This document shows positions 1 to 59,707 of a stretch of DNA of 59,707 nt, in pieces. The notes beneath the pieces are model-generated. The model ran no database searches and had not been told where the DNA came from. It saw nothing but the letters and a program-made list of their open reading frames with translations. The DNA comes from Spirosoma fluviale. Its GTDB lineage: Bacteria > Bacteroidota > Bacteroidia > Cytophagales > Spirosomataceae. Each line of letters begins with the position of its first letter. The first letter of the stretch is position 1. The translations under genes were made by a program, and so were the position numbers. Location of the stretch: the NCBI GenBank assembly GCA_945883625.1, contig CAMCXW010000008.1:1-59707 (forward strand), written 5' to 3'.

Positions 1-935
1 GTCATCACCTCCGTTAATACATTTTCTAAAAATTCAAACGTTTCTTCACGTGGGAAAAGAACATCCTCCGAAATACCCCATTTGGTTTTCACCTGATAAA
101 GCTTGTCGGCATTCGCTCCCAATTGAGGATAAGCAGCCAGAACCGCTTGTGAATGACCCGGCATTTCAATCTCGGGAATTACCTCAATGTATTTTTTTGC
201 TGCATAGGCGACGATGTCTTTCACTTGTTCTTGGGTGTAAAAACCACCATGAGGCTTACCATCATATTTTTGATCCTTGTAATGCCCCAACATACTCTCT
301 TTACGAACCGAAGAAATAGACGTTAATAAAGGGTACTTTTTAATTTCAATGCGCCAGCCTTGATCCTCAGTCAAATGCCAATGAAACGTGTTCATTTTAT
401 AAATTGCCATCAAATCAAGGAACCGTTTCACGGATTCAACTGGATAATAATACCGACCAACATCCAACATTAATCCTCGGTAGTTAAATCGAGGTTCATC
501 TTGAATCTTAACATTTAAAATAGAAATCGGACCTGAATTCTTAGCTCCAGCATATACCTGAGCGGGCATCAATTGCAGTAAAGTTTGCAACGCATAGAAA
601 GCACCTTTTCCTGTTTTGGCTTCAATATTGACTTGATTAGAACTTACGTGAAGCGTATAGGCCTCATCGCCTAAAGAATTATTTTGAGCAAATTGAATGG
701 TCGCCTTTTGTGTCGCTTTCGCCGCCGTAGGGAATCCAGATGCATCTTGAATATACGTAGCTAATAAATGAGCTGACGGCGCAAAATCTGGGTGACTAAA
801 ACCTATACTTACTGTTTTTTTGATCGTAAATTGACCGTCAACTGGGGATACCACTTTGGGTAATGGAATGAGGTTATACGTATTTTGCGCAAAACCTGAG
901 AAAGCAATTAAAAATACAAATAAGAAATTTTTCAT
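1..935 (-). CDS. Beta-N-acetylhexosaminidase, GH20 (C-terminal part beyond window edge)
   Basis: Predicted exported exo-hexosaminidase releasing terminal GlcNAc or GalNAc from glycans. About 311 N-terminal codons are visible; the gene runs off the left edge. A signal peptide (MKNFLFVFLIAFSGFAQ) is followed by a GH20b-type N-terminal domain (about residues 20-150) and the start of the catalytic barrel, with YRGLMLDVGRYYYPVESV (about 152-169), HWHLTEDQGWRIEIK (185-199) and VIPEIEMPGH (252-261), all typical of GH20. The catalytic Asp-Glu pair lies beyond the window and cannot be checked. It is downstream of, and co-directional with, three GH28-like genes (76 bases from the nearest), so it may be the distal gene of a glycan-degradation operon. 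Family assignment is firm; linkage specificity is not known. Confidence 0.9.
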   Translation of the reverse strand, partial: MKNFLFVFLIAFSGFAQNTYNLIPLPKVVSPVDGQFTIKKTVSIGFSHPDFAPSAHLLATYIQDASGFPTAAKATQKATIQFAQNNSLGDEAYTLHVSSNQVNIEAKTGKGAFYALQTLLQLMPAQVYAGAKNSGPISILNVKIQDEPRFNYRGLMLDVGRYYYPVESVKRFLDLMAIYKMNTFHWHLTEDQGWRIEIKKYPLLTSISSVRKESMLGHYKDQKYDGKPHGGFYTQEQVKDIVAYAAKKYIEVIPEIEMPGHSQAVLAAYPQLGANADKLYQVKTKWGISEDVLFPREETFEFLENVLTEVM

Positions 936-1011
936 AAGCACGGTGTAAAATGTAGTTGACAAACTAAAATACAGAACCTCCAAGATTCCATTCTACTAAA
1001 AAATGATAGAA

Positions 1012-1686
1012 TCAAGGCTTCTTGCCACTGGCTACTAAATCATTCATCACGCGGGTAGCCACTAAATCCACACAATTTGACTGAACTAAACCGCGCATAT
1101 TAGGCACAGCTTGATTTTTGATCCATAAATCGGTCAAAGCAACTTGACTACAATCTGTAAACGATAGCGCGGATCCAGCAGCATCTTGAAGATGAAGGCC
1201 AGTGACGGTCACCGACTTACATCCTTTCATCGCCACTAAGGCAGGACTAGCCTGAGAAATTGCTTCAGGCAAATAACCTTTTTGAATCTGTGTTGTTAAA
1301 GAGGCCACTAATCCTTTGCCTTGGCCATCGATTACTCCTTTACCAAATACGCCAACATTTTGTTCTCCTTCCGCTACAATCAAAGCCCGCACCCCACCTA
1401 CCGATATGTAATCATATGGGGAAGAAGCACCCACAAGCACGGCACCTTCACGAAGCTCAATCATGACATTGGATTTTAATCGAATACTTCCCGTCAAATA
1501 ACGTCCCACTGAAAAAACTAAGGTACCTCCACCCTTCTCCTGAATAAAATCCACGGCCTTCTGAATTGATCGTGAATTCAATGTAATCCCATCGGATTTC
1601 ACGCCAAACAAGGATGCATGATACTCCTTACCTTGCAAAGCCCAAGGAAGGCAAAGTGCTAACCAACAAATTAGGACAAATTTCAT
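1012..1686 (-). pseudogene. Truncated GH28-like beta-helix protein (N-terminal half only)
   Basis: A 224-residue relative of the two full-length GH28-like genes immediately upstream. It keeps a signal peptide and the shared N-terminal signature (SLFGVKSDGITLNSRSIQKA; GGGTLVFSVGRYLTGSIRLK) but stops where the paralogues carry their active site. The segment matching NNDGIDIVDC in the neighbours reads LVQSNCVDLVAT, and no Asp-Asp pair follows. Only 76 bases separate its stop from the GH20 start, so the C-terminal half has been deleted rather than frameshifted. The start follows the upstream stop by 6 bases. Hydrolase activity is very unlikely. It is either a decaying duplicate or a short beta-helix carbohydrate-binding protein; the intact frame and signal peptide leave the second option open. 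Confidence 0.7.
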
Positions 1687-1692
1687 ACTCAG

Positions 1693-3174
1693 TTATTTTA
1701 TGATTAATTGACTCGTTTTGTGTGAGAAAACCTGTTGTTTACCCACACTTTCCGGCTCATGAACAACAAGCCCGGTGAAACTAACATCTTTGACATCATC
1801 CAAAACGACACTCGGACGATAATCCTTCTTTTTTGCCGTAAAGGTCACATTTTCAAAGCTTACCCCTTCCGCATGTCGCACATAAAAGGCCCAAGCAGGC
1901 AGTTCTTTAAATTGAGAAAATTCGGGATAGGCATCCCGCATTTCAGGTACGCCGTCTAACTCCTCAGCACTCAGACCTCGTTTGGCATACAATGGATTCC
2001 CCTCACCAGGATATACAATTTGAATATTTTTCAAGTGAACACCTTGGATTTTATTTTCCACTAAGCCAACGATACTAGCCGGTGAAATATTTCGAGGCAA
2101 ATCCTCCACGGGACCCTCATAATTATACCCAGCATCCGGCTTGGTCAATGGAACCTCCGCATAAACATTCGAAATAGTCACATTTTTCATGTAAGGCTTT
2201 TTTCCTTTTGCCCAGCGATCTCCGAGCCTTAAGTAAATGACATTCCCCGTATTGATGGACCGAACCCCATCAATTACAATATTTTCAATCTCCCCGCCGT
2301 CTACAGCCGCTAAGGTGATTGCGGAACGGAACGTATCAAATATCGTCAAATTGGTAATCTTGAAATTTTTAAAGCCACCCCGAGACACCGTCCCAAACTT
2401 TAGTCCATTAGCACTCGATCGCCCGACGCAATTATCTACGACCACATTTTGACACATATGCTCCGCCGAATGCGACTTAAAACAGATGACATCATCCGCT
2501 GCATCAAAATAAGAGTTTTTAATAACCACCCCATCGCAATCCACGATATCAATTCCGTCATTATTCCAATATGACTTACTATCCACATAAATATGATCCA
2601 CATATAGATTTTGACATTGGTCATAGGTTTGATTCCAGCTACCCGGATCGCGCAACGTAATATCCACAATTCGAATATTTTTACATTCCCGGAAATAGAT
2701 ATTTTGTGGCCGATTCGTTTCATTCGGTCGGTCATACTTCAAAGGATCCGTGTAGATCCCCCGATGAATGTAATTCACCATATTATAGGCCGTCAAAAAG
2801 CCGCGCCCATTAATAGTACCCTTCCCTGTAATCCCTATATTTTCTTGATTAACCGCAAAAATCATGGACATCCATCCGATTTTGGCATCTTTTATATAAT
2901 CAAATGGATTTGTTGAACCCAAAATCGTAGCCCCCTGTTCCAAATGAAGCGTCACATTCGACTTTAAATAAATACTCCCTGTGACATAGGAGCCGGTTTC
3001 AAAAATAAGCCGGCCGCCCCCTTGTTCGTGGACAAAGTCAATAGCCTTTTGAATGGTAGATGTATTGATGGTAAATCCATCATTTTTAGCTCCAAAATCA
3101 CTTACGGTAAAGTCCTTCGCTGTAAGTGAAAAACCAAAAATGACTGAAAACAGAACAATTAGTGTGTTTTTCAT
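1693..3174 (-). CDS. GH28-like right-handed beta-helix glycosidase (polygalacturonase family)
   Basis: Exported 493-residue beta-helix enzyme of the polygalacturonase superfamily, probably cleaving a uronic-acid or related glycan in the periplasm or at the surface. The N-terminus has a signal peptide (MKNTLIVLFSVIFGFSLTA) and then the DFGAKNDG/GGGRLIFETGSYVTGSI pectate-lyase-3-like lead-in. The catalytic region has YWNNDGIDIVDC (N-x-D) and DAADDVICFKS (Asp-Asp). The GHG histidine motif of classical polygalacturonases is replaced by SANGLKFGT, followed by FRSAITL. The start overlaps the upstream paralogue's stop by four bases (ATGA), indicating translational coupling. Substrate cannot be deduced; GH20 and GH109 neighbours hint at a glycan that also carries N-acetylhexosamine. 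Confidence 0.82.
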   Translation of the reverse strand: MKNTLIVLFSVIFGFSLTAKDFTVSDFGAKNDGFTINTSTIQKAIDFVHEQGGGRLIFETGSYVTGSIYLKSNVTLHLEQGATILGSTNPFDYIKDAKIGWMSMIFAVNQENIGITGKGTINGRGFLTAYNMVNYIHRGIYTDPLKYDRPNETNRPQNIYFRECKNIRIVDITLRDPGSWNQTYDQCQNLYVDHIYVDSKSYWNNDGIDIVDCDGVVIKNSYFDAADDVICFKSHSAEHMCQNVVVDNCVGRSSANGLKFGTVSRGGFKNFKITNLTIFDTFRSAITLAAVDGGEIENIVIDGVRSINTGNVIYLRLGDRWAKGKKPYMKNVTISNVYAEVPLTKPDAGYNYEGPVEDLPRNISPASIVGLVENKIQGVHLKNIQIVYPGEGNPLYAKRGLSAEELDGVPEMRDAYPEFSQFKELPAWAFYVRHAEGVSFENVTFTAKKKDYRPSVVLDDVKDVSFTGLVVHEPESVGKQQVFSHKTSQLIIK

Positions 3175-4649
3175 TTTGTTTGAATTATATCTTTGGTTTT
3201 ATAAAAGTGTACCTGCTTTTTCTTTTTAACCGGTTCCTCATAGCGTAATCCTGTTAAACGTCCACCAAGGACATCATCAAACACCAGTGCAGGACGATAC
3301 TCCTTTAATTTAGCCGTGAACGTGATATTTTCTAAGGTCAAATTTTTAGCGTGACGTACATACAATCCCCAAGCGGGTAATTCCTTAAATTGAGAAAACT
3401 CAGGGTATGCCGCGGGCATTTCAGGAATGCTATCCAATTCAGCCGGCAGAAGGCCGCGAAAAGCATACGCAGGATTGCTATTACCCGGATAAACCAGGTG
3501 GATATTGCGTAACGTAACATCCGAAATGTATTGACCTGGCAAACCTACAATACTCGCAGGTGAAATATTACGTGGCAAATCCTCAATAGGGCCCTCGTAC
3601 TCGCGACCCGCATCAGCCTTTCCCTCCGCAATTTCGCAGTACATATTTTGAATACGTATATTACTCATACTGCCCACGCGTCCTTTGTTCCAGCGAGCTC
3701 CTATGCGCAGGTAAATGGCATTGCCAACATTATACGCATACAAACTATCTACCAAAATATTTTCGACCACACCCCCATCTGGAGTAGCAATTGTAATAGC
3801 TGAGCGATGGGTATCATAAACCTTATTATTGATAATTTTAAAGTTTTTATACCCTCCAGATGTCACCGTCCCAAATTTAATTCCACTCGCACTAGACCGA
3901 GCAACGCAATTTCTAACCTCAACATCATCGCACATTTTGGTTGGGTCATGCGATTTGAAACAAATCGCATCATCACTTGAATCAATAAAAGAATTGGAAA
4001 TAATAACGTGCTGGCAATCAACAATATCAATACCATCATTATTCCAAAAAGCCTTACTGTCAACCGTAATTCGATCGATCTTCAGGTACGTGCATTGATC
4101 ACAAACAAGGACCCACTCAGCTGCATTTTTAATGACAATACCCGTAATGTCAACATTGGTACATTCCCGAAAATAAATTGCCTTTGGTCGCCAAAGAGCA
4201 GAACGATCATTCACCAAAGCATCTTTTAATATACCTTTTTGAACCTGATCCGAAACTTGATAAGCTACGTCCCTGCCCTGCCCATCAATTACTCCCTTAC
4301 CCGTCAACGCAATGTGATCAGCCTTAGTCGCACTAATTAACGAAGGGAAACGCTCCGCTAAATTATAATCGTAAATATTCGTGGACCCAAGTAAAATAGC
4401 CCCTTCCTCCAAGTGAATCGTTACATTGGATTTTAACTGAATGTTTCCAGTTAGGTATCTGCCAACGTAGAAGACGAGTCGGCCGCCACCTTTTTCATGA
4501 ATGTAATCAATGGCTTTTTGAATACTGGTGGTATTTAACGTAGTTCCGTTTGATTTAATACCAAATAAAGACGCTTTATAGTCCTCGGCATAGGTAGTCA
4601 AACCTGTAAATAGCGTCAAAAACAAAACAATTAAGAGATTCTTAGTCAT
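3171..4649 (-). CDS. GH28-like right-handed beta-helix glycosidase (polygalacturonase family), paralogue
   Basis: Exported 492-residue paralogue of the next gene and first of the three tandem copies. Signal peptide MTKNLLIVLFLTLFTGLTTYA; lead-in SLFGIKSNGTTLNTTSIQKA (about 28-46); N203-N-D205 in WNNDGIDIVDC; Asp226-Asp227 in DSSDDAICFKS; SASGIKFGT (253-261) where the classical GHG would stand; HRSAITIA further on. C-terminal motifs (GPIEDLPRNISPASIVGL, FSQFKELPAWGLYVRHA) are nearly the same as in the neighbour, so the full-length pair arose by duplication. A palindrome (4678-4687) and a TAAACC leader word (complement of 4658-4663) lie directly upstream, making this the likely operon head, although the GH109 gene is only 107 bases further upstream. 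Confidence 0.82.
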   Translation of the reverse strand: MTKNLLIVLFLTLFTGLTTYAEDYKASLFGIKSNGTTLNTTSIQKAIDYIHEKGGGRLVFYVGRYLTGNIQLKSNVTIHLEEGAILLGSTNIYDYNLAERFPSLISATKADHIALTGKGVIDGQGRDVAYQVSDQVQKGILKDALVNDRSALWRPKAIYFRECTNVDITGIVIKNAAEWVLVCDQCTYLKIDRITVDSKAFWNNDGIDIVDCQHVIISNSFIDSSDDAICFKSHDPTKMCDDVEVRNCVARSSASGIKFGTVTSGGYKNFKIINNKVYDTHRSAITIATPDGGVVENILVDSLYAYNVGNAIYLRIGARWNKGRVGSMSNIRIQNMYCEIAEGKADAGREYEGPIEDLPRNISPASIVGLPGQYISDVTLRNIHLVYPGNSNPAYAFRGLLPAELDSIPEMPAAYPEFSQFKELPAWGLYVRHAKNLTLENITFTAKLKEYRPALVFDDVLGGRLTGLRYEEPVKKKKQVHFYKTKDIIQTK

Positions 4650-4677
4650 TTTTTGAAGGTTTAGTGCGACATAAATT

Positions 4678-4687
4678 TGTGATCACA
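4678..4687. promoter_or_regulatory. Operator-like palindrome upstream of the GH28-like genes
   Basis: A perfect 10-base palindrome, TGTGATCACA, lies 29 bases upstream of the first GH28-like start in an otherwise very AT-rich 107-base gap. It resembles a collapsed CRP/GntR-type half-site pair, but no regulator is encoded nearby. I did not find it in other leaders here. A functional role is inference from position and symmetry only. Confidence 0.25.
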
Positions 4688-4756
4688 CTTGAAAAAAAAA
4701 GTTTATTTTAAAAGAGGTCCTAGCAAAGGAAAAATATTAGAAAAATAAGTTAACTC

Positions 4757-6163
4757 TTAGGAAACAGCCTTCACGCCAGTTGTCCCTCCTTGACTCAACG
4801 TAATATCCACTGGGCTATTTGTTTTCCAAGAGCCGCGCGTGAAATCAGGTATATCAATGGTTTTTGAGCGATTATTCACCGACATTTCACTTAAGGGAAC
4901 AATCGAACTCCAGGCTGCCGCATCATAAACATCCTGATCTAAAGGCAAACCATTGCGTAAACAATCAATTAAACGCCAATCCATCATGAAATCCATGCCC
5001 CCATGGCCACCAATTTTCTTCGCTAATTCACCTATTTTCGCAATGATAGGCGGAGCAAATTGTTTCTCCAATTCCGCCATTTGCTCAGGTTTCACCCATT
5101 CATGGTGATGATTTGAGATCCGACCAGGTTCTGGATATTTCATGGCAACACCATTTGTACCACTCAATAAATGAATACGGGAATATGGACGTGGGCTTGA
5201 AACATCATGTTGAACCATGATTGTTTTTCCCTTTTGGGTTCGAATCGATGTGGTGTTCATATTGCCACGGAACTTTTTATCTACGAAATCCTTGAAATAA
5301 GCGTCTTTTTTGGCCAACTCGACCGCCATGTTATGCATTGAAAAATCGTTCGATTGGATAGAAACGAGGTAATCCATTTGATCCCCACGATTAATATTAA
5401 GCAATTGACAAATAGGCCCCAATCCATGAGTCGGGTATAAATTCCCATTCCGAAGATTCGATTTCAAACGCCAATTATCATAATACTGATTCTGCTTAAA
5501 GTTTGCACTCAATAAATCATGAATGTAAGCACCCTCCACATGTAAAATCTCCCCAAAATAGCCTTGTCGGGCCATATTCAATGTCAACAACTCAAAGAAA
5601 TCATAACAACAGTTTTCAAGCATCATGCAATGCTTCTTCGTTTTTTCAGAAGTTTCAACCAGTTGCCAGCACTCTTCCAAGGTCGTCGCAGCAGGCACCT
5701 CAATGGCGACGTGCTTCCCTTGTTTCATGGCATAAACCGCCATCGGCGTGTGTAAATCCCATGGCGTACAAATATAGACTAAATCAATATCGTCCCGCTG
5801 GCACATCTCCTTCCACGCATCCTCCTTTTCAGTATAAATAACCGGCTCAATATTCATTTTTTTGAGCGCTTTTGCGCCCGCCTGTGCCTTTTCTACGCGA
5901 ACATCACAAATTGCCGTGGTTTGAACTCCTTCAATACGATTCACCCGTGTGATTGCACCTGAACCTCGATTACCTAAACCAATAAATCCAATGCGAACAA
6001 CATCTAATTTAGGGGCAGCATATCCAGACATATTGAATAATTGCTTGGGAGCTATTGACGCTGGCGCTTTAGCCATATCTGAATCTTTCATAGACCATTT
6101 TTGCGTCATGCCCACAGCCGTAAGTCCACTTAGTTTGAGAAAATCTCGACGATTATTTTCCAT
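4757..6163 (-). CDS. GH109-type NAD-dependent alpha-N-acetylgalactosaminidase-like protein (Gfo/Idh/MocA fold)
   Basis: Tat-exported member of the GH109 subgroup of Gfo/Idh/MocA proteins, whose founding enzymes remove alpha-linked GalNAc by an NAD-assisted oxidation/elimination mechanism. The 468-residue protein starts with a twin-arginine signal (NRRDFLKLSG), then a Rossmann motif GFIGLGNRGSGA (59-70). Features that separate GH109 from ordinary oxidoreductases are present: HVAIEVPAATTLEECW, MMLENCCYDFFELLTLNMAR, EGAYIHDLL, and LYPTHGLGPICQLLNINRGD. It ends a run of closely spaced genes (11 bases after the epimerase gene) that continues back to the cytochrome fusion. With GH20 downstream it suggests GalNAc/GlcNAc-containing glycans are substrates. 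Activity on other alpha-glycosides by the same keto mechanism is possible. Confidence 0.85.
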   Translation of the reverse strand: MENNRRDFLKLSGLTAVGMTQKWSMKDSDMAKAPASIAPKQLFNMSGYAAPKLDVVRIGFIGLGNRGSGAITRVNRIEGVQTTAICDVRVEKAQAGAKALKKMNIEPVIYTEKEDAWKEMCQRDDIDLVYICTPWDLHTPMAVYAMKQGKHVAIEVPAATTLEECWQLVETSEKTKKHCMMLENCCYDFFELLTLNMARQGYFGEILHVEGAYIHDLLSANFKQNQYYDNWRLKSNLRNGNLYPTHGLGPICQLLNINRGDQMDYLVSIQSNDFSMHNMAVELAKKDAYFKDFVDKKFRGNMNTTSIRTQKGKTIMVQHDVSSPRPYSRIHLLSGTNGVAMKYPEPGRISNHHHEWVKPEQMAELEKQFAPPIIAKIGELAKKIGGHGGMDFMMDWRLIDCLRNGLPLDQDVYDAAAWSSIVPLSEMSVNNRSKTIDIPDFTRGSWKTNSPVDITLSQGGTTGVKAVS

Positions 6164-6174
6164 AAATCTTTTGA

Positions 6175-7011
6175 TTATGCACCTAAATACTTTTGAATAT
6201 GTTCGTAACTCTTTTTGACTAATTCCGCTTCTGTCGTATAGTTTTTACGCCAAATACAAGCCGCTGGCAACAAAGGAGTAAAAGCCTCTACTACTAACCA
6301 ACCCGTGTAGTTCATTCGAGATAGTCCGTCAAAAACATTATCCCAACGCACTTGCCCCTCCCCTAATGTGGCTCGCGTACTCTCAGACAATTGAATATGT
6401 CCCACTTCATCAGCAATGCGTACCATCGCTTCTCCCGTATTAAACTCCTCAATATGGGCATGAAAAGTATCAAACATGATTTTCACGTTCGGGTGATTGA
6501 TGGCTTTTACCAACGCATACAATTGATCTGCACAACTGACAACATAATTCTCAAAGCGATTCAAATATTCTAAGCCTAGAATAACGTTTTTTGATTGTGC
6601 GTGGTCGGCAACAGCCAACATACTTTCTTTAGACCAATCCAATTCTTGTTGTGTGGGAGCAGCCCCAGAAAATACTGCCAAAGCTGAATGAAATGGACCT
6701 GAAAGGTAGGAAGCACCTAAATAGGCAGTAATATCCACTGCTTTTTTCAAGAAATCAACCCCTTTTTGGCGAACGTTTGCATCTGCCGAAATCGTATTCA
6801 TATCAGCACCCAAAAAGGTAACTGTAAAAACCTCAAGTCCTAAGCGATCAATCTCCTTCTTCCAAGGTATCCAATAGTCAATATCAGTGACAAAAATGGG
6901 GATTTCAACTCCGTCATACCCAACTTCCTTGATGTAAGCTAGGTGCTGGATGATGGACTCATTCATATCTGGCCCATAAACCAGCGTATTCATTGCAATC
7001 TTATACTTCAT
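6175..7011 (-). CDS. Sugar epimerase/isomerase, TIM-barrel AP-endonuclease-2 family
   Basis: 278-residue cytoplasmic TIM barrel (no signal peptide) of the sugar-phosphate isomerase/epimerase family, which includes D-tagatose/D-psicose 3-epimerases and keto-sugar hydratase-like enzymes. Metal-ligand segments are visible in order: LGLEYLNRFEN (Glu), IMFDTFHAHIEE (Asp, His), GHIQLSESTR (His) and WLVVEAF (Glu). The N-terminus KIAMNTLVYGPDMNESI is typical of the epimerase branch. It sits between the ThuA-like and GH109-like genes with 6- and 11-base gaps, so it very probably processes the ketose or keto-sugar made by its neighbours. The exact substrate cannot be read from sequence. Confidence 0.8.
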   Translation of the reverse strand: MKYKIAMNTLVYGPDMNESIIQHLAYIKEVGYDGVEIPIFVTDIDYWIPWKKEIDRLGLEVFTVTFLGADMNTISADANVRQKGVDFLKKAVDITAYLGASYLSGPFHSALAVFSGAAPTQQELDWSKESMLAVADHAQSKNVILGLEYLNRFENYVVSCADQLYALVKAINHPNVKIMFDTFHAHIEEFNTGEAMVRIADEVGHIQLSESTRATLGEGQVRWDNVFDGLSRMNYTGWLVVEAFTPLLPAACIWRKNYTTEAELVKKSYEHIQKYLGA

Positions 7012-7017
7012 AATTTC

Positions 7018-7878
7018 TTATTTTGATTTAACCATTCCTCGGTAAGGAACATTTATTTCTAATTTACCTGGCCACTTTTTAGGCACCTTTAAGCCCAATT
7101 CCCAATGAATGGCATTAACAATTAAACGCTGGAATGGCTCAACTGCAAAATCCTCTGGATGCCCCATCGTTGTAAAAAACACCCGCGCATCAAACTGATT
7201 TTTCCACGTCCAAGCAATCGGTTGAGTCGTTGCCGGCTTATCTGGATCCACCGCATCTCCCATAAGTAACCACTCAGTTCCCTTCGCAGGATAATCTGGT
7301 AAAACCCGATATAACCAAGAGCGAACATGAAACTTAGGGTCCACCCCCGTCAAAATAGGGTGTTTTGCTGCTTGGGGATTTATGCTCGCATCTGTAGATG
7401 CATTGTGTCCGTAATGCGTATGCTTAGAGACACCGCCCCAACCCGGAGGAGCTCCGAATGCTTGCTCAGCCCAACCATTAAACTTTTCCAATGGATCTCC
7501 TTTAGGATAATTGAAACTGTGTGTCGACGTACGAAATCCCATTATCGGTTTCCCAGATTTCATATACGCTTCAATCTTAGCCACTTGGTCGGCAGGTAAA
7601 AGCCTCCAACGCAAGAAAAATACAGCCAAATCCGCCTCAGCTAAAGCATCTAAACCCGGAATATCGCGTTCAGCATTTTGATCGGGATAAGAGGTTAAGA
7701 TTTTAGTCCGAAACCCGTAATTTGTTTCCAGGGCTTTGGCCAACAAGGGCAAAGTACTCTCACCGCTGTATTCATGATCGCCACAAACAAAAACGACTAG
7801 GGGTTTTTTGTTTTGGGAAAAGGAAAAATAAGAACCCAAGCAAAGGGCTAAAACGAGTAAATAGCTAAATTTCTTCAT
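7018..7878 (-). CDS. ThuA-like domain protein, exported
   Basis: 286-residue exported protein of the ThuA-like, glutamine-amidotransferase-fold family. It has a signal peptide (MKKFSYLLVLALCLGSYFSFSQ), then KPLVVFVCGDHEYSGE, a central ADLAVFFLRWRLLPADQ strand, GKPIMGFRTSTHSF and RVFFTTMGHPEDF near the C-terminus. ThuA from rhizobia acts with the Gfo/Idh/MocA protein ThuB in trehalose catabolism through 3-keto-trehalose; the biochemical step of ThuA-like domains is less certain. The gene is 4 bases downstream of the cytochrome fusion and 6 bases upstream of the epimerase. It differs clearly from the other ThuA-like gene at 13820-14815, so the two are not a recent duplication. Confidence 0.78.
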   Translation of the reverse strand: MKKFSYLLVLALCLGSYFSFSQNKKPLVVFVCGDHEYSGESTLPLLAKALETNYGFRTKILTSYPDQNAERDIPGLDALAEADLAVFFLRWRLLPADQVAKIEAYMKSGKPIMGFRTSTHSFNYPKGDPLEKFNGWAEQAFGAPPGWGGVSKHTHYGHNASTDASINPQAAKHPILTGVDPKFHVRSWLYRVLPDYPAKGTEWLLMGDAVDPDKPATTQPIAWTWKNQFDARVFFTTMGHPEDFAVEPFQRLIVNAIHWELGLKVPKKWPGKLEINVPYRGMVKSK

Positions 7879-7882
7879 TGGT

Positions 7883-10800
7883 TTATTTCTCTAATGGATG
7901 TTCCTCAAGAAGTTGTGAGGCGTTGTATATATCTTTTTTAGAAGCTACAGATGCACGAACCGCTTTGACCTTCATTGGATCAACTGCCGAGGCTTTATTC
8001 CCAAATGAATTTCGCACATAGGTAAGCACTGCTGCCACTTCCCGATCATTCAATAATCCACCGTAAGGTGTCATAGGAACTTGTCCGCTGTATTTAACCC
8101 CATTAACCTCCATAGGTCCCATGAGTCCTTTTAGAACAAGTTTGATGAGGCGTTCTTCACTGCCAACTGACCATTTCGAATTAGCTAAAGGAGGGAAACC
8201 TGAAGCAGATAGGCCCTTTCCATTACTTTGATGACAGGTTGTGCAATAGCCTTCTTTGGCATAGATTTTACTACCCTCTAGATATAAATCCAAATCCTTA
8301 CCTTTTAAATCAGAAGTCAACGCAACCTCTTTTTTCTTGACAACGTTTACGCCATTGGCATGTGCTACCGCAATCTCAAAAGGCTTATCCATCCATTCAT
8401 CCAAAGGTTTCGTTTTTGCTATATTGAATATTGGATTTGCTTTTTCTTTAGGTAACCAGGAAGCTGCAACAAAAGCTTCCATGCGCACCCGACCATGATC
8501 GTCTTGAGCTGCTTTTGCCAATAATGCAGGTTGATTTACAACTTGATGTCCCGAATAACGCAATACGCGAACGGCAGCAGCACGTGCATGGTAATCTTTG
8601 GCTTGTAATAATCGATTTAATAAGCTTTGATCTACTTTATTAAAGCCCCAACTAACCCATAATGCCTCCAATAAGTTATGTTCAAAATTAGGGTCTTGGG
8701 CATTTAATTTTGCCACCCAAGCGCGAACGCGAGGCATAACTTCCGCAGCATTACGACCACGCAATTCCCGACGAACGCGGTAACGCGTCCGATACTCCGG
8801 CAATTTTAAGTTTTCCAATAATTCATCAATCGACGCGCCACTTACTTTAGCGGGAACCACCAAAGGTCTGGACGGATATGTAATGCGATAAACCCGACCA
8901 TGCGAGTGATCACGCAATGGATCCCTTGCATTATGTTGCATGTGGCCAATTAATATATTGTGCCAATCGATCACATAAAGTGATCCATCAGGTGCAAATT
9001 CCATATCGACCGGACGGAAGTTACGATCTTCACCGACGATTAAATCTTGGCGGTGCTTGAACGCATAACCCGTACCTTTATCGGTCAATTGGTGCTGCTT
9101 CATCCCTAAAAATCCAATGGTATTATTGATTAAAAAATCACCTTGAACCTCATCAGGAAAATGCCTGCTATAGACAAATTCTAGGCCTGAAGTTGGCCTA
9201 ACCAAATGCTTTTCCTCAATTAAACTGAACGATTTATGGCCAGTTTGACCATAGCGATTTTTAGTTGAACCTGGCATCATCCAACGCACATCAGGACCTG
9301 ACGTTTCACCGAAGAAATTCTGTCCCCACTTATCAAAAGCGATGCCCCAAGGATTTGGAATAGATAATTGAGCTACGCGCTCTAAATGTTTACGCGCTGG
9401 ATTATAGCGCATAAATCCGCCATTAGTTGCGCGTACGGTTCCATAAGGTGTTTCCACATTCGTGTGCAAAAATACACCTTCGCCCATGTAGATTGCTCCG
9501 GATTCATCCGTTACAAAAGCACTGATTTCGTGGTGCGTATCGTGGTCATCAAATCCGCTGAGAATAACTTCTTTTTTATCCGCACGGTCGTCACCATTCG
9601 TGTCTTGCAAAAATACGAGATTTGTCCCTTGGCTAACGTAAACTCCATTGTGGGCAATCTCCATGCCAACGGGCACATGTAATCCCGAAGCGAATACCGT
9701 TTGTTTATCGGCTTTTCCATCGTTATTGGTATCCTCTAGGATAATAATTTTATCGTTGGGTTTGGGATCTCCGGGCTTATAATGAGGATAGCTAGGCATA
9801 CAAACTACCCATAAACGACCTTTATTGTCAAACGTCATTTGCACGGGTTTCGCTAAATCTGGGAATTCCGTCTCGGAAGCAAATAGGTCAATTTTGTAAC
9901 CAGGTGCCACTTTAATGGCCTTAAGTGCGTCTTGACCGAGTAAATAAGTTAAACTGCCATTTTTTTCTGGATTAAAATTCGTTTTAACTGGGTCGAGGGG
10001 CCTTGTTTGGGCATCTGCAGCAGCTAAATCAAAGGACTTACCGTGGATAGCGGCTTGAATAGCACGTTCCCGATTATCAGTCATTTGACGAATTTTTTCA
10101 ATTTCAGCTGGATAATTATCTTGACCAAAAGGATTGTAACGACGGCCATATACGTGAACCCCATTCGGGATTTTAAAATCGTTGTGCCACATCCAATTTT
10201 TCTCCGCCACAGCCTCATAAACATCAGCTCGGCGCGACTCATTTGCTTGAATCTTTTTTCCAAATACCTTATCAGTCAAATAAACTGCCAATTTCTGATA
10301 TCCTTCATTGTTTAACTGAATACCATCAATCGTTAAAGGCGCTTTACTAGCCGCATACCAAGCTTTGGAAGGTGTAAAAACATCGATAAATAGAACGTTT
10401 TCTTTTTGGCAAACTTCCTTCATTGCTTGAGTGTATTGGGCAAGCCGACTATTTTCAACCGTTCCCTTAGGTACATCATACAACGCAGTTAAATCTTCAA
10501 AAGCGATTGGCGACACCAAAACTAAGGTAGGCGCCGAGACACCATTGTATTTTTGTGCGCGTGTATGTTTTATAAATGCGGTTAACTCACTTTTATATCG
10601 TGGAATTTTAGCTATCCCCTCAAACGATTCAGAAAACCCGAAAAATCCGATTACAACATCTGTTTTTAGTCGGCCTAGCCACACATCATGCGATTCTAGA
10701 TGTCCTTCGCTACCTGATTTATTCGCATATTCATCTTGAAATTGTTCTGCATTAGGAAAGGTCCAAGGTAGGTTTCGTGCAGAATGTGGGCGAAAACCTG

Positions 10801-11038
10801 GCGTATCACCACCGTCACAAAGATTCCGAACAGAAAGCTGACTTTCCGGATAACGCAAGTGCAATTCGGTTTCGAAATGATCGTAATTAATCATTCGAGA
10901 ACCTAAATTTCCACCAATGAGCGCAATTTGCGTTTTGTTTTGAATGGGAATTAACTTCGGTACTTCGGGTTGATTAAAGCTAATAATGCTCAGCGAGAGC
11001 AGAATTAATAGAAATAATCCTTTTGTTTTCATGGACAT
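7883..11038 (-). CDS. SGNH-like / PVC-type dehydrogenase propeller / HEAT / cytochrome c fusion protein
   Basis: A 1051-residue exported multidomain protein, probably a periplasmic sugar or alcohol dehydrogenase passing electrons to its own haem. Domains in order: signal peptide; SGNH-hydrolase-like region (about 35-265); a PVC-type membrane-bound-dehydrogenase beta-propeller (about 365-700; GNTNNDGKAD-like calcium loops and FDNKGRLWVVCMPSYPHY); HEAT-like helices with many Arg/Ala repeats (about 720-880); and cytochrome c with C932-T-T-C935-H936 and a candidate axial Met989 in GQVPMTPYGG. The SGNH block I Ser position reads GGNLGS and block V reads DGIQLNNEGY, so catalytic Ser and His both look absent. 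Starts at 11038 and 11032 (MSMKTK or MKTK) are both possible. It begins a gene run continuing to 4757. Confidence 0.82.
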   Translation of the reverse strand: MSMKTKGLFLLILLSLSIISFNQPEVPKLIPIQNKTQIALIGGNLGSRMINYDHFETELHLRYPESQLSVRNLCDGGDTPGFRPHSARNLPWTFPNAEQFQDEYANKSGSEGHLESHDVWLGRLKTDVVIGFFGFSESFEGIAKIPRYKSELTAFIKHTRAQKYNGVSAPTLVLVSPIAFEDLTALYDVPKGTVENSRLAQYTQAMKEVCQKENVLFIDVFTPSKAWYAASKAPLTIDGIQLNNEGYQKLAVYLTDKVFGKKIQANESRRADVYEAVAEKNWMWHNDFKIPNGVHVYGRRYNPFGQDNYPAEIEKIRQMTDNRERAIQAAIHGKSFDLAAADAQTRPLDPVKTNFNPEKNGSLTYLLGQDALKAIKVAPGYKIDLFASETEFPDLAKPVQMTFDNKGRLWVVCMPSYPHYKPGDPKPNDKIIILEDTNNDGKADKQTVFASGLHVPVGMEIAHNGVYVSQGTNLVFLQDTNGDDRADKKEVILSGFDDHDTHHEISAFVTDESGAIYMGEGVFLHTNVETPYGTVRATNGGFMRYNPARKHLERVAQLSIPNPWGIAFDKWGQNFFGETSGPDVRWMMPGSTKNRYGQTGHKSFSLIEEKHLVRPTSGLEFVYSRHFPDEVQGDFLINNTIGFLGMKQHQLTDKGTGYAFKHRQDLIVGEDRNFRPVDMEFAPDGSLYVIDWHNILIGHMQHNARDPLRDHSHGRVYRITYPSRPLVVPAKVSGASIDELLENLKLPEYRTRYRVRRELRGRNAAEVMPRVRAWVAKLNAQDPNFEHNLLEALWVSWGFNKVDQSLLNRLLQAKDYHARAAAVRVLRYSGHQVVNQPALLAKAAQDDHGRVRMEAFVAASWLPKEKANPIFNIAKTKPLDEWMDKPFEIAVAHANGVNVVKKKEVALTSDLKGKDLDLYLEGSKIYAKEGYCTTCHQSNGKGLSASGFPPLANSKWSVGSEERLIKLVLKGLMGPMEVNGVKYSGQVPMTPYGGLLNDREVAAVLTYVRNSFGNKASAVDPMKVKAVRASVASKKDIYNASQLLEEHPLEK

Positions 11039-11145
11039 AATGAATAGAGGTTAAATAAATATATGGTTATAATTATAAGTTGGCTTATTAATTGTCAAAC
11101 CAAAAAATAGGCTTCTCTGCCAAAAAAATCAGGGATTTAACCCAA

Positions 11146-12597
11146 TTAAACTCCTAAAGACCAACCTGGTCGATACGTACGTTGCACGAATTGATTAGCC
11201 GCGTCGAAATTCGTTACCCGCATATTTTGGTTATCCCACAATAATTTTGTGTTAGACCCTGGATAATGCATGCCGTTTCCTGTTTTGCGAGGGAAAGGCA
11301 TATCGGCAACGCGAATCGCTAAATTCGCCATCAATATAGCTTCTGTCAAAGGACCTGCTAATTCAAAAGGCGAGCTTAATGTGCTATTTCCATAACCTGC
11401 AATCGCTCCTTCTACCCATTGCGCGTAGTGGCCTTCCGAACTTCCTTTTACACGCGCTAGTTTTTGAGGTACTTTGACTTCTTGGTTGCGTGATAATGGC
11501 AGTAATCGTGGATTGGCAGCATATTCGCTAGCCATCATCTTCCCTTTGGTACCAATAAACAAGATGCCGGAATTACCATCACCAAACATTTCATCAGGTC
11601 CTAATTCTTCTGGACGTTCAGGTTTAATTCCACCATCCATCCAATGCATGGTAACAGGACCCTTCGTTTTATTTGTTTTAGGAAAAGTTAAGGTAGCATG
11701 ACTGCTTGGGGGACATGAATCTAAAAATACGCCACGTTTACCAAAAGCAGTAAAGACACTGCTAACACTTGCTTGAACATCAGATGCGTATTTTAAGCCC
11801 AATACCCGGAAAGGAGCTTCCATTAGATGACAACCTAAATCTCCTAAAGCACCGGTGCCATAATCCCACCAACCGCGCCAAGAACCTGGAATTAAATTTT
11901 CTACATAATCTTTATAAGGAGCCGTACCTAACCATAAATCCCAATCTAATTCAGAAGGAACTGGTGGCTTAGCTGTCGACCAAGGAATACCTTGTGGCCA
12001 AATGGGTCTATTTGTCCAAATTTGAACCGTATGCACATCGCCTATAATTTTAGCATCATACCATTCAACGAGTTGGCGTACACCATCCCCCGAAGACCCT
12101 TGATTTCCCATTTGGGTAACCACTTTGTATTTCTCAGCAGCTTGAGTCAGCATGCGCGCCTCGTAAATATCGTGCGTCATTGGTTTCTGCACATATACGT
12201 GCTTCCCTAATTGCATAGCGGCCATGGCTTGTACCGCGTGGTTATGATCAGGTGTAGATACAGAAACAGCATCGAAATTTTTCGACTCTTTATCCATCAT
12301 CACACGCCAATCTTTATAATATTTTGCTTTGGGATAAGCCGCTACGGAATCTTTAGCCATGCGATCATCAACATCACATAAATAGCCAATATCGGCTTTA
12401 CCACTTTCATAAAAATGCTTTAAATCTGATTTCCCTTTACCACCTACGCCAATTCCGGCAACGACAAGCCTGTCGCTAGGTGCCAAAAAACCTTTTCCCC
12501 CTAGAACATGACGGGGAACAATCATAAAGCCTGCTGAGGCTAAGGATGCGGACTTAAGAAAGTCGCGACGTGCGGGTAGCGTTTTTTTATTTTTCAT
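11146..12597 (-). CDS. Tat-exported Gfo/Idh/MocA oxidoreductase
   Basis: 483-residue NAD(P)-dependent oxidoreductase with a twin-arginine signal (ARRDFLKSASLASAGF), so probably periplasmic with cofactor loaded before export. The Rossmann segment VVAGIGVGGKGKSDLKHF is near residues 45-62; VSTPDHNHAVQAMAAM, GKHVYVQKPMTHDIYEAR (the Lys-Pro motif) and GDLGCHLMEAPFRVLGL follow, all typical of the long exported Gfo/Idh/MocA branch of Bacteroidota and Planctomycetes. It lies 107 bases upstream of the cytochrome fusion gene, co-directional. By analogy with ThuB and other keto-sugar-forming relatives it may oxidise a glycoside at C3. Specificity is unknown. Confidence 0.85.
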   Translation of the reverse strand: MKNKKTLPARRDFLKSASLASAGFMIVPRHVLGGKGFLAPSDRLVVAGIGVGGKGKSDLKHFYESGKADIGYLCDVDDRMAKDSVAAYPKAKYYKDWRVMMDKESKNFDAVSVSTPDHNHAVQAMAAMQLGKHVYVQKPMTHDIYEARMLTQAAEKYKVVTQMGNQGSSGDGVRQLVEWYDAKIIGDVHTVQIWTNRPIWPQGIPWSTAKPPVPSELDWDLWLGTAPYKDYVENLIPGSWRGWWDYGTGALGDLGCHLMEAPFRVLGLKYASDVQASVSSVFTAFGKRGVFLDSCPPSSHATLTFPKTNKTKGPVTMHWMDGGIKPERPEELGPDEMFGDGNSGILFIGTKGKMMASEYAANPRLLPLSRNQEVKVPQKLARVKGSSEGHYAQWVEGAIAGYGNSTLSSPFELAGPLTEAILMANLAIRVADMPFPRKTGNGMHYPGSNTKLLWDNQNMRVTNFDAANQFVQRTYRPGWSLGV

Positions 12598-12642
12598 AGG
12601 TGTTTAGAGGTTTTCAATTAAGGCCTAAAGCTAAAACTTTAC

Positions 12643-13641
12643 TTATAATTTTTCAAGATTTATTTGTGTTTTTTGGACGGCGTCAAATAAGGCTGTTTTA
12701 ACTGTTTCTAGAGACAATCCATCCGCTTTCCCACTGGGATTAAATAATATGTTAGCCACATCCGGATTTTGATATGCCCCCGAATAGGAACGATACGTCT
12801 TGAAATTTGCAAATTCGCCACAAATAACTAGCGCAGGAATTTTAAATGCATTTGCCATGTGCGTGGGGCCAGAATCTAAGCCAATAAAAAAAGAAGCCCC
12901 TCGGATAATTTTCATGGAATCGATGAGTGAGGTTTTGCCAACCAAGCTTGTAAAGCCAGGTCTCTCAAAAGGCAATGGATTTTTTTGGCCAATTTCAACA
13001 CATTGAATAGACCAAGTGTCCATCGCAAAATTGAGTAAGGACAACCAATAATCATCGCGCCAGTCACGCATTCCATTATTTGATTTGGTATGAATTACCC
13101 AATATGCACCCTCAAACGGCAAAGAATACGGAATCTGATCTAGGTAAAGCTGGGGTTGTATGTTTAATTTTCCTAAATCGGCCAACTGCGATGCGACTTC
13201 TAACAACGTGTGTTCGTTGTAATAGTTGTCTAACCGAAGGTTAAGCGCATCTGCCTTGGGGTTTTTGATGCTAATTTTGGTTACCGAATCTTGCCTAAAA
13301 TCTGACAAATGCAAAGCGTAAAAATGATCAAATGGATTTAAACGAAGTAGTATATGTGTAAGTAAGGTAAACTTTTGCTCCCACATGCGGTCGACCAATG
13401 GATGAAATTGAAAAATAGGAAAATAAGATGGGTGGCAAATCCAAGTTATATGTACGGGATGATATTTAGCGGCCAACTCAGGCAAAATAGGCTCAGAGGC
13501 AACCATATCCCCTAAGTCGCCATCCATAGCTATACCAATAAAAACCTTTTGCGGATTTTTCCAACGCTCTAATTGAATCCAAAGAAACAAGCGCCCAACA
13601 TACAAAATGACTTGGATCCAATAAAGAAAATATTTCAGCAT
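12643..13641 (-). CDS. Glycosyltransferase family 9 (heptosyltransferase-like)
   Basis: 332-residue GT9 protein related to ADP-heptose:LPS heptosyltransferases; it would transfer a sugar to lipopolysaccharide core or another envelope glycan on the cytoplasmic face of the inner membrane. Evidence: the N-terminal GDLGDMVASEPILPEL loop (about 42-57) and the C-terminal nucleotide-sugar motif FIGLDSGPTHMANAFKIPAL. Unusually, a hydrophobic stretch YFLYWIQVILYVGRLFLWIQ at residues 4-23 precedes the fold and may anchor it to the membrane. It is alone among catabolic genes: 45 bases upstream of the Gfo/Idh/MocA gene and divergent (178 bases) from the ThuA gene. No other LPS gene is in the window. Confidence 0.82.
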   Translation of the reverse strand: MLKYFLYWIQVILYVGRLFLWIQLERWKNPQKVFIGIAMDGDLGDMVASEPILPELAAKYHPVHITWICHPSYFPIFQFHPLVDRMWEQKFTLLTHILLRLNPFDHFYALHLSDFRQDSVTKISIKNPKADALNLRLDNYYNEHTLLEVASQLADLGKLNIQPQLYLDQIPYSLPFEGAYWVIHTKSNNGMRDWRDDYWLSLLNFAMDTWSIQCVEIGQKNPLPFERPGFTSLVGKTSLIDSMKIIRGASFFIGLDSGPTHMANAFKIPALVICGEFANFKTYRSYSGAYQNPDVANILFNPSGKADGLSLETVKTALFDAVQKTQINLEKL

Positions 13642-13819
13642 TTGGAGTAATCTAGTAAATGACTGCAGCTAATTTTAACTACAATTTTGAATGTTTTCGA
13701 AGTTAAAAATATTTCATTCAAAACAAAAACATCAAAATATTGCAAAGGAAAAAAAGAAAATTTAAATTCGGACCAAACCTATTTAAATCAATTTTTTGCA
13801 ACGCATCACCCTTTGACCT

Positions 13820-14815
13820 ATGAAAAAGAAACCTTACTTGTGGATGATGTTCGTCCTACTTCAGATTAGCTTGTTGACAATTGTTTCGCCTACATGCAAC
13901 GCGGCACCATTTAAAAAATCACCCATTAAAACCTTAATCGTTGACGGTCAAAACAACCATGATCAATGGGCGAAAATAACGTTTATGATGAAGCGTTATT
14001 TAGAGGAAACGGGGAAATTTACCGTAGATGTTCAACGAACAAAGACTACTTGGAATGGAAAGGAGTATCTGACTAAGTATGTGATTCCTGGCGTTTCTGC
14101 CTCAGTCGATCTTCCTAAATCACAAATGGATTCAAGTTTTCATCCCAATTTTAAAGCCTACGATGTCGTGATTTGTAATTTTGGTTGGAATGCCGCACCA
14201 TGGCCCAAGGAAACACAAGCAGATTTTGACCAATTTATTAAAAATGGTGGCGGATTAGTAGTCCTACATGCTGCAGATAATTCATTTCCAGAATGGTCAG
14301 CCTATAATCAAATGATCGGAATAGGCGGTTGGGGCAATCGAACAGAAAAAGACGGTCCTTATGTATATTTTGACCTAAATAACAAAGAAGTACGCGACTC
14401 AAGTCCTGGTCGGGCAGGTTCCCATGGGCCCCAAAAAGAATTTCAAATTACCATTCGCAATGCAAATCATCCCATTACTAAGGGTATGCCAACAACTTGG
14501 ATGCATACGCAAGATGAAATGTATGATCGGTTAAGAGGCCCCGCAGAAAATATGGAGGTCTTGGGAACTGCCTTTTCTGCGGTGGAAAATAAGGGATCAG
14601 GCCGACATGAACCCATGTTGTTGACAATCAAATACGGAAAAGGACGTGTTTTTCACACGCCTATGGGCCATGCGGATTATTCAGTAAACTGCGTTGGATT
14701 TATCACTAGCCTATTACGTGGTACCCAGTGGGCGGCAACAGGAAAGGTAGATATCCCTATTCCAGCTGATTTTCCAAAATCAGATTTGTCACAATCCCGT
14801 CAATTTAAAGATTAA
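13820..14815 (+). CDS. ThuA-like domain protein, exported
   Basis: 331-residue exported ThuA-family protein. Signal peptide MKKKPYLWMMFVLLQISLLTIVSP; then KTLIVDGQNNHDQWAKI, YDVVICNFGWNAAPWP, GGGLVVLHAADNSFPEW, GPQKEFQITIRNANHPITKG (His/Pro/Ile motif typical of the family) and GKGRVFHTPMGHADYS. It is followed after 25 bases by a Gfo/Idh/MocA gene, the same pairing as thuA-thuB of rhizobia, where ThuB makes 3-keto-trehalose. In contrast to the rhizobial proteins both members here carry export signals, so the pair would act outside the cytoplasm. Divergent from the GT9 gene. The reaction of the ThuA fold is not settled from sequence. Confidence 0.82.
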   Translation: MKKKPYLWMMFVLLQISLLTIVSPTCNAAPFKKSPIKTLIVDGQNNHDQWAKITFMMKRYLEETGKFTVDVQRTKTTWNGKEYLTKYVIPGVSASVDLPKSQMDSSFHPNFKAYDVVICNFGWNAAPWPKETQADFDQFIKNGGGLVVLHAADNSFPEWSAYNQMIGIGGWGNRTEKDGPYVYFDLNNKEVRDSSPGRAGSHGPQKEFQITIRNANHPITKGMPTTWMHTQDEMYDRLRGPAENMEVLGTAFSAVENKGSGRHEPMLLTIKYGKGRVFHTPMGHADYSVNCVGFITSLLRGTQWAATGKVDIPIPADFPKSDLSQSRQFKD

Positions 14816-14840
14816 CACCCATTTTTAACCCTTGAATACC

Positions 14841-15974
14841 ATGCGTTCTCGTCGAAAATTCCTACAGTCACTTTCTATACCCATGATGGCTGCACCCTTT
14901 GCAGCTACGGCTTCACAAGAACTTGAAAATTTCAAATTGGCCAATACGCCAGTCGAGGAATCAAAAACAGCGGATGGTCCAATCCTCCGCGTAGCCTTGA
15001 TGGGATTAGGTGGATATTGCGATCGAGTAGCCAAAGCAATACAAGCATGTCCCCGCGTGAAAATCACAGGATTAATCAGTGGAACACCTACTAAATTAGC
15101 TGCCTGGGGAGCGAAATATCAAGTTCCCGAGTCTAGCCGATATTCCTACGAAACGGTGGATCAGATTAAAGCCAACCAAGAAATTGATGCGGTTTATATC
15201 ACCACACCCAATGCCTTACACAAGGATAACGTTATTCAAATAGCGCGAGCCGGAAAACACGTCATTGTAGAAAAACCGATGGCCCTAAATGCGAAGGAAG
15301 GAAAAGAAATGGTGGATTATTGCAAGAAAGCTGGAGTACAATTAGTAGTTGGCTACCGCATGCATCTAGAACCCAAGACATTAGAAGTAGTTCGCAAGCG
15401 TCGAGAAGGCGAATTTGGTCAGATTTTATTTTTCCAAGGCCTGTCGGGTTTTGTCATTGGCGACCCCAAACAATGGAGATTAAATAAAGCCTTAGCTGGA
15501 GGAGGATCCATGATGGATATTGGTATCTATTCTGTGAACGGAGCACGCTATATGATTGGAGAAGAACCTATCTGGGTCACAGCCCAAGAAACAAAGACAG
15601 ATTTTAATAAATTTAAAGAGGGTGTTGACGAGACCATTCAATTTCAAATGGGTTTTCCCAGTGGCGCAATTGCCTCCTGTTTATCTACCTATGCCTTGAA
15701 TAATTTGGATCGCTTTTTCTTGGATGGGACAAAGGGATTTGCGGAGCTGAAACCAGCCACTGGCTATGGCCCCATTATGGCTCGAACGCATCAAGGTGAA
15801 ATTGAATTTCCACATGTAAACCATCAAACAGTCCAAATGGATGAAATGGCGAAATTTATTTTGGACGGCAAGCAACCCATCATTCCCATGAATGGCGAAG
15901 AGGGCTTACAAGATTTGCGGATTGTAGACGCTATTTATAAAGCTGTCAAAACTGGCAAAAAGGTTACTATTTAA
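14841..15974 (+). CDS. Tat-exported Gfo/Idh/MocA oxidoreductase (ThuB-like pairing)
   Basis: 377-residue oxidoreductase in a ThuA/ThuB-like pair. The ATG at 14841 is preferred over an upstream in-frame TTG at 14832 because it begins directly at the twin-arginine signal MRSRRKFLQSLSIPMMAAPF. The Rossmann motif VALMGLGGYCDRVAKAI lies at about residues 50-66; YITTPNALHKDNV and GKHVIVEKPMALNAKEG carry the conserved Glu-Lys-Pro; GGGSMMDIGIYSVNGARYM is the substrate-side motif found in glucose-fructose-oxidoreductase-like members. Likely oxidises a sugar or glycoside with tightly bound NAD(P). Ends 30 bases from the convergent DUF6786-like gene. Confidence 0.87.
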   Translation: MRSRRKFLQSLSIPMMAAPFAATASQELENFKLANTPVEESKTADGPILRVALMGLGGYCDRVAKAIQACPRVKITGLISGTPTKLAAWGAKYQVPESSRYSYETVDQIKANQEIDAVYITTPNALHKDNVIQIARAGKHVIVEKPMALNAKEGKEMVDYCKKAGVQLVVGYRMHLEPKTLEVVRKRREGEFGQILFFQGLSGFVIGDPKQWRLNKALAGGGSMMDIGIYSVNGARYMIGEEPIWVTAQETKTDFNKFKEGVDETIQFQMGFPSGAIASCLSTYALNNLDRFFLDGTKGFAELKPATGYGPIMARTHQGEIEFPHVNHQTVQMDEMAKFILDGKQPIIPMNGEEGLQDLRIVDAIYKAVKTGKKVTI

Positions 15975-16003
15975 CTTTTCGATAAATTCAACCAACAGAT
16001 AAC

Positions 16004-17185
16004 TTATTTTATTTGATCCACGCGAATACCAAATACATGCAAACTGATTTTATCTAATGCATTTTTGTCCCCCGTAAAATGAATCGTTCGGTGGTGGTGT
16101 GTCAAGGTTTTTCCTGGTTGCAATGCCGCAGCTGGTGATGAGCTCTCAATTTCATAAAATTGGCCTAGCTGAGTACCATTGTTAATGCCATCGTTATATG
16201 CATTTACAGCGTCACCCTGTAATGGATCAGCTTGAAGCTCCCATTTCCCATTCAAATAGGGTGAATGATCATTCGGCAAATCAAATTGAGCCACCGTCAA
16301 AACCTGTTTTTCAGCATCATAACTCCCAATAAACGGCAAAGCCCGCGCAGGTGAAATACCTATTTTACTTCGGTACTTCGCATCTGCCTTGAAGAAAATA
16401 ACGCCATTTTCATTCCGCAATCTTGAGGATGGAACTTGACCAAAATAATCATCCGTATAGATGGGCCCTTTCCCATCCGTTTTGAATGGTGCCACCACAA
16501 CTGTTTTCTCCGTCGCGTTTAACATACTTAATATCCAAATAGAAAGCATCCCATGCGTCTCATTCCATTGCTTTTCCCCTGTATTCGTAATCGAATTAGT
16601 CGTTTCAAAACCGACCATTTTTAGGTCGCCTGATGGATTAATTTCAATCAAAGTTTGAATATTCGCGGGAGTTAATAAGCGTATATCCCGATTTACGCGT
16701 AAGTATAAATCATTTCCAATGTAATTCTGAAAATACATATTTTGCACAAATTTAGCTTCTGTTTTTGTCGCAGATTGGACTTCAAAAGGAGAAGAATCTA
16801 ATTCTTTGGGAACTTGCCAATTTTCAAACGAAAAATCTTTGCCCTGCTTAAAATAGACAGAAAATTGTCCTCCCTCCGGGCCTAACCAAAAACGCTCCTC
16901 CCCTCCGAAGGCCGTCATATGCTTGGAAATCTTGCGCGAAGCTAATAAATCATAATTAAGCCAACCGAACGAAATTCCTTTGTCTCCTCCCGCCGTGCTC
17001 GTCATCACCCGACCTTGCAAGGCTGGTGAAATAATCACTTTGGCATCTCCTTTTTCATCCTCCAAAACAAGTATTTCAGGTTCACTTTTTTTAAGAAATT
17101 CCAAATCAAAACCAAAAGATCCTTTAGTAGAAGGTACAGGAGCACAAGAATTAAGCATAATTAAACAGCAGATTAAATATTTCAT
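16004..17185 (-). CDS. DUF6786-like lipoprotein, possible aldose-epimerase-like fold
   Basis: 393-residue predicted lipoprotein: short hydrophobic N-terminus ending in the lipobox LNSC (Cys14). The body contains VIISPALQGRVMTSTAGG, FGGEERFWLGPEGGQFSVYF, LYLRVNRDIRLL and TGEKQWNETHGMLSIW, which I associate with a Bacteroidota domain of unknown function (DUF6786-like) having a galactose-mutarotase-like supersandwich. No catalytic residue can be named with confidence. It is convergent with the ThuA/Gfo-Idh-MocA pair and lies 65 bases downstream of the TonB receptor gene on the same strand, so it may be co-transcribed with that receptor and handle a sugar in the periplasm. Function unassigned. 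Confidence 0.6.
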   Translation of the reverse strand: MKYLICCLIMLNSCAPVPSTKGSFGFDLEFLKKSEPEILVLEDEKGDAKVIISPALQGRVMTSTAGGDKGISFGWLNYDLLASRKISKHMTAFGGEERFWLGPEGGQFSVYFKQGKDFSFENWQVPKELDSSPFEVQSATKTEAKFVQNMYFQNYIGNDLYLRVNRDIRLLTPANIQTLIEINPSGDLKMVGFETTNSITNTGEKQWNETHGMLSIWILSMLNATEKTVVVAPFKTDGKGPIYTDDYFGQVPSSRLRNENGVIFFKADAKYRSKIGISPARALPFIGSYDAEKQVLTVAQFDLPNDHSPYLNGKWELQADPLQGDAVNAYNDGINNGTQLGQFYEIESSSPAAALQPGKTLTHHHRTIHFTGDKNALDKISLHVFGIRVDQIK

Positions 17186-17250
17186 CAGGATAATGACTAA
17201 CTAAAATTACAGGATTTACGAAGTTACTAAAAAGTGATATACTCAGTTCT

Positions 17251-19575
17251 CTAAAAATCTAACCGCGTACTCAAAATGGGTACCATCGGCAAAGCATAGC
17301 GGTACGCAAGCGCTTTTATCGCCGAATCATACCGTTCTTCAATCACATTATTGGTATTCAAACTATTTTGTACGTCCGCTCGAATAGACCAAGTATGCCC
17401 TTTACGATTAATTTTATAAGCAAGTGAAAAATCAAGTCGGTTAAAATTAGGGTATTGAGCCTCATTGATTTTTGCCGACTGCAATATGGTTGTATTTCTT
17501 TTAATGGATTCGGGCAAATTGACGGGCGTATATCGATTACCGCCACGCAACATGTAGCGAAAATTGATCGATAGCGTTTTTTGTTTATTCAATTGGAAAT
17601 CTTTACCTACCAACAGATTCGCAGCAAACAAATTATTAAACTGTGTATTTCGCCATATTAAATTTCTGTTCTGGTATTTTGAGTCAAACAATGAAGCCGT
17701 GAGTAAGTAATAAAAATCATTCGCAAAAAATCGCTCCAACGTAAATTCCAACCCTTTATTTATTCCTTTTCCCTCATTAACCAATACTTGAGAAGGAATT
17801 CCTGAGCTGTAATTGACCATCGAAAAAACACCATTTCGCGCTGAGTCAATAGGTACTTTTTGAATATCCTGCCAATATGCTTCAATTTTTAGTCGGGTCG
17901 ACTCCCCTAGCAGTTGGTCAAACGAAAGCACTTGATGCATGGAACGCGAAGGAATTATGGATTTATTCTGTTGAACAAATATTCCCGGACTTGGGTACCT
18001 TTTATATAAATAAACGGAAAGCGGCTCTAAACGGGAATGCCAACCAAGACCCAGGCCAAATCGGCCACCCGTCTGATTTTGGAATGAAATAGCCATGCGC
18101 GGTTCCAGTGCCTTTGCCCCATTTAAACTAAAATGATACGCGTGAAGTCCGATGGTACTTTGAAGAAAAGGAGTCCATTTTTGGGTTACCTGTGTAAATA
18201 CTTGCGAATAATAAGTCGCATCGGATTCCTGTAAATAATTCACGAGAGCCCTACCATTCCAACGATTTTCTTGTAGATCAAAACCTAACCTACTGAGAAT
18301 AAAACCTAGTTTTAACGTTGTAGCACTTGACACTTTATGTAAATAGGTGGAATTAAGCCGCCAATTGGGGTAACGATAGGACTGATTTCGAATACTCCTC
18401 CATTGCGAATTTAAAATTTCATCTCGATCAAATTGGGTAGATTCTTGTGTAAAGGCCAGGTTACTAGATAAATTTCCATGCTTCATGGGTAGTTTATGCC
18501 CTACGCCAAAAACACCTATGAATCCAGAAGAATATTCCCTCGTCTTAATTTTTTCATCCTCAGTGTCATTGGAGCCCATTAAGCCCCAAAAGCTAAGCGT
18601 ACCAGCCTTTTTAAGTGGAACCTCAATCGTGTAGTTAACGTCACGATACGCAGGCTTGAAATTTCCCGTATTAATACGTACCAAACCCGATTTTAAGAGT
18701 AATTCTAACGTTGAATACCGCGCACCTACTCGGTAAGAACCACCCTGTTTTCCCAAGGGTCCTTCCAATGCTAAATCAATTCCAACCACAGAAAGTTGGG
18801 CCATCCACTCTAATTTCTCATTATTTCCTCGGCGAAAACGTAAATCAAATACACCGGAAGACGCGTTTCCATATTCCGCAGGAAATGCAGAAGTCATAAA
18901 GTCAGAGTTCGCTAAACTTGTCGAATTAATCATGGAAATAATTCCACTCGTTGACCCTTGACCATCACCAAAATGATTGGGATTGGGAATTTCAATACCC
19001 TCCATACGCCACAATAAGCCTTTTGGTGAATTTCCTCGGATAATGATTTCATTATTTTGATCTGAACCGGCATTACTAACACCTGCAAAATTCAAAGCCA
19101 TTCGTGCCGGATCTTGAAATCCACCGGCATATCTATTTGCTTCAGCCAATGAAAATTGCCGCGTACTAATTAAAGCCGATTCATTCAAAGCCTGATCCTT
19201 TCGCTTCTCAGCAACAATTCTCACCTCACGTAGGTAAACAACTTTTTCCTCCATTTCGATCGGAAGAACTATCTCTTTACCACTGGTGACCTCCATCATG
19301 GGTATTTCATACGGAACATAGCCCAATCGGGAAAAAGTAACTTTATAGCGACCTATCGGAGTTCTTGTAAAATTGAATCTCCCCATCGAATCTGAAAAAA
19401 CAACTTGTTGGTGAGGGGAAATTCGCACACTTACACCAGCTAACGGCTGAAGTGTTTCTTTGTCAACAATGCGTCCTCGAATATTTTGTTCTAGACTTTG
19501 ACAGATAAGTTCATGGCTTAAAAAAAAAAAACAAGCCATAAATACCCTCCGAATGATGGAATTAATTGTAGACAT
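17251..19575 (-). CDS. TonB-dependent receptor with carboxypeptidase-regulatory-like N-terminal domain
   Basis: 774-residue outer-membrane TonB-dependent transporter. ATG at 19575 is chosen; the longer frame adds only one TTG codon. Signal peptide to about residue 25, then a carboxypeptidase-regulatory-like beta-sandwich (IRGRIVDKETLQPLAGVSVR to YVPYEIPM, about 30-95), then a plug with EIIIRGNSPKGLLWRMEGIEIPNPNHFG and SAFPAEYGNASSGVFDLRFR, and a beta-barrel ending in a terminal Phe (ILSTRLDF), the usual outer-membrane C-terminus. It is not SusC-type (too short, no SusD partner) and resembles receptors for metals, cofactors or small ligands. A small exported protein is 64 bases upstream and may be co-transcribed. 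Ligand unknown. Confidence 0.87.
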   Translation of the reverse strand: MSTINSIIRRVFMACFFFLSHELICQSLEQNIRGRIVDKETLQPLAGVSVRISPHQQVVFSDSMGRFNFTRTPIGRYKVTFSRLGYVPYEIPMMEVTSGKEIVLPIEMEEKVVYLREVRIVAEKRKDQALNESALISTRQFSLAEANRYAGGFQDPARMALNFAGVSNAGSDQNNEIIIRGNSPKGLLWRMEGIEIPNPNHFGDGQGSTSGIISMINSTSLANSDFMTSAFPAEYGNASSGVFDLRFRRGNNEKLEWMAQLSVVGIDLALEGPLGKQGGSYRVGARYSTLELLLKSGLVRINTGNFKPAYRDVNYTIEVPLKKAGTLSFWGLMGSNDTEDEKIKTREYSSGFIGVFGVGHKLPMKHGNLSSNLAFTQESTQFDRDEILNSQWRSIRNQSYRYPNWRLNSTYLHKVSSATTLKLGFILSRLGFDLQENRWNGRALVNYLQESDATYYSQVFTQVTQKWTPFLQSTIGLHAYHFSLNGAKALEPRMAISFQNQTGGRFGLGLGWHSRLEPLSVYLYKRYPSPGIFVQQNKSIIPSRSMHQVLSFDQLLGESTRLKIEAYWQDIQKVPIDSARNGVFSMVNYSSGIPSQVLVNEGKGINKGLEFTLERFFANDFYYLLTASLFDSKYQNRNLIWRNTQFNNLFAANLLVGKDFQLNKQKTLSINFRYMLRGGNRYTPVNLPESIKRNTTILQSAKINEAQYPNFNRLDFSLAYKINRKGHTWSIRADVQNSLNTNNVIEERYDSAIKALAYRYALPMVPILSTRLDF

Positions 19576-19639
19576 CAAATCAAATTTTTACCAAAGTACA
19601 GTGGGTCAAAAAATATAGCAGAACGGAGACTCATTCACT

Positions 19640-19987
19640 TTAGGGAAGAATTAAATGAATCTCATATCGAAGTCCTCGTTCAGCACGAATGAGCACGTTC
19701 CCGGAATCATCGATATCAGTTGGCCTAAAATTCGCAACAAACTCCTTATCAATTTTATCAAATGAAATATGAATGACTTGACAGCCTTGAATATCAACAA
19801 CCGTTGAAAACGGAAAACTTTTCAAAGGCTTCTCGGATTGAATAGCGATTATGTTAGCTGGAAAAGGTCCATCCTCGAACGTACACCCAAAATTAGGACT
19901 CTTACGCTGTTCTTGATTTTTTTGCGCGTGTAATTGAGAACACCCCAATAAGCAAAGGAAAATAAGTAGGCTGATTTTCAATGTCAT
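19640..19987 (-). CDS. Small exported protein or lipoprotein, function unknown
   Basis: 115-residue protein that I do not recognise. The N-terminus MTLKISLLIFLCLLGCSQLHAQ is either a lipoprotein signal (LLGC, Cys16) or a Sec signal cleaved after LHA. The mature part is about 95 residues with two cysteines (NFGCTFEDGPF and DIQGCQVIHISF) and a beta-rich C-terminus ending YEIHLILP. It lies upstream of the TonB receptor gene, same strand, and is divergent from the aldo/keto reductase operon across 136 bases. The context suggests an accessory to the receptor, for example a periplasmic ligand or metal-handling protein, but nothing in the sequence proves this. Confidence 0.6.
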   Translation of the reverse strand: MTLKISLLIFLCLLGCSQLHAQKNQEQRKSPNFGCTFEDGPFPANIIAIQSEKPLKSFPFSTVVDIQGCQVIHISFDKIDKEFVANFRPTDIDDSGNVLIRAERGLRYEIHLILP

Positions 19988-20071
19988 TTTTATTTTGTCA
20001 AATATCTAGGTTTTTGTATGATTTTTCACCGTACTCTTTTAGTTTTATCTCTAAAATTAATTTTCAATTGT

Positions 20072-20084
20072 TGGGAATTTCCCA
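20072..20084. promoter_or_regulatory. Operator-like palindrome upstream of the aldo/keto reductase operon
   Basis: TGGGAATTTCCCA is a perfect 6-base inverted repeat around a single central T, 39 bases upstream of the 20124 start in the 136-base divergent gap. It is the only G/C-containing symmetrical element in that AT-rich gap. It could be the operator for a sugar-responsive repressor; the regulator is not in the window. Confidence 0.3.
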
Positions 20085-20123
20085 TAAGTTTATCAGATTC
20101 TTTAAACCTATTTTATATTACCT

Positions 20124-21074
20124 ATGGAATACCGGAAATTAGGAAAAACGAATGAACTCGTTTCTGTATTGGGATATGGAGCGTCTCCGCTGGGAAACGT
20201 TTTCGATGTTGTGGATGAAAAGGAAGGAATGCAGGCGGTACATTATGCGATTGATCATGGTGTTAATTTTTTTGATGTATCTCCATTTTACGGAATTACC
20301 TTAGCGGAAACGCGCTTGGGAAAGGCTTTAAAAGGAAAGCGAAATGATTTATTTGTCGCGACCAAATGCGGTCGTTACGACCTGCAGGTTTTTGATTTTT
20401 CAACCAAGCGAATCATGGCTAGTATTGATGAATCCCTACAGCGCTTACAGATGGATCATGTCGATTTATTCCAATTGCATGACATCGAATTTGTTTCCAA
20501 GGAGCAAATTTTAAATGAAGCCATGCCGGCAATTGAAAAAATAAAAGCTTCTGGTAAAGCGCGGTTTATTGGCATTACAGGCTTACCTGTTCGTTATTTA
20601 GCCGAAATTGCGCGGCAAGTTGAAATCGATACCGTCCTTTCATGGGCACATTACAATCTGCTTCAGGATGAAATAAATGACGAACTAGTTCCTTTGTCCA
20701 AAGAAAAGGGCTTTGGTTTAATGAATGCGGCTCCGCTCATGCAACGGATTTTGTCAGATGCAGCACTTCCGGCCTGGCACAATGCCCCAAAAGAGATGTT
20801 GGCAATCCAACCCACCCTCCTACAAATTTGTAAAAAATATGGCGTTCGCTTGAGTGATGTGGCCATGCGCTATGCGATGGATCATCCGGACATAGCGACG
20901 ACTATTGTGGGCATGTGTCGATTGAATTCGATCCAACGAAATATTGCTTCTTTAGATTTTAAAATTCCGGATGGGATTTTAGCGGAGTTAGCAAATGCCA
21001 TTGCACCAGTTAAAAATTTAATGTGGTTTGAGGGCCAACCAGAAAACAACCTACCTCATTCAAAAACAAGATGA
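20124..21074 (+). CDS. Aldo/keto reductase (D-threo-aldose / L-galactose dehydrogenase-like)
   Basis: 316-residue cytoplasmic AKR barrel. The catalytic tetrad is intact: Asp51 and Tyr56 (FFDVSPFYG), Lys81 (VATKCGRY) and His119 (DLFQLHDIEF). The N-terminus MEYRKLGKTNELVSVLGYGASPLG and the FDVSPFYG segment are typical of the branch containing L-galactose dehydrogenase and D-threo-aldose (L-fucose) 1-dehydrogenase, which oxidise aldoses at C1 to lactones. The stop overlaps the next start by four bases (ATGA), so it is coupled to the zinc dehydrogenase. With epimerase and mutarotase downstream, an L-sugar substrate such as L-fucose, L-galactose or L-rhamnose is the best guess. A TAAACC word is at 20103-20108. 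Confidence 0.82.
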   Translation: MEYRKLGKTNELVSVLGYGASPLGNVFDVVDEKEGMQAVHYAIDHGVNFFDVSPFYGITLAETRLGKALKGKRNDLFVATKCGRYDLQVFDFSTKRIMASIDESLQRLQMDHVDLFQLHDIEFVSKEQILNEAMPAIEKIKASGKARFIGITGLPVRYLAEIARQVEIDTVLSWAHYNLLQDEINDELVPLSKEKGFGLMNAAPLMQRILSDAALPAWHNAPKEMLAIQPTLLQICKKYGVRLSDVAMRYAMDHPDIATTIVGMCRLNSIQRNIASLDFKIPDGILAELANAIAPVKNLMWFEGQPENNLPHSKTR

Positions 21075-22093
21075 AAGCATTATTTTTAACGGCCATCGGC
21101 CAAACAGCGATTCGGGAAATTGAGAAACCTCAGGTGGGCCCTAATGACGTGTTGATAAAAATCGGGATGGTAGGCTTTTGCGGGGGAGATTTAAATGGAT
21201 TTAAGGGATTATTTGAGTTACAAGAATACCCCAATATTTTAGGCCATGAGGTGGGTGGAACTATTGAAGAACGGGGTGATTTGGTACCGGACTCATTCAA
21301 AATTGGAAATAAGGTTACGGTTTATCCCTATTTAAATTGTGGAAAATGTATTTCATGCAGAAAAGGTCATCGAAATGCGTGTCAAGATAATAAAACCATG
21401 GGCGTAAGACGTCCCGGTGCGATGACTAGATACGTCGCCATTCCATGGCAGGATTTATTTGCGTCGGAGAAACTATCTTTAAAAGAATTAGCTTTAGTCG
21501 AACCATTGACCGTTGGCTTTCATGCCGCCGCCCGCGGAAGGGTAAGTAATCAAGATCGGGTTGCGGTGATTGGTTGTGGCATTGTGGGCATGGGGGCAAT
21601 TGCTTCCGCGGTAAATCGCGGTGCTGAGGTAATTGCGATTGATATCGATGATTCAAAAATGGCCATCGCCAAAAAAATCGGAGTGGCGCACACCATCAAC
21701 ACAACTCAGGAGGATTTACATGAGGCGCTACTATGCATCACCGATGGAGACGGGCCTGATGTCATCATCGAGGCGGTGGGAAATGCATTAACCTATCGTG
21801 CGGCGGTTGATGAAGTTGCTTATACCGGTCGGGTCGTTTGCATCGGTTATGCAAAATCGGCCGTTGAATTTAACACAGGCCTATTTGTTCGAAAGGAAAT
21901 CGAAATTTTAGGTTCTCGAAATTGTACTACGGAATTTCCTGAGGTCATTGCCTACTTAGAAGCGGGCAAATTTCCTGTTGATGACGTTATCTCAAAAATT
22001 GTTTCTTTGGCGGATGCAGGTACGGCCTTAGCTGATTGGGCGGTAAATCCAACGGGAATAACAAAAATTATGGTTGATTTTGACCAAGCTTAA
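21071..22093 (+). CDS. Zinc-dependent alcohol/sugar-acid dehydrogenase (MDR family)
   Basis: 340-residue medium-chain dehydrogenase. Catalytic zinc ligands: Cys37 (GFCGGD) and His59-Glu60 (LGHEVGG). Structural zinc lobe: Cys90, Cys93, Cys96, Cys104 (NCGKCISCRKGHRNAC). NAD-binding GCGIVGMGAIASA begins at residue 168. The overall look is that of polyol or aldonate dehydrogenases such as L-galactonate or L-gulonate 5-dehydrogenases and threonine dehydrogenase-like enzymes. It follows the aldo/keto reductase with ATGA overlap and precedes the TIM-barrel gene by one base. In a pathway reading it would oxidise the sugar acid formed after the AKR step. Substrate is inference. Confidence 0.83.
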   Translation: MKALFLTAIGQTAIREIEKPQVGPNDVLIKIGMVGFCGGDLNGFKGLFELQEYPNILGHEVGGTIEERGDLVPDSFKIGNKVTVYPYLNCGKCISCRKGHRNACQDNKTMGVRRPGAMTRYVAIPWQDLFASEKLSLKELALVEPLTVGFHAAARGRVSNQDRVAVIGCGIVGMGAIASAVNRGAEVIAIDIDDSKMAIAKKIGVAHTINTTQEDLHEALLCITDGDGPDVIIEAVGNALTYRAAVDEVAYTGRVVCIGYAKSAVEFNTGLFVRKEIEILGSRNCTTEFPEVIAYLEAGKFPVDDVISKIVSLADAGTALADWAVNPTGITKIMVDFDQA

Positions 22094-22094
22094 T

Positions 22095-22913
22095 ATGATA
22101 AAATCCTGCGCAACGATTGCCTTGGTACCTGAGATAAAAGTGGGCCCTTGGATTTATTGGGATGATTTAGAATCAAGTTTAGCGCATGCGGCTTCACTAG
22201 GATTTGATGCAGTTGAATTATTTACCGCTTCTGGAGATGCCTTCGATGTGTCAAAAACTAAACTTCAATTAGCTAAATTTCAGTTGGCACTAGCCGCCGT
22301 CGGAACGGGTGCAGGCAAGGTAATTCATGGATTAACCTTAACGGATCCGGATGCACATATTCGGAAAAAGGCCGTAGCATTTATAGAAAAAATGATCACG
22401 TTTGGTGCAGCATTTAATGCACCTGCCATCATTGGCTCAATGCAAGGAAATGTGGTGGCGGGAATAGACAGAGAACAGGCAATGGATTGGTTGGCATTCG
22501 GCTTAAACCATTTAGGAAAGTATGCGGCTAATTTTAACGTTCCGCTTATCTATGAACCATTAAATCGATATGAAACCAATTTGCTTAATACACTCGGTGA
22601 TGGGGTGGATTTTTTAAGTGCACGGGGTATTTCGAATGTGGGATTATTGGCTGATTTGTTTCACATGAACATAGAGGAGGTTGATTTGGCTGCGAGCATT
22701 CGTGCGGCGGGTGCATATGTGATTCATGTACATTTTGCGGATAGCAATCGTCGGCCAGTAGGAAATGGACATGCTGATTTTCATGCTGTGGCGCAGGCTC
22801 TTCAAGAAATAAACTACGAAGGTTTTGTTTCTGCGGAAGCGTTTCCGTACCCTAATTCAAAGGATGCTGCTACGCAAACTATTCAATCATTTACCTATTA
22901 TTTTAAACAATAA
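22095..22913 (+). CDS. Sugar epimerase/isomerase, TIM-barrel AP-endonuclease-2 family
   Basis: 272-residue TIM barrel. ATG at 22095 is chosen; the longer frame starts at a TTG inside the preceding gene. Metal ligands appear in order: LIYEPLNRYETN (Glu), LLADLFHMNIEE (Asp, His), VIHVHFADSNR (His) and FVSAEAFPYPN (Glu). These are the hallmarks of 3-epimerase and 5-keto-aldonate epimerase-like enzymes. No signal peptide, so cytoplasmic. It begins one base after the zinc dehydrogenase stop and ends 4 bases before the mutarotase, hence is part of the same operon and would act on the keto acid or ketose made by the dehydrogenase. Only about family-level similarity links it to the epimerase at 6175-7011. 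Confidence 0.8.
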   Translation: MIKSCATIALVPEIKVGPWIYWDDLESSLAHAASLGFDAVELFTASGDAFDVSKTKLQLAKFQLALAAVGTGAGKVIHGLTLTDPDAHIRKKAVAFIEKMITFGAAFNAPAIIGSMQGNVVAGIDREQAMDWLAFGLNHLGKYAANFNVPLIYEPLNRYETNLLNTLGDGVDFLSARGISNVGLLADLFHMNIEEVDLAASIRAAGAYVIHVHFADSNRRPVGNGHADFHAVAQALQEINYEGFVSAEAFPYPNSKDAATQTIQSFTYYFKQ

Positions 22914-22917
22914 GCAT

Positions 22918-23253
22918 ATGCAACGATTTTGTTTGGCATTGGATTTAGTGGATGATCCAGCATTGATTAAGGAATATGAACACTTCCATGCACCGGGAAA
23001 TGCATGGCCGGAGGTGACCCAGCATGATATAGATGCGGGCGTATTAAACATCGAGATATTTCGAACTGGAAATCGAATGTTTATGATTTTGGAGACAGTG
23101 GATGAATTTACCTTTGAAAAGAAAGCTGAATTTGATGCAACTAATCCAAAAATCGCAGCATGGGAAGCCTTGATGTGGAAATTTCAAAAGCCCCTACCTT
23201 GGGCAGGTAAGGGCGAAAAATGGATTTTAATGGATCGGATTTTTAAATCGTAG
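22918..23253 (+). CDS. L-rhamnose/L-fucose mutarotase family protein (RhaM-like)
   Basis: 111-residue protein of the RhaM family, small ferredoxin-like-fold enzymes that interconvert alpha and beta anomers of L-rhamnose or L-fucose. ATG at 22918 is chosen because the longer frame starts deep in the previous gene. Family features: MQRFCLALDLVDDPALIKEYEHFH, NAWPEV (WPE motif), NIEIFRTGNRMFMILET and WEALMWKFQKPLPWA near the C-terminus. Full length compared with the usual ~105 residues. Last gene of the AKR-MDR-epimerase operon and the strongest clue that the operon handles a 6-deoxy or other L-hexose. Confidence 0.85.
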   Translation: MQRFCLALDLVDDPALIKEYEHFHAPGNAWPEVTQHDIDAGVLNIEIFRTGNRMFMILETVDEFTFEKKAEFDATNPKIAAWEALMWKFQKPLPWAGKGEKWILMDRIFKS

Positions 23254-23540
23254 GGGATTTTACATAAAATACCTAGTAAAATCACTTTGTCTTCAAGGAG
23301 TAGAGAGAATTGCTTAATTTAAAAGTGGGGCAATAATCAATTTTCTATATCCAAGCTTAGAATCTTTTTTATGACCTAAAAAGATAAGTTCTTTTAATGA
23401 AGACTAAAACTTAGGTTAATCATAATTTTACAGCCAAAATTCAGACTAGAGCCAGAAATTTTTTGACTTGCTAAATTAAATTTTGTTGGAAAATACACAC
23501 AATATGACTGTTTATTGTGCTTTGCTAAGAAAAATTATAA

Positions 23541-23564
23541 CTATCCTTACTTAACCTAGGATAG
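23541..23564. promoter_or_regulatory. Inverted repeat upstream of susC
   Basis: CTATCCT and AGGATAG form perfect 7-base arms around a 10-base spacer, ending 58 bases before the susC start. It could be a repressor or activator site, or a leader hairpin. The spacing of arms (17 bases centre to centre) is compatible with a dimeric DNA-binding protein. Confidence 0.35.
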
Positions 23565-23590
23565 TCTTTTGAATTAAAAAATGGAATTTC

Positions 23591-23613
23591 GTTTATAAAA
23601 TTAATTTATAAAC
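23591..23613. promoter_or_regulatory. Perfect 23-base palindromic element at the susC start
   Basis: GTTTATAAA and TTTATAAAC are perfect 9-base arms around ATTAA, ending 9 bases before the susC ATG. In RNA it would form an AT-only hairpin beside the ribosome-landing region; in DNA it could be an operator. Its position over the leader makes an effect on susC expression plausible but unproven. Confidence 0.35.
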
Positions 23614-23622
23614 CAATTTTCT

Positions 23623-26600
23623 ATGAAAAAGATTCAACTAACATTGTTGTTTATGTTGTTAATTTTCCAAGGATTTGCGCAAAGTTTGCAAGTTAAAGGA
23701 AGAGTAAGTTCATCCGATGGTACTGGAATACCAGGCGTTTCGGTGACAGAAAAAGGGACCCAAAATGGCAGTGTAACAAATGCTGATGGTACCTATGCGA
23801 TTAAAATTAGTTCAGGGGAAAACGCTGTAATTAATTTTTCATCTGTTGGGATGATAAGTAAAACAGAATCGGTCAGAAACCGTGCGACTATTGACGTAAC
23901 TCTATTAGATAATTCGGAGGAGTTGTCCGAGGTTGTTGTTGTAGGTTATGGAACGCAAAGAAAAAGTGATTTGACTGGAGCTGTAGGTACTATTAAAACT
24001 GAGGCAATCCAAGAACGTAGATCCGCATCATTAAATCAAGCAATCGCGGGTCGAGTAACCGGTGTAAACGTATCTGTCAATTCAGGACGTCCCGGGGGTC
24101 GTTCCAATATCAGAATTAGAGGTAATACATCAGTCAGCGTAGCCAATAATCCATTATATGTTATAGATGGAGTAATATTAGTTGCTTCAGATTTAGCTAA
24201 TGGTAGTACGCCAATAGATTACTTAAATGCAAATGATGTGTCATCTATTGAAATTCTAAAGGACGCATCTGCCACGGCAATTTATGGTGCCAGGGGAGCG
24301 AATGGTGTTATTTTAATCTCCACAAAACGCGGAAGTCAAGATGGTGGAAGAATTAGTTATGATACTGATTTCAGCGTCGGTGTTTTACCTAGAAAAATTC
24401 CTTTATTGAATTCAGCGGAATTTTTACTTGTTGAAGATCAAGCTTATATAAATGCAAAAAAATATGATCCAGTGGGATTCGCGGGTGGTAAATACACAAA
24501 TCCAGCTACAAAACGGAATAATCCACTCTTATTTGACTCGAGTGGAAAGCCTTTATATGATACAGATTGGCAAGACGAGTCGTTAAAACCGGCGCTAACG
24601 CAAAATCATCAACTAGGCTTTTCGGGTGGAAATAGCAAAGATAGTTATGGTCTTTATCTTGGTTACAGAGATGAGGAGGGTTTAATGAATGGTTCGTATT
24701 TGACTAGATATTCATCCCGATTTGTATTGGATAGCCAAATTAAACCATGGTTAAAAGTAGGGGGAAGTCTAAGTTATAATTTTCAAAATGAAAGTCAGGT
24801 GGATCCGTTGGGTAATGGTGGAATCGTGGCTATGCGTCAAGTTTTGGAAGCCCTACCTATCATTCCTGTAAAATATCCCGATGGAAGCTGGGGAAGTAAT
24901 GAAAATTATCCTGGAATGGAGGGAGGCGCAAACCCTATTACAGTTTCCGAGGAACGTCTATTTCTTTTAAAGACACAATCTTTGATGGGTAATTTTTATA
25001 CCAATATTAACTTAGCAAAGGGACTTGATTTAAGAACAACAGTTGGAGTTAATGTTATCAATCAAGAAACTAATTATTATGGCGGTCGCACATTACTTTA
25101 TATTGCGAGAAATCAAGGCGGCGATGCGGCATTAACTTCTGATCGTCATAACTCATGGCAAATAGAGAACTATCTAACGTACACTAAGAAAATTTCGGAA
25201 GATCACTCAATTGTCGCTATGTTAGGTCAAGCACTTCAACATGTAGACCGAATGAATTTTACAGCTAGAGCTCAAAGATTTCAAGATGACTATTTTCAAT
25301 TCAATAACTTAGGTACGGGGGCTGTTACACCAGCATCATCTTCAAGTTTAAGTGCATATGGATTAGAGTCATATTTTGGGCGTTTTAATTACAATTTAAA
25401 GGATAAATATTTATTAACATTTACTGGGCGTGTAGATGGATCGTCCAAATTTGGATCTGAAAATCGCTACGCAGTTTTTCCATCTGCAGCCTTAGCCTGG
25501 AAAGTAATCGAAGAGGACTTTATGCAAGACATTCCTTTTGTATCTAACTTGAAATTACGGACAAGTTATGGAATAACTGGAAACTCTGAAATTACAGCTT
25601 ATCAGTCATTAGCTGGTTTAGGTAATTACGCCGTAATTTTCAATAATTCACGGCAAGTTGGTATTGGAGTCAACCGACTAGCAAATACGGATTTGCGTTG
25701 GGAAAAGACGGCGCAAGTTGACGTAGGTCTAGAACTAGGATTAATTAACAATAAAATCAATATCGAGGTAGACCTGTACCGCAAATTAACATCAGATATG
25801 TTATTGAGTGCTCCTGTTCCTTCAAGTAGTGGATTTACCACGGTTAGTAAAAACGTAGGAAGTATGGAAAATCGCGGTTTAGAAATAGGAATTAATTCAG
25901 TCAATATTACCACACCTAATTTTTCATGGAATACTAATTTTAATATTTCCTTCAATCAAAATAAGGTAGTCGAATTAGCAGGTGGTTCGGACATATTTCT
26001 AGGTGCAACAATTGTTCGAGTAGGTGAGCCGGTTGGTTCATTCTTTGGTTATGTTAATAAAGGTACATATACTGTAGCTGAGGAGGGACTAGCTGCAAAA
26101 TACCGTAAAAAACCAGGTGATATTAAGAATCAGGATACAAATAATGATGGCGTAATCAACGATAATGACCGGGTAATTATTGGTAAGGGTATTCCAGATA
26201 GTTTCGGCTCATTTATTAATACATTCACAGTCAAAAACTTTGAGTTGATGGTTGACCTGCAATTTATGTCTGGAAATGATGTTTTATGGCGGAGTAAACA
26301 TTCAGCTGAAGACAGAGTTGGAATTGCGAATAGTTTCAAAACTGTCTTAAACGGTTGGACGCCTGCAAACCAGACCGCGACATTGGCGGAATTACGTCCT
26401 GTTTCTGCTGGTTATAATACATTTAATGATACGGATAAGATAATTGATGGCTCATTTATACGTGGCAGAAATGCTGTTTTTTCCTATAAATTTTCACCTG
26501 ATGTAGTAAGAAAAATGAAATTAAGTAAGTTAAGAGCATTTGTCTCGGTACAAAATTTCTTTTTGGCCACAAAATTTCCAGGCTATGATCCTGAGGTCGC

Positions 26601-26691
26601 GAATACAGGTGCAGCATTTGATCAAGGATTCGATCTATACCAATATCCAAAAGCGAGGACATTTATGATTGGTTTAAATATTGGTCTTTAA
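23623..26691 (+). CDS. SusC-like TonB-linked outer membrane receptor (RagA family)
   Basis: 1022-residue outer-membrane glycan or oligosaccharide importer. Signal peptide MKKIQLTLLFMLLIFQGFAQ; carboxypeptidase-regulatory-like domain (VKGRVSSSDGTGIPGVSVTEK, about 24-105); TonB-box-like EVVVVGYGTQRKSDLTGAV (about 105-123); SusC plug motifs NQAIAGRVTGV and IRIRGNTSVSVANNPLYVIDG; LKDASATAIYGARGANGVIL; then the barrel, ending in YPKARTFMIGLNIGL. It is followed after 27 bases by susD, the obligatory surface lipoprotein partner. Directly downstream of the AKR/MDR/epimerase/mutarotase operon, on the same strand, so the imported ligand may carry the L-sugar processed there. No ECF sigma/anti-sigma or hybrid regulator is adjacent. 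Confidence 0.93.
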   Translation: MKKIQLTLLFMLLIFQGFAQSLQVKGRVSSSDGTGIPGVSVTEKGTQNGSVTNADGTYAIKISSGENAVINFSSVGMISKTESVRNRATIDVTLLDNSEELSEVVVVGYGTQRKSDLTGAVGTIKTEAIQERRSASLNQAIAGRVTGVNVSVNSGRPGGRSNIRIRGNTSVSVANNPLYVIDGVILVASDLANGSTPIDYLNANDVSSIEILKDASATAIYGARGANGVILISTKRGSQDGGRISYDTDFSVGVLPRKIPLLNSAEFLLVEDQAYINAKKYDPVGFAGGKYTNPATKRNNPLLFDSSGKPLYDTDWQDESLKPALTQNHQLGFSGGNSKDSYGLYLGYRDEEGLMNGSYLTRYSSRFVLDSQIKPWLKVGGSLSYNFQNESQVDPLGNGGIVAMRQVLEALPIIPVKYPDGSWGSNENYPGMEGGANPITVSEERLFLLKTQSLMGNFYTNINLAKGLDLRTTVGVNVINQETNYYGGRTLLYIARNQGGDAALTSDRHNSWQIENYLTYTKKISEDHSIVAMLGQALQHVDRMNFTARAQRFQDDYFQFNNLGTGAVTPASSSSLSAYGLESYFGRFNYNLKDKYLLTFTGRVDGSSKFGSENRYAVFPSAALAWKVIEEDFMQDIPFVSNLKLRTSYGITGNSEITAYQSLAGLGNYAVIFNNSRQVGIGVNRLANTDLRWEKTAQVDVGLELGLINNKINIEVDLYRKLTSDMLLSAPVPSSSGFTTVSKNVGSMENRGLEIGINSVNITTPNFSWNTNFNISFNQNKVVELAGGSDIFLGATIVRVGEPVGSFFGYVNKGTYTVAEEGLAAKYRKKPGDIKNQDTNNDGVINDNDRVIIGKGIPDSFGSFINTFTVKNFELMVDLQFMSGNDVLWRSKHSAEDRVGIANSFKTVLNGWTPANQTATLAELRPVSAGYNTFNDTDKIIDGSFIRGRNAVFSYKFSPDVVRKMKLSKLRAFVSVQNFFLATKFPGYDPEVANTGAAFDQGFDLYQYPKARTFMIGLNIGL

Positions 26692-26718
26692 TTATTATCA
26701 CTTTAAAATAATACTAAG

Positions 26719-28215
26719 ATGAAATTCAATAAAAAGAAGTACTACGTATTAATAATCAGTTCATTATTAATCTTCAGTGGATGCTCTGAGTTTTTAGAGG
26801 AACCCGATAAATCAAATTTTACAAATGAAAATTATTTTACGAAGCCAGAGCATGCAGAGAGCGTCGTGAATTCAATTTATCAGGATTTACAACCAGTCCT
26901 AGTCAGTGGTTTTGGTGGTGGCCCTTGGATGATGACTGAGTTTGCGACGGGACTTGCCAATACTGAACTTGGGCAAGCCCAAAATTCAATATTTGTCAGA
27001 AACTTAAATAACAATTCAGATAATGGCTACGGCCAAACCTATTGGACTAGCTATTACAGGGGAATTGCCAATGCTAATTTGGCCATTGCCAAAATTCCAG
27101 GTATACCGATGAATGAAGTAGCAAAGAAGAAAAGTTTAGGAGAGGCAAGATTCTTAAGAGCATTTTATTATTTTGAACTCGTAAGAATTTTTGGATCCGT
27201 GCCGTTAATAACTGAACCTGTTGGCTTAGGATCTAAGGATCTTTATCCTGAACCAGCGTCTGTCGAAAATATCTATAAATTAATTGAAAGCGATTTACTA
27301 GAAGCAGAAAAATCTGGATTGCCGACAAGGGATGCTTCAGGCCGAGTTTCAATTGGTGCTGTAAAATCATTGCTTTCAAGTGTTTATTTAACAATGGCAG
27401 GGTTCCCGTTAAACAAACCTGAAAATTTTGCAAAGGCAGCTGAAAAAGCACTAGATGTGATGAATTCTAATCAGTTTTCGCTTTTCACGTCTTATGATGA
27501 TTTACATCTTCCGTCAAGAAGAAATAGCATTGAAAATATTTTTCAAGTTCAATATTTGGTTAACATTATAGCTTCAAGTTTGCAAACTGCTATTATTCCA
27601 TACAACCAAGGCATCTCCAATTATGCTGCTGAAACCGGTGCAATATTTGCGAATAAAGAGTTTGTTGAGTCTTATGAGAAAGGCGATAAACGGGCAGCTG
27701 AAAAGCAATTCTATTATACGAGTTATACCTTAAGAAATAACCGTAGCCAATCAAAGAATTTAGGAGGCTATTATATATTTAAGCACTTTGATGTTGTTGC
27801 TCAAACTTCGACAACAAGTAGCGATTTAAATTGGACGATAATGCGATATGCAGAAGTATTATTAAACTATGCAGAGGCCGCAAACGAAGTAAGCGGACCC
27901 ACCCCAGCTGTATTAAATGCAGTTAATTTGATCAGAAAAAGAGCTGAATTACCTGAATTAACTGGTTTAACAAAAGCAGAATTACGCGAGGCTATCTGGA
28001 GAGAAAGATGGTATGAGCTAAGTTTTGAAAATAAAACTTGGTACGATATGGTCAGACTACGTAAAGCATTCAATGTTTTTACTAAAAAATTCGAACCATA
28101 CGTAGGACATAAATTCTCCTATGGTCCAACTCTTTCCCAAAAGGAACTTCTTTTCCCAATACCAACTGCTGAAATAAGAAACAATAACAAGTTAAAGCAA
28201 AATCCGGGATATTAG
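26719..28215 (+). CDS. SusD-like surface glycan-binding lipoprotein (RagB family)
   Basis: 498-residue lipoprotein with lipobox FSGC (Cys21), followed by SEFLEE, the acidic stretch typical of surface-exposed SusD proteins. SusD signatures: ANLAIAKIPGIP, GEARFLRAFYYFELVRIFGSVPLIT (TPR-like helix), NYAEAANEV, AVNLIRKRAELPELTG, LREAIWRERWYELSFENKTWYDMVRLRK and the C-terminal LLFPIPTAEIRNNNKLKQNPGY. Forms the lid over the SusC channel and binds the incoming oligosaccharide or peptide. Second gene of the susCD pair; a strong terminator follows at 28235-28267. Ligand unknown. Confidence 0.92.
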   Translation: MKFNKKKYYVLIISSLLIFSGCSEFLEEPDKSNFTNENYFTKPEHAESVVNSIYQDLQPVLVSGFGGGPWMMTEFATGLANTELGQAQNSIFVRNLNNNSDNGYGQTYWTSYYRGIANANLAIAKIPGIPMNEVAKKKSLGEARFLRAFYYFELVRIFGSVPLITEPVGLGSKDLYPEPASVENIYKLIESDLLEAEKSGLPTRDASGRVSIGAVKSLLSSVYLTMAGFPLNKPENFAKAAEKALDVMNSNQFSLFTSYDDLHLPSRRNSIENIFQVQYLVNIIASSLQTAIIPYNQGISNYAAETGAIFANKEFVESYEKGDKRAAEKQFYYTSYTLRNNRSQSKNLGGYYIFKHFDVVAQTSTTSSDLNWTIMRYAEVLLNYAEAANEVSGPTPAVLNAVNLIRKRAELPELTGLTKAELREAIWRERWYELSFENKTWYDMVRLRKAFNVFTKKFEPYVGHKFSYGPTLSQKELLFPIPTAEIRNNNKLKQNPGY

Positions 28216-28234
28216 TTTTGTGTAAATCTATTAT

Positions 28235-28267
28235 AAAAAAGAGGCCTTGTATAAAGGCCTCTTTTTT
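28235..28267 (+). terminator. Rho-independent terminator after susD
   Basis: A perfect 14-base stem (arms 28235-28248 and 28254-28267; core GAGGCCTT/AAGGCCTC) with a 5-base loop and a six-T run on the 3' side. Because the 5' arm starts with six As, it would also function for the convergent gene on the minus strand. It marks the 3' end of the susCD transcript. Confidence 0.88.
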
Positions 28268-28376
28268 GTTTATAATTCAAATGAAAACTAAATTTGAATA
28301 ATTAATATGAGGTAAAAATTGATTTTAATTACGCCAACATTTTACTACAGTAAACACATCAAAATAATAATTTTGA

Positions 28377-29747
28377 TTAGTCCTCCCACGTATCAGTTCT
28401 GAATAAATTAACAGGCAAACCTTCTTTGCTGAACAAATTAGGCATACTGTCATTTTTAAACGCGTAGCGCACCGCAACAGGATTAGGTACTTCTGGGCTG
28501 GAAACGGTTAATACAGAGCCACTGATTTTACCTTCTGCTGGATAAAATTTACGATCCTCCCCGGCAATCATTAGGTGACTAGGATCGCCATCTTTCGATA
28601 CGAGTTTACTTGTTATCTCGCGGAAATAAATCTTAATTTTTCCATTTTCAATCTTTAAACGATCGTATTTAGGATAGAAAATTGGTCCTGCCTCCTGGCC
28701 ATAATGTTTAACTAAAGCTAAATTGGCAAAACGATTAGCCACTTCAACTTTAATCGTAGGATGGATATTACTCACGTCAGGAACCAAATCCGACAATACA
28801 ACCATCGCTGTATTCTCTAAGGCTAAATTTTTCGTTTGGGCCTCTCTCAATTTCGCACCATTGATGTTATCGCCATATTTGTTGTACGGTGCAATTTGAG
28901 CAAAATAAAAGGGAAAATTTTTGTTGAATGCCGACCGCCATGATAGAATCAAATCGTTCATCAATTCGGCATAAGTCCCATTTTGGCCAACATTACTTTC
29001 TCCTTGATACCATAAAACACCCGCAATATTGTAGTTGACAATCGGTGCAATCATGGCATTATAATTCATTCCAATGCTCGATTGGTTATTTTTTATCGCT
29101 TGAACCAAATGCGGTTTTTTCATCACAGAGTCCCGGGCAATCCAAACTTCCGCTTTTGTCCCACCCCAATTCGAACTAATAAGCCCCATCGGAACCTTCA
29201 ATTGAGCGTGTAGTTTTTTGCCGAAAAAATACCCAATCGCTGAAAAGGCTTTCATGTCCGTGGGATTACACACCACCCATTTGGCTCGTACATCCTCTTG
29301 CGGATATTTAGCCGTGCCTTTGGGAATGTAAAAAAACCGGATCTGATCATTCGTGGCATTCGGCATCTCATCAATAGACTCTTGTAAATTCTGAGATCCA
29401 CTCCACTCCATATTGCTTTGGCCAGAAAACACCCAAACTTCACCAAAAACAACATCAGAAACGACTAACGAATTTCCACTTGTTTTGAAGGTAATGCGGT
29501 GATTTCCACCCGCTTTCGGCGTATTAATTTGCAAGGAAAAATGGCCTAAAACCGACTTCGTTTTGTACTGCGTTGTGTCCCAATCAACAGTCACTTTAAC
29601 TTCCTCAGCGGGATTAGTAGTCCATCCCCACAAAGTAACTTTTGCTTTTTGCTGAAGGACCATGTGATCGCCAATAATCGCGGGCAATTGGACATCCGCT
29701 TGCAATCTGAAAGCAAAAAACACAAACAATAGACATAATTTTTTCAT
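28377..29747 (-). CDS. Sialate O-acetylesterase-like SGNH esterase, exported
   Basis: 456-residue exported carbohydrate esterase of the sialate O-acetylesterase (SASA/DUF303) family, expected to remove acetyl groups from glycans. Signal peptide MKKLCLLFVFFAFRLQA, a short beta-sandwich (about 20-105), then the catalytic domain with the Ser block FSGQSNMEW, GLISSNWGGTKAEVW, VLWYQGESN and the C-terminal Asp-x-x-His block in SNIHPTIK. All catalytic landmarks are present. Convergent with SusD across the terminator. TAAACC word on the minus strand (complement of 29755-29760), 7 bases before the start. Its vicinity to SusCD suggests removal of O-acetyl decorations from the imported glycan. Confidence 0.88.
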   Translation of the reverse strand: MKKLCLLFVFFAFRLQADVQLPAIIGDHMVLQQKAKVTLWGWTTNPAEEVKVTVDWDTTQYKTKSVLGHFSLQINTPKAGGNHRITFKTSGNSLVVSDVVFGEVWVFSGQSNMEWSGSQNLQESIDEMPNATNDQIRFFYIPKGTAKYPQEDVRAKWVVCNPTDMKAFSAIGYFFGKKLHAQLKVPMGLISSNWGGTKAEVWIARDSVMKKPHLVQAIKNNQSSIGMNYNAMIAPIVNYNIAGVLWYQGESNVGQNGTYAELMNDLILSWRSAFNKNFPFYFAQIAPYNKYGDNINGAKLREAQTKNLALENTAMVVLSDLVPDVSNIHPTIKVEVANRFANLALVKHYGQEAGPIFYPKYDRLKIENGKIKIYFREITSKLVSKDGDPSHLMIAGEDRKFYPAEGKISGSVLTVSSPEVPNPVAVRYAFKNDSMPNLFSKEGLPVNLFRTDTWED

Positions 29748-29871
29748 GATAAAAGGTTTAGATTTAAACGTACACTTACTTCATCAACTAAATATTGTGC
29801 GAATCGAAAAGTATGTTAACCGAGCTCGAATATCTAAAAGATTCCCAAAAAATACGAAAAAAAATTAATAC

Positions 29872-32295
29872 CTAATCATCATCATCTTTTTTTGGTGTCG
29901 GGTAAACAAACGCCGCACGCGTAGGACCTGGATATGGGATTTTATCCCCTTTTAGCCCGTGCCATAGAACAATGTTAAATGCTACATCATTATTCGTGTC
30001 TTCCTTTTCAAAATTAAATAATTCAGATTTACGCTGCCATTCATTCTTTACCACGTTTTTAGCCTGTAAATCAACGTCGGGTACGATCGCTTTAAAATCA
30101 CTCGGCTTCGCAACCGCATCGAAACAACGCCACATCGGCATAGCAGCAGCATCATATTGCGACATCGGATTTAAGCCTAAAATCAATTCCATCGTACGCA
30201 ACATGGAACTGGTTGAATAAGCCGTATGATCAATGAAATTTCGTTTCACAAATCCTCCTGCCACATAAGCCGTACTCCGGTGCGCATCCACATGGTCGGC
30301 ACCATTTTGTGCATCATCCTCCAAAATAAAAACGGCTGTTTCATTCCAAATTGGACTTTGAGAAAGCGTTTCGATCAATTGCCCCACCGCCAAATCATTG
30401 TCCGCCACATGGGCATATGGCGTAGGCCGACCGATTCTAAGCCCTTCCGTATGATCATTACCTAAACGTAACGTATTAAATTGTGGAACTCGATTTTCCT
30501 TTACCATGGTCTCAAATTCAGTTTTCCAAATGCGTAAACGGGTCGTATCCATAATCGATAAATTATAGCTTGGAAAACTTGGATTAAAATGCTTCTCCAA
30601 TGCAGGAATGGCGGCTTTTCCATTCGTTACAAACTCACCATAGCTTCTGTATGTAACTCCATAACGATTACACATATCCCAGATATAACCGTTTTTGTTA
30701 AGGACTACATTTTTTTCTGCCTCACCGTAAATTCCACCACCTTTGGCGCCATAGCTAGTGGGCCAACTCTTCTCCATGTAATCCGTGGCGTAAGCCCCCA
30801 TGGACCAATGATGCCCATCGGCACTTACCTCCGCGTCAACAAAAAAGTTATCTAATAGAACAAATTTTTCGGATATGGCATGTTGGTTAGGTGTATACTT
30901 TTTACCAAACAGCAATAACGTTGTATCGCCATTACCGCCTTTCACATCAGATAAAACTTGATCGTAGGTCCGATTTTCTTTGATCACATAAAAGACGTAT
31001 TTGATAGGTGACTTCTCCCCCATTTTCATTGGGATTGGAAAACCAGGAGCCTCTTTATCAGCAAGTTCTGATTTCGACGGACTAAAAGATGTGTTGCGAT
31101 AAACAGCTTTTGTATAGGTCTGAAGGTCTTTTTCTGTAGGCGAAGGGATGATGCTCATGGAACCCTTGAACATAGAACCGATATATTGTACCTGCTTCGG
31201 AGCATTCATATCAGCACCGTGTAATATCACTTCTTGACCATTTTTTACCGGCCGAGGTCCGTATGGATTAGCTAGGGAAGTATTCCCTTTTCCATTGGCA
31301 ACCCAAATTTTATTATTGATAAACTTCACCTGCGTTGGGAACCAACCCACCGGAATGAATCCCTTTGAGCGACTTTTTCCTAGTACGCTGACATCAAAAA
31401 CAGATAAACAATTATTATCCGCATTAGCGATGTACAAAGTTTTTGTACGCGGATCAATAGCCAAACCATTCGTCGTCGAGCCTGAAGGTGAATTTGCATA
31501 CAAAGCGGCATCCAAGGTCTCAATTAGTTTTTTAGTTGGCACATGAATAACTGAAACAGTATTATCATTGGCATTGCATACATACAATAGTTTCCCATCC
31601 TGGCTGAGTAGCATCTCATTGGGGTTGTCACCTACGGCGATAGACTGTTTCCAAGCTTGTTTATTTAGGTCAAAAATGAGTACTTGGTTACAACCCCAAC
31701 ACGAAATATATAATTCTTGTCCGTTGGGACTAATCACCGACATATACGCTTCACCGTCCAAACCAAATTGCTTTTCGATTTTTTGTGTGTTGGCATCAAT
31801 AATGTATAAACTTCGATTGTCACGCGTAACTACGTAAATTTTTGCGCGTTTTGCGTCGTAGGAAATACCTGAGGGGGCAATTCGATTGGGCCATGCGGCA
31901 CCTAAACTAATTTCATCTTTTTTTGTCAGCTTTTGCTGAATGATTTCATAGCGAACAATCTTATTATCATGACCTGCAGCGGCATATAAAAAGTGATCAT
32001 CTGGGCTAAAGGCAAGTCCATACCATGCTTTTGGAATGATAACAGAATCAATAACTTGCTCCGATTTAACATCGATAAGTAGAATACTATGTGCGCTGAC
32101 GCCATTATTCGTCACGGCAACAAGCTTTTTTGAGGTACTGATAGCCACATTTAATGGTAAATCACCTAAGGCAAACGATTTACCTGCAGGGCTTAACTTC
32201 CAGCCATTGGGCAAGGAAACAATGGGTGACATTTTCTGCGCAGAAATAGCAAAAATATTACCTAAAAATAAGAGAATTAGTGCGTTGGTTTTCAT
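29872..32295 (-). CDS. YncE-like beta-propeller / phosphoesterase (alkaline-phosphatase superfamily) fusion, exported
   Basis: 807-residue exported two-domain protein. After a signal peptide (to about residue 20) an YVTN/YncE-type propeller occupies about 30-340 (repeats such as VAVTNNGVSAHSILLIDVKS, LYISCWGCNQVLIFDL, LYVCNANDNTVSVIHV, LYIANADNNCLSVFDV). A phosphoesterase domain of the phospholipase C/acid phosphatase type follows (about 425-800): YVFYVIKENRTYDQVL, DAEVSADGHHWSMGAYATDY, AVFILEDDAQNGADHVDAHR. The metal-binding Asn/Asp/His positions look intact. Likely a periplasmic or secreted phosphate-scavenging hydrolase. It is upstream of the esterase on the same strand by 124 bases. Exact substrate unknown. 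Confidence 0.82.
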   Translation of the reverse strand: MKTNALILLFLGNIFAISAQKMSPIVSLPNGWKLSPAGKSFALGDLPLNVAISTSKKLVAVTNNGVSAHSILLIDVKSEQVIDSVIIPKAWYGLAFSPDDHFLYAAAGHDNKIVRYEIIQQKLTKKDEISLGAAWPNRIAPSGISYDAKRAKIYVVTRDNRSLYIIDANTQKIEKQFGLDGEAYMSVISPNGQELYISCWGCNQVLIFDLNKQAWKQSIAVGDNPNEMLLSQDGKLLYVCNANDNTVSVIHVPTKKLIETLDAALYANSPSGSTTNGLAIDPRTKTLYIANADNNCLSVFDVSVLGKSRSKGFIPVGWFPTQVKFINNKIWVANGKGNTSLANPYGPRPVKNGQEVILHGADMNAPKQVQYIGSMFKGSMSIIPSPTEKDLQTYTKAVYRNTSFSPSKSELADKEAPGFPIPMKMGEKSPIKYVFYVIKENRTYDQVLSDVKGGNGDTTLLLFGKKYTPNQHAISEKFVLLDNFFVDAEVSADGHHWSMGAYATDYMEKSWPTSYGAKGGGIYGEAEKNVVLNKNGYIWDMCNRYGVTYRSYGEFVTNGKAAIPALEKHFNPSFPSYNLSIMDTTRLRIWKTEFETMVKENRVPQFNTLRLGNDHTEGLRIGRPTPYAHVADNDLAVGQLIETLSQSPIWNETAVFILEDDAQNGADHVDAHRSTAYVAGGFVKRNFIDHTAYSTSSMLRTMELILGLNPMSQYDAAAMPMWRCFDAVAKPSDFKAIVPDVDLQAKNVVKNEWQRKSELFNFEKEDTNNDVAFNIVLWHGLKGDKIPYPGPTRAAFVYPTPKKDDDD

Positions 32296-32535
32296 CCGAT
32301 TATCATTTAAAATTCAGCATGTTACTTTCAAAAATAGTGAAAATACTATGCTTGAAAATAACCGCATGATTAAATTATGAAAACGTATGACAAAATACAT
32401 CTCAATTTAACTAAAGACTCAATCTTTCAATCTGTCGAAAATTTATTTTAATCACAGGATTATTAACGTAATTTTCAATTTGAATCCGCTATTATAAGTA
32501 GAAACCCCATTTTTCGCTGACATTTAAAAAGATGA

Positions 32536-32549
32536 TGGGCGTTAGCCCA
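32536..32549 (+). other. Small hairpin in the leader of the BASS transporter gene
   Basis: TGGGC-GTTA-GCCCA, a 5-base GC-rich stem with a 4-base loop, ends 26 bases before the 32576 start. It could modulate translation or be chance; no riboswitch architecture surrounds it. The 280-base divergent gap around it contains no gene-like frame. Confidence 0.25.
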
Positions 32550-32575
32550 AATAAATACCGGAAAAACCTACAACC

Positions 32576-33631
32576 ATGAAAAACAATTTCAAATTTTTGG
32601 CTATTTCAGGTGCCAGCCTAATCATTTTGGGTCTTTTGCTTTCAGATTCATCTTGGTCAGGAATTTTATGGATTGTGGGCGTTGCCCTCATTGCCTTATC
32701 AACACACACCAAAGAGTCGCTTAAAGGATTTTCATTTACCTTATGGATCGTCACTGCGGTAGTTTTAACCTTGCAATTCCCCACGCCATTCATTGGGTAT
32801 GGAGATGTAAAATTTAAAATATTGATTATCCCATTGCTCCAGTTAATTATGTTTGGAATGGGATCTACCATGCAGATTTCAGATTTCCAAGAGGTGCTAA
32901 AGTCTCCAAAAGCAGTAGCTTTAGGCGTATTTTTTCAATTTTCCATCATGCCACTTGTCGGATGGAGCCTCACAAAAGTCTTCGATTTCCCATCAGAAAT
33001 ATCAGCCGGCATCATATTAGTTGGTTGCATGCCTTGCGGATTAGCCTCGAACGTCATGTCTTATTTAGCCAAGGCCAATGTAGCTCTCTCACTAACATTA
33101 ACGTCCATCGCCACGATCATAGCCCCTATTTTAACGCCCGTATTGATGAAAAACTTGGCAGGCCAATTGATTGAAATTGATCTAATTGCCATGATCTGGG
33201 AAATCAGTAAATTGATTTTAATCCCTATTGTTTTAGGGGTTATTTACAATCGAGTTATTGGGAATAGATGGGCCTGGTTTCAAGAGCAATTACCCCTAAT
33301 CTCCATGATTAGTATCGGATTAATCATCATTATTATTACCGCTAATGGCAGGGATGCATTAATTTCCGTGGGACCTCTACTCGTTATCGCTTGTTTTATG
33401 CACAATATTATCGGCTTTATTTTAGGCTATTGGGGCGGAAAACTTACCCGCTTACCTGAAAAAGATTGTAGAACCATCGCCATCGAAGTTGGCTTACAAA
33501 ATGCAGGATTAGCCTCTGGTCTAGCTATGGCCATGGGAAAAGTCGCCACAGTGGGCCTACCAGCCGCCATTTTTGGACCTGTTATGAACATTAATGGTTC
33601 TAGCCTAGCTAATTATTGGAAAAATAAATAA
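32576..33631 (+). CDS. Bile acid:sodium symporter family (BASS) transporter
   Basis: 351-residue inner-membrane transporter. The core BASS fold is clear: LLQLIMFGMGSTMQISDF, GIILVGCMPCGLASNVMSYLAKANVALSLTLTS (the crossing-helix region with the conserved Pro-Cys-Gly) and AIEVGLQNAGLASGLA (second crossing-helix motif). Members move bile acids, pantothenate, pyruvate or other organic anions with sodium. The first about 60 residues add two hydrophobic helices not seen in the shorter relative at 46519-47382. Convergent with the aldehyde dehydrogenase gene (28 bases). A role in the neighbouring amine operon is possible but not supported by orientation. Confidence 0.87.
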   Translation: MKNNFKFLAISGASLIILGLLLSDSSWSGILWIVGVALIALSTHTKESLKGFSFTLWIVTAVVLTLQFPTPFIGYGDVKFKILIIPLLQLIMFGMGSTMQISDFQEVLKSPKAVALGVFFQFSIMPLVGWSLTKVFDFPSEISAGIILVGCMPCGLASNVMSYLAKANVALSLTLTSIATIIAPILTPVLMKNLAGQLIEIDLIAMIWEISKLILIPIVLGVIYNRVIGNRWAWFQEQLPLISMISIGLIIIIITANGRDALISVGPLLVIACFMHNIIGFILGYWGGKLTRLPEKDCRTIAIEVGLQNAGLASGLAMAMGKVATVGLPAAIFGPVMNINGSSLANYWKNK

Positions 33632-33659
33632 CCCTTAAACTACTCGTTGACAAACTCAC

Positions 33660-35024
33660 TTACTTCCTCAAATGGTAAGCTTTCGGTTTCGTAAAAACCC
33701 TTAAACCCACATGGGAGAGTGTTGAGCCAAAACCCGAATGCCCCCTACCGCTCCATGGTAGTGCCGCACTCACCCGATCACAACAATTCCAATAACCAGA
33801 ACCTGAATCTACTTTAGCTAAAATGGCCTCTGCCCTATTTTGGTCAACCGAATACACCCCAGCCGTTAACCCATAGTTTGTATCATTCATCAAACGAATG
33901 GCATCTGCATCATGCTCAACACGCATAATACCAATAATGGGACCAAAACTTTCCTCACGCATTAACACCATATCATTTGTCACATCCACTATGACCGTTG
34001 GCTCAAAATAATTCCCCTTCCCCTCCATGCGTTTCCCTCCCACTAGAACCCGAGCTCCCTTCGCTACCGCATCCTCCACTTGGGAAGTCAAAACATCCAA
34101 TTGCGCCTTTCGGCTCAAAACCGAAATATATACGCCATCCTCCGTGGGCAAACCTACTTTCCATGAGTTAACCTCTTCCACAAAGGCCTGCACAAACTCC
34201 TCATATACAGCCGATTGCACATAAATACGTTCAACGGAACAACAACTTTGTCCATTGTTGTAAAATGCTCCATCAGCAATTCCAGCAGCTACAGCCACCA
34301 CATCCACCACATCATCCGCCACATAAACGGGATCCTTTCCGCCTAGTTCAAGTACGCATGGAACCATCTTGGTAGCCACATGCGAATAAATTTTTTGACC
34401 CGTTTGATACGATCCCGTAAAGTAAAAACCATTAAAAGGCAGGTCTAAAAGCGCCTTACCAACATCCCCCTCCCCGATAGCCACTTGAAAAACATCCTCC
34501 GGCACGCCTGCCTCAATTAGGTAGTTGGCAATTTGCAGACCTGTCAACGACGCGTATTCAGATGGTTTGTACATGACTGCGTTACCGGCCAACAAAGCTG
34601 GCACAAAAATATTTACACCCACATTGTAGGGATAATTCCACGCTGAAATATTACAAATAACTCCTAGAGGCTCATATACAATCTTTTCTGTCAATTGATC
34701 TGAAAGCGACATGATCTCATCTGTTAAATATTGGGTGGCATGTTGGGCAAGCCAACTAGCCTTTGCACCGGCTCCATTAATTTCATTTCTACTTTGTTGC
34801 AAAGGCTTACCCATCTCAGACGTTAAAATAGCCGCTAATTCTTCGCTGTTTTCCTTAATCAAAAACACAAATTTCTCAATAATATCGATACGATTCTGAA
34901 GTGGAATTGCTGACCACGCAGAGGCTGCATGTTGTAAACGGGTAAATTTTATTGCCAAACTATCCATTGAATCTTCTTGAATAGTAGCAATTATTTCTTC
35001 AGTAGCAGGATTAATGATATGCAT
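33660..35024 (-). CDS. NAD(P)-dependent aldehyde dehydrogenase
   Basis: 454-residue ALDH, last gene of the predicted gamma-glutamyl-amine operon. Catalytic Cys261 lies in NNGQSCCSVERIY, general base Glu226 in LELGGKDP, Asn129 in SAWNYPYNVGVN and Lys153 in MYKPSEYA; GSYQTGQKI is the nucleotide loop. Slightly short compared with the ~480 residues usual for ALDHs but complete. Starts 3 bases after the PuuD-like stop. Predicted to oxidise the gamma-glutamyl-aminoaldehyde made by the iron alcohol dehydrogenase to a gamma-glutamyl-amino acid (gamma-glutamylglycine if ethanolamine is the substrate). General identity is firm; the specific aldehyde is inferred from context. Confidence 0.9.
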   Translation of the reverse strand: MHIINPATEEIIATIQEDSMDSLAIKFTRLQHAASAWSAIPLQNRIDIIEKFVFLIKENSEELAAILTSEMGKPLQQSRNEINGAGAKASWLAQHATQYLTDEIMSLSDQLTEKIVYEPLGVICNISAWNYPYNVGVNIFVPALLAGNAVMYKPSEYASLTGLQIANYLIEAGVPEDVFQVAIGEGDVGKALLDLPFNGFYFTGSYQTGQKIYSHVATKMVPCVLELGGKDPVYVADDVVDVVAVAAGIADGAFYNNGQSCCSVERIYVQSAVYEEFVQAFVEEVNSWKVGLPTEDGVYISVLSRKAQLDVLTSQVEDAVAKGARVLVGGKRMEGKGNYFEPTVIVDVTNDMVLMREESFGPIIGIMRVEHDADAIRLMNDTNYGLTAGVYSVDQNRAEAILAKVDSGSGYWNCCDRVSAALPWSGRGHSGFGSTLSHVGLRVFTKPKAYHLRK

Positions 35025-35027
35025 ATA

Positions 35028-35714
35028 TTATTTTTTTTGCATCGCTTCGATAAAAGCAAAACGAATGTTTTGTGAAAAAGCTAGGTTAAAAGCAGGAATC
35101 TGCATCCGCTCTGGATGCCACTGCACGCCTAAAAAAAAAGGTAATTCCTGATCCGCATATTCAATGGCTTCCACCACCCCATCAGTGGAACGCGCAGCAA
35201 CTTTAAGTCCGCTTCCCAACTTATCTATGCCTTGGTGATGAGCTGAGTTGACCATTCCAGAAGTAAGTCCACAAATTTTTGCTAATAAGGTATCTGAATC
35301 GACCTCAATTTGATGTTCAAAATCACCTGTAGCGGTCTTTCGGTGATTCAAAAAATCACTTTCTTGAAGATCCTGAAATAAGGTTCCGCCTAAGGCCACA
35401 TTAACTAATTGGAGGCCCCGGCAAATTGCCAATAACGGTTTATTTTGCTTTTGAGCATAGTTGAAAACCGCTATTTCAAAATGATCCCGTGATTCGTTAA
35501 AATCCGTAGAATTAGGGTAATTAGTTCGTTGATTTTGGTAAAATTGAGGATGTAAATCGATTCCACCAGTCAGCAAAAAACCATCACAACGCTCGAAATC
35601 ATGTGTATTTTGATCTTGATATGCTAAGATGATAACCTCGATATCTTCACCCGAAATCCATGTTGGATAATTTTGAAAATTGGTCGCTGATGAAGTTATT
35701 CCAATGGTGCACAT
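35028..35714 (-). CDS. Gamma-glutamyl hydrolase, class I amidotransferase fold (PuuD-like)
   Basis: 228-residue cytoplasmic hydrolase of the PuuD family, which splits gamma-glutamyl-GABA in putrescine catabolism. Catalytic triad is visible: Cys98 in AICRGLQLVNVALGG, His200 and Glu202 in GVQWHPE; substrate-side motifs GFLLTGGIDLHPQFY and MVNSAHHQGIDKLG match the family. Gap of 3 bases to the genes on both sides. In this operon it would release glutamate and the product amino acid (glycine from gamma-glutamylglycine) in the last step, recycling the glutamate used by the ligase. The sequence alone would also permit gamma-glutamyl-GABA. Confidence 0.87.
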   Translation of the reverse strand: MCTIGITSSATNFQNYPTWISGEDIEVIILAYQDQNTHDFERCDGFLLTGGIDLHPQFYQNQRTNYPNSTDFNESRDHFEIAVFNYAQKQNKPLLAICRGLQLVNVALGGTLFQDLQESDFLNHRKTATGDFEHQIEVDSDTLLAKICGLTSGMVNSAHHQGIDKLGSGLKVAARSTDGVVEAIEYADQELPFFLGVQWHPERMQIPAFNLAFSQNIRFAFIEAMQKK

Positions 35715-35717
35715 ACC

Positions 35718-36866
35718 TTATAATGCTTCCTGATAAAGTGCCCTAAAATCAGATTGAGATACGGGTTTTGGATTATTGGGATGTGCAAAATCTGCAAAAG
35801 CCAAAGCTGATAACGTATCTAAATGAGACTCTTTGACTTGAATTTCACGTAAGCGATGGGGAATCCCAACCTTTGAATTTAAGTCAAAAAGATATTGAAC
35901 TACCGATTCCCCTAACTCCGATTTCAAACCTAAGGCCTGAGCCATCCGGGCAAATCGATCCTCAAAACCCGCGATGTTAAAACGCATTCCATAAGGGATA
36001 TTAATTGCATTCGCCAACCCGTGATGTGTATCTAAAAGAGATGAAAGCGGGTGCGCTAAGGAGTGAACAACACCCAATCCTTTTTGAAACGCAATTGCAC
36101 CCATCATGGAGGCAAGCAACATTTTTGATCGCGCATTTAAATCGGGTTGTCGTACCGCATCCACCAGCGATTCCGCCACTAAACGCATCCCCTCCAAGGC
36201 AATTCCATCACACATAGGATGAAAATTTTTGGCTAAATATGCCTCCATGTTATGAGTCAATGAATCCATACCTGTGGCCGCAGTAACAAAAGCGGGTAAT
36301 TCCATGGTTAAAAGCGGGTCAGCAAAAACAATTTTGGCCAAAAGTTTCGGGGAGAATAAAATCTTTTTTTGATTTGATTCATCATCTGCAATAATGGCAG
36401 ATCTACCCACCTCACTACCCGTACCCGAGGTGGTCGGAATGGTGACAAAATGCGGAACATCGTTGGTCACATATACATCACCCCCAATTAAATCATCATA
36501 GACAAACAAATCCTCCCGATGGTTTACCTGAAGTACGATGGCACGCGCAACATCCAAAGCTGCACCTCCACCGATTCCTACTAAACAATCTCGGTTTGTT
36601 GCATCCCAAACAGCCGTTCCTGCATATACGTCCGACTTAACCGGATTTTTATGGATGGACGAAAAAACTTCTACAGATATACCTGCATGAGCTAAATCAG
36701 CACAAATATTTTTAAAAAATCCAAGTTCTGCAATCACCGGATCGGTCACGAGCAGAGGCCTAGAAAAACCATGGTTTTTTAAATAGGGGGCTAATTCTTT
36801 TACCGCTCCAGCCCCAAACCGAATAATAGTCGGGAAATTAAATTGTCTTACTTGATTAAAATCCAT
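35718..36866 (-). CDS. Iron-containing (group III) alcohol dehydrogenase
   Basis: 382-residue NAD-dependent alcohol dehydrogenase of the FucO/Adh4 type. Metal ligands by pattern: Asp201 and His205 (MDSLTHNMEAYL), His268 and His282 (HSLAHPLSSLLDTHHG). NAD motif GIGGGAALDVARAI (98-110) and IPTTSGTGSE (144-152) are intact. It starts one base after the glutamine-synthetase-like stop. In the predicted pathway it oxidises the alcohol end of gamma-glutamyl-ethanolamide to the aldehyde. Its presence where the classical Puu route has the FAD amine oxidase PuuB is the key sign that the substrate is an amino-alcohol rather than a diamine. Confidence 0.9.
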   Translation of the reverse strand: MDFNQVRQFNFPTIIRFGAGAVKELAPYLKNHGFSRPLLVTDPVIAELGFFKNICADLAHAGISVEVFSSIHKNPVKSDVYAGTAVWDATNRDCLVGIGGGAALDVARAIVLQVNHREDLFVYDDLIGGDVYVTNDVPHFVTIPTTSGTGSEVGRSAIIADDESNQKKILFSPKLLAKIVFADPLLTMELPAFVTAATGMDSLTHNMEAYLAKNFHPMCDGIALEGMRLVAESLVDAVRQPDLNARSKMLLASMMGAIAFQKGLGVVHSLAHPLSSLLDTHHGLANAINIPYGMRFNIAGFEDRFARMAQALGLKSELGESVVQYLFDLNSKVGIPHRLREIQVKESHLDTLSALAFADFAHPNNPKPVSQSDFRALYQEAL

Positions 36867-36867
36867 C

Positions 36868-38223
36868 TTAAATTATTTCAAAATACCTTCTTTTTTCCCA
36901 ATCGTTCACTACGCGGCCATATTGCTGACATTCCCACTCCCGGGAAGCTACAAAATGCTTTACAAACGTTTCACCAAATAATTCAATGGCAATGGATGAA
37001 TGTTTCATTGCCTCCGTTGCCTGATGCAAACTGCCCGGCAAACGTCCATATGAAACATCAGCGTAACCATTTCCTATAGTAGGTTCTTGCAAAGCTAATT
37101 GATGTTGAATGCCATACAAACCACTCGCTAAACAGGCGGCCATGGCCAAATATGGATTCACATCTGAGCCTACCACCCGCGTTTCAAGCCGTGTTGATTT
37201 CTTACTTCCAGGAAGAGCACGCAAAGCAACCGTCCGGTTGTCCACTGCCCAAGTAAGCGTTGTGGGAGCCCAAGCTCCTTCCACTAAACGCTTATACGAA
37301 TTGATCGTAGGCGCAAACATGGGTAAAATAAATGGCAAACAATGGAGTTGGCCCGCAATATAATGCCGCATGGTTGCACTCATTCTTTGCTCATCCATTT
37401 CGTCAAAAAACAAATTTTTAGAGGCGCCTGCATCCCAAAGACTTTGATGCACATGCCCACTACAACCTGGTAAACGTTCATCCCATTTGGCCATAAATGT
37501 GGCCATAATACCCTGCTTATAGGCTAATTCTTTTACTGATGATTTAAACAAAACAGCCCGGTCGGCAGCTTCTAATATACCTGAATAAGTTATCGCAGCT
37601 TCATAAACGCCCGGACCTGTTTCAGTGTGTAAACCTTCTAATGGAATTCCGAAAGATCCTAAATCCGAAAATAGTGATTTGAAAAAATCATTGTGTAAAG
37701 TGCTTCGTAAAACTGAATAACCAAACATTCCAGGACTTAAGGGTTTTAAATTTTGGAAATTCTTTTCATGCACGGAAGCAGGTGTTTCCTCAAAATTAAA
37801 CCACTCAAATTCTTGACTAAAGAATGGGGTAAATCCGGATTTTTGAGCCCGATCTATAACTTTTTCGATTAAATTTCGTGGACAAACAGCAGCGCTATGT
37901 TGTGGGGAATCAATCAATTCACACAGAAAAAAAGGAATATTGTTTTCCCAAGGGATCATTCTAAAGGAAGAAAGATCAATGCGCGCAGGGGCGTCAGGAT
38001 AGCCAGAATGCCAACCTGTATACTGAGAATTTTCATACGCCACATCGGCCATGTCCCACCCAAAAACCACATTACAGAAACCCATTTCTGAATGGATAAC
38101 AGAGAAAAATTTCTCAGTACTAATGTACTTCCCGCGTAAAACCCCATCAATATCTACCAAAGCGACTTTTACTCGTTGGTCTGGATGTTCTCGCACGTAA
38201 TCAAAAATTTGATTCTCCGTCAT
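36868..38223 (-). CDS. Glutamine-synthetase-like gamma-glutamyl-amine ligase (GlnA4/PuuA type)
   Basis: 451-residue GS-fold ligase. Catalytic landmarks: Glu138-x-Glu140 (FSQEFEWF), HTETGPGVYEAAI (199-211), His257-Val-His259 (GCSGHVHQSL), TINSYKRLVEGAWAPTTLTWAVDNRT (306-331, spans the nucleotide/glutamate region) and LETRVVGSD (346-354). The WAPTTLTW-VDNRT form is that of non-canonical GS relatives that glutamylate amines (PuuA, gamma-glutamylethanolamide synthetase GlnA4) rather than of GlnA, and the adenylylation Tyr loop of GlnA is not recognisable. Lies 7 bases after the permease. Predicted reaction: ATP + glutamate + ethanolamine (or a similar amine) to the gamma-glutamyl-amide. Confidence 0.85.
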   Translation of the reverse strand: MTENQIFDYVREHPDQRVKVALVDIDGVLRGKYISTEKFFSVIHSEMGFCNVVFGWDMADVAYENSQYTGWHSGYPDAPARIDLSSFRMIPWENNIPFFLCELIDSPQHSAAVCPRNLIEKVIDRAQKSGFTPFFSQEFEWFNFEETPASVHEKNFQNLKPLSPGMFGYSVLRSTLHNDFFKSLFSDLGSFGIPLEGLHTETGPGVYEAAITYSGILEAADRAVLFKSSVKELAYKQGIMATFMAKWDERLPGCSGHVHQSLWDAGASKNLFFDEMDEQRMSATMRHYIAGQLHCLPFILPMFAPTINSYKRLVEGAWAPTTLTWAVDNRTVALRALPGSKKSTRLETRVVGSDVNPYLAMAACLASGLYGIQHQLALQEPTIGNGYADVSYGRLPGSLHQATEAMKHSSIAIELFGETFVKHFVASREWECQQYGRVVNDWEKRRYFEII

Positions 38224-38230
38224 GATGACC

Positions 38231-39565
38231 TTATTTTTTTGGAAAAAACAACTTAAAAAACAGCAAGCAAATTAGGATGATCCCAGCATAAATAAAAAAC
38301 AAATTTGAATTATTGTATGCAATTAAAAGGAAAGAAGCACCTGAGAGTACGAGGGCAATTAGTGGGGTCCACGGGTACCCAGGAACTGAAAATGGCCTTG
38401 CTAAATTAGGGGCATTCCTGCGTAATTGAAGTAATGAAAGCATGGCAATAAAATACAGTGTCAAGGCACCCATTACGGAAACCGTTATTATTTCAGCCGT
38501 CTTATTTGTCAATAATGCAGCGATTCCGATCCCCATATTGACGAAAAGTGCATTGGCAGGCGTTAAAAATTTAGGATGTAATTTTCCTAAAAATTGGGGA
38601 GCAAAACCTTTCAATCCAAATTCGTACGTTGAACGACCCGCTGCTAAAATTAACCCATGAAAAGAAGCAATTAAGCCAAAAAGCCCCACCGTCAGAAGTA
38701 AGTGAAATAACAAGGAATTCGTTCCCACAATTTGACCCATCGCTAGGGGAAGTGGGGAGTCAGAGGTTTCACCAGAAAGCCCATTCTTAAAAACAATGGC
38801 TTCCCAACCACCTACACCAATCGCGGCAAAAAATACGAGCACACATAAAATAACGAGCGTGAATAGTGCGGAACCAAAACCGCGTTGAATATCTTTCTGC
38901 GGATTTTTCGCCTCTTCGGCTACATTTGCCAAACCCTCAATGCCTAAGAAAAACCAAATCGCAAAGGGCAAAGAGGCAACAACTCCATACCAACCATTCG
39001 GCCAGGCGTTTTGCTGCATATTCGCCCATTTAAAATGAGGCAATGTAACCCCGGCGAAAATCAAAATTTCAACCACCGCAATAATCGTGATCCATAATTC
39101 AAAGGTTGCGGCGGCTTTAATGCCGTAAATGTTGAGCGCTGTGAATATGAAATAGGCCGATAATGAAATCCAAAGAATTGGTATATCTGGGAAAAATAGA
39201 TTAAAGTAAGCGCCAATACCAAAAGCAATTGCGGGTGGAGCAAAAATAAATTCGATCATTTGGGCTAAACCAGCAATAAATCCAATTTGATTCCCAAAGG
39301 CTTTCGTTGCATAATCGAAAACACCGCCAGCCTTCGGAATAGCGCAAGCTAATTCCGCGTAAGAAAAACTAAAACACGTATAGAGCAAAATAACGAGGAT
39401 CGTCGCGAGGGCCAACCCAAGTGTTCCTCCTTCTTTTAGCCCTAAATTCCATCCGAAATACATCCCAGAAATGACATAACCAACACCCAGGCCCCATAAC
39501 ATCAAGGGGCTTAGGACTTTTTTCATGTGAGCTTGATGCTCACTATCGCTTGAATTAAGTTGCAT
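38231..39565 (-). CDS. APC-superfamily amine permease, ethanolamine-permease-like
   Basis: 444-residue inner-membrane permease with about 12 hydrophobic segments. The N-terminal VGYVISGMYFGWNLGLKEGG closely fits ethanolamine permeases of the APC superfamily, and AYAELACAIPKAGG-like FSYAELACAIPKAGGVFDYA, FAIWFFLGIEGLANVAEEAKNP and ILAAGRSTYEFGLKGFAP are also typical. First gene of the operon 39565-33660. No regulator is adjacent; two direct repeats (39593-39602 and 39646-39655) lie upstream. The substrate inference (ethanolamine) comes from family resemblance and agrees with the downstream enzymes; other short amines or amino acids remain possible. Confidence 0.83.
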   Translation of the reverse strand: MQLNSSDSEHQAHMKKVLSPLMLWGLGVGYVISGMYFGWNLGLKEGGTLGLALATILVILLYTCFSFSYAELACAIPKAGGVFDYATKAFGNQIGFIAGLAQMIEFIFAPPAIAFGIGAYFNLFFPDIPILWISLSAYFIFTALNIYGIKAAATFELWITIIAVVEILIFAGVTLPHFKWANMQQNAWPNGWYGVVASLPFAIWFFLGIEGLANVAEEAKNPQKDIQRGFGSALFTLVILCVLVFFAAIGVGGWEAIVFKNGLSGETSDSPLPLAMGQIVGTNSLLFHLLLTVGLFGLIASFHGLILAAGRSTYEFGLKGFAPQFLGKLHPKFLTPANALFVNMGIGIAALLTNKTAEIITVSVMGALTLYFIAMLSLLQLRRNAPNLARPFSVPGYPWTPLIALVLSGASFLLIAYNNSNLFFIYAGIILICLLFFKLFFPKK

Positions 39566-39592
39566 TTAATTGGCATTTGACATTAGATAAAG

Positions 39593-39655
39593 TAATACCT
39601 GATTAAATTATCTACTTAAATTTTACTCAAACGAATGTAGGAAAATATTACCTGA
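39593..39655. promoter_or_regulatory. Direct repeat pair upstream of the amine-permease operon
   Basis: TAATACCTGA (39593-39602) and TATTACCTGA (39646-39655) match at nine of ten bases, with similar A-rich flanks, and start 53 bases apart (about five helical turns). They sit 28 and 81 bases upstream of the permease start. They may be paired binding sites for a regulator encoded elsewhere; alternatively chance in an AT-rich gap. Confidence 0.3.
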
Positions 39656-39703
39656 ATTGAATGTGTTCTCAAAGAAACTAAACCACTTTTACAATCAATA
39701 AAA

Positions 39704-40879
39704 TTACTTAGCCGTCAGCTCAAGTAACCTTCCTCCATCCTCCACACTCACATAAATTTTACCTGCAGGCCCCATTTTCACATTCCGTATGCGGCCAAAA
39801 TCTGGGAGTAAAATGGTTTCAATTCCAGGAATACCATTTGTCATTTTTATATTAAGTAAATGCTTTCGTGTCAAACTTCCCATCAATAAATTGCCATTCC
39901 AATCTTTAAACGAAGTATGATTGATAAAAGTAAGTCCGGAAGGAGCAAGAGCCGGTGTCCATGTCTTTAAGGGCGCAACAATCCCAGGCGCCGTGTGTCC
40001 ATTACTAATTGTCGTTCCATTGTAATTTATGCCAACGCTATACAAAGGCCAACCGAAATTATTTCCCGCTTCGACTCGATTAAGCTCACAGCCACCACTT
40101 GGCCCATGTTCATTAACAAAAAGCCGTCCTGACTTCGGTTCAAAAGCCATTCCCTGCGGATTTCGATGTCCATAACTATATAGGGTACTGCGTTGTGTTT
40201 GGCCAGGAAGGATCGGATTATCGCTGGGCACACTTCCATCAATATTCATTCGATGTATTTTGCCCCAGAATGTAGTGGTTCGTTGGCTATTTTGATGTGG
40301 ACTTGAGGCTCCACCCAAACTACCTCCTCCCCCTTCCCCAACACTCCAATATAATTTCCCATCGGGACCAAAAGCAATTCGACTTCCAAAGTGCCCATTC
40401 CACGTAGAGGCAGATTCCGTCGTGTGCAACAAGCGCCAATCAGTGGCTACATTTCCACTTAAGGTAAAGCGGGCTAGGGAAAGAAAACCGCCAGTGATGC
40501 TGTAAGTAACGAACACCGACTTGCTAGTACCAAAATCAGGCGCAATAGCCAAATCTAATAATCCACCCTGCCCTACTGCCGAAATATTAGTAGGTAATCC
40601 CGTAATCCGCGTGGTACTTCGAGTGAGGTTATCAAACAACTGAATTGTCCCTGATTTTTGGGTGTAAAGTAGATTGCCATCAGGCAAAATATCAAAACCC
40701 CAAATGATGCCTTGGTTATTGAGTAAGGTCGTAATTTTAATTTCCGGTATGCCCGTTGGTGAAGTACTCGCCAAAGGAGATTCTATCTCTTTTGAACAGG
40801 AAAACATGAGCAATAAAAATAGCACGGAAATCTGTACGAGGCATGCCTTGAGATAATAGAAAAATCTGCTTAGGTTCAT
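39704..40879 (-). CDS. PQQ-dependent aldose sugar dehydrogenase, lipoprotein
   Basis: 391-residue six-bladed propeller of the soluble glucose/sorbosone dehydrogenase (Asd/YliI) type that oxidises aldoses to lactones with PQQ. The N-terminus has a long hydrophobic signal and lipobox MFSC (about residue 28), so it is probably an outer-membrane lipoprotein facing the periplasm or the surface. Family motifs: GLLDLAIAPDFG, YWSVGEGGGGSLGGASS, YSYGHRNPQGMAFEP, LFVNEHGPSGGCELNRVEAGNNFGWP and LPDFGRIRNVKMGPAGKIYVSVED. No PQQ synthesis genes are in the window, so PQQ may be made elsewhere or scavenged. It follows the quinohaemoprotein gene by 24 bases; likely one transcript. Confidence 0.87.
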   Translation of the reverse strand: MNLSRFFYYLKACLVQISVLFLLLMFSCSKEIESPLASTSPTGIPEIKITTLLNNQGIIWGFDILPDGNLLYTQKSGTIQLFDNLTRSTTRITGLPTNISAVGQGGLLDLAIAPDFGTSKSVFVTYSITGGFLSLARFTLSGNVATDWRLLHTTESASTWNGHFGSRIAFGPDGKLYWSVGEGGGGSLGGASSPHQNSQRTTTFWGKIHRMNIDGSVPSDNPILPGQTQRSTLYSYGHRNPQGMAFEPKSGRLFVNEHGPSGGCELNRVEAGNNFGWPLYSVGINYNGTTISNGHTAPGIVAPLKTWTPALAPSGLTFINHTSFKDWNGNLLMGSLTRKHLLNIKMTNGIPGIETILLPDFGRIRNVKMGPAGKIYVSVEDGGRLLELTAK

Positions 40880-40903
40880 TTTAAATTAGCTTCAAATTAC
40901 AGC

Positions 40904-43054
40904 TTATTTTCTTGTGTTATTTCCCAAAGAAAAAGCAACATATCGATCACCTGATTTAGTTTTTAGTTTCCCTCCTCCACAGGCGATGACTACATATTGA
41001 ACTCCGCCAACGGCATAGATGCTTGGAGAGGAATACCCCGCAGCGGGTAATTTAGCCTCCCACACAATTTTTCCGGTTTGTCGATCAAAAGCACGAAACA
41101 TTTCATCTTTTGTCGCTGCGATAAAAATCAACCCGCCTGCCGTTACTGCTGGTCCACCATATAAATCAGTACCCGTAGGCGCAATACCTTTTAACGTCAA
41201 TTCGGGATATTCGCCCAAAGGAACCTGCCAAAGGTGCTTCCCCGTATTCATTTCGATTGCGGTTAAAGTTCCCCACGGGGGTCTGCTTACCGGATATCCT
41301 TGACTATCATACCAGCGCGTATACCCAGAGCTAGTAAATGGGGAAAAATCCAAACTTGACTTTTTAAATGGCCCCTCAACCGCTACATTTAATCCTTGAA
41401 CATAAGCCAAAACCGCTTTTTTTTCTGCAGTGGAGAGAAAATTAAATGCAGGCATTCTACCTCGACCCTTACTTAAAATTTGTGTCAAAAGTTGTTCCGA
41501 ATATTTTTTATGAGCTTCTCGAACGCCAGGTATTGTTCCATCTTCGTTTCCTTCCCGGTTTACACCGTGGCAACTTTGGCAATGCTGAACGTATAAAGAT
41601 TTTCCAGAGTTTTCAATCGTTTTATCAACGGGTACAAGCGAACTATATACCGGATTTTGTTTGGAAGGGATATACATCACCTGTTTTTCGTCAACAGCGG
41701 CGCCACCCCACTGCGCGCCTCCATCAGTACCCGGGAAAAAAACAGTTTTCTTGGTTAAACTCATTGGAATAAAGGGCTGACCCGTCTGGGAAGCACGAAG
41801 CATCGTGATGATTTCAGCTTTATTTGAGGCCCATTCATTTACATCTTTTTCAGTGAACGTTTGTTTTGCAAACGGTAAGGGCCAAAGAGGAATTGGCTGT
41901 GTTTTTGATGTTTTTTCACCGATTACATCAGATGCAGGAAATGGTCTTTCCTCTATTGGAAAAATAGGCTTACCCGTAACCCGGTCAAACACAAACATAA
42001 ATCCTTGTTTGCTCAAAATAGAAACTACATCACGCTTTTTACCCGCATGCAAGATCGTGAATAAATTAGGGGGTGCGGGAATATCTCGATCCCAAATATC
42101 ATGATGTACCGTTTGAAAATGCCAAAGGCGCTTTCCAGTTCGAATATCCAAAGCCAAAAGGCAGTTGGCAAATAAATTATCCCCCTTTCGATTTCCTCCA
42201 TAAAAATCAAACGCAGCAGAACCAGTTGGCACATACACAATACCTCGCTTGGAGTCTACTGCCATCCCCATCCAACTATTTGCCCCGCCCACATGCACAT
42301 AATTCGACTTTTCCCACGTTTTGTATCCAAATTCTCCGGGTTTTGGAATGGTGTGAAACGTCCAAATTAATCGACCAGAGGATGCGTCAAAAGCCCGAAC
42401 ATCACCAAGTAAGGCAGAAGCCGACTCAGAGACACGTGTGCCTACGATCAATGTATTTTTATAAATGGAAATTGGCGTATTTAGCACTGCATATTCATCA
42501 GCTCCGGGACGTTTTAATCCATCCACTAAATTTATTTTTCCTTTATCACCAAACGTCTTAACCGGTTCTCCTGTAGAGGCATCTAATGCAAATAGAAAAG
42601 ATCCAAATCCAAAGAATACTACAGGTGAATGATTTGTTGGTGCATAATATGCCACACCCCGACTAGACATGGCAGGCGTATTTTCCCGAATTGTTGTTTT
42701 CCAAATTTCTCGACCACTTTGGGCATCTATAGCGAAGGCTTGTGATCCCGCAGAAACCCCGTATAAAATCCCTTTTATGATAATGGGATTACATTGCATT
42801 TGGGTGGTATGGTGAATTGTATCTGCCCCACCGGAGGCATAGACCCATGCAAGCTTTAAATTCTTAACATTAGCGGGCGTAATTTGCGCAAGCGGTGAAT
42901 AGTGATTTCGAGTATCACCTCCATGATATCCTTCCCAATCCGTAAATTCAGGAGAGGTAAAAAAGCTAAAAAAGCCAATTAAAAATATTGATGCCAAAAA
43001 TCTCACGCGGGAAGATAAAAAATATTTTTTGGTTTTTCGAGGAGAATTTTTCAT
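40904..43054 (-). CDS. PQQ-dependent quinohaemoprotein glucose/alcohol dehydrogenase
   Basis: 716-residue eight-bladed PQQ propeller with an inserted cytochrome c domain. The start at 43054 (MKNSPRKTKKYF) is preferred over 43087, which would intrude on the divergent GH31 leader. N-terminal signal or anchor (FLASIFLIGFFSFF), then DWEGYHGGDTRNHYSPLAQI typical of glucose dehydrogenase-like quinoproteins. Haem site CQSCHG at about residues 492-497 with RMPAFN as candidate axial Met; the propeller resumes after it (GTLTAIEMNTGKHLWQVPLGE, AGGLIFIAATKDEMFRAFD). Likely oxidises a sugar or polyol at the periplasmic face and passes electrons to the respiratory chain. Pairs with the Asd-type lipoprotein gene. 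Confidence 0.87.
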   Translation of the reverse strand: MKNSPRKTKKYFLSSRVRFLASIFLIGFFSFFTSPEFTDWEGYHGGDTRNHYSPLAQITPANVKNLKLAWVYASGGADTIHHTTQMQCNPIIIKGILYGVSAGSQAFAIDAQSGREIWKTTIRENTPAMSSRGVAYYAPTNHSPVVFFGFGSFLFALDASTGEPVKTFGDKGKINLVDGLKRPGADEYAVLNTPISIYKNTLIVGTRVSESASALLGDVRAFDASSGRLIWTFHTIPKPGEFGYKTWEKSNYVHVGGANSWMGMAVDSKRGIVYVPTGSAAFDFYGGNRKGDNLFANCLLALDIRTGKRLWHFQTVHHDIWDRDIPAPPNLFTILHAGKKRDVVSILSKQGFMFVFDRVTGKPIFPIEERPFPASDVIGEKTSKTQPIPLWPLPFAKQTFTEKDVNEWASNKAEIITMLRASQTGQPFIPMSLTKKTVFFPGTDGGAQWGGAAVDEKQVMYIPSKQNPVYSSLVPVDKTIENSGKSLYVQHCQSCHGVNREGNEDGTIPGVREAHKKYSEQLLTQILSKGRGRMPAFNFLSTAEKKAVLAYVQGLNVAVEGPFKKSSLDFSPFTSSGYTRWYDSQGYPVSRPPWGTLTAIEMNTGKHLWQVPLGEYPELTLKGIAPTGTDLYGGPAVTAGGLIFIAATKDEMFRAFDRQTGKIVWEAKLPAAGYSSPSIYAVGGVQYVVIACGGGKLKTKSGDRYVAFSLGNNTRK

Positions 43055-43097
43055 TTTACTTAGTGAAAAAAATACACCATTTAGCAAAAACCAACTG

Positions 43098-45233
43098 ATG
43101 AGAATTTACCAACTAATCATTCTCCTATTTTTAAGCCAAACCATCTTGAAGGCCCAAAAGTCTATTGTTTGGAAGGAAAGCTATCCGGGTATTTGGAAAG
43201 CGGATATTGGTCAAAAACAAAAACACAGTCTCCTTCAAGCAGCCGGTGGCAAGGTGAATTTGTCCGCGCTAAATCAACTTCCTAAAACCGTATTTCCACT
43301 AGATAAAGGGACCATTGAAATCAAAATCATACAAGGGAAAACCTACCTAAAATTGCCGCTCCAACAAGGAGAGCAGTTGTTCGGTTTGGGGCTTAATTTT
43401 CAAACGGTAAACCAACGAGGTCGTATTTTAAACCTTCACATGGATCATTTTGGTGGGAAGGATAATGGCCGAACGCATGCGCCTGTTCCTTTTTATGTTT
43501 CCTCAAAAGGCTATGGCGTGTTGATCGATGCTGCTCAATACATCACCGTTTATGCTGGAACCGGTGTGCGTGTCGATTCCAAAAACCCACCTGAACTTCA
43601 GGACCGAAATACCAATAAAAAATGGAGTGCACAACCTTATTCGGATGCCGTAGAGGTATTGGTCCCAGCGAATGGAACTAGCCTGTATGTATTTGCGGGG
43701 CCATCACCTATGCAAGCTGTACAGCGCTATAATTTACTCAATGGCGGTGGCTATTTACCTCCCAAATGGGGATTGGGATTTACGCAACGCGTACCCACAC
43801 TTTATTCCCAAGAAGACATCTTGAAAGAAGTCGCCAGTTTTGAGGAACATGATTTTCCATTGGATTTTATTGGCGTAGAGCCTGGTTGGCAAAGCATGTC
43901 CTACCCATGCACCTTTGAATGGGATACGACGCGATTCCCGACACCCAAATTATTCTTGGCAAAATTAGCGGAAAAGGGTGTTTCAGCTAATCTATGGCTT
44001 AATCCCTATGTTTCACCGAAGTCGTCCCTCTATCCCTTGGTTAAAAACCTGACGGGCTCGCATACAGTTTGGAATGGTTTGGTGCCCGATTTTACCTTGG
44101 CCCAAACCCGTCAGTTATACAAGAATCATTTCAAAAAAAATCATTTAGACATTGGCGTGGGTGGTTATAAAATAGACGAGGTCGATGGCTATGACAATTG
44201 GGTGTGGCCGGATGTAGCAACATTCCCATCGGGCACAAGTGCGGAGGAGATGCGGCAAATATATGGATCATTGGTACAAAAAATGACCGCTGATTGGTAC
44301 AAAGAAATCAACAAGCGAACCTATGGTTTAGTTAGGGCCTCTAATGCAGGGAGTAGCCATTTGCCTTACATAATTTACAATGACTATTACAATCACAAGG
44401 ATTTCATCACTGCATTGGTCAATAGTAGTTTTATTGGCGTCCTCTGGACTCCAGAAGTGCGTGCATCCAAAACAGCGGAAGAGTGGATACGAAGAATGCA
44501 ATCCGCCTGTTTTTCACCAATGGCCATGATCAATGCGTGGGCCGACGGGACAAAACCGTGGACTTTCCCCGAAGTAGCCGAAGCGGTAAAAGAGGTGGCC
44601 AATTTACGGATGCAATTATTACCCTACCTTTATACAACATTTGCGGCTTATTACCGGGAGGGAAAACCGCCCTTTCGCGCCATGCAATTAGTAGACGAAT
44701 TTAGTGACCAAAACATCCAAGAGCGTGGCCTACTAGATGCAACCACAAATCCATATCAAATGGCGATTCGGAAAGATATCAAAGACCAGTACATGATGGG
44801 TGATGAAATCTTGGTTGCTCCCATGTTTGCAGGGGAAAAAAGCAGGCAGGTAATTTTGCCTAAAGGAAAGTGGTATGATTTTTATTCAGGAGAATTTGTG
44901 GGAGAAAACCAATTGATACAGATTGAACCTCCTTTGGAAAAAATCCCCTTGTTTGTCAGAGATGGTGGTATTATACCGATGGTACCTGTGCACCGACAAG
45001 CACCTAAACAAGGTGAGAGATGGCCACTAACGTTGCAACATTATGGACAAAATCCAGGGGCATTTACCTTGTATGATGATGATGGTAAATCGTTTGATTA
45101 TGAAAAAGGAAAATTCACCTTATCGAAGTATTCGGTTCAACGAAATCCACAAGGGAAATTAGTGGGAAATCAAGCTATTCAAGCACCTATGAGCTATTTG
45201 CCGGAGGTAAGGTGGGTATTTATGACGAAATAA
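43098..45233 (+). CDS. GH31 alpha-glycosidase, exported
   Basis: 711-residue exported GH31 enzyme. The start at 43098 (MRIYQLIILLFLSQTILKAQ, a clean signal peptide) is chosen because the longer frame enters the divergent gene. N-terminal beta-sandwich (about 70-220: GEQLFGLGLNFQTVNQRG), barrel with FIGVEPGWQSMSYPCTFEWD, the nucleophile Asp360 in VGGYKIDEVDG, RASNAGSSHLPYIIYN and FIGVLWTPEVR, then a C-terminal domain with YMMGDEILVAPMFAGEKSRQVILPKGKWYDFYSG. Activities in GH31 include alpha-glucosidase, xylosidase, galactosidase and N-acetylgalactosaminidase; the EPGWQ motif is not enough to choose. Divergent, with 43 bases between start codons, from the PQQ enzymes, which may oxidise the released aldose. 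Confidence 0.88.
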   Translation: MRIYQLIILLFLSQTILKAQKSIVWKESYPGIWKADIGQKQKHSLLQAAGGKVNLSALNQLPKTVFPLDKGTIEIKIIQGKTYLKLPLQQGEQLFGLGLNFQTVNQRGRILNLHMDHFGGKDNGRTHAPVPFYVSSKGYGVLIDAAQYITVYAGTGVRVDSKNPPELQDRNTNKKWSAQPYSDAVEVLVPANGTSLYVFAGPSPMQAVQRYNLLNGGGYLPPKWGLGFTQRVPTLYSQEDILKEVASFEEHDFPLDFIGVEPGWQSMSYPCTFEWDTTRFPTPKLFLAKLAEKGVSANLWLNPYVSPKSSLYPLVKNLTGSHTVWNGLVPDFTLAQTRQLYKNHFKKNHLDIGVGGYKIDEVDGYDNWVWPDVATFPSGTSAEEMRQIYGSLVQKMTADWYKEINKRTYGLVRASNAGSSHLPYIIYNDYYNHKDFITALVNSSFIGVLWTPEVRASKTAEEWIRRMQSACFSPMAMINAWADGTKPWTFPEVAEAVKEVANLRMQLLPYLYTTFAAYYREGKPPFRAMQLVDEFSDQNIQERGLLDATTNPYQMAIRKDIKDQYMMGDEILVAPMFAGEKSRQVILPKGKWYDFYSGEFVGENQLIQIEPPLEKIPLFVRDGGIIPMVPVHRQAPKQGERWPLTLQHYGQNPGAFTLYDDDGKSFDYEKGKFTLSKYSVQRNPQGKLVGNQAIQAPMSYLPEVRWVFMTK

Positions 45234-45414
45234 AGGATTAACAAATTGACCGTTCGATTTTTATAAATCCATTTGAATAATAACCAAGTCAGCTGTAAAA
45301 AAATCAGTTTTATATAATTGAAATAATTTTTAAGTTTGGCAAGTTATAAAACGCGCTCCTCAAATTATTTAATTCATTTAATGACCATACATATAGCTAA
45401 ACCAATTTTCTACT

Positions 45415-46485
45415 ATGACTAATTGCCTAAAAATTTTCGCCCTTATTTCGGTTATATCTTCCCCGATATTTGCCCAGACACAGCAGACATATGCCGAAAA
45501 GCTTGGATTTCCTAAAGGCAAAAAAGTCCTTATTTTCCATGTTGACGATTGCGGAATGTCCTATTCTTCCAATCAAGGTGCTTATAAATCAATGGAGCAG
45601 GGAGTAGCTACTTCATGTAGTATCATGATGCCCTGCCCTTGGGCCGCAAGTTTCATTCACTATTTACAGAAAAATAATCCAAAGGCTGATGCGGGTTTAC
45701 ACCTGACATTAACTTCAGAATGGAATGATTACCGCTGGCCAGCACTTGCGGGGTTCCAGCAAGTTCCCGGATTAAGTGATGGAGATGGATGTCTGCACCG
45801 GAGCGTCGAACAGGTTATTAAAAATGCGAGTCCGGATGAAGTGGAAAGAGAAATTAGAGCTCAAGTAGAACGCGCAAAGCGTTTGGGATGGGCACCTACG
45901 CACATCGACTCACACATGGGAACGCTATTTGCCTATCCCCCATTTTTGGAGCGGTATGTTAAGGTAGGTATTGAGTTAGGCATTCCTGTGATGTTTCCCG
46001 GAGGAAATAATAAAATGATGATTGAATCCATGAACTTACCACTTATTAAAAAGATGAAAGCAGATGGGACATGGAAAGAGGGCACCAAATTAGAAGCTAA
46101 AAGATATGGGTTGACCGATTTGTTTGGTGAAGCGAGTAAAATGGGTGAAAAACTTTGGAATGCAGGACTTCCCGTTTTAGACGATTTACATACATTTAGC
46201 GGCGATTGGAAACCTGCCGGAAACCCAAGCGCTGAAGAATGGGGGAAATATAAGGCCCAACAATGGATTGAAACAATCAAAAATATGAATCCAGGCGTAG
46301 CCATGATGATCGTACATAGCAGTGACATTACAGAGGAATTTAAGTTTATATCTGGTTCAGGGGGATCGCGTTTAGCCGACATGAATTCCATGATGAATCC
46401 TGAACTAAAAGCCTACATCGAAAAAGAGGGAATTATATTAACTACTTTCCGCGAATTACTGGAGCGCCGCAAAAAGGTTCATTAA
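45415..46485 (+). CDS. ChbG/YdjC-family carbohydrate deacetylase, exported
   Basis: 356-residue protein of the YdjC/ChbG family, metal-dependent deacetylases acting on N-acetylated oligosaccharides such as chitobiose. Signal peptide MTNCLKIFALISVISSPIFAQ places it in the periplasm, unlike cytoplasmic ChbG of enterobacteria. Catalytic segments: Asp44-Asp45 (FHVDDCGMSYSSNQG), DAGLHLTLTSEW and THIDSHMGTLF (His-x3-His metal site), plus IVHSSDITEEF near the end. Upstream it shares the exact 15-base leader TAAACCAATTTTCTA with susC. Lies 181 bases after GH31 on the same strand. Longer than E. coli ChbG (about 250 residues), matching a longer Bacteroidota branch. Confidence 0.83.
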   Translation: MTNCLKIFALISVISSPIFAQTQQTYAEKLGFPKGKKVLIFHVDDCGMSYSSNQGAYKSMEQGVATSCSIMMPCPWAASFIHYLQKNNPKADAGLHLTLTSEWNDYRWPALAGFQQVPGLSDGDGCLHRSVEQVIKNASPDEVEREIRAQVERAKRLGWAPTHIDSHMGTLFAYPPFLERYVKVGIELGIPVMFPGGNNKMMIESMNLPLIKKMKADGTWKEGTKLEAKRYGLTDLFGEASKMGEKLWNAGLPVLDDLHTFSGDWKPAGNPSAEEWGKYKAQQWIETIKNMNPGVAMMIVHSSDITEEFKFISGSGGSRLADMNSMMNPELKAYIEKEGIILTTFRELLERRKKVH

Positions 46486-46518
46486 TTCTAATTTAGAGGT
46501 AGTCACGGTCAAAAAACC

Positions 46519-47382
46519 TTAGTTATTTTCTTTTTTCAAATTCACCAGGTAGCCAAAAAGCGCTGCTGTAAAAAACATAATCAAGCTGTAAATCACGGCT
46601 GGCGTACTCATCGCACTATTCCCAATCACCGTTAATGCAATAAATATGGCCAAGGTGCCATTGTGAATACCTATTTCCATACCAATCGCAATAGCCTGCG
46701 CCTTGCCTAATTGGAACAAATGTGGTACAAAATAGCCAATACCCAAGCTAAGAACGTTTAATATTAAAGTAGGTATGCCCACTAATTTAAAATCTTGAAC
46801 GATATGGGCCTTTTCCTTAAGAATTGTCATGACAATCACTAAAACCAGAAAAAGAGCAGAAATAATTTTAACTGGACTACTCAGACGTTCCGCCAGGGAG
46901 CTTGCTTTGGAACGTATTAGCATGCCAATCGAGACAGGTCCTAAAACAACTAAACAAACCTCGAATACTTTTTTGAATTGCAAAGGGACCACTTGATCCG
47001 TTTGCATAAAACTAGCCATAGCAAAATTCACAATAATGGTAATCGAAAAAACGGAAATCAAGCTATTCAAGGCCGTAAGCGTCACATTGAGTGCCACGTC
47101 ACCTTTAGCAATATGTGAATATAGATTAGCGGTGGGACCACCCGGGGAAGCCGATAAAAGCATGAGACCTACGGCTAATTCAGGCGAAAGATTAAAACCG
47201 ACCGCAATAAAATAACAAATAGTAGGCAAGAGAATCATTTGACAGACTAAACCAATCAGAACGGCTTTTGGGAAAATAAGTACACGCTTAAAATCTTCTA
47301 CGCGCAATGAAAGGCCCAAGCCCATCATGATAATAGCCAATGCGAGAGGTAGGAGTACGACAGCTAAAAAATTTGCTTGCAT
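46519..47382 (-). CDS. Bile acid:sodium symporter family (BASS) transporter, short form
   Basis: 287-residue inner-membrane transporter with about nine hydrophobic helices. Motifs: AIIMMGLGLSLRVEDFKRV, GLMLLSASPGGPTANLYSHIAKGDVALNVTLTALNS (first crossing helix) and AIGMEIGIHNGTLAIFIAL (second). SPGG in place of the PCG seen in the other BASS gene marks a different subfamily. It is downstream of the ceramidase-like gene on the same strand (125 bases) and convergent with the deacetylase gene. TAAACC word on the minus strand (complement of 47393-47398). Substrate unknown; an organic anion such as a bile-salt-like sterol, pantothenate or keto acid is possible. Confidence 0.87.
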   Translation of the reverse strand: MQANFLAVVLLPLALAIIMMGLGLSLRVEDFKRVLIFPKAVLIGLVCQMILLPTICYFIAVGFNLSPELAVGLMLLSASPGGPTANLYSHIAKGDVALNVTLTALNSLISVFSITIIVNFAMASFMQTDQVVPLQFKKVFEVCLVVLGPVSIGMLIRSKASSLAERLSSPVKIISALFLVLVIVMTILKEKAHIVQDFKLVGIPTLILNVLSLGIGYFVPHLFQLGKAQAIAIGMEIGIHNGTLAIFIALTVIGNSAMSTPAVIYSLIMFFTAALFGYLVNLKKENN

Positions 47383-47507
47383 AATTCGTGTAGGTTTAGA
47401 TGTAATGTCGGTGGCAAATAAAATCGAAATACCTTAAACAAACAAATGCATTTCACCTTGAGTCAAACCAACATTCATTTTCCATATATTCAGAAGTGAT
47501 TATATGC

Positions 47508-48905
47508 TTAATGCGTGGGTTGGTTCACTGCATTTGACAAATGACGCAACATTTCAAACGTATATTCCCCCATATTCGGACCAAACCATCCCATAGTTTT
47601 AGGCTCATAGGAATCAAAATAAAAATATTTTCCCGGAATGATATAACCCACGTAACTACCATTAAAACTTGTAATGTTGGCATGATAACCTTTGTTGGCC
47701 AACGCATCTTTGATTTGAAGCGCAAACTCCCCACTGAAGTCGGATGGTGTCGTAAACCACATAAGATTATCCATTTTAATGACTTGCAAGTAAACATTTT
47801 GGGGCAAAGGCATTAATTTTTCACTTAGCCAGCTCGTGAAATGTAAATGATTTGTCAAACGAATGTGGTAAGCGGGTAAGTCCATTTTTAAGCTAATCGA
47901 GGACAAATTAATTCGATCTTTGAGTTGCACCTGTGTTAAATGCCTTTCGAGACTGTCAGCGAGCGCCTCTCCTATGTGCTTCGACTTTTCAAATTCGTTG
48001 CCCTCTCCTACTGGGCTTTGACTTCCCACAGAGCCACCGCAGAAAATAGCTAGGTCAACAGAACCCTGTTCCATTTTTCGTTGCCAATAACCGGGATAAT
48101 CTGCACTAAATTCAAAATTATCGGCACCAATGGTCGTTGCATGTGCGCCAAATGATCCAATTACCGCTTTGAACCCTGTTTTTTGTTGAATGGATATATA
48201 ATTAAACTGGCCATTGATGGTTCCTGTCTCACCGATCAATCGATTTTTGACATAAGGCGCCGCATTAAAATACCCATTCCCAAATCGGGCAGGTTTTAAG
48301 TCGGCAATTGCTTTAGTGACCGCTGTTGATATTTGATTAACCAACCATTTTTGAATGCCTACATTGGCTTTCCCTGCAAATTGTTCCCCGATAAAACCTG
48401 GCCCCCAAGCTCCTACGCTGGAATGCGTGTGCGAGGCTGAATAAAATACTTGATTTCGTTGGATACCCTTTTTTTGAAGTGTTAAACTAACTTCATCAAT
48501 GATGTTGGGAGGCATAATGAGCATATCAGCACCCACTATAACGACCAATTGATTGCCCACTTTGATCGCTGCGGCTTTTACAAAAATACTATCATGTGTA
48601 CCTTTGGCGCTTTTCCCTTTTCGGGCACCAAAACCAGCCAATGGAACTTCGACAAACTTGCCCATTTCTGGACTATCTTGATTATGACCCACACTTGGCG
48701 TAATGCTCACTTTGGAGAAACCGGCCTCGAGAAGATCGTCATTGCTTTTCAGCACTTTCTTTAGACTGTCTAAACGCGTTTTCGTTTGTTGGTAGTAGGC
48801 CGTTTTAAAATAAGGTGTTTGATCAACGCGGCAAGAAATCAAAAAAGACAGTAAAAAGATTGTGCCAGAAAGCACGGTTCCAATAATCAAACCAATTTTT
48901 TTCAT
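47508..48905 (-). CDS. Neutral ceramidase-like protein, exported (N-terminal domain only)
   Basis: 465-residue exported protein matching the N-terminal catalytic domain of neutral/alkaline non-lysosomal ceramidases, zinc amidases that split ceramide into fatty acid and sphingosine. Signal or anchor at 1-25 with a possible lipobox (LISC). Landmarks: AGFSKVSITPSVG, FYSASHTHSSVGAWGPGF (His-Thr-His zinc site), IGSFGAHATTIG and FCGGSVGSQSP, the position of the nucleophilic Ser. Classical enzymes are about 650-780 residues; the C-terminal immunoglobulin-like domain is missing here. Many Bacteroidota carry such compact versions with unproven substrates, so a different amide or ester is possible. Confidence 0.78.
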   Translation of the reverse strand: MKKIGLIIGTVLSGTIFLLSFLISCRVDQTPYFKTAYYQQTKTRLDSLKKVLKSNDDLLEAGFSKVSITPSVGHNQDSPEMGKFVEVPLAGFGARKGKSAKGTHDSIFVKAAAIKVGNQLVVIVGADMLIMPPNIIDEVSLTLQKKGIQRNQVFYSASHTHSSVGAWGPGFIGEQFAGKANVGIQKWLVNQISTAVTKAIADLKPARFGNGYFNAAPYVKNRLIGETGTINGQFNYISIQQKTGFKAVIGSFGAHATTIGADNFEFSADYPGYWQRKMEQGSVDLAIFCGGSVGSQSPVGEGNEFEKSKHIGEALADSLERHLTQVQLKDRINLSSISLKMDLPAYHIRLTNHLHFTSWLSEKLMPLPQNVYLQVIKMDNLMWFTTPSDFSGEFALQIKDALANKGYHANITSFNGSYVGYIIPGKYFYFDSYEPKTMGWFGPNMGEYTFEMLRHLSNAVNQPTH

Positions 48906-49022
48906 AGTAAATCAGAGATACGAAGAAGGCAAAAATAACTAAATGTGTGGATTACTTTTGCTATGCTTTTCAAAAGATGCTCAAGTTAAATTGAAACCAA
49001 TCACCCATGAAGCGCCGGGGTA

Positions 49023-50576
49023 TTAAAGTTTATTGGAAAATGAAGGCTTTGTGATATTTCCGTTTTCATCAATTGGGTATAATGCGCCCTCCTTCTCTAG
49101 CTGTTCACGCATTTGATTAACTAATTGTTTCAATTTTTGAGGCATTTTAGTAGCCAAGTTATTCGTTTCATACGGATCCAATAAAAGGTTAAATAGTTCA
49201 AATCTTGTATTAGCAGGGTTTAATGCTGGAAAATAATGATAGACAATCTTCCAATCGCCATTTCGATAGCTTGTAAAATACTTACTTCGGTGATCATGCG
49301 GAAAGTGCATTAAAAACGTCTCAGATTTTAACGAATTCGAATTTCCCATCAGATTGACCGCTAATGAAGTACCGTCAACAGAATGTCCGATTGGATTTTT
49401 TATATCTAATAAATCTAAAATAGTCGGATAGATATCCATAATTGTTCCTAATTGAGTTTGTATGGCACCTTGCTTTATAGGCATTTTTTTCTGCCACCTA
49501 TTCGTGCGTTCAGGTTTAGCCCAAGAGGCAATAAATGGAATTCGCATTCCTCCCTCGTAATGTGTTCCCTTTTTTCCCCTGAGCGGAGCAGAACTTGAAA
49601 CTTCATGTGTAGGTCCAAGCGGTGCGTCTGAACCATTGTCTCCTAAAAAAAAGATAATGGTATTTTCAGAAAGGCTTAATTTTTCTAATTCATTCAAAAT
49701 TTGACCCAATGAATTATCCATCCCTTCAACCATACTCGCGAACTTTTGAGCTTCCACGCCCCGTAAGGTATCCTTCATATAATGTGCCTTAAATGATGGA
49801 TCAAACGTAAAAGGCGTGTGCACTGCATAATGTGCTATTTGTAAGAAAAAAGGCTTTTTATTTGCTGCCGCCTTATTTATTTCCTTTTTGGCTTCATTCG
49901 TTAAGGCATCCGTTAAAAAAGTAGACGTTTGATGGTAATTTTCTAAATGGGGTACCTGTTGCCTTACACTTCCATTCTTCATTTTTTGGGCGTAATTATC
50001 CATACCTAAATAGCTACCCGGATGACCAATTGCTGTGCCCCCAATATTAATATGATATCCTAAATTCAGAGGATTTTCTGCAAAAGACCCAAATGGCCCA
50101 AAGTGTGCTTTACCCACATATATTGTTTCATAACCATGCTTTTGAAGTATTAAAGGCAAAATCGTTGTATCCGTTTTAGGGATTCCTTTCCAATTCCATT
50201 CTTTAGGACCTAAGTTGCCGCGGTTATTTTCATCCGGATTAATCCACTGTGTCGTTTTGTGGCGCGCGGCATTTTGTCCAGTGATTAGACTTGCACGCGA
50301 AGGCGAACAAACACTTTGTGCGTAAAAAGTGGAAAATCGCATACCTAAATCGGCCAATCTTTTCATATTAGGTGTTTGATACCAATTATTAAGTGGATGG
50401 CGTTGAGGTTTTCCCTTGGCATCCAAAAGAAATGGGACAGAAGTATCCATTAGCCCCATATCATCTACCAAAAAGATAATGATATTGGGCTTTGGGGGGC
50501 TTTGGGAAAATGAAGTAGGGATAGCCAAAAAATAAAAACTAGCTAAAAGACAAATTCTTGATAAGCTCGAAAACAT
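49023..50576 (-). CDS. Sulfatase (type I, formylglycine-dependent), exported
   Basis: 517-residue exported sulfatase. Signal peptide MFSSLSRICLLASFYFLAIPTSFSQ; metal site Asp38-Asp39 (NIIIFLVDDMG); Cys90 in CSPSRASLITG is the consensus C-x-P-S-R for conversion to formylglycine; GKAHFGPFG, IFFLGDNGSDAPLG and LRGKKGTHYEGGMRIPF complete the family pattern. It should cleave sulfate esters from sulfated glycans or other compounds. A formylglycine-generating enzyme must be encoded outside the window. Alone between the M1 peptidases and the ceramidase-like gene, all on the minus strand. Substrate unassigned. Confidence 0.9.
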   Translation of the reverse strand: MFSSLSRICLLASFYFLAIPTSFSQSPPKPNIIIFLVDDMGLMDTSVPFLLDAKGKPQRHPLNNWYQTPNMKRLADLGMRFSTFYAQSVCSPSRASLITGQNAARHKTTQWINPDENNRGNLGPKEWNWKGIPKTDTTILPLILQKHGYETIYVGKAHFGPFGSFAENPLNLGYHINIGGTAIGHPGSYLGMDNYAQKMKNGSVRQQVPHLENYHQTSTFLTDALTNEAKKEINKAAANKKPFFLQIAHYAVHTPFTFDPSFKAHYMKDTLRGVEAQKFASMVEGMDNSLGQILNELEKLSLSENTIIFFLGDNGSDAPLGPTHEVSSSAPLRGKKGTHYEGGMRIPFIASWAKPERTNRWQKKMPIKQGAIQTQLGTIMDIYPTILDLLDIKNPIGHSVDGTSLAVNLMGNSNSLKSETFLMHFPHDHRSKYFTSYRNGDWKIVYHYFPALNPANTRFELFNLLLDPYETNNLATKMPQKLKQLVNQMREQLEKEGALYPIDENGNITKPSFSNKL

Positions 50577-50684
50577 ATAAAATAAGTTTAAGAATGACGA
50601 AAATAAATATAACGTAATGGTATCTAAGCTTGGAAATCAACAGTTTTACAGTCACCAATAATTCATGCGTTTTGACGCACTATT

Positions 50685-52325
50685 TTACTCCCGCCTCAAA
50701 CTACCATTATTTAATAAAACATTCCTGGGGTCTAATTCAACTTGTAAAGGTAAAGAACCTACTGAAAAACTATAAAACTGTGATTTAGCCGAAAGCTTCA
50801 TTTTCAAGATAGTTGGGGTACTTTTCCCCAACGTATAATATCCAATTTCAACTGGAGTATTAAACAAAAAATTACCCGATTGAACTTGGTTCAATTGAAC
50901 TGTCATTTTTTTTGTTTTGGAATTATAGTTCCAAGAAGCATCAATCGTTGGATTAACAGGCTGATATAACCATTGATTAAAAAATAACTTCAAGTCTTTT
51001 CCAGATACTTTTTCCATTTCAATTCTAAATTCATTCGTAGTTGTATTAGCATTAAAATACCTGGCATAATAGTTTCGAATTCCTTTTTTGAAGTTAGTTT
51101 CTCCAAGTAAATCTCGGAGCATATGAATCACCCAAGCCCCTTTTTGATAGGTTAATCCACTAGTAACTTGCTCAACCTCGGCGGACCTAGGACTCACAAT
51201 ACTGAAATTGGGCATTTTAGCTGCCAAATCATAAATAGTCTGCTTAGCTTTCAGTAAGCCTTTCGTATATTCTTTTTTCCCATATTCATGCTCTATAAAT
51301 AATAAGGTAAAGAATGTGGCGAAACCTTCGCTTAGCCAGGCGTCATCCCAATTAGCCTCCGTAATTGCATTGCCAAACCACTGATGTGCAATTTCATGAA
51401 TCACGACGTTTCTAATACGATCATCTCTTTTTCCATTCACTAAATTTTCTCCATAAAAAATCGCTGAGGATGTCTCCATTCCGCCATTGACGCTCGGCGT
51501 TTGAATATTTGCTAATTTCTCGTAGGCATAGGGCCCAACATAGTCACTGTAAAATGTTAACGCCTTTTTTGTTGGCTCATCAAAATCATAAAAACCTGCC
51601 TCTCTGTTTTTTGGATATACCCACGTTTGTATGGATTTGCCCCTAAAGGTGTCCACATATTTAACAGCAAAATCGGCTACACCTAACACGTATAACCAGG
51701 ACGAAACGGGTACAGATTGTTTCCAATGCGTTCGTTTTTCATTATTTCCCAAATCAGATTCTTCGAGTAGCAAACCATTGGAGACTACCTTATAATGTGA
51801 AGGTGCCTTTACTATAAATTCAGAAGTAGCTTTATCGGAAGGATGATCAATGAGTGGCAACCAATGTCTTCCTCTGTTGGGCCAATTTTCATTAAAAAAA
51901 CTACGATCACCAAATTTTGTGGCCCCAATTCTTAAACCATCAAATGGAATTCCATGGTATTTAATCGTATAAATAACTGTTTGATTTAGGATAGAAGCTT
52001 GAGGTAAATGAATAATGAGTGCGTCATTTTGGTGTGTAAAAGCGACGGCATTGGTATTCATAAAAACGGCGTCAACAACCATTCCTTTCCCATTCTTTTC
52101 TACTGATTTAGTGACAAGATCTAAGCGAAAATTCAATACACCTGCTTGCTTAAAATTGATAGTAATTTGTGTTTTGCCAATAATTTCATCGGTGCTATCG
52201 CTCAAGCCCAGTTCAAAAGTATAATGTTTAACATCGATACTTTTATTAATTGGGTACGTATCTGCATGGGAGATTAAGGAAAAAAATAAAAAAGTTATCG
52301 CCAAAAATCTACTTAATTTATTCAT
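50685..52325 (-). CDS. M1-family metallopeptidase, exported
   Basis: 546-residue exported zinc aminopeptidase-like protein. ATG at 52325 is chosen over an in-frame GTG at 52328; it overlaps the upstream stop by one base (TGATG), a coupling junction. Signal peptide MNKLSRFLAITFLFFSLISHA; N-terminal beta-domain; GGMET (281-285) in place of the substrate-recognition GAMEN; His310-Glu311-x-x-His314 and Glu333 form the zinc site. It lacks the long helical C-terminal domain of classical M1 enzymes, which is common in Bacteroidota. Partner of a second M1 gene; the two are diverged paralogues. Confidence 0.88.
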   Translation of the reverse strand: MNKLSRFLAITFLFFSLISHADTYPINKSIDVKHYTFELGLSDSTDEIIGKTQITINFKQAGVLNFRLDLVTKSVEKNGKGMVVDAVFMNTNAVAFTHQNDALIIHLPQASILNQTVIYTIKYHGIPFDGLRIGATKFGDRSFFNENWPNRGRHWLPLIDHPSDKATSEFIVKAPSHYKVVSNGLLLEESDLGNNEKRTHWKQSVPVSSWLYVLGVADFAVKYVDTFRGKSIQTWVYPKNREAGFYDFDEPTKKALTFYSDYVGPYAYEKLANIQTPSVNGGMETSSAIFYGENLVNGKRDDRIRNVVIHEIAHQWFGNAITEANWDDAWLSEGFATFFTLLFIEHEYGKKEYTKGLLKAKQTIYDLAAKMPNFSIVSPRSAEVEQVTSGLTYQKGAWVIHMLRDLLGETNFKKGIRNYYARYFNANTTTNEFRIEMEKVSGKDLKLFFNQWLYQPVNPTIDASWNYNSKTKKMTVQLNQVQSGNFLFNTPVEIGYYTLGKSTPTILKMKLSAKSQFYSFSVGSLPLQVELDPRNVLLNNGSLRRE

Positions 52326-53962
52326 CACAGTATCGTTGTTTTTTTCAAGTAGAACCCTTTCGCATCTACTTGAGGGGGTAATGCACTTTGAATGATGATC
52401 CCTTCACTTGAAATATTTGTTCGTGTGGTTTTACCGTTGGCAGTAATTTCAAAAGGCAGGGTCATGAATAAATTATTCACTTTAATTTGAAATTTTTGAA
52501 AACCAACTTCCTTGATAGAAATATCTAAAACGTTCGTTGTTTTTAAATAAAAATCAAAAAATGGCTTTAAATCTTTCCCCGAGGCGTTACTAAATAATTT
52601 TTCTATGTCCTCGGTTGTAATAAAGTTGTCATACGTGTATTGGGGACTGGTTGCCAGTTTATATAAGGTAGGAAAAAATAGCTGGTCCCCTACTACGTAT
52701 CTCAAACTATGCATAAAAAACGACCCCTTACCGTAAATGTCACCTCCTGAATAAACTTCCTCTTCGGTAATTCCATCGCCGTCAGGTACAATGGCTTTCT
52801 TATTTTTTGAATTACGTCTATGGCCAGCAATAATCTCATCGTAGGCTGCTTCTCCTCCGAGTTCAAACATGGCCAGGGCCTCAGCATAGGTACTTATTCC
52901 CTCTTGTAACCACATGTGTCCCCAATCTTTATTAGTCACCTTATTTGCAAACCATTCATGCGCATATTCATGAAATAAATTAGCGGAATATTCCTGTCCA
53001 CCGATCGTTTTATAGATAAATTTATTGTCGAAGGTAATCATTGTCTGATGCTCCATTCCTGAATTAGGCACTTCGGCAATGCCAATTTTCTCTTTAGCCC
53101 ATGGGTATTCACCAAAATATTTTTCCAGAATTTTTGTATCTCGTTTCCTCGTTTCAATTACTTTTTTGGCATGCATGGTGTCCACTTCTAAGACATAGAA
53201 TTCGATGGGGACTTTATTCCCAGCAATAGTGGTTAATTCGTCTTTGACTACTTTGTATTTACCAATGTTAAATAAAATACAATAGTTACTAATGGTGTAA
53301 TTCGTTTTCCAATGGTAGGTAGCCTTATTTTTCTTTTTAACTACGTTCGTCAATAATCCAGGACCGGCGACAACTAAATGGGAGGGCACGGTTATAATCA
53401 CATCTGCCCCCTCATTTGGTTCATCACTTGGATGATCTTTACATGGAAAATACATTTTTCCGCCTTCGCCTTGAATATTTATAGATACCCAATCAAAACC
53501 CGCACTATCTTTTTTCCACGTAAAACCACCGTCCCAAGGAGGTCTTATGGCAACGGGAGGTATCCCATTATACTCCACATATACTTTTTGGTTACCGGAT
53601 TCAAAACCTTTAGCGGAGGTTATAATTATTTTATCGTCGTGTTGATAATAGGATGCTGTTGCATTGTTAACCTTGATTTTTGTCACAGCATATAAATGGA
53701 TTAAATCAAGTAAAATAGTATCTGTCTTAGCAGCTAAATTTAGACTAATTTCAGTGGACCCATGAATGGATTGTTTAACCAAATCCACATCTAATTTGAT
53801 GGTATAATGCCTTATATCCATTAGGGCTTGCAAGGGGTGTAATTTACCTCCACTCGTTAGGTACAAAATGTCTCTACTTGTTATCTTATCATCATTTTGA
53901 CTTTGTACGTTAACACCAATTACGAGTAAAAAAGCAATCGTTAAAATAGTATGTAGTTTCAT
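52325..53962 (-). CDS. M1-family metallopeptidase, exported
   Basis: 545-residue exported zinc peptidase. The ATG at 53962 (MKLHTILTIAFLLVIGVNVQSQ) is preferred because it gives a clean signal peptide; the longer frame adds 20 polar residues. SGMEH (301-305) stands at the GAMEN position; zinc site His331-Glu332-x-x-His335 with Glu354 (HEYAHEWFANKVTNKDWGHMWLQE). A short C-terminal helical part only. The stop is coupled to the next M1 gene. Likely periplasmic or surface peptide scavenging. Both proteins lack a T9SS sorting domain. Confidence 0.88.
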   Translation of the reverse strand: MKLHTILTIAFLLVIGVNVQSQNDDKITSRDILYLTSGGKLHPLQALMDIRHYTIKLDVDLVKQSIHGSTEISLNLAAKTDTILLDLIHLYAVTKIKVNNATASYYQHDDKIIITSAKGFESGNQKVYVEYNGIPPVAIRPPWDGGFTWKKDSAGFDWVSINIQGEGGKMYFPCKDHPSDEPNEGADVIITVPSHLVVAGPGLLTNVVKKKNKATYHWKTNYTISNYCILFNIGKYKVVKDELTTIAGNKVPIEFYVLEVDTMHAKKVIETRKRDTKILEKYFGEYPWAKEKIGIAEVPNSGMEHQTMITFDNKFIYKTIGGQEYSANLFHEYAHEWFANKVTNKDWGHMWLQEGISTYAEALAMFELGGEAAYDEIIAGHRRNSKNKKAIVPDGDGITEEEVYSGGDIYGKGSFFMHSLRYVVGDQLFFPTLYKLATSPQYTYDNFITTEDIEKLFSNASGKDLKPFFDFYLKTTNVLDISIKEVGFQKFQIKVNNLFMTLPFEITANGKTTRTNISSEGIIIQSALPPQVDAKGFYLKKTTIL

Positions 53963-54331
53963 AGCACGTCTATTAGTTTGATTTTGAAACATTTGAATCG
54001 TTATTAACTTGTTGGGGCACATTCGTGAAAAACATGTGTTAAATTTTCGCTAATGTATTGATTTTCTTAGGATTAATTTACTGATTCATTACTTGAAACA
54101 TGCATTGCTAAAATTAATTTAGAAATTTCAAGTGGGTATTTTATTGCTAATTTATCGACTTTACTGCTAGTAAAAGATCGAAACAATTTGAGTTTCCGCA
54201 AATCGGGTCAACTCCACTTGTAATTTATGATTAGAGGATTTTTCTTCCATACAAAGCAGTCTTTTCCTTGGAGGCACATAAAAAATGCCTACACTTATAC
54301 ATGAAAAGAGACTAGAGAATATAGTTACTGA
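53963..54331. other. 369-base intergenic region
   Basis: No coding frame is convincing. Contains a perfect short hairpin TTTACT-GCT-AGTAAA (54160-54174) and a weaker AGGCA-9-TGCCT (54272-54290). Either may end the FN3/DUF1501/DUF1800 transcript, but neither has a proper T-run on the minus strand, so no terminator is called. The promoter for the M1 pair should be here. Confidence 0.4.
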
Positions 54332-55045
54332 TTATTTAACCCTAAAGCTATAAGGAATCGAGTAAGAGCTCAAAATTCCATCGCTCGTTTTTACGGACCA
54401 ATAATAGACAGAACCAGACTTCACATTGACCAAAAAATTAGTATTCGTTGTAGGGTTAGGGGCTACCTGCCTATTTAGAACTTTGATTTGATCCGTGTCC
54501 ACATAAACTTCATACTTCAAAACCTTGCTATCTGGATCTGCACCAGACCAGATGAGATTTACTTTTCCAGCAGCATCAGCTGTAACGGTTACCCCACTTA
54601 ATGGAGCAATAATTGTAGCTGGGAAAGGTGCATAAGTGGATGCCCCATCTCCGGCCAGGTAAAATTTCCAAACCTCACTGCTAGCTGTATCTTTAGTTTT
54701 GTTGGATTTTGAAATAACTTGCCAACGGTAAGGTGTGCCTCTAAGAAGTTTTAACGTGGCTTTAGTTTCGCTATTTCCTGATTTTGTCGTGTTGGCTAAT
54801 GTATTCAAGTTTGTTACAACTAAGTCATAAACCTCCGTATCCTTTGCTTTGGACCATGTAAATTCAACATCCGCCGTGGTTAATACAGTGTTATTACCCT
54901 CATAACAAACAGTGTTATTGGCTGGCAAGGTTAGTGCAGCGGCAGTAGGCGGTGGAATTACTTTTGGAACCGGAGTAATTGTTTCTTCTGCTTCAGAACA
55001 GGCAAAGAACAAAAGGCTAATCCATAAAATTCCTAGATATTTCAT
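54332..55045 (-). CDS. Fibronectin-III-like lipoprotein
   Basis: 237-residue predicted surface or periplasmic lipoprotein: lipobox FFAC (Cys16), then a Thr/Pro-rich linker and two fibronectin-III-like modules (about 35-130 and 140-237), each with the pattern VEFTWSKAKDTEVYDLVV / YRWQVISK and KVNLIWSGADPDSKVLKYEVYV / YYWSVKTSDG. Such modules bind glycans or proteins. The start overlaps the DUF1501 stop by four bases (ATGA), so they are co-translated. A structural partner of the T9SS-secreted protein is likely. Confidence 0.78.
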   Translation of the reverse strand: MKYLGILWISLLFFACSEAEETITPVPKVIPPPTAAALTLPANNTVCYEGNNTVLTTADVEFTWSKAKDTEVYDLVVTNLNTLANTTKSGNSETKATLKLLRGTPYRWQVISKSNKTKDTASSEVWKFYLAGDGASTYAPFPATIIAPLSGVTVTADAAGKVNLIWSGADPDSKVLKYEVYVDTDQIKVLNRQVAPNPTTNTNFLVNVKSGSVYYWSVKTSDGILSSYSIPYSFRVK

Positions 55046-57141
55046 AGCTTAACTATTTTTAATGTTTGATCCACTGTGTCACCTTTTAAGCGAACTAAAT
55101 AAAGGCCCGCAAAGAAATCACTTAAATCTAAAGCAACTAATCGTGACGATGAGACTGAATAAGTTTGATTTAAGACATTTACTCCAGCTGGATTGATAAT
55201 AGAAATATCAATCTTTTGGTCTACCCCATTCACATATACTTGTACGGGGCCGGTCGTTGGATTAGGGAATGCCTTAACAGACTCTGAAACAAAAAACTCT
55301 TCGATATAGAGGCCTTGGCAATTTAAATCGGTACTTACTTGGAGTTTTACGAGACCAGCAGGTAACGAGGTGGACCAATTCGCCTCCGTCACTTTAAACG
55401 TAGCCGAATTTATTTTCACCAAATAAGATGTTGCACCACCTAGTTTGATATTCATTGATTTATTTTCCACGTCGATGATTGATTGAACTACCAAAGGTGC
55501 TGGTTCCCCAATCTTTATATCGAAGGCTTGTTGGTAATTTTTAACATTTTCCACCGTGAAAACTAAATTATACTCACCTAAAGCTAACCCACTTAAGACG
55601 CTATTGGCGACTCCTTTAGGTATAGCGATCTGTTTTTCATATTTATTTGGTCCTTTGACCATTAATGAATAAGCTAAATTAGTATTTAGGACCGCAACTT
55701 TTAAAGACCCATTTGTCGCGCCTACACAAGTTGCAGACACCACTTCTAATTTGAAATTAGTCGCAGGTAAAATGAAAAATTCACATCCATTGGCATCTAC
55801 TAATGTACCTAACGGAGTATCATTACACTTATCAAATACATCCGGAACACCGTCTTCATCCGAGTCAATAGCGGCTGATTGAATTATTGAAATTTGATCA
55901 AATTCTCTGAATAATATATCCTTAGCAAATGCTTTTGAACCGCCCATCCATTGGTTCATTACTGAAGCATACACTTGGCGGAAATCGTATTGCATATCCA
56001 TTTCATAGGAATAATTGGTATTATCTGGAATGATTGGATTCTTGCCTATAACCTTAGGGTCAACTTTATTTCCAAACAAAATAATCGGTGAAACGGTGCC
56101 ATGATCTGTTCCGTTCGTTCCATTGGAATGTACAGTCCGACCAAATTCTGAAACACACATACCTAATACACGATCCGATTTGCCCATTTGATCTAGGCTC
56201 TTCATAAATGCCGCTACCGCATCATCTATTTCTTTCAAAAGATTGGCGTGCATTCCTTTCGTTTTGTCAGAAGGGTCTACTTGCGAACCATGGGTATCAA
56301 AACCACCAATTTGAACTTTATATATTCTGGTTTGCAAACCCCCTGATATAAGTCGGCTTATTATCTTTAATTGATCCGCTAAATTACTTCTAGGAAATGC
56401 ATAGTCAGTTCCTTTTTTATATTGCTCTTTTAACACCTTTCCATAGGCATTTGACTGCTTAGCCATGAGCTGCAAAAATTTCAACTTCTCCCCAATTGGT
56501 GTAGAAGGGTAATTATTATCAAACTCATTAATGATTTCAAAAAAAGATTCTGGGTTTGAGGCAACTACGCTGGTAAAGGATCTCTTTCCTGTAAACATCA
56601 GTGAAGAATTTCCACCAATTTCCATAGATAAAGGATGAGGAAACAGTTGTGTTGGGTATGCTTCTGGAAAATTAGGATGTTTGGTCTCGATGAAACGACC
56701 GGCCCAACCGCTATTTTCGTATTTATACGAATCGGAAGCTGAATCCCAAATATCCATTGATCTAAAATGCGAATAACTTGGCTCAGGATATGCGACGGCT
56801 TGAACAATTTTCAAGCGATTCTCTTTAAACAAGGATTGAAATCCTTTAAGAGAGGGATGAAATCCTAATTCTGTTCCTTCTAGTGGTAATATTTTATTAT
56901 CTGGTAACATGACTGTCGAGCGAATACGATTTAGCTTCGACAACATATTCAATGGGACTACCGTATTTAGCCCATCATTTCCACCATTCAAAACAATAAT
57001 TACCAGGATATTTCCTTCGGCAATCGTTTGTGATAATTCGGATTCAGATCCTATTCCCAACGATTCAAATGGAAATGAAGAAAACAATGCAGGCAGGGCT
57101 GCCGCATGTGTCATTTGATGTATGAATTTTCTTCTATCCAT
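55042..57141 (-). CDS. DUF1501 protein with twin-arginine signal and T9SS C-terminal sorting domain
   Basis: 699-residue protein. ATG at 57141 (MDRRKFIHQMTHAAAL) is chosen since it gives a twin-arginine signal and avoids overlap with the DUF1800 gene. DUF1501 (sulfatase-like fold) spans about 31-400: VIIVLNGGNDGLNTVVPL, QIGGFDTHGSQ, MCVSEFGRTVHSNGTNGTDHG. A calcium-binding thrombospondin-3-like stretch (DSDEDGVPDVFDKCND) is at about 426-441. The last about 80 residues (KAFPNPTTGPVQVYV to GLYLVRLKGD and QTLKIVKL) are a type A T9SS sorting domain, so it should reach the cell surface. Substrate unknown; DUF1501 proteins are usually paired with DUF1800 proteins as here. Confidence 0.88.
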   Translation of the reverse strand: MDRRKFIHQMTHAAALPALFSSFPFESLGIGSESELSQTIAEGNILVIIVLNGGNDGLNTVVPLNMLSKLNRIRSTVMLPDNKILPLEGTELGFHPSLKGFQSLFKENRLKIVQAVAYPEPSYSHFRSMDIWDSASDSYKYENSGWAGRFIETKHPNFPEAYPTQLFPHPLSMEIGGNSSLMFTGKRSFTSVVASNPESFFEIINEFDNNYPSTPIGEKLKFLQLMAKQSNAYGKVLKEQYKKGTDYAFPRSNLADQLKIISRLISGGLQTRIYKVQIGGFDTHGSQVDPSDKTKGMHANLLKEIDDAVAAFMKSLDQMGKSDRVLGMCVSEFGRTVHSNGTNGTDHGTVSPIILFGNKVDPKVIGKNPIIPDNTNYSYEMDMQYDFRQVYASVMNQWMGGSKAFAKDILFREFDQISIIQSAAIDSDEDGVPDVFDKCNDTPLGTLVDANGCEFFILPATNFKLEVVSATCVGATNGSLKVAVLNTNLAYSLMVKGPNKYEKQIAIPKGVANSVLSGLALGEYNLVFTVENVKNYQQAFDIKIGEPAPLVVQSIIDVENKSMNIKLGGATSYLVKINSATFKVTEANWSTSLPAGLVKLQVSTDLNCQGLYIEEFFVSESVKAFPNPTTGPVQVYVNGVDQKIDISIINPAGVNVLNQTYSVSSSRLVALDLSDFFAGLYLVRLKGDTVDQTLKIVKL

Positions 57142-57142
57142 T

Positions 57143-58891
57143 TTAAAACAAGTGAATTTCTCCCATTTGGAATAATGCCCCAAACAAATTTTCTAACCGA
57201 TTATTTAAAGTTAACCTATTCGCCTCAGTTGGATTTTGCTTATAAGCCTGATACAATTGCGTATAATAAGATGGCGCATTACCACCCAAAACACTTAATT
57301 TAATACGTTCCTTCGCCTTAGCACTAATTGGAACAGCCATCACTCTTTCTACTGTTTCATCAATTACCAGATCAATATTCTCTGGAGATTTTAACGTATT
57401 GATGAATTTAATTTTATCTATTTGATTGTGAACATTTCCTTTGACATCGCCTGACCCAACCCAAGCACCCCATTTGCCGATACTGTTTCCTATGTTGGAC
57501 CTCTTTGCAATCGTATCAGAATTAATCCAGAATAAATCGTATACGGGTACTTGGTAATAAGCAGGCCACCCAGATACGCTAGGAGGCTCTGTATAATTCA
57601 AGCCCATATTGCTCATTTCCCACTGCAATTTACTGTATTTATAAAAATTGGCTGTCAATGGATCTGAGTATCGTTTTGGAATATCCCCTCCATCTGTATT
57701 CACCAAATACATATCAAATTCCTTGTAAAAACCGAACATGAATTCTAAGGGAGATTTGACCAATGAATTGTAAAACGAAGTATCGTAAAAATGAGCACTT
57801 CCCAAAAGCGCTCGAAGCGGAACCATAAGTTCAAAATTATTTTTACGCAACAAATCGGCCATCGGTGCGATGACATTTTTTTCTACCGTATCATTAATGA
57901 TTGGATAACAGAAAAACTGATAAAGCCTTCTACATAGATACAATTCACATTCTTTGACGCTGAAAATCATGTCAATTACATCATCTAATTCTTTCATGCC
58001 ATCAGGGCCTTTTCGACCCCTAATTACACGATTTCCATAAAAAGCAGAGAATTGTTTATCCTGATCATCATGGTTAAAATCAGAAAATACGTTGGTAATA
58101 GGACCTGTTTTGTTTGATTTACTATCCCAATCAAATTGCCAACCCACCAAGCATCGAGCCATTTCACTAACATCTTTCTCCGTAAATTTTGAATTAGGAC
58201 CTTTACCTACCGTAAATAATTCTTGTAACTCGCGCGCATAATTTTCATCAGGAGCACTTTTTAAGCTATTTTGAAGGTTTAGATAGTCCAACATCGTTGG
58301 ATCTAATGTTATTTTGTAAATAGTGGATTTGTAAGTTTCAAAGCAGCTATTAAAAATGGTCATATAATGTTGGTAGAACATTTTAACACTACCTTTTCCG
58401 GCTGCTAATAAATTATGTAAGAAAAACACCATGCGCCAGTGTACTGAAGTACTTTGCATGATCATATTTTTATACAACCAAGCGTCAAAAGACTGGTGTC
58501 TAGGCCATGGTGAACCGTTATTCGGTTCAGGAGCAAATACATATTCTTTCCCAGGAGGTATGTATAAGTGCCCTTGTTTTTCAGTTTCTTCCTTCGTGAT
58601 TTCATGATCATAGTCATTAACTGGAAGACTGGGTTGTTTTTCAGGAGTAAAAATTAAGTCTAAAGACTTTTGTAGTGTAAGGTTATTAAGGTCTAATAGG
58701 TGCCTGTTTGCATAACCAGTTAAAACACGATTTAATAGATGTTTCTTTTGTGAAGTCCCCCAAGTGCCCGCATAGGGCTCAAGGCCCGCAGTGACAAGAG
58801 TTCTTGATGCCCTAGCTCGTTCGATTTTAGAAAAATCAACGTTTTCCTGCCGAAATTGGGCCACTAAGTCTATATTTTCTGTATTTTGCAT
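57143..58891 (-). CDS. DUF1800 domain protein
   Basis: 582-residue protein of the DUF1800 family, which regularly accompanies DUF1501 proteins in Bacteroidota, Planctomycetes and proteobacteria; function is not established. Landmarks: KHLLNRVLTGY (about residue 50), HWRMVFFLHNLLA, MLDYLNLQNSLKSAPDENYARELQELFTVG, GWQFDWDSKSN, SPLEFMFGFYKE and PPSVSGWPAYYQVP. No signal peptide is visible at the chosen start, so export may depend on the DUF1501 partner or on a different route. First gene of the three-gene operon, one base before the DUF1501 start, and divergent from the Rieske gene (78 bases). Confidence 0.85.
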   Translation of the reverse strand: MQNTENIDLVAQFRQENVDFSKIERARASRTLVTAGLEPYAGTWGTSQKKHLLNRVLTGYANRHLLDLNNLTLQKSLDLIFTPEKQPSLPVNDYDHEITKEETEKQGHLYIPPGKEYVFAPEPNNGSPWPRHQSFDAWLYKNMIMQSTSVHWRMVFFLHNLLAAGKGSVKMFYQHYMTIFNSCFETYKSTIYKITLDPTMLDYLNLQNSLKSAPDENYARELQELFTVGKGPNSKFTEKDVSEMARCLVGWQFDWDSKSNKTGPITNVFSDFNHDDQDKQFSAFYGNRVIRGRKGPDGMKELDDVIDMIFSVKECELYLCRRLYQFFCYPIINDTVEKNVIAPMADLLRKNNFELMVPLRALLGSAHFYDTSFYNSLVKSPLEFMFGFYKEFDMYLVNTDGGDIPKRYSDPLTANFYKYSKLQWEMSNMGLNYTEPPSVSGWPAYYQVPVYDLFWINSDTIAKRSNIGNSIGKWGAWVGSGDVKGNVHNQIDKIKFINTLKSPENIDLVIDETVERVMAVPISAKAKERIKLSVLGGNAPSYYTQLYQAYKQNPTEANRLTLNNRLENLFGALFQMGEIHLF

Positions 58892-58969
58892 ATGAAATAA
58901 AGCAAGACAAATATAATATTATTAAATTTAAAATGCATAAAAACTGATGTAATGGTCAGATTTTGATAC

Positions 58970-59476
58970 ATGAAAAGAAGAGAATTTACATTAAAAACCT
59001 GTCCCGCTTTAATACTTTCTATTGTAGGAGCAGCAATGTCTGAATCGTGTTCAAGTTCTAAAAATGAAGCAACTGTCGTTATCCCCCAGGAAGAAAAAGA
59101 ATATTTAGACCGATTAAAGTTAATTGGGACCGTAGGGTTTATGATAGATCAAAATAAGGGCTATTTCCATTTGAAGCATGCGAGTTATTCTAAGTTATTG
59201 ACAGCTATAAATTTTGTAAATGATTTAGAAAATGGGGTATTATTATTAAGGAAAAGTGATACCATTTTGGTTGCTTTTGATAATTGTTGCCCACATTTAG
59301 GAACAAAAAATCAGTGGAGTTTTCAGAACAATAAATTTAGATGCGCTAACCACGGAAATAATTTTGGGATTGAATCCGGTCAAACATCAAGATGTAGCTC
59401 AAACAGTCAGTTTGGCAATTTACGTTCCTTTAAAACATCGCTTTATAAAGATTTATTGTTGGTTGATTTTGGTTAA
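58970..59476 (+). CDS. Small exported Rieske [2Fe-2S] protein
   Basis: 168-residue Rieske-type protein. A twin-arginine N-terminus (MKRREFTLKTCPALILSIVGAA) suggests folded export with the cluster already in place; the following ESCSSS may be a lipid-attachment-like Cys but is not a good lipobox. The cluster ligands are Cys107-P-His109 (CCPHLG) and Cys125-A-N-His128 (CANHGNNFG) with 15 residues between them, matching the CxH-x15-17-CxxH rule. GQTSRC follows, similar to the disulfide loop of Rieske proteins. There is no catalytic oxygenase domain, so it acts as an electron carrier. Divergent from the DUF1800/DUF1501 operon, suggesting a functional link; partner unknown. Confidence 0.85.
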   Translation: MKRREFTLKTCPALILSIVGAAMSESCSSSKNEATVVIPQEEKEYLDRLKLIGTVGFMIDQNKGYFHLKHASYSKLLTAINFVNDLENGVLLLRKSDTILVAFDNCCPHLGTKNQWSFQNNKFRCANHGNNFGIESGQTSRCSSNSQFGNLRSFKTSLYKDLLLVDFG

Positions 59477-59707
59477 CATTGGTGCCGACTAATTCACCCG
59501 AGCGAATAAATTATTTTATTAAATTTATTTCTAACGCAGTAAGTCTTTCTGATATTTTACAAATCAACAACAATCGTTGGATTATTACGATAAAAAATTA
59601 ATTTTGAAAGTAGACTGAGTTGTTACCAGATAAAATAACTGATAATAATTTATCTATTGTTTCTCCATTTTAATCATTAGATGGGTTGCATATTTTTTGT
59701 TTCATTG
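59477..59707. other. Terminal non-coding stretch
   Basis: 231 very AT-rich bases after the Rieske gene to the window end. No frame, hairpin terminator or RNA gene is recognised. Confidence 0.4.

Follow-up and report, generated by a model that had tools for sequence, protein, structure and literature searches.

Within the window, the 59,707-nucleotide stretch of DNA analysed here, positions 33660-39565 of the minus strand carry five intact, tightly spaced open reading frames, each starting with ATG and none interrupted. The host genome is a freshwater Aquirufa MAG of 88.8% completeness, so absences from it are weak evidence. From upstream to downstream, the features are:

39566-39703, minus strand: intergenic region upstream of the operon, with a weak Bacteroidota-promoter-like match (TTTG-N19-TAatATTT)
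38231-39565, minus strand: Eat-type APC ethanolamine permease, first gene (444 aa; TIGR00908)
36868-38223, minus strand: GS-like gamma-glutamyl-amine ligase (451 aa; Pfam Gln-synt_C)
35718-36866, minus strand: iron alcohol dehydrogenase (ADH), putative gamma-glutamylethanolamide dehydrogenase (382 aa; Fe-ADH domains)
35028-35714, minus strand: PuuD-type class C26 hydrolase, putative gamma-glutamylglycine hydrolase (228 aa; Peptidase_C26, 188.8 bits)
33660-35024, minus strand: aldehyde dehydrogenase (ALDH), putative gamma-glutamyl-aminoacetaldehyde dehydrogenase (454 aa; Aldedh, 421 bits)

Successive genes, from permease to ALDH, are separated by 7, 1, 3 and 3 bases, bearing out a preliminary description of this DNA that had listed the same five close-set genes with gaps of 1-7 bases; its term "complete" operon holds for the genes, whereas the activities remain predicted. 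The upstream motif resembles the Bacteroidota promoter consensus, a sigma-70 promoter scan returned 13 candidates against 15.8 expected from shuffles (no excess), and no regulator gene adjoins the operon. A fixed genomic site within the genus was rejected, the flanking genes being unlike those of four 88-90% relatives (L061-L064). The symporter gene that adjoins the operon here lies on a separate contig from it in four genomes (G001, G004, G010 and G028); in two others (G018 and G036) about 7 kb separates it from the ligase gene.

The permease scores 409.2 bits against the TIGR00908 ethanolamine permease model (curated cut-off 381.75), compared with 145.9 bits for the best amino-acid-transporter model; a clear grouping with amino-acid carriers, which the preliminary description had named as refuting its reading, was not what we found. 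Seventeen plasmid homologues are 42-45% identical to it, 15 of them named eat. Among seven plasmid contexts examined, the Eat homologue adjoins eutBC in five and an amine oxidase or aminotransferase gene instead in two. At locus L099, a 60%-identical permease accompanies a ligase that falls in the ethanolamine-type clade. By family membership, the permease is predicted to take up ethanolamine.

Alignment to E. coli GlnA revealed that the ligase retains the equivalents of E129, E131, E212, E220, H269 and E357 and of R321, R339, R344 and R359, consistent with the intact active site described earlier in its metal and substrate residues; the Glu327 equivalent is W318. All 120 loci in the alignment have a substitution in this column (118 carry W and two carry F), and a Trp at this position is as expected for an amine ligase. 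The Y179 column holds F, a mild change, and the D50 region is too poorly aligned for comparison. According to PMC6529630, GlnA4 and PauA7 lose E327 among other residues, and the Y179-to-F change here is milder than the losses described there.

Residue inspection likewise upheld the catalytic assignments made for the other enzymes. An alignment with FucO, EutG and YiaY of E. coli shows that the ADH carries all four metal ligands (D201, H205, H268 and H282). In a midpoint-rooted tree, a weak test in which the only outside Fe-ADHs are three from E. coli, it falls with the enzymes of ethanolamine-type clusters and separately from those three. The hydrolase has C98 and H200-P201-E202, is of C26/PuuD type and not FGase type, and is 35% identical to E. 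coli PuuD; the ALDH has its catalytic C261 and an LELGG motif at 225-229.

A survey of the five-gene order, suggested in the preliminary description, covered 79 distinct loci that are well flanked and belong to the identity class of this ligase. The full set occurs in 60 of them, and in three others hydrolase and ALDH are fused; partner genes are missing altogether from eight, and three have the permease alone. Because all 68 loci holding all five genes (64 distinct ligases) are collinear on one strand in the same order, the arrangement is more than chance, and this order is kept across families. The hydrolase-ALDH fusion is intact in four loci (L074, L136, L144 and L139) and interrupted in a fifth (L135). 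Among five loci first scored as having EAT, ADH and ALDH without a hydrolase, only L169 truly lacks one.

From the genes, families, residues, gene order and fusions observed, we infer each reaction, the reaction order and the substrate as follows. The Eat permease would bring ethanolamine into the cell, where the ligase, with ATP, would join it to the gamma-carboxyl of glutamate to give gamma-glutamylethanolamide. The ADH would oxidize the hydroxyl of this product to an aldehyde, the ALDH would convert the aldehyde to gamma-glutamylglycine, and the C26 hydrolase would split the latter into glutamate, which would be recycled, and glycine, which could be fed into the glycine cleavage system or used by serine hydroxymethyltransferase (SHMT); GcvP and SHMT genes are both present in the host genome. 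We regard it as probable that the operon serves ethanolamine catabolism via gamma-glutamylation. The Eut reading was set aside, as EutB was not found in the 88.8%-complete genome by a search in which the E. coli positive control matched.

The best-surviving alternative retains the route and changes the substrate: another primary amino alcohol (alaninol, that is 2-amino-1-propanol, 3-aminopropanol or serinol) would yield alanine or a related compound alongside glutamate. Isopropylamine and alaninol are substrates of IpuC, and the ligase is closer to this enzyme (38.6% identity) than to ethanolamine-type ligases (36.3-36.5%), shares with it W318, W56 and D60, columns at which the three ethanolamine-type references carry F, T and M, and stands in an operon whose C26-type hydrolase also has a counterpart on the IpuC plasmid (41% identical over the aligned part). 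A quick-method tree with long outgroup branches, built without GlnA4, GMAS and PauA sequences, places the ligase outside the ethanolamine-type clade (support 99) and on the IpuC side; the references for that clade were PDB 5dm3, presumably of Chromohalobacter origin, and the Ruegeria and Paracoccus TRAP-cluster ligases. Model cut-offs separate the enzyme from GlnA and PuuA; the ligase phylogeny proposed earlier did not bring it into the ethanolamine clade. We nevertheless consider another amino alcohol unlikely, as the permease model is that for ethanolamine, its homologues accompany eutBC in most contexts, and the P450 and ferredoxin genes of the IpuC plasmid are missing from the operon.

Far less likely is a Puu-type polyamine or diamine route in which the ADH plays an unrelated role. 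Puu homologues exist for the ligase, ALDH and hydrolase, but the ligase scores only 187 bits against the gamma-glutamylputrescine synthetase model (cut-off 650) and is 29% identical to PuuA, the permease is 22% identical to PuuP, amine oxidation is not expected of an ADH, and a search without a positive control gave no PuuB match in the host genome; this reading was set aside. A spare glutamine synthetase beside unrelated dehydrogenases is scarcely credible: the family is glutamine synthetase and the best phmmer structures (PDB 11zs first) are so labelled, but Glu327 is universally substituted among the aligned loci, the score against the GlnA (type I GS) model is 208.9 bits (cut-off 429.15), with the type III model also under its curated cut-off, two other GS-family genes lie elsewhere in the genome, and the gene order is conserved across families.

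Ethanolamine therefore remains, by sequence comparison, the likeliest substrate; because the ligase is not in the known ethanolamine-ligase clade, this call rests mainly on the permease and on operon logic. The ethanolamine route of the preliminary description accordingly stands as the best reading, with the permease over its cut-off, but the ligase does not join its expected relatives. Counting against it are the ligase's 36% identity to ethanolamine-type ligases and its IpuC-side position, the plasmid Eat homologues beside amine oxidase or aminotransferase genes, the operon's want of an adjoining regulator, the mildness of the Y179-to-F change, and the loci without partners or with the permease alone. 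Several of the closest ligase relatives from outside the clade also lie in operons of other or unassigned role: in Bacteroidota beside a kinase-like protein and a HAD phosphatase, and in Proteobacteria beside an aminotransferase and a spermidine/putrescine-type ABC transporter. In its favour, by analogy, the predicted activities match those of the Phaeobacter, Ruegeria and Paracoccus clusters, and a 47%-identical Photobacterium ligase has a similar context, clustering with ALDH, iron ADH and GATase. The permease score, the E327 loss, the five-gene conservation, the fusions and the L099 pairing also point to ethanolamine, as do the absence of EutB and PuuB matches and the presence of GcvP and SHMT.

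Ethanolamine from membrane lipids is a source of nitrogen and carbon in water and soil. As EutB was detected in just 12 of 395 genomes of an even Bacteroidota sample and the ligase is labelled "glutamine synthetase" in many of the matches listed, a B12-independent route could be overlooked in this phylum. A published ocean survey counted the TRAP protein EtoX (PMC10132767), whose gene is absent from the five-gene operon. Searches of an open-licence library gave no papers on the route in Bacteroidetes/Bacteroidota or Aquirufa, although such papers may exist.

The chemistry itself is known elsewhere; the work in Chromohalobacter salexigens and Agrobacterium tumefaciens is reportedly that of Vetting et al. 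2015. PMC10132767 describes a gamma-glutamyl ethanolamine route with an alcohol dehydrogenase in Phaeobacter MED193 (ETAGA, GETADH, GAADDH, GGAH and EtoVWX), citing those two species, and together with PMC6529630 places the route, partly as prediction, in Chromohalobacter, Phaeobacter and Streptomyces. The ADH-containing route, which the preliminary description modelled on Puu and GlnA4, is thus still the best reading but not new. The steps proposed here (ligase, ADH, ALDH and gamma-glutamylglycine hydrolase, with uptake) are also those of the Chromohalobacter, Agrobacterium and Phaeobacter route, likewise in one cluster (PMC10132767). Ruegeria and Paracoccus plasmid clusters of the known ethanolamine type share the iron ADH but have an N-formylglutamate-amidohydrolase-type hydrolase in place of a PuuD-type C26 enzyme; known ethanolamine clusters also differ in ligase clade and gene order and carry a TRAP transporter and an RpiR regulator, unlike the APC Eat permease and regulator-free layout here.

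In Streptomyces coelicolor, GlnA4, compared here by description only, gamma-glutamylates ethanolamine, with E327 loss and predicted later steps as in our operon, while SCO1615 is described as belonging to the formylglutamate-amidohydrolase family (PMC6529630). The E. coli Puu pathway shares the logic of ligase, ALDH and PuuD-type hydrolase but uses PuuB where the operon has an iron ADH. The IpuC region of Paenarthrobacter aurescens TC1 plasmid pTC1 holds relatives of the ligase and C26 hydrolase, together with cytochrome P450, ferredoxin and ferredoxin reductase genes that the operon lacks, and no Eat permease annotation occurs in the 19 kb examined around IpuC. With the EutBC route the operon shares the Eat permease family, but not EutB. 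Collectively, the operon gives the impression of known chemistry put together separately in Bacteroidota. We put at roughly even chances that Bacteroidota assembled this route independently, from an IpuC-side ligase that may have switched substrate within its own clade, a PuuD-type hydrolase, an APC permease and, in some lineages, a hydrolase-ALDH fusion.

The five tightly spaced genes of the preliminary description are borne out: all five ORFs are intact on the minus strand (39565-33660), separated by 7, 1, 3 and 3 bases, and the residues it named are present in the encoded proteins. Family searches assigned the products as follows:

Permease: Eat-type (TIGR00908, 409.2 bits against a cut-off of 381.75)
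Ligase: GS-like protein
Dehydrogenase: iron ADH
Hydrolase: Peptidase C26
Fifth product: ALDH

The operon is real and holds a gene for every step of the proposed route, from ethanolamine through gamma-glutamylethanolamide, an aldehyde and gamma-glutamylglycine to glutamate and glycine. Judging from sequence, it probably serves ethanolamine use by gamma-glutamylation, a reading to which we attached the same fairly high likelihood before and after checking. Other genes lie close by:

39704-43087, directly upstream, minus strand like the operon: glucose/sorbosone-type dehydrogenase and PQQ dehydrogenase with a cytochrome c domain
29872-32295, near the operon: phosphoesterase-family protein with a beta-propeller

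Conservation was examined at 120 loci (the best 80 of 587 matches in named genomes plus 40 further regions), a sample picked by ligase similarity rather than an unbiased survey. Four repeat a ligase already counted, leaving 116 distinct ligases: 95 of class A1 (at least 45% identical to the window ligase, without kinase-like/HAD genes), 16 in a kinase-like/HAD operon and five below 45%. Permease, ligase, ADH, hydrolase and ALDH occur together in 60 of the 79 A1 loci with enough flank; the remainder were scored as lacking any partner (8), permease only (3), lacking the permease (2), lacking the hydrolase (5) or lacking both permease and hydrolase (1). The six loci scored as hydrolase-less resolve into one absence (L169), one interrupted fusion (L135) and four C26 hydrolase-ALDH fusions, each a single protein of 692-699 aa:

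L074, 8543-10642
L136, 9566-11647
L139, 8150-10240
L144, 4089-6167

These fusions support the action of both enzymes in one pathway. Gene order and strand are identical in 68/68 five-gene loci, and carriers include Pedobacter, Chitinophaga, Parapedobacter, Olivibacter, Emticicia, Lacihabitans, Cyclobacterium and Niabella. A contig labelled Beijerinckiaceae (L162) also has the five-gene operon, with a ligase 65% identical, reflecting either transfer or a binning error.

The kinase-like/HAD operon is a distinct, conserved Bacteroidota arrangement (16 loci; L072, L081-L095) of a GS-like ligase, a protein of ~347 aa and a HAD-IIA phosphatase, exemplified by:

L084, 4138-7413: kinase-like/HAD operon, adjoined by a GS-family gene whose product includes a beta-grasp domain

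The 347-aa protein gave no Pfam match in the two copies scanned (L084, L072) and no NCBIfam match in that of L084. Its structural model (pLDDT 85.8) resembles small-molecule kinases, among them AmiN, N-acetylhexosamine kinase and aminopropanol kinase, with sequence identities of 12-16%.

In an even set of 395 Bacteroidota genomes, ligase matches at E 1e-60 occurred in 52, of which eight reached at least 62% identity (the window included), 33 lay at 53-60% and 11 at 32-37% (five fetched). The five-gene order, whose survey in other Bacteroidota had been proposed, recurs in 7/7 other genomes fetched from the first group, one with a fusion; all 15 fetched from the second group have the kinase-like/HAD operon. 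EutB occurs in 12/395 genomes and in none of the eight with the five-gene type, counts too small for this lack of overlap to be evidence of exclusion. The 53-60% ligase is found in 6/12 EutB-positive genomes versus 33/395 overall, a co-occurrence that may reflect lineage only.

The host genome (2.3 Mb, 86 contigs, 88.8% complete; the window is contig C8) yielded no EutB, and a search without positive control gave no PuuB match. It has two other GS-family genes, as well as GcvP and SHMT, so glycine could be used. Within the genus, taken as Aquirufa, the ligase is an accessory trait, present in 17/36 other genomes (nine copies at 88-90% identity, two at 81%, six at 63-64%) and without a match in three genomes each at least 96% complete (G007, G012, G019). 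One 63-64% copy (L068) is placed apart from the window ligase in the tree, which suggests that the two types were acquired separately.

The proposed phylogeny against GlnA, PuuA and IpuC (from a Paenarthrobacter aurescens TC1 plasmid) was run: in a quick-method tree of 80 of 131 rows, with the long GlnA, PuuA and IpuC branches flagged by the program, the window ligase falls in a 49-row clade (SH-aLRT 97), outside the ethanolamine-type clade (99) that unites the 5dm3, Ruegeria and Paracoccus ligases with five Bacteroidota loci. Outward from the window clade lie the kinase-like/HAD ligases (53-59% identical), followed by Proteobacteria ligases from other clusters and finally IpuC. Among Proteobacteria ligases 47-49% identical, that of Photobacterium adjoins ALDH, iron ADH and GATase, the Burkholderia ligase ALDH and GATase, and two others an aminotransferase and a spermidine/putrescine-type ABC transporter. 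Three window-clade GS-like ligases (L115, L118, L138), two of them from Emticicia genomes and one from a Cytophagaceae MAG, are flanked by 401-aa and 442-444-aa genes; at L118, the one locus scanned, the former is ATP-grasp-like, narrowly missing the Pfam cut-off, and the latter encodes a GntP permease.

Aligned to E. coli GlnA, the window ligase retains E129, E131, E212, E220, H269, E357, R321, R339, R344 and R359 and carries W318 in place of E327. In PMC6529630, GlnA4 and PauA7 are set apart from true glutamine synthetase by loss of E327, D50 and Y179; E327 alone is a clear match here, since Y179 shows a mild change, to F, and alignment around D50 is too poor to judge. The E327 column is W in 118 of the 120 relatives and F in two; among references it is F in the three ethanolamine-type ligases, W in IpuC and Y in PuuA. 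Because three Bacteroidota loci of the ethanolamine-type clade (L098-L100) carry W, this position is no guide to the substrate. In phmmer, the top-scoring solved structures were 11zs (302 bits) and 5dm3 (286 bits), the latter presumably of Chromohalobacter origin.

Plasmid homologues of the permease numbered 17 at E 1e-60 (42-45% identical), 15 of them named eat; of seven contexts examined, five have adjoining eutBC, and the other two have a primary-amine oxidase and an aminotransferase, respectively. At L099, a 60% identical permease lies with an ethanolamine-type-clade ligase and with SDR, ALDH and GATase genes, so this permease type occurs with two kinds of ligase.

Gamma-glutamylation pathways for ethanolamine have been reviewed (PMC9397018). 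PMC10132767 reports, as a predicted pathway, an ethanolamine cluster of Phaeobacter MED193 comprising ligase, gamma-glutamylethanolamide dehydrogenase, aldehyde dehydrogenase, gamma-glutamylglycine amidohydrolase and TRAP transporter, whose proteins were more abundant on phosphorylethanolamine and whose genes it describes as close relatives of the ones demonstrated in C. salexigens and A. tumefaciens; EtoX bound ethanolamine. PMC6529630 presents GlnA4 activity as shown, the later steps as predicted and the C. salexigens pathway as an in silico prediction. Ruegeria and Paracoccus plasmid clusters, with ligases 76% and 60% identical to 5dm3, encode RpiR, N-formylglutamate amidohydrolase, TRAP, GS-like ligase, ALDH and iron ADH. 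By this comparison the window operon looks as if it works like the known ethanolamine pathway, but it shows only distant sequence similarity to it (36% identity for the ligase, 37-39% for the ADH, 37-38% for the ALDH), and its hydrolase family and transporter differ. The pathway chemistry is previously described; the window operon is a Bacteroidota version whose parts list differs.
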